Shown here: positions 1-42,283 of the stretch, piece by piece
Layout: every line of letters starts with the position of its first letter
Numbering within the stretch: the stretch's first letter is position 1
From: an archaeon
Lineage (GTDB): Archaea; Thermoproteota; Nitrososphaeria; Nitrososphaerales; JACAEJ01
Assembly (NCBI GenBank): GCA_024256285.1
Contig: JACGUG010000007.1
Location: 1-42,283, forward strand
Direction of reading: 5' to 3'
Length of the DNA stretch: 42,283 nucleotides
Program-made: the position numbers and the translations under genes
Notes under the pieces: generated by a model
What the model was told of the DNA's origin: nothing
Seen by the model: the letters and a program-made list of their open reading frames with translations, nothing else
Databases searched by the model: none

Positions 1-19
1 ATAGAAAAGTAGCGATAAT

Positions 20-61
20 TAACTTAGTAGGAACACTTTTTAACTTAGTAGGAACACTTTT
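20..61. repeat. Two-copy 21-bp tandem repeat
   Basis: A 21-base unit beginning taacttagtagg occurs twice head to tail with no mismatch (20-40 and 41-61). It lies downstream of the S30e gene in a stretch (1-185) where I see no gene. Each copy ends in a run of T on the + strand. It could be a recent slippage duplication; no function is evident. Confidence 0.85.
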
Positions 62-185
62 TAATAAAGAGATGAGATACCTATCGACTTTTTTAAAGCG
101 AACCACTTGCTGATAGATAACCTTGGCTATTTTAAATTTTTCATCTAATTAGGCTTTAGGATTGCCTCTAGCACAAGATTCTATC

Positions 186-353
186 TTATACGTTTAACCA
201 GTTCTGCCCCGATTTTCTTTCCAGTATGAACCTCTTTATGAACTTCTTTCTATTCCCACTTTTCGGTATAGGAGCGGTCTTAGGTCTCCTCTCCAACTTT
301 GGAGTTGCGCTTCTAACTTTCCCAGCCTTTGTCAGTGATCCGTGAGTAGGCAT
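186..353 (-). CDS. rps30e: Small ribosomal subunit protein eS30
   Basis: A 55-residue, very basic protein beginning MPTHGSLTKAGKVR and ending near SGQNWLNV. The N-terminal HGSLxxAGKVR signature and the C-terminal FILxRKSGQNW are typical of archaeal eS30, a component of the 30S subunit. It starts at an ATG with GGTG 7 bases upstream and a TATA-like gttttatag about 25 bases before it on the minus strand, so it may have its own promoter although it follows pyrK by 49 bases. It is short enough to be missed by a 60-residue cut-off. From family knowledge, eS30 is found in TACK and Asgard archaea and eukaryotes and is generally lacking in Euryarchaeota, so it is a useful lineage marker here. Confidence 0.9.
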   Translation of the reverse strand: MPTHGSLTKAGKVRSATPKLERRPKTAPIPKSGNRKKFIKRFILERKSGQNWLNV

Positions 354-402
354 TACTCAACACCTTACTATCTATAAAACTACCCAATATATTTTCTTTT
401 CT

Positions 403-1215
403 CTATATCATGGCGACCCTTCCCGAATGATCCCTCTTGAATGAGCCCAATTCATCGATGATTTCTTCAAGTTTTGGAGAATCGAATACAGGGCCGTCTT
501 TGCATACACGATATCTGCCTATACAACAACTACCACAGATCCCTATACCACACTTCATTATCCTCTCAAGGCTGGCTTGAATAGGCACAGAGAATTCTTG
601 AGCAATCTCCAAGACCTTCTTTATCATCAACTCTGGACCACATGTATAGATCATATCTATTTGCCTTTCCTTTAAGATGGGCTCCATGGCATCTGTTGCC
701 AAGCCCTTCGTCCCATAACTGCCATCTTCGGTGGTTATTATGATCTCACTCTTCGTCTTGGAGAGGGTAGCCCTCGCTCTGTCTACGAAGACGAACTCGT
801 CTATCGTCTTCCCCCCTATTATCATATATATTGAAGAAAGGTTTTGGGTTAGAACCTCAGAGAGTGGCATCAGAGGCGCAAGCCCTGTCCCCGCCCCCAC
901 GATCATTACATCTCCGATAATATTTGTGAAATGCTTGCCATAGGGCCCTCTTACGCCCAGAAGGCTCCCAACCTTCATATCGAATAGAGCTGCGGATGCC
1001 TCCCCCACCTTCCTTACAGTAAATCCAGCCAAACCATCGGCCTTTGTCATGGAGATGCTCATGGGGATTTCATCCACTCCTAGTATCCATACCATAACGA
1101 ACTGCCCAGGCTTTGCCTTGGAGCATGGATCGTCTTCAAAGATCAAGGATCGGACAGTCTGAGACTCTTCTCTCACATCCAATACCTTCACAATCCTTGG
1201 CTTATCGGAAACCAT
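403..1215 (-). CDS. pyrK: Dihydroorotate dehydrogenase electron-transfer subunit PyrK
   Basis: A 270-residue FAD and [2Fe-2S] protein that passes electrons from PyrD-bound FMN to NAD+ in pyrimidine synthesis. The N-terminal half has a ferredoxin-reductase-like FAD barrel (PGQFVMVW near residue 40, RGPYGKHF near 95), followed by an NAD-binding segment (VGAGTGLAPLMPL). Near residue 225 is the iron-sulfur cysteine cluster CGIGICGSCCIGRYRVC. The reading frame opens at a TTG 12 bases further upstream, but the ATG at 1215 gives the expected N-terminus and overlaps pyrD by 14 bases, indicating translational coupling. Length and motifs are normal for the family. Confidence 0.93.
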   Translation of the reverse strand: MVSDKPRIVKVLDVREESQTVRSLIFEDDPCSKAKPGQFVMVWILGVDEIPMSISMTKADGLAGFTVRKVGEASAALFDMKVGSLLGVRGPYGKHFTNIIGDVMIVGAGTGLAPLMPLSEVLTQNLSSIYMIIGGKTIDEFVFVDRARATLSKTKSEIIITTEDGSYGTKGLATDAMEPILKERQIDMIYTCGPELMIKKVLEIAQEFSVPIQASLERIMKCGIGICGSCCIGRYRVCKDGPVFDSPKLEEIIDELGSFKRDHSGRVAMI

Positions 1216-2122
1216 GGGCAAGACCAACTATCTCCCTCACACTCCTCTTCCCTTTCACAATAAGATAATCCTTTACGCCCTGTTTTATCTTCTCGAAGAC
1301 ACTTAATCCCTCGTAGGCGATCCCTGTACCTATCTGTATGGCTGTGGCACCTGCCAGAAAGAACTCGATGGCATCCTCCCAGTCGACTACCCCTCCACAA
1401 CCTATTATAGGGATATCTACATTCTGATAGATTTCATAGACACATCTTACAGCTATAGGCTTGATGGCAGGTCCAGATAACCCCCCTATCTTATTCGCCA
1501 GAATCGGTCTGCCAGTTTCTATATCTATGGCCATAGCCCTGAATGTGTTGGCGACTGTAAGGGCGTCTGCGCCAGTATCCTCAGCCAATTTTGCTGTATG
1601 AACTATATCCGTTACGTTAGGGGAAAGCTTTACGAATACAGGCTTTTGGGTCTCTGTTTTCACAGCCTCTATTATCTCTCCAACCAGTTTCGAATCTTGA
1701 CAGACTTCAGCCCCAAAACCTTTCACATGAGGGCAGGATATGTTCAACTCGTAAGCCTTAACCTCTAACTCGTCGAGAAGGGATATCATCTCCCTAAATT
1801 CGAGTGGATCGGCCCCGAAGAGGCTCACTACTAAGGGTAGATCATCTATCTTCGATCGAGACAACTCTTTATGGAACTCTTTTATCCCTGGGTTCGAGAG
1901 CCCTATAGCATTTAAGTACCCACCATAGACCTCTACTATAGTTGGGTTATTGTAGCCCGTGCGTTGCTCATAACCAACGGATTTTGTAACAACAGCTCCT
2001 GCACCAGCTTCAAATACACGCCTTAGAAGGTCTATAGATGTTCCCAAAATGCCAGATGCCAACATCAGCGGACTTTCCATCTTAAGGCTCGATATCTCGA
2101 TGGACAGATCTGGCTCTTGCAT
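1202..2122 (-). CDS. pyrD: Dihydroorotate dehydrogenase, class 1B catalytic subunit
   Basis: An FMN-containing TIM barrel of about 306 residues oxidising dihydroorotate to orotate. The catalytic-loop segment ELNISCPHVKG carries the base cysteine expected of class 1 enzymes, and IPIIGCGGV plus ATAIQIGTG near the C-terminus form the phosphate-binding part of the FMN site. The coupled downstream pyrK identifies this as the heteromeric, NAD-dependent 1B type. The start is uncertain: ATG at 2122 is preferred, with an in-frame GTG at 2131. It is the first gene of the pyrD-pyrK unit. Confidence 0.93.
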   Translation of the reverse strand: MQEPDLSIEISSLKMESPLMLASGILGTSIDLLRRVFEAGAGAVVTKSVGYEQRTGYNNPTIVEVYGGYLNAIGLSNPGIKEFHKELSRSKIDDLPLVVSLFGADPLEFREMISLLDELEVKAYELNISCPHVKGFGAEVCQDSKLVGEIIEAVKTETQKPVFVKLSPNVTDIVHTAKLAEDTGADALTVANTFRAMAIDIETGRPILANKIGGLSGPAIKPIAVRCVYEIYQNVDIPIIGCGGVVDWEDAIEFFLAGATAIQIGTGIAYEGLSVFEKIKQGVKDYLIVKGKRSVREIVGLAHGFR

Positions 2123-2207
2123 TTGACACACTCAATAAGATTCAGATGAAGACTCTTAAGGTTTTGCTTACTTACCTTTTATCAAAAGGATTTTAAGGAG
2201 ATAGTAG

Positions 2208-2219
2208 GATTTTAAATTG
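2208..2219 (+). promoter_or_regulatory. TATA box for the tRNA-Ser gene
   Basis: The AT-rich element gattttaaattg lies about 20 bases before the first base of the tRNA, the spacing expected for an archaeal TBP site with a short 5' leader. No other candidate is closer. Confidence 0.55.
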
Positions 2220-2232
2220 CCGGGTTGGGATT

Positions 2233-2361
2233 GCCGGGATCGTGCTTGAGAAGACTTCTAACACCCCGTCGGCAGAGTGGACGAATGCGCAGGCCTTGAG
2301 ACTATAGAATGAAAGTCTGTGACCCTTCGGGGTCTCGTGGGTTCGAATCCCACTCCCGGCG
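2233..2361 (+). tRNA. tRNA-Ser(UGA) with two introns
   Basis: Acceptor strands gccggga (2233-2239) and tcccggc (2354-2360) pair perfectly, with discriminator G at 2361 and no encoded CCA. The T arm is gtggg-ttcgaat-cccac (2337-2353). The long variable arm is gaccc-ttcg-gggtc (2321-2334), so this is a class II tRNA. The D arm is gca...tgc (2272-2288) and the anticodon stem caggc/gtctg (2290-2294, 2315-2319). Removing 13 bases (2301-2313) leaves the loop CUUGAGA with anticodon UGA. A second insert of 30 bases (2241-2270) separates tRNA positions 8 and 9. It folds as a textbook bulge-helix-bulge: outer helix 2231-2234 with 2272-2275, 3-base bulge 2239-2241, central helix CGGG/CCCG (2235-2238 with 2265-2268), 3-base bulge 2269-2271, inner helix GUG/CAC. 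The anticodon intron has a weaker, relaxed central helix. Confidence 0.93.
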
Positions 2362-2398
2362 CTATATCAAATGTCAAAGATTTCGAGCTTTCTACATA

Positions 2399-2690
2399 CC
2401 TCTACGTTTTTGTCTTGAACCTTGGCTGATGGAGGTTGTCTGGCCCGTTGTCAAGCCAAGAACCATTGTCGTGCATGGTTAAGGTTATGTCGACGTTCCT
2501 TCTGATGGCATGCTAAAGTGGCCCCACCCCTCATCGTAGCAATCAGCATCTCCAGCAAAGCCTACCACAGTTAGGTTGGAGAGAACACTTCTGCTATGAA
2601 TGTGGGAAGCTGCTGATCCGACTTTTGCCAAGTTCCAAAAGATAAGATCGAAAATTTGAATCTCTTGTAGCGCTAAAACCGATGAAGCAA
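2399..2690 (-). pseudogene. Decayed 2-oxoacid:ferredoxin oxidoreductase beta-subunit remnant
   Basis: On the minus strand one frame reads LTVVGFAGDADCYDEGWGHF, and after a shift of one base near 2511-2518 the next frame continues HAIRRNVDITLTMHDNGSW. Together these match the thiamine-diphosphate-binding core of KorB/PorB-type beta subunits (GDGD...G..H..HAxRRNxDIT...DN). The N-terminal cysteine-rich part and the C-terminal half are missing, and a stop follows soon after, so this is a fragment of a roughly 280-residue gene. It fills the gap between the tRNA 3' end and sfsA. The boundaries are approximate. The family call rests on my recognition of the motif, not a search. Confidence 0.7.
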
Positions 2691-2698
2691 ACGTACAA

Positions 2699-3442
2699 TC
2701 AGTTATCTCGATGTGGCTCTAATTCCACTCTGACTTTTCCCTTTAAAGTAATCTTGTTTTCGATGAACTCAGAATAGTAAGCGTATACCTCAACTCCCTT
2801 CACGGTAGCATCTCGAAGAACTTTTCCAAACTCTGGATCGGTTTCGTCGTTGGGAGCGAAAAAGAGAGCATCGGTTCTTTGAACGATGAAAAGTACACAC
2901 GCCCTATAACCTTCTTTTTTACCCTTCATCAGATCCCTCAAATGCCTCCTTCCCCTTTCAGTCTTGGCGTCAGGAAACAGGGCTACCCCGTCTTTCACCA
3001 GAGTGCAGGACTTTACTTCCAAAAGACATGGCTCCTGCCCGTTGACCAATAGAAAGTCGAATCTTGTGTGCCCATAACTATATTCTGGCTTTATTGTATT
3101 GTATTCTGAAAGTTCTTCTATGTCCCTATTCTTCAAAGCTTCTAAAACCAGTCTGTTGGGCACCCTGGAGTCGACGGACACCGTCTGACCTTTATGGAAA
3201 ACTCCTATGAGATCGTAAGAAGTTCTTCTTTTCTCTCTCAATACCTCTCTAAGAAGAACTTCTTTTCTTGGAGTTAAAAGTTCGTGCATCCTTCCGGGGT
3301 TGGGCAGAAAACTTGGCAAGATCCTATCTTCGACTTTTACGAGGGCTAAGAAACGGTTTGGTCTCTCTTGAAAAAGACCTTTAAGGGTTCTTCCTTCGAT
3401 CTTTATGAAGCTGACCAACGTCTGAATTTCTCCGATGTACAT
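2699..3442 (-). CDS. sfsA: SfsA family protein (sugar fermentation stimulation homolog)
   Basis: A 247-residue protein of the SfsA family. It has the family's N-terminal OB-like part (RFLALVKVEDR, PNPGRMHELL), the conserved PNRLVLEAL, and the C-terminal PD-(D/E)XK nuclease-like core TRFDFLLVNG...CLLEVKSCTL with KRG-type basic residues (TERGRRHLRDL). Known SfsA proteins bind nucleic acid, but their physiological role in archaea is unsettled. The ATG start gives the usual length. It stands alone, with a remnant gene directly downstream. Confidence 0.9.
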   Translation of the reverse strand: MYIGEIQTLVSFIKIEGRTLKGLFQERPNRFLALVKVEDRILPSFLPNPGRMHELLTPRKEVLLREVLREKRRTSYDLIGVFHKGQTVSVDSRVPNRLVLEALKNRDIEELSEYNTIKPEYSYGHTRFDFLLVNGQEPCLLEVKSCTLVKDGVALFPDAKTERGRRHLRDLMKGKKEGYRACVLFIVQRTDALFFAPNDETDPEFGKVLRDATVKGVEVYAYYSEFIENKITLKGKVRVELEPHRDN

Positions 3443-3603
3443 AGAAACGATACAGAATTAGGATAAGATTGGACTTTAAGGACTTAAACCTTTCTTTTAG
3501 AGCCTTATGTATGAGACCTTTCCGGTGCATCGCCTTGGACAAGGAATCACGTACAGTCGATACCTGAACTGGTAGCGAGAAGAGAAGGAGCCGAGATTGT
3601 ACA

Positions 3604-3613
3604 ACTTTATATT
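3604..3613 (+). promoter_or_regulatory. TATA box upstream of the DUF1122-like gene
   Basis: ctttatatta sits about 35 bases before the TTG at 3644 and would give a leader of under 10 bases, supporting the TTG start. I see nothing convincing in the rest of the 200-base gap (3443-3643). Confidence 0.5.
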
Positions 3614-3643
3614 ATATTGCATTTCAGGCATAAATAGAAAGAA

Positions 3644-4327
3644 TTGCAACATCCCCTCTACGAACTTCATGGTCAGAGCTTGGACAAGAATTACAAACTT
3701 CAAATAGATACAAAGCAAAGGCATTACTTCGAGCAGAAGTACTTCGAGCTCTTCATCTTAGACGAGGATGGACGTAAGTTTCATCCACATGTATTCACGG
3801 GTATCTATAGTGCTGGCCGTAAATCATCGGGAATCAAAGGATGGATAGACGGGGATTACTATGAGAAGGTCTCATCTGATAAAGTGACTCTGAATCTTCC
3901 AGAGTTCGGGCTGGATGTCAAGCTCTTCAAGAAGATCGGTGACTTGATCCCCCATGGAGGGAGCCTGATGGTATCTTATGCGATGTTCTGGGGAGAGAGT
4001 GAAGTACATAAGAATACCTCTCGAGCCTTGGACTTGGGGGTGCCACCCATAGCCACTCCTATAGGATATCTGATCTTTCATGCCGGTTGCTGGGCAGGCT
4101 TCAAAGATTGGTATTTTCCAGAGGGAGGGAATGAAGGGCCGAAGAAACTTCAGGGATTCAAACCTCTCAATAGAGAGGATGCTCTTAGAAGGGCTGAAGA
4201 AACGATCAAGTTCCTCAAAGATTTCATCGAGAGAAAGGGAGATCGTTCTGATCTTAAGCTTACTGCTAAAGAAAGATCCAAAGAGATAATAGATGCCTTA
4301 CTGCTCACCTTTATTATTGACGCCTAA
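3644..4327 (+). CDS. DUF1122-like archaeal protein
   Basis: A 227-residue soluble protein beginning at a TTG. The segment PPIATPIGYLIFHAGCWAGF followed by KDWYFPEGGNEGPKKLQG resembles the hallmark of the archaeal DUF1122 family, whose function is unknown. The C-terminal third is a charged helical stretch (residues about 170-225). No catalytic motif, signal peptide or membrane segment is visible. It is a single gene with its own TATA box and lies 130 bases before gapN on the same strand. The family assignment is from memory of the motif. Confidence 0.75.
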   Translation: MQHPLYELHGQSLDKNYKLQIDTKQRHYFEQKYFELFILDEDGRKFHPHVFTGIYSAGRKSSGIKGWIDGDYYEKVSSDKVTLNLPEFGLDVKLFKKIGDLIPHGGSLMVSYAMFWGESEVHKNTSRALDLGVPPIATPIGYLIFHAGCWAGFKDWYFPEGGNEGPKKLQGFKPLNREDALRRAEETIKFLKDFIERKGDRSDLKLTAKERSKEIIDALLLTFIIDA

Positions 4328-4337
4328 AATTACAATA

Positions 4338-4364
4338 ATAAATAAATAAATAAATAAATAAATA
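4338..4364. repeat. AATA tetranucleotide repeat
   Basis: About six and a half copies of a 4-base unit (aata/taaa phase) lie in the intergenic gap, roughly 50 bases upstream of the gapN TATA box. Runs of this kind are slippage-prone. The position just downstream of the previous stop codon makes a role in termination or simple drift equally possible. Confidence 0.9.
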
Positions 4365-4415
4365 GGATGGTAATCTTCAAATGATATAGAACCGAATCCT
4401 TGAAATTGAGCCCTA

Positions 4416-4427
4416 AATTTTTTATAC
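4416..4427 (+). promoter_or_regulatory. TATA box for gapN
   Basis: The element aattttttatac is centred about 34 bases before the ATG at 4458, which predicts a transcript with a leader of only a few bases. Confidence 0.6.
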
Positions 4428-4457
4428 TTCTAACCATACAATATTCAGGCATTTCTC

Positions 4458-5984
4458 ATGAGCGAAATTGAACTAGACGATTTCTTCAAGCCGACCTACA
4501 CTAAAGGACCTGATGGCATACCGTTGTTTAAGATGTTCATAAATGGGGATTGGTTCACTTCTCTCTCAGAGAAGATGATAGATGTAGATACGCCTATAGA
4601 TGGCAGTATCATAGCGAGAGTAGCAAATGCAAGCAAGGAGGATGTTGAGAGGGCGATAGATGCTGCTTATGAAAGCAGGCAGAAGATAAGAGCTGTCCCA
4701 GGCATAGAGCGCATAGAGATCTTTGAGAAGGCCAGTGAGCTTCTTTCAAGATACATGGACGATTTTGTAAGAACATTGATGCTGGAAGCTGGAAAGCCCA
4801 GAAGGGATGCCGAAGGAGAAGTAAGAGCTACGATAGATAGACTCAAGCTTACCATGCAAGAAGCAAGAAAGATATTTGGGGAGTACGTTCCAGGCGACTG
4901 GTCAGACGATGCCACAGGGAAGATAGCCTTGGTTATTCGTGAGCCTGTAGGGGTTGTGGTTGCCATAGCTCCTTTCAACTATCCTCTCTATATAGTATCG
5001 GCGAAGATAATTCCTGCCCTCTTGGCGGGAAACACAGTAGTATCAAAACAGTCGAGCGAGAATCCACTGTCGTTACTCCTCTTCGCAAGGGTCTTGGAAG
5101 AGGCCGGCATACCGAATGGAACTCTAAACGTAGTTACAGGAAGTAGTGCGATAGGTGATCATCTTGTACCTCACGAAAAAGTCAACATGATCAACTTTAC
5201 TGGAAGTACGGAAGTTGGAAGTTGGATCGCTAAGACTGCTGGCCTTAAAAAACTACATCTTGAACTGGGAGGCAAGGGCATGGCTATAGTCCTTGATGAT
5301 GCTGATCTGGACCTTGCAGCCAAAAGATGTGTCGAGGGATCTCTAAAGAACGCTGGGCAGAGGTGTGATGCCATCAGCTCAGTTTTGGTAGTTGAGAGCA
5401 TAATCGACAAATTTGTCGAAAAGGTAATAGAAGTGGTAAAAGATTGGAAGCACGGCGACCCTAGGAATCCATCCACCAAAGTCGGCCCAGTCATAAACAT
5501 TAGAGCAGCTAAGAGGATCCAAGGATTGGTCGACGATGCAAAAGCCAAAGGAGCAAAATTGCTTGTGGGTGGAAGCCATAAAGATTGCTACTTTGAGCCT
5601 ACAGTGCTGTACGATGTACCACTAGAAGCTAGGATTGCATGGGAGGAGACCTTTGGACCAGTCATCACCATCATAAAGATAAAGGATGAGGATGAAGCCA
5701 TAGAGATAGGCAAGAAGTCAAGATATGGGTTGGATTCTTGCGTCTTTACAAATAATTTTTACAAGATGTGGAAGATAGCTAAGAGGTTGGAGACAGGAGA
5801 GGTAACCATAAACGATCTTCCTAGGCATGGCGTGGGCTACTTCCCCTTTGGCGGATCAAAAGAATCTGGCATAGGTCGGGAAGGTATAGGATACAGTATA
5901 GATGAGATGACAAATCTTAAGACTATAGTCTTCAACCTAGAACCTGCAAAGCTTGGAAAGGTTAGAAGAATATATGGGGCTTAA
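4458..5984 (+). CDS. gapN: Non-phosphorylating glyceraldehyde-3-phosphate dehydrogenase (GAPN)
   Basis: A 508-residue aldehyde dehydrogenase superfamily protein that oxidises glyceraldehyde 3-phosphate directly to 3-phosphoglycerate with NAD(P)+, bypassing ATP formation in archaeal glycolysis. Visible landmarks are IAPFNYPLYI, the cofactor loop NFTGSTEVGSWIA, the catalytic glutamate segment HLELGGKGMA, the nucleophile segment NAGQRCDAISSVLV, and EETFGPVI and FPFGGSKESGIGREG near the C-terminus. The GQRCDA context is that of archaeal GAPN rather than generic aldehyde dehydrogenases. It stands alone with its own promoter. Substrate is inferred from the motif; other aldehydes are possible. Confidence 0.88.
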   Translation: MSEIELDDFFKPTYTKGPDGIPLFKMFINGDWFTSLSEKMIDVDTPIDGSIIARVANASKEDVERAIDAAYESRQKIRAVPGIERIEIFEKASELLSRYMDDFVRTLMLEAGKPRRDAEGEVRATIDRLKLTMQEARKIFGEYVPGDWSDDATGKIALVIREPVGVVVAIAPFNYPLYIVSAKIIPALLAGNTVVSKQSSENPLSLLLFARVLEEAGIPNGTLNVVTGSSAIGDHLVPHEKVNMINFTGSTEVGSWIAKTAGLKKLHLELGGKGMAIVLDDADLDLAAKRCVEGSLKNAGQRCDAISSVLVVESIIDKFVEKVIEVVKDWKHGDPRNPSTKVGPVINIRAAKRIQGLVDDAKAKGAKLLVGGSHKDCYFEPTVLYDVPLEARIAWEETFGPVITIIKIKDEDEAIEIGKKSRYGLDSCVFTNNFYKMWKIAKRLETGEVTINDLPRHGVGYFPFGGSKESGIGREGIGYSIDEMTNLKTIVFNLEPAKLGKVRRIYGA

Positions 5985-6024
5985 GATAGCTAGCTCAGGA
6001 AAGACAAGCAACCGAACTCCGAAC

Positions 6025-6138
6025 TTAATGGCATTTCTCCTTTTCTTCAACCTTTATTGCCTTTAGACAGTTATATGCATCAAAGTCCCTGAAGATAGGA
6101 AAATTCAAGACTCTGGCAAGAATTTTAAGCTTAAGCAA
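6025..6138 (-). CDS. Possible 37-residue small protein
   Basis: A TTG-started frame overlaps the stop of the upstream EF-Tu-like gene by a few bases and runs 37 codons (ending KVEEKEKCH). The composition looks protein-like and the overlap suggests coupled translation. There is no recognisable family and no independent ribosome site. It could equally be a remnant or chance. Confidence 0.25.
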   Translation of the reverse strand: MLKLKILARVLNFPIFRDFDAYNCLKAIKVEEKEKCH

Positions 6139-6379
6139 CTATCTTATAGATGCTGTCCTTCTCCCTAACTCTCTCTACTACCTTTAGCCCGATCAACTTT
6201 CCAGCCTCTGCAGATTGAACATTTTCATGCTCTATCTGCATCGACTCCACGATCTGCTCGAAGCTCGTTGTACCCCCCTTTATCAGAATCTTATCGCCAA
6301 CCTTTAGAGGTGCCTTCAACTCCACGATTGCAACCTCTATCTTAGGGTAATAATGTAAAACCTCTCCTACTTCTTTCAT
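6131..6379 (-). CDS. EF-Tu domain 2-like small beta-barrel protein
   Basis: An 82-residue protein annotated in other archaea as translation elongation factor-like. It consists of one beta-barrel: GEVLHYYPKIEVAIVEL, then LKVGDKILIKGGTTSFEQ, VESMQIEH and AEAGKLIGLKV, the pattern of domain 2 of EF-Tu/EF1A without any GTPase domain. Its true role is unknown; similar proteins are often near U32 peptidases, none of which is seen here. The ATG start has a TATA box 30 bases upstream. It probably ends the transcript together with the doubtful 37-codon frame. Confidence 0.8.
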   Translation of the reverse strand: MKEVGEVLHYYPKIEVAIVELKAPLKVGDKILIKGGTTSFEQIVESMQIEHENVQSAEAGKLIGLKVVERVREKDSIYKIVA

Positions 6380-6403
6380 CTAGACCTACCTCTACCAACC
6401 TGA

Positions 6404-6415
6404 GGTATATAAAAC
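6404..6415 (-). promoter_or_regulatory. TATA box for the EF-Tu-like gene
   Basis: Read on the minus strand, gttttatatacc is centred about 30 bases before the ATG at 6379, which implies an almost leaderless transcript. Confidence 0.6.
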
Positions 6416-6503
6416 TTCATACTATTAATTCCTTTCTTTGGAAGAGCTCAGAGTTATACGGATATCTTTTATAAGGTTCGATGCATGAAATAAATTTATG
6501 TTA

Positions 6504-8153
6504 TCATCCAATTCCTAAAGATTTTGCAAGTCTTATCGCATTCTTTTTATCCTCTTCTGTCAATTTTCCAGCCTGAAATTTCTCGCCAAAGTACAAATAA
6601 TCCGCTATATTTCGTCTATCCCCTATCGTTGTGAAGATCAGCTTTGAATGCTCAAGATCTTTGCTATGAGCAGCGTTCGTCAAGATGATGGCTTGATCTA
6701 TCTTTCCATGCTCTACGATCTCTAGCATATCCTCTATCTCCTGTCTTGTAAGGTGCTCCTTTTTCGCCAGCTTCACACTCACTACGATCTTCTTGCCATC
6801 TTTCTCCTCAAGATAGATGTCTGCTAAGCGGTAGCTCCTTGACCCACTTGGCGTATCGATCCTCTTTGATGCTCCATGGGCATAGAAGATGAAATCTTCC
6901 ATGAATAAGTAGTATCCTAGGTCTCGAATCGCTTTAGTTAGATTGGCCGATACCTCTTCAGGGGTCTTCATATCGGTCCTCAGAATTCTTAGATAATCTT
7001 GGATGGGAATGTGCATGATGCTGTCCCTTAGCTCTGCTGCAGGCCGAATTCTGATTATAGCTTCGACGAAGTGCTCTTCACTCAATCTTCCCCTCCCTTT
7101 AGCAAGCTCCAAGGTCTCTCTCATCAAAGCAAGAATGTCCCGAATTTCACTCATGCCCAGTTCACTATAAGTGTACTTTATGAGGTACTTGAGGGCCTCT
7201 CCATCCTCTTCTGTAATGGTAGCGTTATAGAACTTCAGATACTCTTTGATTATGTCCCAGATTTCTCCAGGATCGTCGGGCTGTGACAAAGAGTACGTGA
7301 ATGGCGCTCTTCGAAGTCGGTCGGCAAGTGAAGGATCGATTTCGCCTATCTCTCTATCTGCTTCTGACCTTAAGATCGTCATCAGGATCACCCCTGGCGG
7401 CTTTTCGTTTATTATGGCTTTCAGCCCCTCCATTAAGGGCTTAGCAGCAGAGATCTCGTCTATTTCTATCAACAAAACTCTGCCAGCGATACACGAGATG
7501 CTGGCAAGCCCCTTTAGTTTGTCCAAGGCTTCATTAAAATCCTTTACCTCCAAAAACCAGCGTAAATTTTCGGATAGTACGTTAAGGGCTGACTCTAATA
7601 CTGCCTTATCGACCAGCCCTGGCAAGGCTCCTTTAAGGAAGGAGAAGTTGGCAGTCCGTCTCTTGTCGATGATGTCTTTAGCTATATCCTTGGGCTTTCT
7701 TCTTAATATCTTATCAAGTATGCCTATCTTTAGTGCTTTCATGGCATGCCTGTCTCCTTCTTCTGCCCTCTCACACAGCCTTAAAAGAAGGCTACTGCGC
7801 AACCCCTGAAAGAAGGCATCGTCTAAGCCTTTAACGATGGCTAAGTAGATGTTCTGGAGGTCCTTTGGCTCGATTCTCGTGAGGTCTACGTAAATACACT
7901 CGAAATCGTCTTTCAGTGTCTCCATGTGAAGGGCAAGATGTGTCTTCCCTGTTCCTAGAGGCCCAACGATGCTCACGATGCTGAAACCTTGCCCCTCTAT
8001 ACGCAAAGTCTCCTTTAACTCACAAATGCAAGCCAAGATCCCATTCCTGACCTCCTTCCACCTTCGACCGCCGAGCACCTTTGCAGCCGTAAGGCTCGGG
8101 GTTGGCACATGAGAGAAGGGATTGATGCTGAGCCCATAAGGGTATTCAGTCAT
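6504..8153 (-). CDS. AAA+ ATPase with C-terminal PD-(D/E)XK-like nuclease domain
   Basis: A 549-residue protein. The N-terminal half is a P-loop ATPase with Walker A GPLGTGKTHLA (residues about 64-74) and Walker B VLLIEIDE (about 226-233), followed by a helical region resembling the ORC/Cdc6 or ATPase lid type. The last third (about 410-549) looks like a restriction-endonuclease fold: an acidic residue in LADIYLEEKDG, then IVVSVKLAKK in place of the usual E-x-K strand, followed by IDQAIILTNA. The catalytic glutamate position is serine, so activity is doubtful. An in-frame TTG at 8174 would add 7 residues; a TATA box near 8206-8216 permits either start. It may be a defence or DNA-handling ATPase; function unknown. 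Confidence 0.75.
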   Translation of the reverse strand: MTEYPYGLSINPFSHVPTPSLTAAKVLGGRRWKEVRNGILACICELKETLRIEGQGFSIVSIVGPLGTGKTHLALHMETLKDDFECIYVDLTRIEPKDLQNIYLAIVKGLDDAFFQGLRSSLLLRLCERAEEGDRHAMKALKIGILDKILRRKPKDIAKDIIDKRRTANFSFLKGALPGLVDKAVLESALNVLSENLRWFLEVKDFNEALDKLKGLASISCIAGRVLLIEIDEISAAKPLMEGLKAIINEKPPGVILMTILRSEADREIGEIDPSLADRLRRAPFTYSLSQPDDPGEIWDIIKEYLKFYNATITEEDGEALKYLIKYTYSELGMSEIRDILALMRETLELAKGRGRLSEEHFVEAIIRIRPAAELRDSIMHIPIQDYLRILRTDMKTPEEVSANLTKAIRDLGYYLFMEDFIFYAHGASKRIDTPSGSRSYRLADIYLEEKDGKKIVVSVKLAKKEHLTRQEIEDMLEIVEHGKIDQAIILTNAAHSKDLEHSKLIFTTIGDRRNIADYLYFGEKFQAGKLTEEDKKNAIRLAKSLGIG

Positions 8154-8216
8154 AATCTGTTCTAGTTGGAGCAACTTGATATGATATTCCCTCAGTTCGC
8201 TTCTAATGTATAAAGC

Positions 8217-8452
8217 TCAATAAATTTCAACAATTTGGTTAAGTATGAGTTCTCCATAATTTGATTTGTGCTCCCTATCTCTTGAATCAATGAAACTGCT
8301 CTTGCTGATGGTTATGCGTTTCACTTCGCCCTCACGGTCAAATTCATACACCATCTTGAACCTATGGCCATACTTTTGATAGGCTTGGCTACGGCCTTAA
8401 GATGGGAACTAAGATCGGGTTCAAACTCGTGAAAGCCTACCCCAATTATCAA
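8217..8452 (-). pseudogene. Small unknown gene broken by a one-base frameshift
   Basis: From a TTG at 8452 one frame reads GVGFHEFEPDLSSHLKAVAK; near 8382-8384 the coding sense moves to the next frame (YQKYGHRFKMVYEFDREG and on to ILNQIVEIY) and ends at a TGA. Restoring one base would give a single product of about 78 residues. Both halves have protein-like composition, so this is either a decayed gene or a sequencing or assembly indel. I do not recognise the family. It lies between the methyltransferase and the AAA ATPase on the same strand. The remaining gap sequence (8453-8556) shows nothing clear. Confidence 0.55.
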
Positions 8453-8556
8453 GAGTTGAGGAGCTACCTTCGATGGATGTATCTACGTATCTGTCGTCTA
8501 TCTTAATGAGCGAAGTTTCAGCCAACTCTTGCCATATGTAAAAATAAACGTATCCT

Positions 8557-9597
8557 TTATCGACTGCGGCTCCCGAACTCTACGGTTGCGTCCACGAAGG
8601 CCTTTATGTGCTCGGTCGGCGTCTCCAGCCAGAAGTCACAGCCTGGGGCGACCATGTCAACACCATCGTCTATGGCCTTCTTCACGAATTCCCTTATCCT
8701 CTCTACAGGTCCAAAGTGTACCACTCCATGGGCCGGGATGTTGCCTATCAATACAGCTTTGGGATCAACCTTCTCGGCTTTTTCCTTGGCTTCCTTTATA
8801 GGTGTTCTCTCATCCACAGCTATCGCTTTCGCTCCACATTCGACCATTTTATCGGCGATCATTGCTGCAGACCCACATATGTTAAGTATTATGGGTACTT
8901 TTACAGACCCGATCATCTCCTTTAAGTAAGGCTTCACAAACACATCGAACTGTTTTGGTGATAGGTTGTCTGTCGAACCACCCATCTCATGGAACGTTAT
9001 AACGTCGGCACCAGCATCTGCAAAGAGCCCGACAAGCTCTTTATACATTCCCATGGATGCCTTTAAAAATTCATGAACTTTGTCTGGCGATTTCCTTACC
9101 GACTTCAGGAAGACGATGCTATCTACTACGTAGCTACTTATGCTTGTAAAGGGAGGGACTATGTAGACGTTTACTGGTACTTTACCCTCGAACTCTTTCT
9201 TCAAGATTTCGATCGCTCTTATGATCGTGGGTACTCTGCCCGCAGCTGAGACATCCTTCGGTATTTTGATGTCCGAGACATCCTCTGCGTGAAAGCTTCT
9301 TATAGACGGCCACTTTATCGTGTCTTCATGAAAGTCGATAGTAGCCCCCATCAGCTCCGCCTCGACCGTCATATCGAATGGCACCGATAAATTATCGAGA
9401 CCACACTGTCTATGGGCTGCAGAGCCGAGTCCGGCCATCTTCTCAGGGTCTTTATGAGCTTGAGGCCAGTAGGCATCATATAACTCCATGAAATCCATCG
9501 TGGCTACGCTTACAGAGTTTACACAAGGGATTCTATCGGTAGCATCCTTGTTTCCATTAAGAACTTCCATAAACCTCTCATACGAGTTCATTTCCAT
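8557..9597 (-). CDS. UroD-fold corrinoid methyltransferase (MtaA/MtbA-like), atypical zinc site
   Basis: A 346-residue protein of the uroporphyrinogen-decarboxylase-like methyltransferase family, which moves methyl groups between corrinoid proteins and thiols such as coenzyme M. The family frame is clear: YERFMEVLNG at the start, DAYWPQAHKDPEKMA near 41-55, ITFHEMGGSTDNLSPKQF near 200-217, and IKAFVDATVEFG at the end. MtaA/MtbA bind zinc through H-x-C plus a distant cysteine. Here the first motif reads LNICG with Asn239 where histidine is expected, followed by Cys241 and Cys320 (APGCDFW). It is divergent from the corrinoid protein gene across a 160-base gap, and its paralog is at 10811. It may act on a different methyl acceptor or donor. 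Confidence 0.82.
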   Translation of the reverse strand: MEMNSYERFMEVLNGNKDATDRIPCVNSVSVATMDFMELYDAYWPQAHKDPEKMAGLGSAAHRQCGLDNLSVPFDMTVEAELMGATIDFHEDTIKWPSIRSFHAEDVSDIKIPKDVSAAGRVPTIIRAIEILKKEFEGKVPVNVYIVPPFTSISSYVVDSIVFLKSVRKSPDKVHEFLKASMGMYKELVGLFADAGADVITFHEMGGSTDNLSPKQFDVFVKPYLKEMIGSVKVPIILNICGSAAMIADKMVECGAKAIAVDERTPIKEAKEKAEKVDPKAVLIGNIPAHGVVHFGPVERIREFVKKAIDDGVDMVAPGCDFWLETPTEHIKAFVDATVEFGSRSR

Positions 9598-9758
9598 CGT
9601 AAGACGTCATCTATCTATCCTATTTTAAGGTATCCCAAAACGACAAGCAATTCCTTAAGAGTTCGTCTCGACCCTAAAAGCTCTTCAAGATCATCTCATT
9701 GGAGTGCGTTAAATAGTAAACCTAATATATGACTTTTCCTCCCCAAAAGGCGATGGTA

Positions 9759-10553
9759 ATGAGCGAAAAAGAGGAAATCCTGAAAAAATTTGTTGAAGCT
9801 TCTGCTGGAAGCGACGAAGAGAAGGTCGAAGAGGCATTAAATGAAGCAAAAGAACTAGGTGATGCCCAACTGATCGCCCAGCTAAAACTGATTAGAGGTG
9901 TTGATATTGGAGACGAGGAGATGTGTGCAGAGGCGGCAAAAGAGGCAGTGGAAGCAGGCATGGCACCTTACAAAGCTATAATAGATGGATTGGCTAAAGG
10001 AATGGAGATAGTCGGCGGAAAATACGAATGCAAAGAATACTTCCTACCTGAAGTGCTTATGTCAGCCGATGCCATGTATTCAGGATTGAACTACCTACTC
10101 CCACTTATCCCTAAGGATGAAAAGGGAACCAAAGGGAAGATAATCATGGGTGTAGTCGAGGGAGACGTCCATGATATAGGCAAGAATATAGTCAAGGCGA
10201 TGCTCACAGCAACAGGGTATGAACTCGTAGACTTGGGAAGGGATGTCCCAACCGATGATTTCATCGAGTCAGCCAAGAAGGAAGGGGCGCAGGTAATAGC
10301 CATGTCCACACTGATGACACCTACATTGATGTCCATGAAGACCGTCGAAGACAAGTTAAAGACAACAGGGATGAAGGATAAGGTCAGGACGATCATCGGC
10401 GGTGGCTCAGTTACTGATGAATGGAGAGCAAAGATAGGATCAGATGCCTATGGCAAAGATGCAATGGAAGCAGTCGACAAAGTAAAGATGCTGATCGACC
10501 AGATCATGGTCGCTGTCAAAAAGATGAAGGAAACAGAAGAAGAAGAAAAGTAA
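9759..10553 (+). CDS. Methyltransferase corrinoid-binding protein (MtbC/MtaC/MttC-like)
   Basis: A 264-residue cobalamin-binding protein carrying the methyl group between methyltransferases. The N-terminal helical cap (about 1-110, ending CKEYFLPEVLMSADAM) precedes a Rossmann-like B12 domain with the lower-ligand motif EGDVHDIGKNIV (His138), ELVDLGRDVPTDDFIESA, AMSTLMTPTLMSM and IIGGGSVTDEW. The chain ends in a charged KETEEEEK tail. It is longer than the usual 210-220 residues because the cap is extended. Three ATGs are possible (9729, 9753, 9759); the last gives the normal MSEKEEI start and fits TATA-like elements at about 9710-9728. No substrate-specific partner such as MttB, MtmB or MtaB is adjacent. 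Confidence 0.88.
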   Translation: MSEKEEILKKFVEASAGSDEEKVEEALNEAKELGDAQLIAQLKLIRGVDIGDEEMCAEAAKEAVEAGMAPYKAIIDGLAKGMEIVGGKYECKEYFLPEVLMSADAMYSGLNYLLPLIPKDEKGTKGKIIMGVVEGDVHDIGKNIVKAMLTATGYELVDLGRDVPTDDFIESAKKEGAQVIAMSTLMTPTLMSMKTVEDKLKTTGMKDKVRTIIGGGSVTDEWRAKIGSDAYGKDAMEAVDKVKMLIDQIMVAVKKMKETEEEEK

Positions 10554-10592
10554 GCTCAGAAGTAACCTAAACTCAACAAAAGCTGTAGATAA

Positions 10593-10608
10593 CTCTCCTG
10601 AAAGAGAG
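10593..10608 (+). terminator. Hairpin and T-run after the corrinoid gene
   Basis: ctctc-ctgaaa-gagag can form a 5-bp stem 40 bases past the stop codon, and a T5 run follows at 10625-10629. It is a weak candidate for transcription termination between the corrinoid gene and the next methyltransferase, which has its own TATA box. Confidence 0.35.
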
Positions 10609-10770
10609 AAGTAACTGACTACCTATTTTTCCATCTCTTTCTCTCATTAATTCTGCAAATACTCCCGCCTTCTACTCATGAGGACTTACCGACTATGCTT
10701 TACAAAAACTTTGATGTTATCATTCACAAAGATGCACCAAATAGATCAAGACTATGAACATACCGAAAAG

Positions 10771-10782
10771 GTTTTAAAAAAA
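10771..10782 (+). promoter_or_regulatory. TATA box for the second methyltransferase
   Basis: gttttaaaaaaa lies about 35 bases before the ATG at 10811, indicating separate transcription from the upstream corrinoid gene. The rest of the 257-base gap holds no convincing gene. Confidence 0.5.
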
Positions 10783-10810
10783 GAGATTCAATGCACGGTA
10801 GGGATTGGTG

Positions 10811-11917
10811 ATGGTATACAAAACTATACCTCAAGATGAGATGACACCCTATGAAAGGATAATGACCGTCCTTGCAGGAAAAAAGGAAAAGATCGATCGA
10901 CTTCCAGTCTTTAACGCTATTACTACCTACACGTTACACGGTATGGAAATCTTCGATGCATATTGGCCGGAAGCTCACAAAGACCCTGAGAAGATGGCTA
11001 GGTTAGGTGCAGCTCTTCATGAGCTTACTGGCTTAGAGAACGTTGAAGTCCCATTCGAACTAACCCTTGAGGCAGAGGCACTCGGTATTGAATTAGAATT
11101 TTTTGAGGGTAAGATAAAATGGCCTTCAGTCAAGAGGTATTGGGTTAAGAAGATAGAAGACCTTAAGATCCCAGAAAGACCAGAGGAGATAAGAGAAAGG
11201 GGAAGGGTTCCCATCGTTTGTGAAGCGATTAAAATTCTAAAGAAAAGATATGAGGAGAAAGTTCCAGTACTTGCCAATATAGACTTCCCATTCCAGAGTA
11301 TTGGTGGTTATATAGTCGATACTACTACATGGTACAAATGGATGAGGAGCGAGCCTGAAAACGCTCATGATTTTATGAAAACGCTTACACCACTCTACAC
11401 CGAGATCGCTATTGCATACCTAGAGGCAGGTGCCGACGCAATTACCTATAGAGAAGAAGCCTCTTCACTTGCTAATATTCACCCCAAGACTTTCCGTAAA
11501 TTCGTTATGCCTTATCTTAAGGATTCGATAGCTCGTGCGAAAAAGTACGGACGTGTAATTCTCCATTGTTGTGGTGAGTTGTGGTCCCCAAATCTGGAGA
11601 ATGTGAGCGGGCTTATCGAATGCGATCCTGACGCCCTCACGGTTGAGGAAGCTACGCCTATGGTTGAAGTAAGGAAAATCGCTGATGAGCTAAAGGGACC
11701 ATCGTTTCCAATAGGCGGGAATTTAAGCGCTTTCACGGTTTTGTACCAAGGACCTATTGAAAAAATAAGGGACAGGACCAAGAAAGTCATAGATGACGGT
11801 TGTGATATGCCTATGGCTGGTTGTGACATCTTTATGGGGACTCCTACTGAGTACATAAAAGCGTTTGTAGATGCTGTAATCGAATTTGGAACCCCACCCC
11901 CATGGCGGAGGGGCTAA
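10811..11917 (+). CDS. UroD-fold corrinoid methyltransferase with intact zinc motif
   Basis: A 368-residue paralog of the protein at 8557-9597, sharing DAYWPEAHKDPEKMARLGAA and the terminal EYIKAFVDAVIEFG. Unlike that protein it keeps a complete zinc site: ILHCCGELW supplies His252 and Cys254, and MAGCDIFMG supplies Cys338. It is therefore the better candidate for the methylcorrinoid:coenzyme M methyltransferase step. Overlapping possible starts are TTG 10805, GTG 10808 and ATG 10811. Two small genes follow closely on the same strand, the first only 26 bases after the stop and with a strong ribosome site. The precise substrate pair cannot be read from sequence. Confidence 0.85.
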   Translation: MVYKTIPQDEMTPYERIMTVLAGKKEKIDRLPVFNAITTYTLHGMEIFDAYWPEAHKDPEKMARLGAALHELTGLENVEVPFELTLEAEALGIELEFFEGKIKWPSVKRYWVKKIEDLKIPERPEEIRERGRVPIVCEAIKILKKRYEEKVPVLANIDFPFQSIGGYIVDTTTWYKWMRSEPENAHDFMKTLTPLYTEIAIAYLEAGADAITYREEASSLANIHPKTFRKFVMPYLKDSIARAKKYGRVILHCCGELWSPNLENVSGLIECDPDALTVEEATPMVEVRKIADELKGPSFPIGGNLSAFTVLYQGPIEKIRDRTKKVIDDGCDMPMAGCDIFMGTPTEYIKAFVDAVIEFGTPPPWRRG

Positions 11918-11943
11918 GCGAGGTTTAAAGGAGGTGTCTTGAA

Positions 11944-12186
11944 ATGGGTGTAGCCTTTCAGATGAAGACGTATACGATTCAAAGCAAGATAGGAGATAGC
12001 CTAAAAGTCAGAATCGAAAAGGTAGGCGCAGGAGAGGGAGCAGACATCATCTATAGGATAATTCGCGGCGAAGATAGACGAAACCTGGATCCAGATAAAG
12101 TCATGCTCTATAAAGAGGAGTTAGAGCAGCTCATCGAGTTTCTGAAAGATGATTTTCTCAAAAAGGAGTTTCCAGATGGAGGCTAG
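11944..12186 (+). CDS. Small unknown protein in the methyl-transfer island
   Basis: An 80-residue protein with an N-terminal beta-rich half (MKTYTIQSKIGDSLKVRIEK) and a charged, helical C-terminal half rich in D, E, K and L (LYKEELEQLIEFLKDDFLKK). I do not recognise it. The start is well supported: aaaggaggtg, a nearly perfect Shine-Dalgarno, lies 8 bases upstream, which is unusual in this window. It lies between the methyltransferase and a zinc-finger protein and is probably cotranscribed with both. A regulatory or accessory role in methyl transfer is only a guess. Confidence 0.8.
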   Translation: MGVAFQMKTYTIQSKIGDSLKVRIEKVGAGEGADIIYRIIRGEDRRNLDPDKVMLYKEELEQLIEFLKDDFLKKEFPDGG

Positions 12187-12225
12187 CTATAGCACTCCTA
12201 TACTAAAGAGGTGAGGGAGGTAAAG

Positions 12226-12366
12226 ATGGTAAAATACAAATGCCTAATTTGCGGAGAAGTATTCGATAGCGATGAAAAAGAAGGTAAACTACACATGCAA
12301 ACAAAACATGAGATGGGCTTCTTTGAAGCAATGTGGCTGGGGAAAGTGGAGAAAGTAGAAGAGTAA
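12226..12366 (+). CDS. 46-residue C2H2 zinc-finger protein
   Basis: A short gene beginning ATG 12226 with gggagg 5 bases upstream. The product opens MVKYKCLICGEVFDSDEKEG and has a classical C-x2-C-x13-H-x4-H pattern (Cys6, Cys9, His23, His28), followed by an acidic and hydrophobic tail (GFFEAMWLGK). It is too short to be a full transcription factor but could bind DNA, RNA or a partner protein. It is the third gene of the run starting at 10811, ends 35 bases before a strong hairpin, and is missed by a 60-residue cut-off. Confidence 0.85.
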   Translation: MVKYKCLICGEVFDSDEKEGKLHMQTKHEMGFFEAMWLGKVEKVEE

Positions 12367-12400
12367 GGCGAGAAGTAAGAAAATAAGAGGGATAATTGGG

Positions 12401-12423
12401 AAGGCCAGAATTGTTCTGGCCTT
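12401..12423 (+). terminator. Perfect 10-bp inverted repeat after the zinc-finger gene
   Basis: aaggccagaa-ttg-ttctggcctt forms a perfect 10-bp stem with a 3-base loop, 35 bases beyond the stop codon. It ends the three-gene run. Archaeal termination usually relies on T-runs, which are absent just after the stem, so it may instead stabilise the 3' end or serve as a protein-binding site. The 240 bases that follow up to 12663 contain no gene I can support, only very short frames; a TATA-like acctttatct at about 12629-12638 precedes the next start. Confidence 0.6.
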
Positions 12424-12663
12424 CAAGACTTAATGACTCTATGATGGGAGAGAATACAGAGATGATTCCCCATATCTTTTAGTCCTAATGACGATCAGAA
12501 AAAATAACGACTTCAGAATACCTGCAGATGAAGCATTAAGTTACCTTTAACACTAAAAGATATCTTTTATTCCCACTTTAGGCATGATCACGTTCTTCTT
12601 TTACGGATTGTATAGAAAGTTTAGCGAAACCTTTATCTAAGATACCTATGGAAGGGTTTTTGA

Positions 12664-14634
12664 TTGAAATTGTCTTCAGAACCAGAAAAATTTGAAGTAA
12701 TCTTCCTTCCACACGGAAGACGTGATTTCTTTGAACTCGGCACCAGATTATTGGACGCATCTAGAGCATTGGCGATAGACCTTGCTTCAGACTGTGGAGG
12801 AAAGGGAACATGTGGCAAATGTAAAGTCAGAATCGATGAAGGATTAGAGTCGCTAGGTAAGATCAAGCCTTCAGAGGAAAAACACCTAACAAAGGACATG
12901 ATCGAAGGTGGCTACAGATTGGCATGCTTGGCCAAGATACGGGCACCTTTGAAAGTTTACGTTCCTGAGATAAGCAGAGTAGGAAAGCAGAGGCTGCAGA
13001 CCGAGGGACTTGAGGTACCTGTAACTGCGAATCCCTTCGTTAGAAAGTATTTCGTGAAGATGCCAGTACCTACCTTGCATGATGTGAGGTCTGACGAAGA
13101 TCGACTTTTAGATACACTAAAGAAGCAATATAAACTCGATCCGAACACTCTGGTTATGGAATTCGATATAGCGAATGATTTCCCTAAAATCGCGAGGGAG
13201 GCGAACTGGGAGGTAACAGTCACAGTATGGAAGGATATAGGCCGATACAAGATTATTACCATCGAACCCGGAGATACCTCTGGTAGGTGCTTCGGCTTCG
13301 CCTGCGACATAGGCAGTACAAAACTTGCAGGCTTCCTTATGGACTTGAACACAGGCAAGGTTGCAGCGGTAGGTTCAAGGATGAACCCCCAGACCCCTAT
13401 GGGCGAAGACGTGCTATCAAGGATAACCTCCGTCATGATGGGTGGTAAAGAAGCTCAGGATAAGATCCATAATCTTGTTGTAGGCGGGATCAACGAGATT
13501 ATAGAGGAGTGTTGTGAGAAGGCCAACGTGAACATCAATGAAATCTACGAGCTTTGCTTCGTCGGCAATACAGCCATGCAGATGCTCTTCCTCAGATTAT
13601 GGCCTCAGTATACAGCTTTCTCTCCATATCCACCTGTGCTAAGGCGTGGAGTCAACGTGCCTGCACCGAAGTTGGATCTAAAATCCCATCCAAATGCTAA
13701 CGCTTACTATGTACCAGTTATAGGAGGCTTCGTGGGCGCAGATCAGATAGCTGTCATACAGGCAACCCGCATGCTGGAGAGGGAGGAGATCACCATGGAT
13801 GTAGATATAGGAACCAATACTGAGATCGCCCTTGGAAACAGAGACCTAGTGACTTCTGACTCTTGTGCTTCGGGTCCAGCCTTTGAAGGGATGGAGATCA
13901 AGTTCGGCATTAGGGCTGCAACAGGTGCCATAGAGGCGGTAAGCATCGATCCATCGAGCTTGGAGCTTATCCACAGGACTATAGAAGATCAGCCTCCAGT
14001 CGGGATCTGTGGGTCTGCACTTATCGACATTCCAGCCGAACTTCTAAAATCTGGGTTGATCGATCTAAAAGGAAAGTTCGTCTCTAAGATGGCAGAAGAG
14101 ACCAACAGGTTGAGGAAAGGAGCAGAAGGGTGGGAATACGTAATAGCTTGGACAGACGAATCCGCTACCGAGCATGATATAGTGATAACACAGGGAGATA
14201 TAAGAGAATTGCAGAAGGCAAAGGCAGCCATGCATACTGGCGCTGAACTCATGTTGAGAATGAGAGGCATGACTGAGAAGGACATAGACAAAATGTGGCT
14301 GGCTGGTGCATTTGGAAACTACATCAACCCTGAGAACGCTAGGACCATAGGAATGTATCCGGAGCTACCCACTGAAAAATACGTATTCGTCGGGAACGCT
14401 GCTGGAACGGGCGCAAGGATGTCTCTGATATCACAAGAAGAGAGGGCTTACGTCGAAAAGATATCGACGACAGTAGTATATTATGAGCTAGCCACTGATC
14501 CAGACTTCCAGAGTGAATACGCCAGGGCGAACTACTTCCCTTACCAGGACCTTAACAAGTATCCCCTTACAAGAGACCTGCTACTGAGACTTGGCCGCAT
14601 CGATGAGAAGGGGAAGTTCATCTACCCAGAATAA
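12664..14634 (+). CDS. RACo-type ATP-dependent reductive activator of corrinoid proteins
   Basis: A 656-residue protein. An N-terminal plant-type [2Fe-2S] ferredoxin domain shows Cys44, Cys50, Cys53 (DCGGKGTCGKCKV) and Cys88 (RLACLAKI). A linker leads to an ASKHA-type ATPase half with FACDIGSTKLAGFLMDL (about 209-225), FVGADQIAVI, VDIGTNTEIALG (about 372) and WLAGAFGNYI (about 547). This is the architecture of RACo and the DUF4445 family, which use ATP to reduce inactive Co(II) corrinoids to Co(I). The best-known methanogen activator, RamA, has C-terminal 4Fe-4S clusters and no such ferredoxin domain, so this gene is of the acetogen-like type. The TTG start fits a leaderless transcript. It probably reactivates the corrinoid protein at 9759. 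Confidence 0.88.
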   Translation: MKLSSEPEKFEVIFLPHGRRDFFELGTRLLDASRALAIDLASDCGGKGTCGKCKVRIDEGLESLGKIKPSEEKHLTKDMIEGGYRLACLAKIRAPLKVYVPEISRVGKQRLQTEGLEVPVTANPFVRKYFVKMPVPTLHDVRSDEDRLLDTLKKQYKLDPNTLVMEFDIANDFPKIAREANWEVTVTVWKDIGRYKIITIEPGDTSGRCFGFACDIGSTKLAGFLMDLNTGKVAAVGSRMNPQTPMGEDVLSRITSVMMGGKEAQDKIHNLVVGGINEIIEECCEKANVNINEIYELCFVGNTAMQMLFLRLWPQYTAFSPYPPVLRRGVNVPAPKLDLKSHPNANAYYVPVIGGFVGADQIAVIQATRMLEREEITMDVDIGTNTEIALGNRDLVTSDSCASGPAFEGMEIKFGIRAATGAIEAVSIDPSSLELIHRTIEDQPPVGICGSALIDIPAELLKSGLIDLKGKFVSKMAEETNRLRKGAEGWEYVIAWTDESATEHDIVITQGDIRELQKAKAAMHTGAELMLRMRGMTEKDIDKMWLAGAFGNYINPENARTIGMYPELPTEKYVFVGNAAGTGARMSLISQEERAYVEKISTTVVYYELATDPDFQSEYARANYFPYQDLNKYPLTRDLLLRLGRIDEKGKFIYPE

Positions 14635-14696
14635 AAAGTCAGAACTCAAACAGGCATTCCGACAAGACCGGATCATAGTGCCATCCACAATTTTTA

Positions 14697-16058
14697 TTAT
14701 TTTTTACCACTCCTTGATCTTAGATCAGATATCTTGACAGCCATACCTGCAACTTCTACAGCCGTCTTCCCAAGCAGTACGATCATGGGCTCCTTCCCCC
14801 AGTCTCCTTTATGGTATATTAAATCTGGCACTGTCCCTATCCTTTTTACAGCTTGTTCAGCACCCCAACTCATGCTCATTCCCTCTACCTTCTTGATCTC
14901 AGGAGGCTCATTCCCTCTGTCATAGAAAGATACCCTCAATCCGAGCCCTTTGCAAACTTCAACGGTCTCCTCAGAGTACTTGATATTCAAGCCACTTCTT
15001 ATCTTGCCATCATACTTCATAACTGTCAAGATCGTCCTTGCAACGTGTGATGAAGCACCAAACTCAGGGCATGAGGATGCCTTTACCTTCTTCCCGACTT
15101 TAACGATTCGGCCTGGTATAGCTGCTATATCTATAATATCGTCCGCCAAAGGTAGAGCCATCGCCACATTTGTCTGAGACTCTGGAATGAGACTTGAGAA
15201 TTCTGGATGAGACTCTAAGATCGCTACAGCTTCTTTTAAGTTCTTTATAACATGGTACTTTTCAGCTTCATTGTGCAGATGAGCCATAGGATTGACAGGC
15301 CCAAAACCGTGACCTATGGAAAATCCAGACCTCAGAGCCATAGTTGTGAACTCCTTCGCAATCCTCACTGCATCTTTTATACTCTTTCCTTTTGCCAATT
15401 CTGCTGCCATGGCTGAGGCAAAGGTACAACCTGCTCCATGCGTCGTCTTCGTTTTAACCCTCTTTGCTTCAAATATCTTGAAATCTCCATCGAGATAAAG
15501 GAGATCGAAGGCCTTCTCATCAGAAAAGGCATGCCCTCCCTTTATCACTACGGCCTTAGGTCCAAACTCTGCGATCTTTTTTGCAGCCTCCTTTGCATCT
15601 TCCATCACCTCGATCTTCATATCCGATATCGTCTCTGCTTCCATGGCGTTGGGCGTCACAACAGTTGCCAAGGGGAAGAGGGTTTCGATCAGGGTATTCT
15701 TGGCATCTTTTTCAAGAAGATGCGCCCCGCTCTTCGAAATCATGACAGGGTCTACCACTGCTGGAAGATCATGCCTTCTCATCTCTTCAGCCACGACTTC
15801 TATTATCTCCTTTGTATGAAGCATGCCTGTTTTCACTACATCTACACCTATATCGCCAAAGAGAGCTTCTATCTGGGCTTTGATTACATCTACTGGTACA
15901 TCATGGATGGCTGTGAGTTCGACTGTGTTCTGTGCAGTGACAGACGTTATTACCGTCATGCCGTAGACGCCGAGGGCTGTGAAAGTCTTCAGATCTGCCT
16001 GTATCCCCGCTCCACCATCAGGGTCTGAGCCAGCTATACTCAGAACTTTAGGAACCAT
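14697..16058 (-). CDS. thiDN: ThiDN: HMP-phosphate kinase fused to thiamine-phosphate synthase ThiN
   Basis: A 453-residue bifunctional thiamine-synthesis enzyme. Residues 1-265 are ThiD ([56 protein letters not shown]), which phosphorylates hydroxymethylpyrimidine phosphate. Residues about 270-453 are ThiN ([32 protein letters not shown]-like [28 protein letters not shown]), which joins the pyrimidine and thiazole halves in archaea lacking ThiE. Full length with normal domain order. It is convergent with the RACo gene and has no operon partner. Confidence 0.93.
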
Positions 16059-16195
16059 CTACACCAACTAAGATAGTTGAACACTTTAGTGATAGATAAA
16101 ACATTTTACTTAATTATGATCCTGCAGATATAGAAGGAGTCGCTCTACTCTTTTCTATGGAAAACTTTATTTCAGAAGACTTAACTTAATACAAT

Positions 16196-17836
16196 ATGCC
16201 AAAGTGGATCTTTGTTACTGGAGGCGTAATGTCGGGCTTAGGTAAAGGTATCGTAACAGCCTCGATAGCAAGGCTCCTCATGATGACAGGGCTAAAGGTC
16301 TCGGCTGTAAAGATCGACCCATACCTGAACGTGGATGCTGGCACTTTAAACCCTATAGCCCATGGAGAGGTCTTCGTCTGTGACGACGGCTCTGAGTGTG
16401 ATATGGACATAGGTAATTATGAGAGGTTCCTCGATAAAGGTTTGAAACGCTACCATAATATCACGAGCGGCCAGGTCTACCAACAAGTTATAAAAGATGA
16501 GAGAAAGGGCAACTATCTGGGCCAATGCGTCCAGATAATCCCCCATCTGACCAATGAAATTAAGCGTCGTATAAGACTCTTTGCCGAGATCGATGATGCT
16601 GACTGCGTAGTCATAGAGTGTGGTGGGACTGTTGGCGATATAGAGAGTTTACCCTTCTTGGAGGCTTTTAGGCAGATGAGGCTTGAAGAAGACTCTTACG
16701 ACACTTTATTCATTCATGTAACATTGGTCCCAGTTCTCGACGTTGTCGGCGAGCAGAAGACAAAGCCCACCCAGCATAGCGTTCAAGAGCTGAGAAGGAT
16801 AGGGATTCAGCCAGATATAATAGTTGCCAGGAGCGAAAAGCCGTTGACAAAGGAAGCGAAGAACAAGATCGCTCTTTTCACCAGCGTAGACCTTAAGAGT
16901 GTGATCTCGAACCCCGACACCGAATCGGTATATAGCGTTCCAGAAAACCTTGCTTCTGAGGGGATAGTATCCACCATATGTGAAAAACTCCAACTGGGCA
17001 ATAAGGAAATCCATTGGGGAGATTGGAAGGAAATCTCTCAATCCTTCATTGGAAATAAAGAGGAAGTCCGAATCGCCATGGTCGGAAAGTACACAGCCCT
17101 CTCAGACAGTTATGTCAGCATCAACCACGCATTGGCCCATGCAGGAGCTCAGCAAGGCTTGAAAATAAAAGTAAGATGGGTCGATGCTGAAGAATTTGAG
17201 GATCGAGAAGGGTCTTTAGATGAACTGAAAGAGTACCATGGAGTGCTCGTGCCAGGAGGGTTTGGACAAAGGGGAAGTGAAGGGAAGATTATTGTAGCAA
17301 ACTATTGTAGAGAGAAAGGGATACCTTATCTAGGCTTGTGTTTTGGCTTTCAGTTGGCTCTGGTATCCTTCGCAAGGTATGTATGTGGTTTAAAGGGCGC
17401 CAACTCCGTAGAGTTGGATCCCAATACCCTCTATCCTGTCGTAGACCTGTTGCCCGAGCAGAGGGATGTAAAAGATCTCGGAGCGACCATGAGGTTGGGT
17501 GGTTATGACATACATCTAGTCGAAGGGACTTTGGCCTATAGAATATACTGCAAGAAAGTCATAAGGGGGAGACATAGGCATAGGTATGAGTTCAATCAGA
17601 ACTACAGAGAGATCTTTGAGAGAAAGGGCATGGTCTTCTCAGGATTTAGTGATGAAGGAAAGAGAGTCGAGATAATGGAGATTCCCAACCATCCCTTCTA
17701 CTTGGCTACTCAGTACCATGCTGAGTTCGTGAGTAGGCCTGGCAGGGCAGAACCCATCTTCTTGGGCTTTTTAGAAGCAGCCTTAAGAAGGAGGCATGAA
17801 GCCCGAGATTACTCGCCTTTGATGAAGAAATTGTGA
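16196..17836 (+). CDS. pyrG: CTP synthase
   Basis: A 546-residue enzyme aminating UTP to CTP with glutamine. The N-terminal synthetase domain starts WIFVTGGVMSGLGKGI and contains KIDPYLNVDAGTLNP and ECGGTVGDIESLPF. The C-terminal class I glutamine amidotransferase domain shows GVLVPGGFGQRGSEG, the nucleophile elbow YLGLCFGFQLALV and the terminal HPFYLATQYHAEF with the catalytic His-x-Glu. The canonical elbow GICLGMQ is here GLCFGFQ, with the cysteine kept. The ATG start lies about 28 bases after a TATA-like ctttatttc (16164-16172), suggesting leaderless expression. Monocistronic. Confidence 0.95.
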   Translation: MPKWIFVTGGVMSGLGKGIVTASIARLLMMTGLKVSAVKIDPYLNVDAGTLNPIAHGEVFVCDDGSECDMDIGNYERFLDKGLKRYHNITSGQVYQQVIKDERKGNYLGQCVQIIPHLTNEIKRRIRLFAEIDDADCVVIECGGTVGDIESLPFLEAFRQMRLEEDSYDTLFIHVTLVPVLDVVGEQKTKPTQHSVQELRRIGIQPDIIVARSEKPLTKEAKNKIALFTSVDLKSVISNPDTESVYSVPENLASEGIVSTICEKLQLGNKEIHWGDWKEISQSFIGNKEEVRIAMVGKYTALSDSYVSINHALAHAGAQQGLKIKVRWVDAEEFEDREGSLDELKEYHGVLVPGGFGQRGSEGKIIVANYCREKGIPYLGLCFGFQLALVSFARYVCGLKGANSVELDPNTLYPVVDLLPEQRDVKDLGATMRLGGYDIHLVEGTLAYRIYCKKVIRGRHRHRYEFNQNYREIFERKGMVFSGFSDEGKRVEIMEIPNHPFYLATQYHAEFVSRPGRAEPIFLGFLEAALRRRHEARDYSPLMKKL

Positions 17837-17882
17837 ATTACCCCTCTCTTTTATGAGCTTCATATATTTGGAAGGAAATCGG

Positions 17883-18884
17883 TCAACGTATTATAGGATA
17901 CATGGGTACTGCAAGGTCCGCTATATCTACATTACAACGGCATATCTTATTTATCGATGAGAATATCTCGGAGAGTCCCATGAAGACTGCTAGAGGCTGG
18001 CTCGGTATCACTTTCTCATAATCATCCAACCTTATCGATAATCTATCAAAGAGTTTCACCACCTGCCTAGCATCCTTCACACTTTTTGTGAGAAAAGCCT
18101 TTACTGCGAGGTCTTGCATCTTCTCCAAATTCTCTTCAACTTCTTTAAGCAGATTCTTGAGTTCATCGCTAAAATGGAACCTGGGTAGTGTCGAGACATC
18201 TTCTACCATCTCTACAGAGGCATCTCCAACAGTCTCCAATAGACTGGAGGCGACACGGTAATCTAAGCAATCAATCGGATTCATTTCAAAACTACTCAGT
18301 AGCTTAGAGTCTAAAAGCGCACTTCTGATGAGCCTTACAAGAAAAAAGTGAAGTCTATCTAACTCATCGTCTCTCTCCGCTACCACCTTGACCAGATGCT
18401 CATCGTTCTCGATCAAGGAAGTTATTGCATCTTTACACATCCCCCTTGATATCATATGCATTCTGCGGAAGATTTTATCTGGGGTGAGGGATGTGGGCTC
18501 AAGTAAAAATTGTATAGTTATCGATCGTGCATCCTCTTCAACTATCTCGAGACCGATCAACTGTTCCACAGCCTTCTTTATCCTGCCCCTATCCTCATAA
18601 GTTATCCGATCTTTGTCTTGGACTCTGATCACATCGTATCCTAAAAGATAACCGCCGGTGATCTCGTTTATCACGTATTCTATGTGTTCTGCTGGATATT
18701 TTATTACGATCTCACGAATAGGTCTCTCCTCCTTCTGGAAAGGGTATATGGTGAGGCAACCGTTCTCCCTCATATCGACTGTCAGGATGCTGCCCTTCTT
18801 TACCATATTCTTCTTTACCCATTCTTTTGGGAGGGATATGAGAAAGGTTCCGCCTCCCATCTCCTGAACTTTACGAAGCTCCAT
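17883..18884 (-). CDS. PhoU-domain protein with N-terminal AbrB-type domain
   Basis: A 333-residue protein. The first 45 residues (MGGGTFLISLPKEWVKKNMV, then a KKGSILTV strand) are a SpoVT/AbrB swapped-hairpin DNA-binding domain, and the rest is helical with two PhoU-like three-helix repeats. Proteins of this build are annotated as archaeal phosphate-uptake regulators. No Pst transporter gene is nearby, so a phosphate role is inferred only from the family. A TATA-like element (minus strand ctctttaaataac, about 18914-18926) precedes the ATG. It is divergent from the CoA operon. Confidence 0.8.
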   Translation of the reverse strand: MELRKVQEMGGGTFLISLPKEWVKKNMVKKGSILTVDMRENGCLTIYPFQKEERPIREIVIKYPAEHIEYVINEITGGYLLGYDVIRVQDKDRITYEDRGRIKKAVEQLIGLEIVEEDARSITIQFLLEPTSLTPDKIFRRMHMISRGMCKDAITSLIENDEHLVKVVAERDDELDRLHFFLVRLIRSALLDSKLLSSFEMNPIDCLDYRVASSLLETVGDASVEMVEDVSTLPRFHFSDELKNLLKEVEENLEKMQDLAVKAFLTKSVKDARQVVKLFDRLSIRLDDYEKVIPSQPLAVFMGLSEIFSSINKICRCNVDIADLAVPMYPIIR

Positions 18885-18979
18885 ATCACCACACTAATAT
18901 AATGCTCTTAATAGTTATTTAAAGAGATCTGGTCTATCTATAGATTAATTTAATAAAAGGTGTCTGTTTTCGATAGGCC

Positions 18980-19885
18980 ATGGAAGCATCGGCCTTCTCT
19001 CCATCACATATAACTGGATTTTTCGAGATCGTAGATGAACCCTCCGAACCAGTGTTAAAGGGGTCGAGAGGGGCGGGTGTATCCTTGAGCAAGGGAGTAA
19101 AGACCCATGTAAAGATCGAAGAGTCCTTCAGTCCTAAGTTAGAGGTTAATGTAAATGGCAAAGTCTTGAACTCAACTCAACTCACAAGACATGTGATGGA
19201 TGTCTTCCTCCCTCAAGGAGATAGAAGATACTCGATCATCATAGATCATGAGATGCAGGTACCTATGGGGTCAGGGTTCGGCTCTAGTGGAGCATGCGCT
19301 CTAAGCCTATCTATGGCCATCAATGAAGCCTTAGGTATGGGTTTATCAAAGATCGAGGCTGCAAGAATTGCCCATGTCGCAGAGGTAGAGTGTAAGACAG
19401 GGCTGGGAACAGTTATCGCTGAGACATACGGCGGATTTGAAGTCAGGGTCAAAGCTGGCGCTCCAGGCATAGGTGAAATAGAGCAAGTCCCTGTAGGCAA
19501 TTATTATTCAGTTGTATGCTTGAACTTCGGTCCAATTTCTACCAAAAAAGTCCTGAATGATGGGAACTCACGTATTCGCATAAATGAAGCTGGCAGAGGT
19601 CTGACTAGTCGTCTGATGAAGGAGCCAAGTCCCGAAAATTTTATGAAGTTATCAAGGGGATTTGCCGTTTCCCTCAACATCTTTACTGAAAGGATGAAGA
19701 ATGTTTTGAATGAAGTCGATGAGTATGGCTTCACATGTAGCATGGCCATGATTGGTGAGGCACTCTTCTCTTTTATGAAGACCCATGAGGCAGAAGAGCT
19801 GGCTAAAATATTCCACAAGCATGCAAGGTCTGAGAAGGATGTGATTTTTTGCTCTATCGACACGAAGGGGGCTAGGCTTTTATGA
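18980..19885 (+). CDS. Pantoate kinase
   Basis: A 301-residue GHMP-family kinase that phosphorylates pantoate, the archaeal route to coenzyme A. It starts EASAFSPSHITGFFEI and has the GHMP phosphate loop PMGSGFGSSGACALSLSMAI near residue 95, followed by GLGTVIAETYGGFEVR, a signature of the archaeal enzyme. The ATG follows a TATA-like tttaataaaagg. It is first in a five-gene operon, and its stop overlaps the next start in ATGA, so kinase and ligase are translationally coupled. Confidence 0.9.
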   Translation: MEASAFSPSHITGFFEIVDEPSEPVLKGSRGAGVSLSKGVKTHVKIEESFSPKLEVNVNGKVLNSTQLTRHVMDVFLPQGDRRYSIIIDHEMQVPMGSGFGSSGACALSLSMAINEALGMGLSKIEAARIAHVAEVECKTGLGTVIAETYGGFEVRVKAGAPGIGEIEQVPVGNYYSVVCLNFGPISTKKVLNDGNSRIRINEAGRGLTSRLMKEPSPENFMKLSRGFAVSLNIFTERMKNVLNEVDEYGFTCSMAMIGEALFSFMKTHEAEELAKIFHKHARSEKDVIFCSIDTKGARLL

Positions 19886-20694
19886 AGGAAGAGATAGAAG
19901 TTCCTCCAGATCACCCAAGGGCTGAATCTTTAAGGATTCGTGAAATGCTTGTCATGCACTACAGGCTTGGGATCGTTGTCCCTCAAGGACTGATAGCTCA
20001 CGGAAGGGGCGAAGCCTTCGACTACCTTTTGGGCGAGAAGACCATAGAACCCGCCCTTAGAGCCATAAGAGCTGCTGGAGTGGCTATGCTTCTAGCTAAG
20101 CATCCAGTTATCTCTATGAATGGAAATTCCACAGCCCTTTCTGCCAAAGAGGTGGTAGAGCTGGCTAAGCTCACTGGGAGCAAGATCGAGGTAAACCTCT
20201 TTTACCGTTCTTTTGAGAGAGAGATGGCTATAAAGAAGGCTCTGATAAACGCTGGAGCAAAAGAAGTTTTAGGGGTTGGAGAGATGTCGTCGGCTAGGAT
20301 ACCAGAGCTTAGCAGTGAGCGTAGAAAGGTGGACGTGGAGGGCATATACTCTGCCGATGTGGTGCTGGTACCCTTAGAAGACGGTGATAGAACAGAAGCT
20401 CTCCGTAAGATGGGTAAGAGTGTTATAGCCATCGACCTCAACCCCCTCTCACGTACAGCACGCCATGCCTCTATCACAATCGTAGACAACATAATCCGTG
20501 TAATCCCTCTACTCATAAAAGAAGTTCAAAGGCTAAGACTCAAGAGTAAAAGAGAGCTCTGGAGGATGATCAGGAGATTTGACAATGAAAAGAACTTGAT
20601 AGAATGCAATAGATTCATAGCTAAGAGGTTGATGGAGATCACAGAGAGAAACGAAATTTATCCAGAAGCCCTGGAACGATCGCCGGACGTCTAA
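19882..20694 (+). CDS. 4-phosphopantoate--beta-alanine ligase (phosphopantothenate synthetase)
   Basis: A 270-residue archaeal ligase that couples 4-phosphopantoate to beta-alanine with ATP, replacing bacterial PanC/CoaA. Recognisable parts are VPPDHPRAESLRIREMLV, GLIAHGRGEAFDYLLGE, PVISMNGNSTALSA, INAGAKEVLGVGE and the C-terminal VIAIDLNPLSRTARHASITI followed by IVDNIIRVIP. The length is normal. It overlaps pantoate kinase by 4 bases, and its substrate beta-alanine is probably made by the next gene. Confidence 0.92.
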   Translation: MKEEIEVPPDHPRAESLRIREMLVMHYRLGIVVPQGLIAHGRGEAFDYLLGEKTIEPALRAIRAAGVAMLLAKHPVISMNGNSTALSAKEVVELAKLTGSKIEVNLFYRSFEREMAIKKALINAGAKEVLGVGEMSSARIPELSSERRKVDVEGIYSADVVLVPLEDGDRTEALRKMGKSVIAIDLNPLSRTARHASITIVDNIIRVIPLLIKEVQRLRLKSKRELWRMIRRFDNEKNLIECNRFIAKRLMEITERNEIYPEALERSPDV

Positions 20695-20721
20695 AATTCA
20701 TCAAGATTAGGTGGATTCACT

Positions 20722-21876
20722 TTGACCATGGATTATAGAGGACTGCCGAAGGAGGTCGTTCTAAAATTGCTTGACGAATATCTCCAAGAGGACATGACTT
20801 ACGGTTCTGGAAGAATCCTTGGCTCGATGTGCACATCCCCCCATCCCTTTGCGAAGATGGTCTATTCCAAGTCCATGGAGAAGAACCTTGGCGATCTACA
20901 TCTCTTTTCTGGAACTGTAAAGCTCGAGCGAGAAGCCATAAGCATGATAGGATCGTTACTCTCAAAACAAGATGCCTCAGGTTACATAGTCTCAGGGGGG
21001 ACTGAAGCGAACTTGACGGCTATGAGGGTAGCAAGGAATCTATCTAAAAAGGATAGACCCGAAGTCATAGTCCCAAAATCGGCCCATTTCTCCTTCGATA
21101 AAGCTGCAGACCTCCTTGGCCTTAGGTTGGTGAAGGTTGGGCTCGATGAAAACTTTCGAGTCGATATAAAAGCTGTAAAGGAAGCCATAACCAGCAATAC
21201 GGTAGCCATCGTAGGTGTAGCAGGATCGACCGAATTGGGGGTTGTAGACCCTATATCCGATCTTTCAGAGATAGCCTTGGATCACGGCATATACCTTCAT
21301 GTGGATGCATCTTTTGGGGGTTTTGTCCTCCCCTTTCTAAGGGATGTCGGCTACGATTCTCCAGATTTCGACTTCAAGCTGAAAGGTGTCTGCTCTATCA
21401 CAGCCGATCCTCATAAGATGGGCCTTGCTCCCATCCCAGCAGGCGGGATACTATTTAGGGATTCAGATTTTATGAGGGTTGTGGGCGTGAGAGCCCCTTA
21501 CCTATCCCTTGGAGGGGTAACTCAACATACGATTCTGGGGACAAGGTCTGGTGCATCGGTAGTGGCTGTCTGGGCCATCCTTAAACACATGGGCAGAGAA
21601 GGATACCAGAAGATAGTCAAGAGATGTATGGACCTGACACATATGATCGTCAAAAAGGTTGAGAGATCGAAGAATATATATCCGATAATAAAGCCTACTA
21701 TGAACATAGTTGGTTTGGCTTCCCGATCCGTAGGGCCTAAAAGATTGGCAGATGGATTGAAGCAAAGGGGATGGGCTGTCTCCTTCACCTCGAATTATAT
21801 AAGATTGGTTGTGATGCCTCACCTTAAGAAGAAGCATATCTTGAGATTTTTATCCGATTTAGAAGAATCTGTATAA
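20722..21876 (+). CDS. mfnA: PLP-dependent L-aspartate/L-tyrosine decarboxylase (MfnA family)
   Basis: A 384-residue group II decarboxylase. Landmarks are GSMCTSPHPFAKMVY, SGGTEANLTAMRVARN, HVDASFGGFVLPFL and the PLP-lysine segment ITADPHKMGLAPIPAGG. Members of this family make tyramine for methanofuran (MfnA) or beta-alanine from aspartate (ADC in Thermococcus). Both could matter in a methanogen, but the position between phosphopantothenate synthetase and panB argues for aspartate decarboxylation feeding coenzyme A. The start is TTG 20722 (aggtgg 7 bases upstream) or ATG 20728. Specificity cannot be settled from motifs. Confidence 0.85.
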   Translation: MTMDYRGLPKEVVLKLLDEYLQEDMTYGSGRILGSMCTSPHPFAKMVYSKSMEKNLGDLHLFSGTVKLEREAISMIGSLLSKQDASGYIVSGGTEANLTAMRVARNLSKKDRPEVIVPKSAHFSFDKAADLLGLRLVKVGLDENFRVDIKAVKEAITSNTVAIVGVAGSTELGVVDPISDLSEIALDHGIYLHVDASFGGFVLPFLRDVGYDSPDFDFKLKGVCSITADPHKMGLAPIPAGGILFRDSDFMRVVGVRAPYLSLGGVTQHTILGTRSGASVVAVWAILKHMGREGYQKIVKRCMDLTHMIVKKVERSKNIYPIIKPTMNIVGLASRSVGPKRLADGLKQRGWAVSFTSNYIRLVVMPHLKKKHILRFLSDLEESV

Positions 21877-21878
21877 AG

Positions 21879-22742
21879 ATGATGAGAATGGAAAAGGTAA
21901 AACTGACTATCTCTGATATATTTAGGATGAAAGAAGAAAAGAGGAAGATCACGGCCGTCACTGCCTACGACTACCCTACAGCCCTTCTGGCAGATAAGGC
22001 TGGTATAGAAATCATACTTGTCGGCGATACTTGTAGCATGGTAGTCTTGGGATACGATTCGACTATACCTATCACGATGGATGAGATGATCCACCATTGC
22101 AAGGCTGTAAAGAGAGGGGTAAAACGTTCTCTCATCGTGGGCGATATGCCCTTCATGTCCTTCAATGTAGGGAAAGAGGATGCCATCAGAAATGCAGGTC
22201 GCTTCATAAAAGAGGGGGGTTGCGATGCTGTAAAGCTTGAAGGTGGGGTCGTAATGAGGGATACCGTCAAGGCTATCGTCGATGCAGGGATACCCGTGAT
22301 GGGGCATGTAGGCCTGACCCCTCAGACAGCCACCTTCTTCAGTGGTTACAAAGTGAGGGGAAAAGAGGCAGTGGAAGCCATGAGGATAATTCGAGATGCA
22401 GAGGCTCTCGAAGATTCTGGTGTCTTCTTGATAGTCCTTGAGTCTATAACGACTGAAGTTACAAGGATGATCGCCGATAAAGTAAAAGTTCCTCTTATAG
22501 GTATAGGCGCAGGTCCAGATTGTGATGGGCAAGTACTCGTGTTACACGATCTCCTTGGCTTATTCGATAGATTCGTGCCAAGGTTCGTAAAAAGGTATGC
22601 CAACCTGAATGAAGAGATTCTTAAGGCCTTGGAGACGTATAGAGAAGAAGTCCAGAAAGGCATATTTCCAGCCGATCAGCACTGTTACCATATGGATAAG
22701 TCTGAGTTTGAGAAGCTTCAAGAATCCATCAAGAAGAAGTAA
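21879..22742 (+). CDS. panB: 3-methyl-2-oxobutanoate hydroxymethyltransferase
   Basis: A 287-residue TIM barrel that makes ketopantoate from 2-oxoisovalerate and methylene-tetrahydropterin. Typical segments are ITAVTAYDYPTALLADKAGI, LVGDTCSMVVLGYDSTIP, DMPFMSF, VKLEGG, GIPVMGHVGLTPQT and PLIGIGAGPDCDGQVLV. It starts 2 bases after the preceding stop (ATGs at 21879, 21882 and 21888 possible). Fourth gene of the CoA operon. The ketopantoate reductase gene needed next is not in the window. Confidence 0.95.
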   Translation: MMRMEKVKLTISDIFRMKEEKRKITAVTAYDYPTALLADKAGIEIILVGDTCSMVVLGYDSTIPITMDEMIHHCKAVKRGVKRSLIVGDMPFMSFNVGKEDAIRNAGRFIKEGGCDAVKLEGGVVMRDTVKAIVDAGIPVMGHVGLTPQTATFFSGYKVRGKEAVEAMRIIRDAEALEDSGVFLIVLESITTEVTRMIADKVKVPLIGIGAGPDCDGQVLVLHDLLGLFDRFVPRFVKRYANLNEEILKALETYREEVQKGIFPADQHCYHMDKSEFEKLQESIKKK

Positions 22743-22761
22743 GGATGTAAAAGGTGGTATC

Positions 22762-24009
22762 ATGATCCATCCTTCTAAAGACATAATGAGTACAAAGGGA
22801 CGAGAGCTGAAGGGTAAGAAGGTAGCCCTATGCATAACTGGCAGCGTTTCTGCATGTGAATGTCCGAAGATAGCTCGTGAACTTATGAGGCATGGAGCTG
22901 AAGTCTATGCTGTAATGTCTCAAAAAGCTCAAGAGATCATACATCCAAACCTGATGGAATGGGCTACTGGAAACCCAGTAGTGACGGAATTGACTGGTAA
23001 GATAGAGCATGTAGCCCTGGCTGGAGTACATAAGAATAAAGCCGATCTGGTGCTGGTCTCCCCTGCCACTGCGAATACGATAAGCAAGATTTCATGTGGT
23101 ATAGACGATACGGCTGTCACCACCGTTGTTTCAACAGCCTTTGGGTCTAAGATACCTATAATCATAGTCCCATCCATGCATGAACCCTTGTACGACAATC
23201 CGATATTGAGTGAGAACGTCAAGAAGCTCCTTTCCTTGGGCGTAGAGTTCGTCGGTCCAAGAATAGAAGAAGGCAAGGCGAAGATGGTGAGTGTAGACGA
23301 TATAGTCGAGGCTGTCATCAGAAGACTATCTGTCAAGGATATGAAGGGGATCAGGATCTTGGTGACAGCAGGTCCGACTTTGGAGCATATCGACCCCATC
23401 AGAATCATAACTAACAAGAGCTCTGGAAAGATGGGGGTTGCCATAGCCAATGAAGCCTTAAGGAGAGGTGCCGAAGTCACTTTGATTTACGGTCGTGGGA
23501 TAGTGCCTCCCCCTCAGGGTGCAAAGGTCATAGATGTGGAGACCACTGAAGAGATGTATGATGCAGTGATCTCTGAGCTCAAAGTTGAAGAATACGATGT
23601 GCTGGTATCTGCCAGTGCTGTTACAGATTTCATCCCTGAAACGAAGCATGATCACAAACTTTCAAGCCGAGTCGGTGAATTGAACATCAAGCTCAAACCT
23701 CTGCCAAAGATAATCGAAAAAGCTAGAGAGTCTTCTCCTAAGATATTTTTGGTAGCCTTCAAGGCAGAGTATGGATTATCAGAAGAAGAACTCATCGATA
23801 AAGCCTATGAGCTTTTGAAGACATCGAAGGCAGATCTTGTAGTAGCAAATGATCTGAGCAGGGAAGGCGCTGGTTTTGGGACTGATACCAATGAGGTATT
23901 CATAATAAACAGCACCCGTAATATTATCCATGTCCCCCTCTCATCAAAACAGATCGTAGCAAAGAGGATAATCGATACGATCTTAAAGGAACATGAAAGA
24001 AGATCGTAA
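22762..24009 (+). CDS. coaBC: Bifunctional CoaBC: phosphopantothenoylcysteine synthetase/decarboxylase
   Basis: A 415-residue fusion. The CoaC flavoprotein half (GKKVALCITGSVSACECPKI, VLVSPATANTISKISCGIDD, PSMHEPLYDNP) decarboxylates phosphopantothenoylcysteine. The CoaB half (ILVTAGPTLEHIDPIRIITN, SSGKMGVAIANEA, SASAVTDFIPE) joins phosphopantothenate to cysteine. The open frame extends back into panB, but ATG 22762, preceded by aaaggtgg, gives the normal N-terminus. It is the last gene of the CoA operon and leaves CoaD and CoaE steps to be encoded elsewhere. Confidence 0.94.
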   Translation: MIHPSKDIMSTKGRELKGKKVALCITGSVSACECPKIARELMRHGAEVYAVMSQKAQEIIHPNLMEWATGNPVVTELTGKIEHVALAGVHKNKADLVLVSPATANTISKISCGIDDTAVTTVVSTAFGSKIPIIIVPSMHEPLYDNPILSENVKKLLSLGVEFVGPRIEEGKAKMVSVDDIVEAVIRRLSVKDMKGIRILVTAGPTLEHIDPIRIITNKSSGKMGVAIANEALRRGAEVTLIYGRGIVPPPQGAKVIDVETTEEMYDAVISELKVEEYDVLVSASAVTDFIPETKHDHKLSSRVGELNIKLKPLPKIIEKARESSPKIFLVAFKAEYGLSEEELIDKAYELLKTSKADLVVANDLSREGAGFGTDTNEVFIINSTRNIIHVPLSSKQIVAKRIIDTILKEHERRS

Positions 24010-24089
24010 TGAAACCATTTTATACGCATCTGCCTCATGGAAATCTGGTTGTAGATCGATCAAAAAGGCTTTAAGAGAGCTTGGCGGGC

Positions 24090-25151
24090 CTAATTTCCTT
24101 TTATGAATAAACGCTTTTTTGCCCATAAAGCTACGTTTACGAGGCCTATCATGACAGGCACTTCTATCAACGGCCCTATTACTGTAGCAAAGGCCTCTTT
24201 AGAAGCCAAACCGAACACAGCAACTGCAACGGCTATAGCCAACTCGAAGTTGTTACTGGCTGCTGTAAAAGCAAGAGTGGTAGTTCTTCTATAATCCAGC
24301 TTGGAGTAATAACCTAAGGCAAATGATGCAAAGAACATTATGATAAAATAGGCTACCAAAGGGGTTGCTATCATTACAACGTCAAGGGGCAACCTTACTA
24401 TATAGTCGCCTTTAAGTGAGAACATAACCACTATTGTGAATAAAAGGGCGAAGAGAGAAGTAGGGCTTAACTTCGGCATAAGGATGTTCTCGTACCACGC
24501 TTTTCCCTTAGCTCTTATCAAATAAAATCTGGTCAGCATTCCTCCGAAGAAAGGGATCCCTAAGTATATTGCCACAGACTTGGCAATCTCTATTAACGAG
24601 ATATCGACTAACATTCCTTCTCCCGAAATCCAAGAGCTTACAAAGGTTATGTAAAAGTAGGCTAAGATCGAGTAAAAAGCTATCTGGAAGACGGAGTTTA
24701 GAGCTACAAGTACTGCAGCCCACTCGTTATCTCCGTCTGCGAGGTCGTTCCAGACTATCACCATAGCTATGCACCTTGCTAACCCTACGAGAATTATTCC
24801 GTTTCTAAAAGCTGGGTAGTTGGCGAGAAATATCCAAGCCAGCAAGAACATCAAAAGGGGTCCTACTATCCAATTCAGGGCGAGAGAAGAGGACAGCATG
24901 GTTTTTGAGCCTTTAGCACTCACTATCTTATTCATCTCCTCATACCTGACCTTTGCCAAGGGAGGATACATCATCCATATCAAACCTATTGCTATAGGGA
25001 TAGACGTTGTTCCTACACTCAAGGAGTTAATGATATCTGAGATTTCTGGGAAGGCGTATCCCAATCCAACGCCGAGCATCATAGCCAAGAATATCCAGAG
25101 CGTAAGAAACCTACTGAGTAGTGGAAGTCGACCGCTGACCTTATCAGTCAT
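24090..25151 (-). CDS. ACR3-family arsenite efflux transporter
   Basis: A 353-residue membrane protein with about ten hydrophobic spans exporting arsenite. The family core [20 protein letters not shown] contains the conserved functional cysteine, and [16 protein letters not shown] with [20 protein letters not shown] lies near the C-terminus. It starts [20 protein letters not shown]. It is divergent from arsR across 71 bases carrying an inverted repeat, so ArsR probably represses both. A minus-strand TATA element (gttataaag, centred near 25181) fits the ATG. Confidence 0.93.
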
Positions 25152-25180
25152 AAGGATTCGTCTCTACAATAGAGGACTTT

Positions 25181-25208
25181 ATAACAACATATTTAAGTTT
25201 GTTGATAT
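25181..25208. promoter_or_regulatory. Probable ArsR operator over divergent promoters
   Basis: An interrupted inverted repeat, ataacaaca and tgttgatat, matches at 8 of 9 paired positions with 10 bases between. The centre contains atatttaag, a TATA element about 30 bases before arsR, and the left arm overlaps the TATA element of the efflux gene. Binding there would block both promoters, as expected for ArsR autoregulation. Confidence 0.65.
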
Positions 25209-25222
25209 AACTAATAATAGAT

Positions 25223-25609
25223 ATGAGTAAGACGATAGAGGCAAGGTTGAAGCGCCTGATCTCTTCTGAGATATGTAAAGCTGAGAATATTGGAGCGTAT
25301 GCTTCAGAACTGAGATGTCTGGCTGCGAGTGTGGGGGAAGAGAACTACCTCAAGGCAAAAGAACGGTTCTTCAAATCACTATCCGATTCGACTCGGCTGA
25401 GAATCGTGAAGATGCTGGCGAAAAAGGAAATGTGCGTCTGTGAAGTCATGGTCGCCCTCGGCCTAACCCAAACTAATGCCTCACATCATTTGAACATACT
25501 TGAAAGGGAGAGGATAGTTAAAAAGAGACGCAAAGGAAAATGGGTTCTCTACAGACTCAACATGCCAGAGATACTAGAATTGATCGACAGCTTCTCAGTT
25601 CAAAAATAA
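25223..25609 (+). CDS. arsR: ArsR-family metalloregulator
   Basis: A 128-residue winged-helix repressor. After an N-terminal helical extension (about 1-48), the core runs FKSLSDSTRLRIVKMLAKKE, then MCVCEVMVALGLTQTNASHH, which carries the Cys71-x-Cys73 arsenite-sensing motif in the recognition region, and ends with the wing KKRRKGKWVLYRL. It is divergent from the ACR3 pump and followed 24 bases later by a small cysteine-containing gene on the same strand. Arsenite (or antimonite) is the likely inducer. Confidence 0.92.
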   Translation: MSKTIEARLKRLISSEICKAENIGAYASELRCLAASVGEENYLKAKERFFKSLSDSTRLRIVKMLAKKEMCVCEVMVALGLTQTNASHHLNILERERIVKKRRKGKWVLYRLNMPEILELIDSFSVQK

Positions 25610-25633
25610 AGTGTGAAGGGAGGCTAAGGATAA

Positions 25634-25969
25634 TTGGTCACAAAGGTTTCAGTCGATATACCTATCTGTGGTAAAAAAGCCATGGTGACGGCTGAGAAAG
25701 ATTCTTCTAGCAAGATAGACATAATAATAGAGAGTGACTGTGAATACATCAGAAGATTGGCTGAGAATTTAAAAGAAATCGACATCAAGGATGCTTGCAT
25801 GAGCTTCGATGAGAATCCAATTTTTATCTCCGCAAAGAATAGCAACGTAACTGTGACATGTCTTGTTCCTTGCGCCATCGTCAACGCTGTCTGGGTCGAA
25901 GCTGGACTCATATCTAGAAGCCTTACACAGGATGAGAAGACGAGGGAGTTGAAGCTCAGATTCCTTTGA
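25634..25969 (+). CDS. Small cysteine-containing protein of unknown function (DUF6951-like)
   Basis: A 111-residue protein from a TTG preceded by gggagg. It has an early CGKKAMVTAEKDSSSKIDI strand pair, CEYIRRLAENLKEID, and a C-terminal TVTCLVPCAIVNAVWVEAGL with cysteines. The pattern resembles a small archaeal domain I remember as DUF6951, of unknown function. Following arsR by 24 bases, it is likely under arsenic control, and its thiols could bind metalloid or a cofactor. No enzymatic motif is visible. Confidence 0.7.
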   Translation: MVTKVSVDIPICGKKAMVTAEKDSSSKIDIIIESDCEYIRRLAENLKEIDIKDACMSFDENPIFISAKNSNVTVTCLVPCAIVNAVWVEAGLISRSLTQDEKTRELKLRFL

Positions 25970-25980
25970 TTGATTTAAAC

Positions 25981-27054
25981 TCATCCTAACACCAAGAGAT
26001 CCTTCGTAAATCTTGTAAAGGGCTTCGTCTTTTCTGACACAAGAACTGTATCCTCTATTCTTATGCCGAACTTATCTGGCATATAGATCCCAGGCTCCAC
26101 AGTTACTGCTTCTCCCTTCTGTAGAACCTCTTTTCCACCAATTTTAAGAGAAGGAGGTTCATGAACGTCCAACCCAACTCCGTGTCCTGTACTATGAATG
26201 AAGAACTTCCCATACTCTTTTTCGTCTATGACCTCCCTTACCTTTCTATCTATATCTCCAGTGATCGTGCCTGGCTTTACCGCTTTGATGCCCTCCTCCT
26301 GAGCAGACCTGACCACTTCGTATACGTCTTTGATTTCATCTTCGACCCTTCCTAAAGCAAAGGTTCTTGTGGTATCGATTACATAACCCTTGAACCTTAT
26401 GACTATATCGATGACGACCACATCGCCTTCTGATAACCTTCTTTCTGTCAAATCCCCATGGGGGAAGGCTGAGTTGGGTCCTGAGGCAACTATCATCGGG
26501 TTCTGAGTGGAAGAGAAGGCTGGTAGATCACATCCAAACGATACAGCTTTAGCCAAGAGTTCGGCAGCTAAATCCCTCTCTCTAACTTTGGGTCTTATCA
26601 AAGTCAAGGCATGGTTGAACAGTTCATCCATTATCTTCCCAGCTTGAGCGATGGCAGATATCTCCCCTTCATCTTTTATCCTTCTTACAGAGTAGAAGAC
26701 ATCTGGATCGAAGATGGCGTCTTCTTTCAGAGCCTTCTTGATGGCAATTTGTAAAGGCATCTGCACACCGTCAAAGCATACTTTACCCTTGGAAGAGACG
26801 TGCCTCAAAACCAGTTCTTTTAGGCTCTTTCCCATTTCACTGACGATTACATCACAGTCCTTTGCAGAACGTTTCGCTCTCTCTCCTTCCAAAGGGTTTG
26901 TGAACAAGGTTGTTCCATCTTGGCTGATGACAGCAGTACCGTCCCCCCAAAAACCAGTGGTGTAAAACACATTTTGAGGCGTTGCTGAACAAACTATATC
27001 ATAACCCTTCTTCCTTGCCCTCTCTAAAAGTGATCTTCTCCTTTTTGTAAGCAT
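25981..27054 (-). CDS. M24 metallopeptidase (Xaa-Pro dipeptidase/aminopeptidase-like)
   Basis: A 357-residue pita-bread peptidase. The N-terminal creatinase-like domain (about 1-125) is followed by the catalytic domain with all five metal ligands in context: VVIDIVIRFKGYVIDTTRTF (two Asp), HSTGHGVGLDVHEPP (His), VTVEPGIYMPDKFGIRIEDT (two Glu). It probably cleaves Xaa-Pro peptides. The ATG start lies about 27 bases after a minus-strand TATA box (27076-27087), consistent with a leaderless message. Monocistronic, divergent from smc. Confidence 0.92.
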   Translation of the reverse strand: MLTKRRRSLLERARKKGYDIVCSATPQNVFYTTGFWGDGTAVISQDGTTLFTNPLEGERAKRSAKDCDVIVSEMGKSLKELVLRHVSSKGKVCFDGVQMPLQIAIKKALKEDAIFDPDVFYSVRRIKDEGEISAIAQAGKIMDELFNHALTLIRPKVRERDLAAELLAKAVSFGCDLPAFSSTQNPMIVASGPNSAFPHGDLTERRLSEGDVVVIDIVIRFKGYVIDTTRTFALGRVEDEIKDVYEVVRSAQEEGIKAVKPGTITGDIDRKVREVIDEKEYGKFFIHSTGHGVGLDVHEPPSLKIGGKEVLQKGEAVTVEPGIYMPDKFGIRIEDTVLVSEKTKPFTRFTKDLLVLG

Positions 27055-27075
27055 GTCTACAAGGATTGCAACTAC

Positions 27076-27087
27076 CTTTATAAATTT
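27076..27087 (-). promoter_or_regulatory. TATA box for the M24 peptidase
   Basis: On the minus strand aaatttataaag is centred about 27 bases before the ATG at 27054. On the + side a separate box cttataaac (27173-27181) precedes smc and abuts an imperfect palindrome tgtag-ac-ctaca at 27161-27172 that might be a regulator site. Confidence 0.55.
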
Positions 27088-27288
27088 GGCTTAAATATTC
27101 TTTTTCGTCGACAAAAGTAAAAAATTACATGCTATTAATTAAACACAAAGGTCAAAAATTTGTAGACCTACACTTATAAACTCGAGGGGAGCACACACAT
27201 GCGTAATAGACTTGATTGGAGAGAGAATTTCTGATTATTTAGTCATCTTGCTCTCTTTTGCTCTCTTTATCAAAGGTCTGGTGGGAGG

Positions 27289-30200
27289 ATGATATCTGGC
27301 GTTAAGACAGGCACTCATATAAAAAGATTGGAGATATTCAACTTCAAGTCTTTTGGGGGTAGGAAGACTTCTTTAACGCTTGAAGAAGGTCTTAACGTAA
27401 TCACCGGTCCAAACGGCTCTGGCAAGAGCAATATAATAGATTCCATCAGGTTCTGTATGGGAGAGAGCAGCCCCAAGTCTTTAAGGATAAACACATTAAA
27501 ATCCCTCAGGTCTGATATCACAGAAAGCTCGACAAAGAGCACAAAAGTAAGGCTAACCTTCGACAACGTCAACAGACTACTCCCAGTGGACTCTGATACT
27601 GTACGCATATCAAGGGAAATTAAGGAAAGTGGAGAGGGTGCATATTTTTTAAATGGGAAGCGTGTTCGAAAGGATACGATATCAAAGATCCTTGATGTCG
27701 CCACGATCTCCTCAACGGGCCTCAATATCATACCTCAGGGGATGATCACAAGAATCTCGGAATTGTCGTCCGATGAAAAGCGCAGGTTGATCGAAAGTGT
27801 CGTGGGCGTCGCACAATTCGATGAAAAGAAGGCTGATGCTGAAAAGCAACTCAAGGAAGCAGACCTTAGGTTGCAAGTAGCTCTAGCGAGGATAGGTGAA
27901 ATCAAGGATAGGGTAGACTCCTTAGAGGGTGAAAGGAGCGATCAACTGAGGCTGAAGCATCTAGAGAAAGAGGTAAGTTGGTTGAAATCTGTGATACTTT
28001 CCAAGAATCTTGAATCTGTTAGGGCTGAGGTCTTCGATCAGAAAGATTTGGTTGACAGACACTCTAAAAGGTTGAAGGAGCTAAGATCTAAGCGAGAAAG
28101 CATCGAAAGCCAGATCAGATCTTTAGGGGATGAGCGCAACGAATTCCTTACAAGCGTTCTTGATGAGTCGGGTGCAAAGCATTTAGAGTTGCAGTTTGCT
28201 ATCGCCAAGCTTTCGAATGAAATCGATAGGCTAAGAACGACGATAGAAGAGAATGAAATCACGGTCGAAAGAATCGGTGAAACATTACCGACTCTCTACA
28301 AGATGCGTGATGAAAAGTTAAAGGAGTTAGAGGTTGCAGAGAAGCAGGTCGAAGGGTTAACAGAGAATCTAAGAGAGATGGAGAAGAATAAAGAAGAGGC
28401 TACCGAAGAACTTTCGACGATTCAGGATAGGAGGAAAAGGCTGGACGCCTCTTTGTCCAAGGCAAATCTGCGTGCTGAGAGATTACAACAGAGGATAATG
28501 AAGAAAAGGGAGGTAGTCGAGAGGCTGTCCGCCAAAATCACTGAATTGGAGACTATTGGATCAGAGACATCTGAAAAGCTTGGTGCATTAAAGGAGAAGT
28601 CCAACTCCTTCCTAGAGACTCTGGGTCGACTAGAAAAGAGCCTCTCGGAGCTTCAGCATTTAAAAGAAGTTGAGCAAGAATCTCTGCACAAGGTGAATAC
28701 ATCCCTTGCCTCCTTGTCAGATCGAAGAACAGAGCTTGTGGACGAGATCACAAAAGCAATGTCAACTCTGGATAGAGCAAGCGAAGCAGTCCTCAGATAC
28801 GAAGCACAACGCTCTATTGTAGAGAGCGTAGCCTCACATGAATCGAATTTGAAAAAGTTAGAAGAGTTGGCAGAGGCTGGGGCTATAGACGATCTCATAG
28901 GCAAGCTGGGTGATCTGATCCAATACGAAAAAAGGCATGAGGCGGTGATCTTGGCAAGCGCTGGAAAGTGGATGAACGCCATAGTAGTAAAGAATCTCAA
29001 GGCTATGTTAAAGATTGCCGAGATTACAAAAAGGCTGAAGATGGGCAGGTTGGTGGTCATCCCCCTCTCAGAAGTCTCGAACATAGCCCCCGTGACCCCC
29101 CCTCCAATCGAAGGATCCTTAGGCCTCATCTCCGACCTCATCTCTACAAAGGAGGGTCTGGAGGGCGCTGTCAACTTCGTCTTCGGCGATACGGTCTTGG
29201 TAAGCTCACATAAAGCAGCCTTTATCGCTTCTTCAAGGGGCTTTAGGGCAGTTACTTTAAATGGCGACCTTTTTGAACCGAAGGGCTCAGCCTTCGAGAC
29301 CGGTTACATCGCAAAGTTAGACGCTATCATCGATCTGATTCGTGACGAAGCTTCATTTTCAGCAGTAAAGGAAGCCTCAAACTCATTGAAAAAGATAATC
29401 GCCAAGAGAAGGTCTTATCTAAACCAGCTCGAGGATCAGTCTGGGAAATTGAATAGGGAGAAGATCCAGAAGACTCTGATGCTTGAGCGCTTAACGACTC
29501 AGCTGACCGACATCAAAAATTTCTTGAAGAGGTACCTCAGACTTCAACGCACGATCCTTAAGAAGATAGAGAAGCTTGAAGACAGATTAAAAAGAATAGA
29601 GAAGAGGATAGAGAAGGCTTCATCGATTCACGCAGAGAGTCTGAAGAAAGTGGAGGAATATGATGAAAAGATTTCTGAGCTTGAAATTCAGTCCATGAAC
29701 GAAGAGATCAGGCTTCTTGATGGCAAGAAGAAATCTCTTAACGACCTGATAGAGAGTATCTCCTCCCAGATCCGTGAGCTTGTTACTCATCTGACAAGAG
29801 AAAAGGCAAATCTGGAGAATATCTTGCGCCCTAGTAGCGAAAGGTTGATCGAGCAGGTATCACGATTAGAGGAAGAGAGGGATGAGAAGATAAGGTCTTT
29901 AGAGGAAGACCGCTTAGAACTCAAAGGCTTATCTGAAGAGTTCGATGAATTAAAGCTCAAGGAATCGCACTTGATAGAATCGAAGAAGAAGTCAAAGCCG
30001 ATCTTAGAAGATTACGAAAACAGGCTGAAAGACCTCCACAATGCTAGAGATGGCCTCTTGCGATCGATAAGCCGTCTAGAAAAGGAGTTGTTCTTCACCA
30101 AAAGAAACTTAGAGTCATTGTCCGATAGAGAGCAAAGAATCTTGAACGAATTGTCATCATTGGGGTACTACGAGCCATCGAAGACCTTCGATAGCGCCGA

Positions 30201-30852
30201 GAAGATACTTGAACAGATAAGCCTTGAACACTCTCAACTCAAAGATAGTGTGAACCTCTTGGCAGACCGTAACTATAGAGAGATAATAACTGGTTACAAG
30301 AACATATCTCTTAGAAAGAACCAATTGGAGAGCGAGAGAAACGCTATAGTCCGTTTTATAGAGGGTGTTGAAGCAGAGAAGAAGCGTGTGTTCATCAGCG
30401 CTTTTGAGAAGATCGATAGAGAGCTAAGGTCTGTATTCAGTGATCTGACAGGGGGGTCTGCGTGGCTTGAGATAGAAGATTCGAGTGACATCTTCTCGAG
30501 CGGTATCTTCCTTATGACTCAATTCCCGGGCAAGGCTCCAAGAGAGTCGACATCTATCAGTGGTGGGGAGAAGACGGTCACTGCCTTGACATTCATACTC
30601 TCCATCCAATCCGTATACCCCTCTCCTTTCTATCTTTTCGATGAAATAGATGCTCATCTTGATGCTGTAAACCTTGAAAGGCTTGCAGACCTTTTAAAGG
30701 AAAGATCGGTAAATTCCCAGATAATCTTGATTACACTGAAACCATCCATGATAACCCGTGCATCCACCACATACGGAGTCTACAATAAAAATGGGTTATC
30801 TAGAGTTGTCAAGTATAAGCCCGATTTAGAGGTGATGGTTAGAAGTGGTTGA
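27289..30852 (+). CDS. smc: Chromosome segregation ATPase SMC
   Basis: A 1187-residue condensin-type SMC. The N-terminal head has Walker A GPNGSGKSNIIDSIRFCMGE near residue 40. A first long coiled coil (about 170-500) leads to the hinge (about 510-660, DLIGKLGDLIQYEKRHEAVI), and a second coiled coil follows (about 670-1020). The C-terminal head shows the signature STSISGGEKTVTALTFILS and Walker B YLFDEIDAHLD. The length is normal. The ATG directly follows gtgggagg, an unusually close ribosome site. It overlaps scpA by 8 bases, forming an SMC-kleisin operon. Confidence 0.96.
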   Translation: MISGVKTGTHIKRLEIFNFKSFGGRKTSLTLEEGLNVITGPNGSGKSNIIDSIRFCMGESSPKSLRINTLKSLRSDITESSTKSTKVRLTFDNVNRLLPVDSDTVRISREIKESGEGAYFLNGKRVRKDTISKILDVATISSTGLNIIPQGMITRISELSSDEKRRLIESVVGVAQFDEKKADAEKQLKEADLRLQVALARIGEIKDRVDSLEGERSDQLRLKHLEKEVSWLKSVILSKNLESVRAEVFDQKDLVDRHSKRLKELRSKRESIESQIRSLGDERNEFLTSVLDESGAKHLELQFAIAKLSNEIDRLRTTIEENEITVERIGETLPTLYKMRDEKLKELEVAEKQVEGLTENLREMEKNKEEATEELSTIQDRRKRLDASLSKANLRAERLQQRIMKKREVVERLSAKITELETIGSETSEKLGALKEKSNSFLETLGRLEKSLSELQHLKEVEQESLHKVNTSLASLSDRRTELVDEITKAMSTLDRASEAVLRYEAQRSIVESVASHESNLKKLEELAEAGAIDDLIGKLGDLIQYEKRHEAVILASAGKWMNAIVVKNLKAMLKIAEITKRLKMGRLVVIPLSEVSNIAPVTPPPIEGSLGLISDLISTKEGLEGAVNFVFGDTVLVSSHKAAFIASSRGFRAVTLNGDLFEPKGSAFETGYIAKLDAIIDLIRDEASFSAVKEASNSLKKIIAKRRSYLNQLEDQSGKLNREKIQKTLMLERLTTQLTDIKNFLKRYLRLQRTILKKIEKLEDRLKRIEKRIEKASSIHAESLKKVEEYDEKISELEIQSMNEEIRLLDGKKKSLNDLIESISSQIRELVTHLTREKANLENILRPSSERLIEQVSRLEEERDEKIRSLEEDRLELKGLSEEFDELKLKESHLIESKKKSKPILEDYENRLKDLHNARDGLLRSISRLEKELFFTKRNLESLSDREQRILNELSSLGYYEPSKTFDSAEKILEQISLEHSQLKDSVNLLADRNYREIITGYKNISLRKNQLESERNAIVRFIEGVEAEKKRVFISAFEKIDRELRSVFSDLTGGSAWLEIEDSSDIFSSGIFLMTQFPGKAPRESTSISGGEKTVTALTFILSIQSVYPSPFYLFDEIDAHLDAVNLERLADLLKERSVNSQIILITLKPSMITRASTTYGVYNKNGLSRVVKYKPDLEVMVRSG

Positions 30853-31507
30853 CCGCCACTCACTTTCAAGGCCTCCCCTTAACCTCTTGGTGAACCCTGA
30901 AGCCATCAAGAAGCAGAAGCCTTGGGAGTTGGACATCGCCAACCTTTTAGAGATCTTCTCATCCATGATAGAAGGCTCTGAGTTGCTGGACCTTCGTCTT
31001 TGTGGTTCAGCAGTGATATCTTCAGCATTGATCTATAGGTTAAAGGTCGAGACCCTCTTCCTCTTTGAAAAGCTCAAGGTCAAGAGAGGGAGGAAGCCCA
31101 TCAAATCCCTTGAACCCCCGACTTTTGAGATGCCCTTCAGACATGAGCTTTACTCGACATCTCTAGACGAGCTGATATCTATCCTTGAGAGAATTATAAA
31201 GAAGGTAGTTTCAGAGCCCAAGAAAGAGGAGCCTAAGCGCCTCATAGAGCCTGAGCCCTTGCCGGAGGTAGACCCCTTCTCCCTTCAGATAGAGGCGCTC
31301 CTCTCCTCATTTAGGGCCGATCTTTTGAGTGAATTGAAAAAGAAAGAGGAGATCCTCTTCAGTGAATACGTCCGTGGGATGCAACTTTTGGACGCAGTTC
31401 GATCTTTCATCCTTTTACTGTTCATTGCAACAGAAGGTATCATAACTTTGGAGCAGGTGGGTGAAGATATCAAAGTCAAGAGAGAGGTTCAATACATCAC
31501 TCGATGA
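30845..31507 (+). CDS. scpA: Segregation and condensation protein A (kleisin)
   Basis: A 220-residue kleisin bridging the SMC heads. The N-terminal PPLNLLVNPEAIKKQKPWEL and DIANLLEIF motif, the helical VISSALIYRLKVETLFLFEK, and the C-terminal winged-helix FILLLFIATEGIITLEQVGE match ScpA. The GTG start lies inside the end of smc. It overlaps the next gene by 47 bases, so smc, scpA and scpB are tightly coupled. Confidence 0.9.
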   Translation: MVDRHSLSRPPLNLLVNPEAIKKQKPWELDIANLLEIFSSMIEGSELLDLRLCGSAVISSALIYRLKVETLFLFEKLKVKRGRKPIKSLEPPTFEMPFRHELYSTSLDELISILERIIKKVVSEPKKEEPKRLIEPEPLPEVDPFSLQIEALLSSFRADLLSELKKKEEILFSEYVRGMQLLDAVRSFILLLFIATEGIITLEQVGEDIKVKREVQYITR

Positions 31508-32078
31508 TGGTGAAATTCAGGCTAGAATAGAGTCTGCCCTTTACGCAGCCGGCCGTCCCCTCTCTCCAAAAGAACTGACTTCCGCTGCACGCATTACATC
31601 CACGAGAAGGGCTGTAAGGGTTGCTAGGAATCTGGCTAGGATTGTAAACTCGACTTTAAAGGCTATAGAGATCGTGGAGCTCGAAGATCGAAGGTTTGCC
31701 ATGCAACTGAGACAGAAGTACAACCCTGTAGCCAAGAAGTTCTCGATGAAGCCTCTGATCTCCCCCTCAACCCTCAAGACCCTCTCTTACGTTGCCTACT
31801 TTCAACCCATATCTCGCTTGGACCTTGTTGAACGAAGGGGGAAGCATGCCTACTCACACCTTAAGACATTGGAGAAACTCGGTTTCATATCAGGGGAGCC
31901 GTCTGGAAGGACCAAAGTCTACAGGACGACACCGGCTTTCTCTGAGTATTTTGGGCTAAGTAGCGATATCGAAGTCATGAAGAAGCAACTCTTTAAGATC
32001 GGTCTTCAGAGGGAGGAGAGGGCTTCTAAAGGGAAAGATCTATCATCAAAAAGCCAAAGAAACCTAAGATTTAAGTAA
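31461..32078 (+). CDS. scpB: Segregation and condensation protein B
   Basis: A 205-residue protein with two winged-helix domains that binds ScpA. Typical parts are IESALYAAGRPLSPKEL, VELEDRRFAMQLRQKY, LISPSTLKTLSYVAYFQPIS and KTLEKLGFISGEPSGRTKVY. The tail after about 180 is basic and probably flexible. The first usable start is GTG 31461, which makes a 47-base overlap with scpA; no internal ATG offers a shorter alternative near the ScpA stop. Confidence 0.88.
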   Translation: MKISKSRERFNTSLDDGEIQARIESALYAAGRPLSPKELTSAARITSTRRAVRVARNLARIVNSTLKAIEIVELEDRRFAMQLRQKYNPVAKKFSMKPLISPSTLKTLSYVAYFQPISRLDLVERRGKHAYSHLKTLEKLGFISGEPSGRTKVYRTTPAFSEYFGLSSDIEVMKKQLFKIGLQREERASKGKDLSSKSQRNLRFK

Positions 32079-32108
32079 GCGTTACAGAACCTGATATGTG
32101 GTGAGCCT

Positions 32109-32495
32109 TTGCCCCTTAGACCCATCGAGAACTTAGCCAAGCGCAAGCCAACAGGTGGCAGAAGAACCCCTTACAGAGGGAGGAGGGCCTACGAGATCAA
32201 AAGATACCCTGCTGAGACTACTTTAGGAGACGATGAAGTTGTCAAGAGAAGAGTCAGAGGAGGCAACATAAAATTGTCTCTTAAGAGGGCCTCTTATGCA
32301 AATGTCCTTGACCCTTCTACAAAGAAAGTTAAGAAGATAAAGATCCTCAAGGTGATCAAGAACGTGGCCAACAGAGACTATGATAGGCGTGGTGTAATAA
32401 CCAAGGGTGCCATAATCGAAACAGAGTTGGGAATGGCAAGAGTCGGATCGAGACCTGGGCAAGACAGTGTAGTGAACGCTATTCTGATCAAATAG
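32109..32495 (+). CDS. rps8e: Small ribosomal subunit protein eS8
   Basis: A 128-residue eS8 with the diagnostic RKPTGGRRTPYRGRRAYEI near the start, DVVKRRVRGGNIKL-like strand (EVVKRRVRGGNIKL), ANVLDPSTKKVKKIKILKVI, and the end SRPGQDSVVNAILIK. The start is TTG with ggtgag 4 bases upstream. It follows the scp operon by 30 bases, so it may be cotranscribed. Confidence 0.95.
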   Translation: MPLRPIENLAKRKPTGGRRTPYRGRRAYEIKRYPAETTLGDDEVVKRRVRGGNIKLSLKRASYANVLDPSTKKVKKIKILKVIKNVANRDYDRRGVITKGAIIETELGMARVGSRPGQDSVVNAILIK

Positions 32496-32579
32496 TGGCA
32501 TCTTTCACTCCTAAACTCTTAGGTAAGAGCCCCACGAACTTTTTATCTATGAGCATCTCTTGAATCCATGTGAAGTTGA

Positions 32580-32882
32580 TTGAAGGATTACAACCTGCTG
32601 GTCCTGTGGCTGGACTACTTCAACTCCAGCCTGAAAAGATCGGAAGGGAGGAGAGCCCCCCTCAATCTATCAGTCAAGAACCCAGCTTTGGACGAGCTTG
32701 TAAAGGCTGCCAAAATTGCGGGGTATGAGCCTAAGCCCTTTGTAGCATCCTACCCAAAGAGAGGTTGGGCCCCTTCTGGTTATATATGCATCGAGAAGGT
32801 TAAGCCGAAATCTGTAGCGTTAAAAGAGATCTCCAAGGCTTTGACCGTAGTTAGAGGTGAGCAATATAAAAATAAAGGGTAG
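32580..32882 (+). CDS. srp19: Signal recognition particle 19 kDa protein
   Basis: A 100-residue SRP19 that helps fold 7S RNA for SRP54 binding. The core VLWLDYFNSSLKRSEGRRAP, LNLSVKNPALDELVKAAKIA and YPKRGWAPSGYICIE are typical. The family's usual VLWPxYFD has Leu in place of Pro here. An in-frame stop immediately before the TTG fixes the start. It is the end of the smc-to-srp19 run. The SRP RNA gene is not seen here. Confidence 0.93.
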   Translation: MKDYNLLVLWLDYFNSSLKRSEGRRAPLNLSVKNPALDELVKAAKIAGYEPKPFVASYPKRGWAPSGYICIEKVKPKSVALKEISKALTVVRGEQYKNKG

Positions 32883-32913
32883 GATAGAAATCCAGGGTTC
32901 AATCATCGATTTT

Positions 32914-33549
32914 TTAATCCGCCCTTGATAGATAATCACGAAGCAGTCTCCCTGCCTTTTCCATGGATTCTCTGTACCTCTCCTTAAGTTTCTCCCTTAT
33001 CTCCTTGACACTATTAGAATTTATTACAGAATTTAGAATGAAGAGCAAGGTCTTTTCAGCTTCCTTCCCATATTTCTCATGTATCTCCAGAGTTATGTAA
33101 GATGCGTGCTCCTTAAATCTATCCTTGACAAAGGGTGGAGGCCCTCCATGCAAGATCTGATCCTCTATAGGCAGGTCTGATCTGTAAGGCATTAGCCTCG
33201 GCACCCCTCTTTTATAGATTCTATCTGGGCTTACCAGATTTTTATAGCTCTTAGAGTTGAATATATGTAGCTCAACAACGACATCGGGCTTGTACCTCTC
33301 AAAGATCGAGAGATACACTCTACCTGCTGGGCTCTTTATGTAATCTTCGTTCGTGGTGCTTACATACCTCCTTCCAGAGATGTTTACGTTAGGGACCACG
33401 ATGACCCGACCCTCTGAAGGGTTCGGCTTAATCTTATCTAGAATCTTGCTACTGACCTCATACTCTCTACCATGCATTCCTCCTACTATAAGTCTTGTAA
33501 TACCTGCTCTACCTGAGCTGTGCTCCCTCACCTTTAATCTTCTGATCAA
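32914..33549 (-). CDS. DUF2119-like putative metallohydrolase
   Basis: A 211-residue protein with a zinc-carboxypeptidase/aspartoacylase-like signature: IVGGMHGREYE (possible His and Glu ligands near residue 25), VVPNVNISGRRYVSTTNEDY and VVVELHIFNSKSY (possible third ligand His). This is the arrangement of DUF2119, an archaeal family common in methanogens with no established substrate. The C-terminal 50 residues are a charged helix. It is convergent with srp19. The family call is from memory. Confidence 0.72.
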   Translation of the reverse strand: MIRRLKVREHSSGRAGITRLIVGGMHGREYEVSSKILDKIKPNPSEGRVIVVPNVNISGRRYVSTTNEDYIKSPAGRVYLSIFERYKPDVVVELHIFNSKSYKNLVSPDRIYKRGVPRLMPYRSDLPIEDQILHGGPPPFVKDRFKEHASYITLEIHEKYGKEAEKTLLFILNSVINSNSVKEIREKLKERYRESMEKAGRLLRDYLSRAD

Positions 33550-33643
33550 TTAAAATCTATGATTCTCTCCAAACCTCTATACTCTATATAAGATAAGATA
33601 GAAACTGCTAATCTGTCAAGAAGAACGTGCACTTATGGCCGTC

Positions 33644-34015
33644 TTAATTTAACTTTCCACTTTCTGCCTTGAAATTGGCGTTATAGGTTCTTTTGCCCTT
33701 TTCGTCGGTTGTGAAGGTAATCCCAGCGGGGAATGTCACACCATTTAATCTCCTCCAAGCTTTGCTGAGATCATCCTCTTTGTCGTCTTGCCAGCATAGA
33801 ACGTATCTATCATATATCTCTTCAGTTGAAGAGATGCAGTCTATGTCCCCCATAAAGGGGAAGAAATCTTTTATATCTCCCCTAAATTTGGCACCTTCTT
33901 CGCCCCTCGAAATTACGAGCCTCTTAGCCCTTACGACCGCAAATGCTTTTCTTTCAGGCTTCTTAAACCTCTCTTTATAGAATACTATAACAGGCTTTTC
34001 CCAAACAAGCTCCAA
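33644..34015 (-). CDS. Unknown 123-residue protein
   Basis: A soluble protein beginning at a TTG and mixing strand-like (VIVFYKERF, AFAVVRAKRLVISRG) and charged segments, with an aromatic DDKEDDLSKAWRRLNGVTF stretch near the C-terminus. I recognise no family. The frame is open about 25 codons further upstream without a better start, and a TATA-like ttatttaag near 34055 supports the TTG. It is monocistronic and divergent from gar1. The gap to gar1 (34016-34254) shows only promoter-like sequence. Confidence 0.65.
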   Translation of the reverse strand: MELVWEKPVIVFYKERFKKPERKAFAVVRAKRLVISRGEEGAKFRGDIKDFFPFMGDIDCISSTEEIYDRYVLCWQDDKEDDLSKAWRRLNGVTFPAGITFTTDEKGKRTYNANFKAESGKLN

Positions 34016-34254
34016 AACCCGATCTACTTCTTTTTTAAAGAAGATATCTACACCCTTAAATAAGGTTTTAGCACGTACGGATATTTAGAGTGGAGGGCAC
34101 TCGATGATATATGTGGATAGTGGCATCTGATTATTCAGAAAATTAGGCATTATATCGACTACTTACATAAAAATCATAATTTTACTCAACTTTTCGAATA
34201 TATCTCATCATTCATCAATTAGTTTAAAAGTAAGGGAGTCATTAACTACCCGAA

Positions 34255-34515
34255 TTGGAAGAAGTTGGTAAGGTTGTCCATTTGGCTAAAAGTGGTCGCT
34301 TGATAGTTAAAGTAGACCGATGGATAAAACCTGGAACTATTTTGTTTGATTCTAAGGGAAGAAAGTTGGCGAAGGTGACGGAGCTTATTGGACCTGTAAA
34401 ATCTCCTTATGCAACTGCTATTCCTTTGGCTGAAAGGGTAGAGAGGACAGCCGGTAATAAAGTTATGATCTCAGCCAAAACGAGAAAAGGTGTGAAGATT
34501 GAAAGGAAGAAATAG
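34255..34515 (+). CDS. gar1: H/ACA ribonucleoprotein protein Gar1
   Basis: An 86-residue small beta-barrel that binds the Cbf5 pseudouridine synthase in H/ACA guide RNPs. GKVVHLAKSGRLIVKVDRW, PGTILFDSKGRKLAKVTELI and GPVKSPYATAIPL are the family core, followed by a basic tail ending KKGVKIERKK-like (GVKIERKK). TTG start with TATA-like agtttaaaagt (about 34221-34231). It overlaps the tfb start by 17 bases, a common archaeal pairing. Confidence 0.92.
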   Translation: MEEVGKVVHLAKSGRLIVKVDRWIKPGTILFDSKGRKLAKVTELIGPVKSPYATAIPLAERVERTAGNKVMISAKTRKGVKIERKK

Positions 34516-35491
34516 AGATTTTCAAAAATCCTGCCCTATCTGTGGCAAATCGATCATAGGGGATTGTGACAGGGGAGAACTCATCTGTTCATCCTGCGGG
34601 TTTGTAGTAGAAGATCGTAACGAATATCAAGGACCAGAATGGAAAGCCATGGATTTAGAGGAAAAGGAAAGAAAGGTTAGGGTTGGAGCACCTCGAACCC
34701 TCTCATTACATGATAATGGACTGACAACTGTGATAGGAACCGAACTGAAGGATTCACATGGGACGTCCCTGAGTCCTTACATGCGCATGAGCGTTAAGAA
34801 GATGAAGAAATGGCAGAGAAGGATAAGGACCGCCTCTTCGGAAGAGAGGAGTCTATCTGCCGTCCTTTCTAAGATAAACGAAATCTCCAACAATCTCAAC
34901 CTGCCCAATACAGTCACAGAGACAGCGGCCCACACCTACAGGATCTTGGCAAAGAAAAAGGTGGCGAAGGGCAGGTCCATAATGGGTATGGCTGGGGCAT
35001 CCATATACTTAGCCTGTAGGAAATGTAGAGTCGGCCGTTCATTAAAGGAAGTTAGCAGGGCTACAGGTGCAGATAAGAGGACTATAGCGAAGTACTACAG
35101 ACTTGTACTGAAAGAGACTGAGAAAGATTACGTCCCCCCTCTATCTCTAGGGAAATATATCTCTAAACTGGTGAACACCATAAAGATAGACCCAAAGGTG
35201 GAGAGGTTGGCTATCCACCTTATGTCTGAGATATCTGACTCCAAGATCTTTGACGGCAAGGCGCCTGCTGGTATAGCAGCATCTTTCGTATACATCTCTT
35301 CCATACTATCAGGGGCTCATGTTCCTCAGAGGGAGATAGCGGAGACCGCTGAAGTGACAGAGGTTACGATCAGGAATAGAAGCCGAGAGATCCTTAACAA
35401 CTTTTTGATAAGACAGTGCCTCAAAGTTATACCAAAAGATAGTGACAAGACCCTTGCCGACAGGTACCATAAGAGCTTAAATCTTGGTTGA
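34499..35491 (+). CDS. tfb: Transcription initiation factor B
   Basis: A 330-residue general transcription factor. The N-terminal zinc ribbon CPICGKSIIGDCDRGELICS...CGF recruits RNA polymerase. A B-reader/linker region (about 30-115) precedes two cyclin-like repeats (about 120-220 and 225-320), which contact TBP and BRE DNA; SIMGMAGASIYLACR and APAGIAASFVYISSIL are the repeat hallmarks. The TTG start overlaps gar1. Full length and normal. Confidence 0.95.
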   Translation: MKGRNRDFQKSCPICGKSIIGDCDRGELICSSCGFVVEDRNEYQGPEWKAMDLEEKERKVRVGAPRTLSLHDNGLTTVIGTELKDSHGTSLSPYMRMSVKKMKKWQRRIRTASSEERSLSAVLSKINEISNNLNLPNTVTETAAHTYRILAKKKVAKGRSIMGMAGASIYLACRKCRVGRSLKEVSRATGADKRTIAKYYRLVLKETEKDYVPPLSLGKYISKLVNTIKIDPKVERLAIHLMSEISDSKIFDGKAPAGIAASFVYISSILSGAHVPQREIAETAEVTEVTIRNRSREILNNFLIRQCLKVIPKDSDKTLADRYHKSLNLG

Positions 35492-35516
35492 TATAATTAA
35501 CATATAGGGTATAGGG

Positions 35517-35897
35517 ATGGAAGAAGAGAACCTCGACCTAACATCTAAAGTCTACAAGCTCATAATCGAACATGGAAAGGAGGGGATATTACAGAGTAAT
35601 CTCTGGAAGGAGCTTGGGCTTACAAGTAGGGATGGATCGAGGCTGGCTATAAGGCTCGAGAAGAGGAATATAATAAGAAGAGAGAAGGTCTTGGATGATG
35701 GAAGATGGACATACCTCCTGATCCCCTTGAAGTTACCCGTCCAGATAAAGTCTATAGAGTTGTCTCCCTGCATAGTCTGCCACGATGAAGAAAAATGCTC
35801 TTCAGACGGTATAGTGACCCCCTACAAATGTACCGAGCTTGAGAAGTGGGTGCTTCAGGAGTACTGTGAAAAGCAGAGCAGCGAAGAAGACTCCTAA
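35517..35897 (+). CDS. TFE-beta-like winged-helix iron-sulfur protein (RPC39/C34 homolog)
   Basis: A 126-residue protein. Residues 8-70 form a winged helix (SKVYKLIIEHGKEGILQSNL, LTSRDGSRLAIRLEKRNII, WTYLL). Then comes a cysteine cluster, SPCIVCHDEEKC plus YKCTELEKWV (Cys85, Cys88, Cys94, Cys105), which fits the 4Fe-4S domain of archaeal TFE-beta, the partner of TFE-alpha in opening promoters. Its place 25 bases after tfb supports a role in transcription initiation. TFE-beta is characteristic of TACK lineages. The assignment is from architecture, not a search. Confidence 0.8.
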   Translation: MEEENLDLTSKVYKLIIEHGKEGILQSNLWKELGLTSRDGSRLAIRLEKRNIIRREKVLDDGRWTYLLIPLKLPVQIKSIELSPCIVCHDEEKCSSDGIVTPYKCTELEKWVLQEYCEKQSSEEDS

Positions 35898-35930
35898 ACT
35901 TTATACGTAGATGCTGTTATAATATCTTAA

Positions 35931-36524
35931 ATGAAGCTGGATCAAGCGAAGAGAGACAGTTACAGAAGGATAGCGAAGAGAGAAGGCTATAGAAGCAGGG
36001 CGGCCTTCAAGCTCATGCAGATAGACAAAAAGTACAGGGTCCTTAAGCGTAACGATGTAGTTGTAGACTTCGGTTCTGCACCTGGAGGATGGCTTCAGTA
36101 CATATCGAAGGCTATAGGAACCAAGGGTTTTGCTCTTGGGATAGACCTGAAACCAGTAAAGCTCATCGCTGAAAATGTGAGGACCCTTGTTACCGACGTG
36201 AAAGACTCGAATATTGAAGATAAGATCATGGAGAGGTTGCCAAAGAAGGCAGATGTAGCTACATCCGATCTATCTCAGAGTCTATCTGGGATATGGGAGC
36301 TCGATGTTGCAAGGCAGATAGATCTGACCTCAAGGGTTGTCGAACTCTTCCCATCCATACTCAAGAAGAGGGGCTCTGCTGTTCTGAAGATCTTTCAAGG
36401 AGAGGGGTTCGATGCTTTATTGGATCGGCTCAAGAAGGATTTTAAATCAGTGATCATCGTAAAGCCTCCAGCAAGCAGGCCTCAGAGTAGTGAGGTGTAT
36501 CTTTTGTGCAGAGGATATGCCTGA
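35931..36524 (+). CDS. rlmE: 23S rRNA (uridine-2'-O) methyltransferase RlmE/FtsJ
   Basis: A 197-residue SAM-dependent RNA methyltransferase. Motif I DFGSAPGGWLQYISKAIG, GIDLKPVKLI, the catalytic DLSQSLSG segment and VLKIFQGEGFD (K-D-K-E type active site), with KPPASRPQSSEVYLLCRGY at the end, identify the FtsJ family. N-terminal YRSRAAFKLMQIDKKY is typical. It modifies a 23S rRNA uridine in the A loop. It lies 33 bases after the TFE-beta gene and may be cotranscribed. Confidence 0.94.
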   Translation: MKLDQAKRDSYRRIAKREGYRSRAAFKLMQIDKKYRVLKRNDVVVDFGSAPGGWLQYISKAIGTKGFALGIDLKPVKLIAENVRTLVTDVKDSNIEDKIMERLPKKADVATSDLSQSLSGIWELDVARQIDLTSRVVELFPSILKKRGSAVLKIFQGEGFDALLDRLKKDFKSVIIVKPPASRPQSSEVYLLCRGYA

Positions 36525-36674
36525 TCAGTTATAACTAAACTTTAAACATCTTCTACTGTATGTTTATTTAAAGCACTTCGGGTGAGATTTGAGCACACGA
36601 TCCCCGTTTAGGAAGCGAACTTTTTAGGATCATATACCTTCACTTCACATTCTCCCGTGGCGCTATACTCTTTG

Positions 36675-37343
36675 TTATTCTCTCTTTTTATCAAGGAGCT
36701 TCTTTACCGTCTTCCACGACCTTCTGGCAAAGGGAGGCAGATCTCCATGCTCTCTCAGCCATCTTTTCAAGAAATTTATAGTTCTAGGATCAGAAGGATA
36801 GCCGCTACCAATAGAGCCAAACTTATCAGCCAATTCAGACAGATCACGATCTCTGTTCACCTTTGCTATTATCGATGCCGCAGATACTATAGGGTAAATT
36901 CTATCAGCATGATGAACTGAGATCAACTCAACCTTCCTTTTTAGAGATTTTAAAATATCTTGCTTGAACCTTTCAACATCTACATCGGATGCATCTACAT
37001 ATACTACTTCAGCATCCAATGGCTCTATCACCTTTGCCATAGAGGTGGCCTCAAGATAATTCAACTTCTCATACTTCTTTCCTCTCAAAACATACTCATC
37101 TATCTGCTCAGGAGTAAGTTTGATCAAAGATACATCATCAGATATATCTATGATCTGACGGTAGAGCCTGGCCCTTCTGTATGGAGATAGTAACTTGGAG
37201 TCTCTCACGCCTATCTCGCCCAATTGTTTCAACTTATCCTTGCTTACGCACACTCCTGCTATCACTAAAGGGCCCAATACAGCGCCCCTGCCTGCATCAT
37301 CCACTCCTGCTATCTTACAACCTTTTGCTTGCATTGGATTCAT
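36675..37343 (-). CDS. rnhB: Ribonuclease HII
   Basis: A 222-residue enzyme that nicks RNA in RNA-DNA hybrids. The N-terminal motif reads GVDDAGRGAVLGPLVIAG, where most relatives have D-E-AGRG, so the second acidic residue is Asp16 instead of Glu. The remaining catalytic acidic residues are visible in EVVYVDASDVD and AASIIAKVNRDR. The length is normal. ATGs 3 codons apart are possible starts. It overlaps the upstream NTPase by 29 bases, indicating coupled expression. Confidence 0.92.
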   Translation of the reverse strand: MNPMQAKGCKIAGVDDAGRGAVLGPLVIAGVCVSKDKLKQLGEIGVRDSKLLSPYRRARLYRQIIDISDDVSLIKLTPEQIDEYVLRGKKYEKLNYLEATSMAKVIEPLDAEVVYVDASDVDVERFKQDILKSLKRKVELISVHHADRIYPIVSAASIIAKVNRDRDLSELADKFGSIGSGYPSDPRTINFLKRWLREHGDLPPFARRSWKTVKKLLDKKRE

Positions 37344-37899
37344 CCTCGACCTTCGATAAGATTCTCTCAGCCAATATTTTAGGGAGTTTCACCCTATTAT
37401 CTTCTGTGACCTCTATCACTTCAACAAAGGGCTTCGACTTTAACTCTTGGATAAGTGGATCGTTAAGACGCTTATGTACGATGCCGAGAATGGGTTTTCC
37501 ACTTTCTACTACAACTTTCACTGCACGCCTGAAGTCAGGGCTGAAGAGTTCCATAGGTCCTATCTCATCGCATACAATTACATCACAGAAATCGATGGCA
37601 TTTAACAACCCCTTCACCCCTATCTCAGCCAAGTCTATGAGATTCACTCGGTATCTGCCAAGCTTGGGTCCTGTGTTGAGTTTGATAGATGCCAGTACTC
37701 CTTTTCGTCCTGAAGCAACATCCATCAACTCGAAGCCCGTCCTCTCGCCTTTGACCCTAACCTCTCTGCATAACATCCCACCAATTGCGTATCCATGGGC
37801 CCTTATGATATGGATCGTCTCCATAAGGACCGTTGTCTTGCCGACCCCTGGGTTGCCTGTTATGAGCCAAACCCTTGTAGATTCTTTCGAGTTTTTCAT
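37315..37899 (-). CDS. THEP1-family nucleoside-triphosphatase
   Basis: A 194-residue P-loop NTPase of the THEP1 (COG1618) family. Walker A is TGNPGVGKTTVLMETI near residue 14; a CREVRVKGERTGFELMDVAS segment follows, then Walker B VIVCDEIGPMELFSPDFRRA. Members hydrolyse several NTPs in vitro, and the cellular role is unknown. A TATA-like minus-strand cttaaattata lies about 25-30 bases before the ATG. First gene of the pair with rnhB. Confidence 0.9.
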   Translation of the reverse strand: MKNSKESTRVWLITGNPGVGKTTVLMETIHIIRAHGYAIGGMLCREVRVKGERTGFELMDVASGRKGVLASIKLNTGPKLGRYRVNLIDLAEIGVKGLLNAIDFCDVIVCDEIGPMELFSPDFRRAVKVVVESGKPILGIVHKRLNDPLIQELKSKPFVEVIEVTEDNRVKLPKILAERILSKVEDESNASKRL

Positions 37900-38069
37900 A
37901 TAGAATTTACTTGTAAAGATATAATTTAAGTTAGTAGGTTAAGGGACTCCAGACGTGAATTTATACTGCCACCTTATTTTTTACTACGACAGGCATCGTC
38001 GCTCTACCTTGCCTTAGACCTACCAGTACCACATTCCAAACTTTAGTTCATATAGCGTCTTAAAGAGAT

Positions 38070-38822
38070 TTAAAAAACGTCTTTTATGGTCTCAGTAATC
38101 GGGACAGTGAATATATGGACCAATTTACTGAACGGAAGGTAAATCAGTAACGTGTAATTAAATAAGGCATGAAGTGTAAAGTAAGGATTAAAAGGTGGAA
38201 TGGGTGTTGGATTTAAAGTAAGTGAATTCACGAAATAGGTCCTGAACTCAGAAAGTATTATATGGCCTTCCGGAATTAGCCTCATGCCCATTCCAAATAA
38301 CCCTGCAGACAATATAAGAACCAATATAAGATAGTCGTCCAAAGTTGAAATCTCTCTAACTTCTTTAATTACTGTTCTTCTTACAAGAAGAAGTGCAAAA
38401 CCTGCAACAAAGATCGTTCCGACTATTAAACCGCTTAGTGCAGAAAAGGACTCGATTTCTTGTTCAGTCATGTTGAATAGTTCCCATATCGGAGTTAATT
38501 CAGCAAATAATCTTAAGTGACCAAAGAACATTCCCAGAATAGCCATATGTGTGGGCCAAGAAATTAACCACAGCTTAAAGGAGCCTCTATAAACCTTTCT
38601 TAAAAAGAAGACTTCTAAGATCATTCCCTTTATAAAATTCGCTATCTTCGTTGGAGTGCTCGATGATTTCTTAGGTGTTACAAATTGCGATTTTTGGCGT
38701 GATCTAAGCCAGTTTGTACCTCGATAGATCAATCCGGAGAAAAGTGTTGCGAGAGCAATGTAAGGCAGAATCGTCATTAAAAACACATAAAGTGTATCTA
38801 TAAGAGTACTTTCAATTGGCAT
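38070..38822 (-). CDS. hdrE: Heterodisulfide reductase cytochrome b subunit HdrE (NarI-like)
   Basis: A 250-residue membrane protein with five hydrophobic spans (about 12-32, 82-105, 128-148, 163-183, 212-234). Four histidines have the diheme spacing known for NarI: His92 and His102 in the second span (10 apart) and His218 and His236 in the last (18 apart). HdrE passes electrons from a membrane carrier to HdrD. A charged cytoplasmic loop (about 35-65) follows span 1. It is divergent from hdrD with a shared 57-base promoter region. A DsrM/NarI-like partner of another complex is possible, but the neighbouring HdrD and MCR genes favour HdrE. Confidence 0.85.
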   Translation of the reverse strand: MPIESTLIDTLYVFLMTILPYIALATLFSGLIYRGTNWLRSRQKSQFVTPKKSSSTPTKIANFIKGMILEVFFLRKVYRGSFKLWLISWPTHMAILGMFFGHLRLFAELTPIWELFNMTEQEIESFSALSGLIVGTIFVAGFALLLVRRTVIKEVREISTLDDYLILVLILSAGLFGMGMRLIPEGHIILSEFRTYFVNSLTLNPTPIPPFNPYFTLHALFNYTLLIYLPFSKLVHIFTVPITETIKDVF

Positions 38823-38844
38823 CTTCGATCCTTTGGTTGGAACA

Positions 38845-38858
38845 AGTATATATTTAAC
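38845..38858. promoter_or_regulatory. Shared bidirectional TATA element of hdrE and hdrD
   Basis: agtatatatttaac is the only strong AT-rich element in the 57-base gap. Its centre (about 38851) is 29 bases from the hdrD GTG on one side and 29 from the hdrE ATG on the other, so either strand could yield a leaderless transcript from nearly the same site. Confidence 0.6.
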
Positions 38859-38879
38859 ATTTTAGACAAATATAAGATA

Positions 38880-40082
38880 GTGGCGAAATCGGGGATGGAA
38901 GTTAGAAGTCTTTTACGTCGAAGATTAAAACCTTCGCTCAGGATGCAATTCGATGCTTGTACAAAATGCGGACTTTGTGTGAAATGGTGCCCTGCTGTAG
39001 AAGAATTGGGGGATACGGTAGTGTCACCAGCGAAAAAGATACAACTCCTGAGAAAAGCATCTAAAAAGAAGAACCTTACAGAAAGTGAGATCGAGGAATT
39101 AAAGAGGGTCTTTTACGCTTGTTCAGAATGTGGGGCATGCGCCGCTGTCTGCGGTTCCTTGATAGATACACCTGAACTTTGGGAGGAGATAAGAACTGAG
39201 TTCGTAGAACAGGGGATGGGACCGTTTGGAAAACAGAAAGTTTTCCTTACAAGAGTGAAAGAGAAATACAACCCGTATAACGAAGATCCTGTTAAGAGAT
39301 TGGATTGGCTACCTGAAGATATAAAAGTAGCAGAAAAAGCGGATTTAGGCATCTATGTAGGTTGTACTCAATCATATAGACAGCAGAAATATTTGATTCT
39401 CACATTGAGATTGTTACAAAAGTTAGGCATCAAATTTACTTTACTTGGGAACGACGAATGGTGTTGCGGCTCTCCTCTACTGAGAACAGGGCAAACAGAG
39501 ATAATACGGGATTTGGTTAAGCATAATGTCGATGCCTTTAAAGAGAAGGGAGTAAAAAGGGTTGTGTACGCTTGTGCAGGATGTTACCGCACCAGCCTTA
39601 TCGATTGGCCTAAATATTATGAAGTGCCCTTTGAAGTTATTCATATCACACAATATCTGGCTGAATTAGTCAATAGGGGTTACTTTAAACTCGATGCAAA
39701 CAAGTTGGCTCCATTAGAAAAAGTTGTCACTTACCATGACCCATGCCATTTAGGTCGTCATATAGGCAGCATCTACGATGCCCCCCGCACAGTACTAAAG
39801 GCAATTCCAAAACTCAAGCTGGTCGAAATGAAGAGAAGTAAAGAAACTGCAAGATGTTGTGGAGCTGGAGGAGGAGTTAAAGCAGGAATGCCAGATTTGG
39901 CGCTAAAAATGTCTATAAAAAGACTGGAAGATGCAACTAGTACGGGAGCGCATACTTTGGTTACTTCTTGTCCATTCTGCTTAACAAACTTCAAGGACGC
40001 ACTAAAAGAAACAAAAATGGATCTAGAGGTCTTAGATCTGGTAGAGCTATTCGCAAATCAGTTAGGTATTAGAGCTGACTAA
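38880..40082 (+). CDS. hdrD: Heterodisulfide reductase subunit HdrD
   Basis: A 400-residue iron-sulfur protein catalysing reduction of CoM-S-S-CoB. Two classical 4Fe-4S motifs lie at the N-terminus: Cys27-x2-Cys30-x2-Cys33-x3-Cys37 (CTKCGLCVKWCP) and CSECGACAAVCG near residue 81. Two CCG domains follow: WCCGSPLLRTG with VYACAGCYRT, and YHDPCHLGRHIG with ARCCGAGGG and TSCPFCLTN, which hold the noncubane clusters at the active site. Size matches methanosarcinal HdrD. The GTG start fits leaderless transcription from the shared TATA element. Its stop overlaps the convergent mcr-linked orf90 by 4 bases. Confidence 0.9.
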   Translation: MAKSGMEVRSLLRRRLKPSLRMQFDACTKCGLCVKWCPAVEELGDTVVSPAKKIQLLRKASKKKNLTESEIEELKRVFYACSECGACAAVCGSLIDTPELWEEIRTEFVEQGMGPFGKQKVFLTRVKEKYNPYNEDPVKRLDWLPEDIKVAEKADLGIYVGCTQSYRQQKYLILTLRLLQKLGIKFTLLGNDEWCCGSPLLRTGQTEIIRDLVKHNVDAFKEKGVKRVVYACAGCYRTSLIDWPKYYEVPFEVIHITQYLAELVNRGYFKLDANKLAPLEKVVTYHDPCHLGRHIGSIYDAPRTVLKAIPKLKLVEMKRSKETARCCGAGGGVKAGMPDLALKMSIKRLEDATSTGAHTLVTSCPFCLTNFKDALKETKMDLEVLDLVELFANQLGIRAD

Positions 40083-40351
40083 CTCTCATACCTTCTTGAC
40101 ATATCTTTAATTCTTTGAACGAGATTCTCTACTAGATTTTCCCTTACTTTTTCAAGATTCTCCTTACTTGTAGACTCAAACGCTAAGACCTTCTTTTTTA
40201 TAGGCATTCCTTCGCCAGGAAGATTGATATATGCCTCTTCTTCCACGATATTCAGATGATATTCCTTGGCTAGCTTTGCTATGATTGAGAATGGGATGCC
40301 GGGCAAGATAATTAAGCGGTAAATCTTACTCTCTTTTCCCTCATCGCTCAA
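40079..40351 (-). CDS. Unknown 90-residue protein in the mcr cluster
   Basis: A small protein with two strand-helix units (YRLIILPGIPFSIIAKLAKE, NIVEEEAYINLPGEG) and a charged C-terminal helix. I do not recognise it; it is not McrC, which is longer and has a different sequence. Its TTG overlaps the mcrD stop by 4 bases (TTGA), so it is translationally coupled and very likely linked to MCR assembly or activation. It ends 4 bases inside the convergent hdrD stop. Confidence 0.78.
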   Translation of the reverse strand: MSDEGKESKIYRLIILPGIPFSIIAKLAKEYHLNIVEEEAYINLPGEGMPIKKKVLAFESTSKENLEKVRENLVENLVQRIKDMSRRYES

Positions 40352-40734
40352 ATTAACTCATCTTTTTGTAAAAAACTCACTCTTAGATTGAATCCAAAAG
40401 GTAATAGTTCATCACAAATTTCTTTCAATTTCTCCAAAAAGTCATGTAAGTCGATATCTTTAATTGGTTGAATTATGATTCGACCAACTTTTACCTTCAA
40501 TTCTATCTCTTCATCGCCAAATTTGATCTTTCTTAAATCCTCATGCCCAGTCTCTACTTTAAGTCCCAAAGAATGTTCCCTAGAAGGAACTATGACATAT
40601 TGAGGGAGTTTTGGACCTTGCAAGATTACGTTTTTAACCACTCCAAGCTGGACGATTTTTTTTAAAAGTTCTTCTACAGTATCCGCCGAAAGCAATCTCT
40701 TGGGGACTATCTCTATTTCCATTTCTATCCCCAT
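40348..40734 (-). CDS. mcrD: Methyl-coenzyme M reductase operon protein D
   Basis: A 128-residue McrD. MEIEIVPKRLLSADTVEELL near the start, VVKNVILQGPKLPQYVIVPS, and VKVGRIIIQPI with LLPFGFNLRVSFLQK at the end fit the family. McrD is not part of the active enzyme; it associates with MCR and is thought to help assembly or cofactor insertion. It is somewhat shorter than the usual 140-170 residues. It lies 62 bases after mcrB and overlaps orf90. An alternative ATG is at 40722. Confidence 0.9.
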   Translation of the reverse strand: MGIEMEIEIVPKRLLSADTVEELLKKIVQLGVVKNVILQGPKLPQYVIVPSREHSLGLKVETGHEDLRKIKFGDEEIELKVKVGRIIIQPIKDIDLHDFLEKLKEICDELLPFGFNLRVSFLQKDELI

Positions 40735-40796
40735 ATGAACTATATGGTAGGGGATTTAAAAAGTATTTAAAATAAAAAAAGAAAGTGGAAGTTAAA

Positions 40797-42128
40797 TCAG
40801 ATTTCACTCTTAATACGTACAGCAGCCTCAGTAACGTACTTTATCGGTTCTCTTAATTCTGGAACTTCGCTTAGAACTTCTCCAGTGGCACCACTTATTT
40901 TCTCAGGTGTATAATATACACTTCCAGCATCCAAAGCCACACCTGCAGCTATACAAGGAATCGCAAATCCTTTACTATGTCTTGTAACGATATGGTTCCC
41001 ATGGAAAACTGCTGGGTTCCCCCCTCCATAGATCGAATGGCTGAAGAACGACATCTCAATTGCTGTCATGTTTATTTTGCCGAAATCAGGTCCAGGTAGG
41101 CTCGTCTCACGCTCTATAATGTCAGTGAAGTATAGCATCGTAGAAGGCGAATGTTGCATAGCCCTTGCAGAACCACATTGTACCATAACGGAAGACAACA
41201 TACCTGCACAAGCATAGGCATTCCATTTAGGCATGTCATCTGTTGTGTAGACTGTGTATTCGCCAGCTTTCTCCAACGGTCTTATCACCCCGTCGTCTAT
41301 CGCTCTTTTGACTGTGTTGGCAACTACTGTTCCAACTGTACCAGTTTTTCCATTCTCTCTCACGATGTCATAAACTAGATTATTTGCGTTAAGACCTTGA
41401 AAAGCTAGTCCTAGTAGATGAAGTCTCTCAAATGCACCTATAGCATCGCCCATTTCAAACATAGCTGTCTGTTCAAGGATGGATGATAGTGCAGCCGCAT
41501 TTAAAGCGTTCTTCCTAGTAATTATGGCTATATCAGCACAAACTATATTTCTGAGAGCGTAACCCATTCCTTCATTCATCTGAGGCACTGATAAGAGAGT
41601 ATCAACAAAGGCACCTAAGGGATTGACAGATTGAGGATATCTTCCCCAAACACCAGCATGGATCATGTCTGCATCCCATAGATCTAATTTGAAGATATCG
41701 ACTAATGCTTGACATAAAGCAGCAGCTGTAACCGTAAAAGCAGTAGTATATTCGACAGATGATTCGACTCTTAAAGTTGGGATTTTAACAAGAAGTTGTT
41801 TGCCCTCTTGAATTTTAGTTACCTCAGTATCATCTTTTGGCTTAACTTGTATGTATTTCTCCAATGCATCGGTTATCGCATCTACATTGTCAAGTATAGG
41901 CAGTTTGATTTCTCTCCCAGGAATAATGCAACGTTCTCCACCTACCCCACCTGCCCCTAATGCTTTCTCTAAACCCTCCAAGTTTACTACGGCACATCTC
42001 TTGGCTATGTTGGCCATCTTCTTTATAGCAGGGTTCCATAGAGGAGATATTGCTTCGATCGGGACTTCCCTTTCGACTAGATTGCCTCTATCATCGTAAA
42101 GGTCTATCTTATCTGGATATTTTGGCAT
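40797..42128 (-). CDS. mcrB: Methyl-coenzyme M reductase beta subunit
   Basis: A 443-residue subunit of the nickel F430 enzyme that releases methane (or activates an alkane in reverse). It starts MPKYPDKIDLYDDRGNLVER, and the active-site region SHSIYGGGNPAVFHGNHIVT followed by RHSKGFAIPC is nearly canonical; relatives commonly have GGGGPGIF where this has GGGNPAVF. ATG 42128, preceded by gggtg, is chosen over the in-frame GTG at 42137. It heads an mcrB-mcrD-orf90 run. mcrC, mcrG and mcrA do not follow, and only 146 bases lie upstream in the window. Beta subunits alone do not show whether the enzyme acts on methane or longer alkanes. Confidence 0.95.
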   Translation of the reverse strand: MPKYPDKIDLYDDRGNLVEREVPIEAISPLWNPAIKKMANIAKRCAVVNLEGLEKALGAGGVGGERCIIPGREIKLPILDNVDAITDALEKYIQVKPKDDTEVTKIQEGKQLLVKIPTLRVESSVEYTTAFTVTAAALCQALVDIFKLDLWDADMIHAGVWGRYPQSVNPLGAFVDTLLSVPQMNEGMGYALRNIVCADIAIITRKNALNAAALSSILEQTAMFEMGDAIGAFERLHLLGLAFQGLNANNLVYDIVRENGKTGTVGTVVANTVKRAIDDGVIRPLEKAGEYTVYTTDDMPKWNAYACAGMLSSVMVQCGSARAMQHSPSTMLYFTDIIERETSLPGPDFGKINMTAIEMSFFSHSIYGGGNPAVFHGNHIVTRHSKGFAIPCIAAGVALDAGSVYYTPEKISGATGEVLSEVPELREPIKYVTEAAVRIKSEI

Positions 42129-42199
42129 AACACCCACGCAAAAGAATAATCATATTCACCAAATAAACTTTACTGAATTGCATAAAATAATGACAATAA

Positions 42200-42261
42200 T
42201 TACCTTAAAATATTATATTTATTTTTAAAAAAAATGTAGAATGAAAAAGATTTATAAGTCT
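42200..42261 (-). promoter_or_regulatory. AT-rich promoter region of mcrB
   Basis: The 146 bases before mcrB are very AT-rich. Two minus-strand TATA candidates stand out: aaatataatat (about 42210-42220), giving a leader near 60 bases, and acttataaatc (about 42250-42260), giving one near 100 bases. The second is also readable as a box for a + strand gene beyond the window. A long leader would contrast with the leaderless genes elsewhere here. Confidence 0.45.
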
Positions 42262-42283
42262 AATCTTATTCTCTAATTTGCTG

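Follow-up and report, generated by a model that had tools for sequence, protein, structure and literature searches.

A gene for tRNA-Ser(UGA) in a Thermoproteota archaeon is interrupted by an intron between positions 8 and 9, and its 5′ leader contains a second copy of the 5′ strand of the acceptor stem. We regard this, with a probability of roughly 0.7, as a functional gene with two protein-spliced introns of the bulge–helix–bulge (BHB) type, in which the leader copy acts as a surrogate acceptor strand and thereby resolves a competition between the BHB and the acceptor stem. The window, the whole stretch of 42,283 nucleotides analyzed here, comprises one contig of a draft genome of 1.48 Mb (G000, 94.97% complete). 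The nearest named relative is Ca. Methylarchaceae HK01M, with 88% identity in the neighboring dihydroorotate dehydrogenase; HK01M has been described as Ca. Methanoinsularis haikouensis, in the order Ca. Methylarchaeales, and is a putative methylotrophic methanogen (PMC9478090). An earlier note on this DNA had described the two introns and the BHB, both of which stand, but had overlooked the second GCCGGG (2219–2224) that accompanies the intron, which ends eight bases upstream of tRNA position 1 and is complementary to the 3′ acceptor strand.

Table 1. Features of the tRNA-Ser(UGA) locus, in positions of the window
Feature	Position	Strand	Description
Exon 1	2233..2240	+	tRNA positions 1–8, GCCGGGAU; CGGG supplies the 5′ side of the central helix of the BHB
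Intron 1	2241..2270	+	30 nt, position 8/9, strict hBHBh′
Exon 2	2271..2300	+	Position 9 and D arm through anticodon UGA and position 37
Intron 2	2301..2313	+	13 nt, position 37/38, relaxed BHB
Exon 3	2314..2361	+	From position 38 through discriminator G73; includes UCCCGGC (2354–2360), the 3′ acceptor strand
Leader copy of the 5′ acceptor strand	2218..2224	+	U + GCCGGG; proposed pairing with CCCGGC + G73, 2355–2361
Spacer, leader copy to tRNA position 1	2225..2232	+	Length and sequence variable among relatives
TATA-like A/T-rich stretch around ATTTTAAGG	2187..2198	+	Kept in both congeners; weak, motif calls noisy

The 8/9 BHB and the acceptor stem exclude one another

Removal of the 8/9 and 37/38 introns restores a standard tRNA: ARAGORN called the resulting 86-nt sequence as tRNA-Ser(tga) with a complete cloverleaf, and made 0 calls on the unspliced sequence. 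The exon–intron boundaries given in the earlier note hold base by base, and the finding that it had named as counting against its reading, another intact tRNA-Ser(UGA), was not seen in this draft genome, where the other serine tRNAs found are GCU, CGA (two copies) and GGA.

The 8/9 intron folds into a strict hBHBh′ motif, as had been proposed, with a 4-bp central helix (CGGG 2235–2238 with CCCG 2265–2268), two opposed 3-nt bulges (AUC 2239–2241 and UCG 2269–2271) and flanking helices on the inner side (GUG 2242–2244 with CAC 2262–2264) and the outer side (G2233–C2273 and C2234–G2272). The predicted cuts lie two bases into each bulge. When the intron was shuffled, the central helix arose by chance in 3.7% of cases and the central and inner helices together in 0.15%. 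The exons are 98–99% identical to those of two congeners, and the intron differs among the three in sequence and in length (30, 30 and 35 nt) with the BHB kept in both relatives; this conservation is stronger evidence for the motif than the shuffle test. Since positions 3–6 (CGGG) pair with the intron and positions 1–2 pair with positions 10–11, neither the acceptor stem nor the D stem can form at the same time as the BHB.

The 37/38 intron fits the hBHBh′ motif only in relaxed form. The imperfect central helix noted earlier for this 13-base insert was seen again: by eye, 2 of 4 central pairs form in that register and 3 of 4, including a G–U, form one base over, and shifting the boundary by one base yields an identical mature tRNA. 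This intron is present in both congeners and missing from the other genera of the family that were examined. A weak BHB at 37/38 is what one might see in a silent or decaying copy of the gene, but we find that explanation extremely improbable, because this is the sole tRNA-Ser(UGA) found, its exons are conserved, and its introns have diverged yet remain structured in three species.

The leader copy accompanies the 8/9 intron

A pattern survey built on serine tRNAs, with the acceptor fixed as GCCGGG, found the 8/9 intron in about 36 Thermoproteota genomes belonging to nine families. Real cases numbered 30, from six families, among the 400 genomes surveyed within the order, and a set of 349 genomes of the phylum contributed six more in three additional families, after the remaining pattern matches had been set aside as coding sequence or, in one instance, as truncated by a contig end. 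The cases found are all tRNA-Ser(UGA). The position had been described as rare, and it is indeed uncommon, but its recurrence across nine families means that it is not singular.

The leaders of the other intron-bearing genes contain the same copy, separated from the tRNA by spacers of 1–26 nt. Of 33 tRNA-Ser(UGA) genes with the 8/9 intron, 32 have a leader that could form a helix of 7 bp or more with the 3′ end, versus 3 of 29 genes lacking the intron (Fisher p = 4e-13, calculated on relatives that are not independent, with kinship uncorrected); a first version of the count gave 20/29 with the intron and 1/31 without. The alternative that only the intron position is unusual, and that the leader matches by coincidence or through GC-rich background, starts from the observations that serine acceptor strands are GC-rich and that some intronless genes in GC-rich genomes match over 6–7 bp. 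We consider it very unlikely, since shuffling predicts leader matches of at least 6 bp in 5.9 of 33 genes, whereas 32 were observed, and AT-rich leaders carry them too.

Comparisons within genera show the copy in step with the intron. In genus g3, G004 and G006 have both the intron and the copy and G005 has neither, and in genus g45 the same holds for G141 against G114 and G180. In genus g38, G108 and G132 have both, and G080 lacks the intron as well as any GCCGGG copy, while in genus g16 the intron and copy of G032 contrast with an intronless G019 in which the match has decayed. Among the exceptions, the intron-bearing G674 (L164, outside the order) has a weak 4-bp leader match, and the intronless G017 (L045) has a perfect leader copy, which perhaps follows loss of the intron.

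Signs of selection on the pairing

The survey fixed the acceptor as GCCGGG, which leaves only position 7 and the flanks free to show covariation. There, base 7 of the copy and base 7 of the acceptor strand are A/A in 13 cases, G/G in 11, A/G once and other in 10. Eight cells changed on both sides, compared with a shuffled mean of 2.6, and 0 of 500 shuffles reached as high a value. The copy stops short of base 7 in the window's genus, in genus g4 of family f2 and in L164. In G049, where the copy reads GCUGGGA, pairing is retained through a G–U, and the displaced copy of family f2 (GGCGCCGG) has an 8-bp pairing that takes in G73 and the next two bases as well as the 3′ strand; elsewhere, too, pairing often reaches G73 and trailer bases. 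For the 20 pairs of relatives with the same spacing, the copy is identical throughout, as against 66% identity in the spacer and 72% in the 16 bases upstream. Many copies are followed by a base other than the conserved U8, which confines the resemblance to the acceptor strand.

These patterns bear on the possibility that the intron arose by tandem duplication of the 5′ end of the tRNA, leaving the leader copy as a scar without present function. Such an origin would account for the perfect copy retained by one intronless relative (L045) and, weakly, for the placement in the window's genus, where the copy sits roughly where an intronless 5′ end would lie relative to the TATA-like box. We nevertheless judge a functionless scar to be unlikely, because, from relative to relative, the copy stays constant amid drift in the spacer and the upstream sequence, its base 7 follows that of the acceptor, the pairing often extends to G73 and the trailer, beyond any copy of positions 1–7, and where the intron is missing the copy has disappeared or decayed. 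The TATA-like stretch itself hints weakly at a transcription start that coincides with the leader copy or lies just upstream of it.

Predicted energetics and a proposed order of processing

Because the 8/9 BHB needs the 5′ acceptor strand (positions 1–6), splicing and acceptor-stem formation compete, and we compared the predicted energies of the two conformers with natural, scrambled and absent leaders. Averaged over 28 genes, the BHB conformer minus the acceptor-stem conformer came to −4.3 kcal/mol for natural leaders, rising to +5.0 when the leader was scrambled and to +8.4 when it was left out, and the BHB conformer was favored in 26, 2 and none of the 28 genes, respectively; these values are 37 °C predictions that partly restate the pairing itself, and the absolute BHB probabilities are low for many genes. 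For the window gene, the predicted differences were −7.4 (natural), +0.6 (scrambled) and +2.7 (leaderless), and the predicted energies of the two conformers were −56.3 and −49.2 kcal/mol. The minimum-energy fold of the window gene also contained a pairing between the spacer and the T arm, which we discarded because the sequence for it is not kept in G002.

The leader copy probably holds the precursor in a splice-ready state. It would pair with the 3′ acceptor strand, usually together with G73, and so close a tRNA-like precursor, leaving the real 5′ strand free for the BHB while the copy substitutes for it. The (αβ)2 endonuclease would then cut and RtcB ligate, joining position 8 to position 9. 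Once the intron strand was gone, the real 5′ strand could displace the leader copy, and RNase P would then remove the leader and spacer, such that splicing would be ordered before 5′-end cleavage. We infer the actual pairing in the cell, the strand exchange and the processing order. In bacteria, pairing between the leader and the RCCA end slows RNase P (PMC9433436), and this hindrance fits a splicing-first order.

A tRNA-Ser(GGA) gene with an intron inside the acceptor stem

The same genome contains a tRNA-Ser(GGA) gene (L069; G000:C83, ∼3652–3805, + strand) with three introns, at 5/6 within the acceptor stem, at about 29/30 and at 37/38. The 5/6 intron forms a strict BHB with a central UGCC/GGCA helix and bulges GGA and AAG, and the leader carries a copy, GCCGGGG. 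Both the 5/6 intron and the copy are also present in G001, G002 and G006, and the intronless orthologs in G003 and G004 have no leader copy. In another family, G012 and G026 have the 5/6 intron and a leader copy with one A–C mismatch.

This gene also raises the question of whether the leader copy could be the real exon 1 of a longer intron, with the proximal copy being intronic, for its upstream GCCGGGG looks more complete than the interrupted copy. We rejected the leader copy as a true exon 1 since it lacks U8, a base that is missing after most leader copies. Moreover, in tRNA-Ser(UGA) it is the proximal copy with which the intron builds its strict BHB, and in tRNA-Ser(GGA) the 5/6 splice restores GCCGGGA exactly, so that we attach very little weight to this arrangement.

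Returning to the leader copy as a surrogate strand, we lean, with some reserve, toward a wider rule: archaeal introns in or beside the 5′ acceptor strand may be maintained only with a leader surrogate, which would form a strand-exchange switch that places splicing before RNase P, and intron and copy would be gained and lost as a unit.

Splicing enzymes of the host

Non-canonical introns had led the earlier note to expect a TACK archaeon with a heteromeric splicing endonuclease, and two subunit genes (PF01974/PF02778), catalytic and structural, were found in G000. The 208-aa protein is of the catalytic type, with Tyr, His and Lys at the active-site places (by eye), and is closest to the crenarchaeal catalytic-type subunits of solved structures; the 179-aa second subunit lacks the active-site His (by eye). 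In the 208-aa subunit, K-P-K aligns where K-P-R stands, a possible equivalent of the Crenarchaea-specific loop (CSL), and PMC12397907 links a CSL with a conserved Lys to broad specificity. With separate catalytic and structural subunits, the predicted endonuclease is of the (αβ)2 type. A gene for RtcB is present as well.

Relation to known systems

The text available from one review names non-canonical intron positions 20/21, 22/23, 25/26, 29/30, 30/31, 45/46, 53/54, 56/57, 59/60 and 3/4, followed by ‘etc.’, and cites the 3/4 acceptor-stem intron for Thermoproteales (PMC4090602); acceptor-stem introns are also mentioned in PMC12397907. The non-canonical introns of Thermoproteales and other crenarchaea are likewise of the BHB type, with an (αβ)2 enzyme and several introns per gene, but 8/9 and 5/6 are not among the positions that this review text names, nor does it describe a leader copy. 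For Thaumarchaeota genomes, 107 non-canonical introns were modeled in tRNAscan-SE 2.0 (PMC8450103), and 8/9 introns may well be among them, although the accessible portion of that paper gives neither positions nor a link to the leader. The 8/9 position itself may already be catalogued in the specialized literature on intron positions (Sugahara and co-workers) or in GtRNAdb. In the accessible passages of the open-access literature consulted (PMC4090602, PMC3218864, PMC8450103, PMC3293823, PMC12397907, PMC4033280, PMC3978253 and PMC4390854), no acceptor-strand copy in a tRNA leader is described.

Two other systems offer parallels. In split and permuted tRNAs, complementary leader or trailer sequences likewise determine the precursor fold presented to the endonuclease, but there the pairing forms the BHB between pieces, whereas here it would replace the acceptor stem on one linear transcript whose BHB lies elsewhere. 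In the bacterial leader–RCCA case, leader bases paired to the 3′ end likewise hinder RNase P, but they extend a normal acceptor stem, whereas here they would replace its 5′ strand altogether.

If the surrogate model is true, it accounts for an intron whose splicing motif can form only at the expense of the acceptor stem, assigns a structural role to the 5′ leader of an archaeal pre-tRNA and implies a set order of processing steps. The leader copy also provides a search rule for tRNA genes missed by ordinary finders and suggests a testable way for introns to be gained, namely duplication of the 5′ end of the tRNA.

Other tRNA genes

The tRNA-Ser(UGA) of G132 (L095) apparently has three introns (8/9, D arm and T arm), with a leader copy directly upstream. 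RF00005 matches in G037 that begin at model positions 7–10 were considered as acceptor-side introns and proved to be D-arm introns, and many tRNA genes of this one genome (L191–L197, family f9) carry introns there. In G415, a candidate Thermoproteales genome, there was no acceptor-side intron among the weak matches read.

A tRNA-Lys(UUU) gene of G000 (L021; G000:C43:21028-21136) has a leader, UGGCGGGUUCGA, that is also found in L234, L237 and L238 and is kept in family f1. This leader could pair over 9–11 bp with the 3′ end CGGGCCCGCC(A) in a gene without an acceptor-side intron, an observation that runs against the surrogate model.

The tRNA-Ser(CGA) genes L028/L029 and the tRNA-Cys genes L023/L024 are identical second copies, representing either two loci or an assembly duplication. 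On the minus strand of L011 (G000:C43, ∼1607–1645), just upstream of tRNA-Asp, lies a tRNA-like 5′ half (CCCTGGTAGTATAGTCCGGTCCAGTATGGGGCGCTGTC) that ends in the anticodon loop and is possibly a relic or the 5′ piece of a split tRNA.
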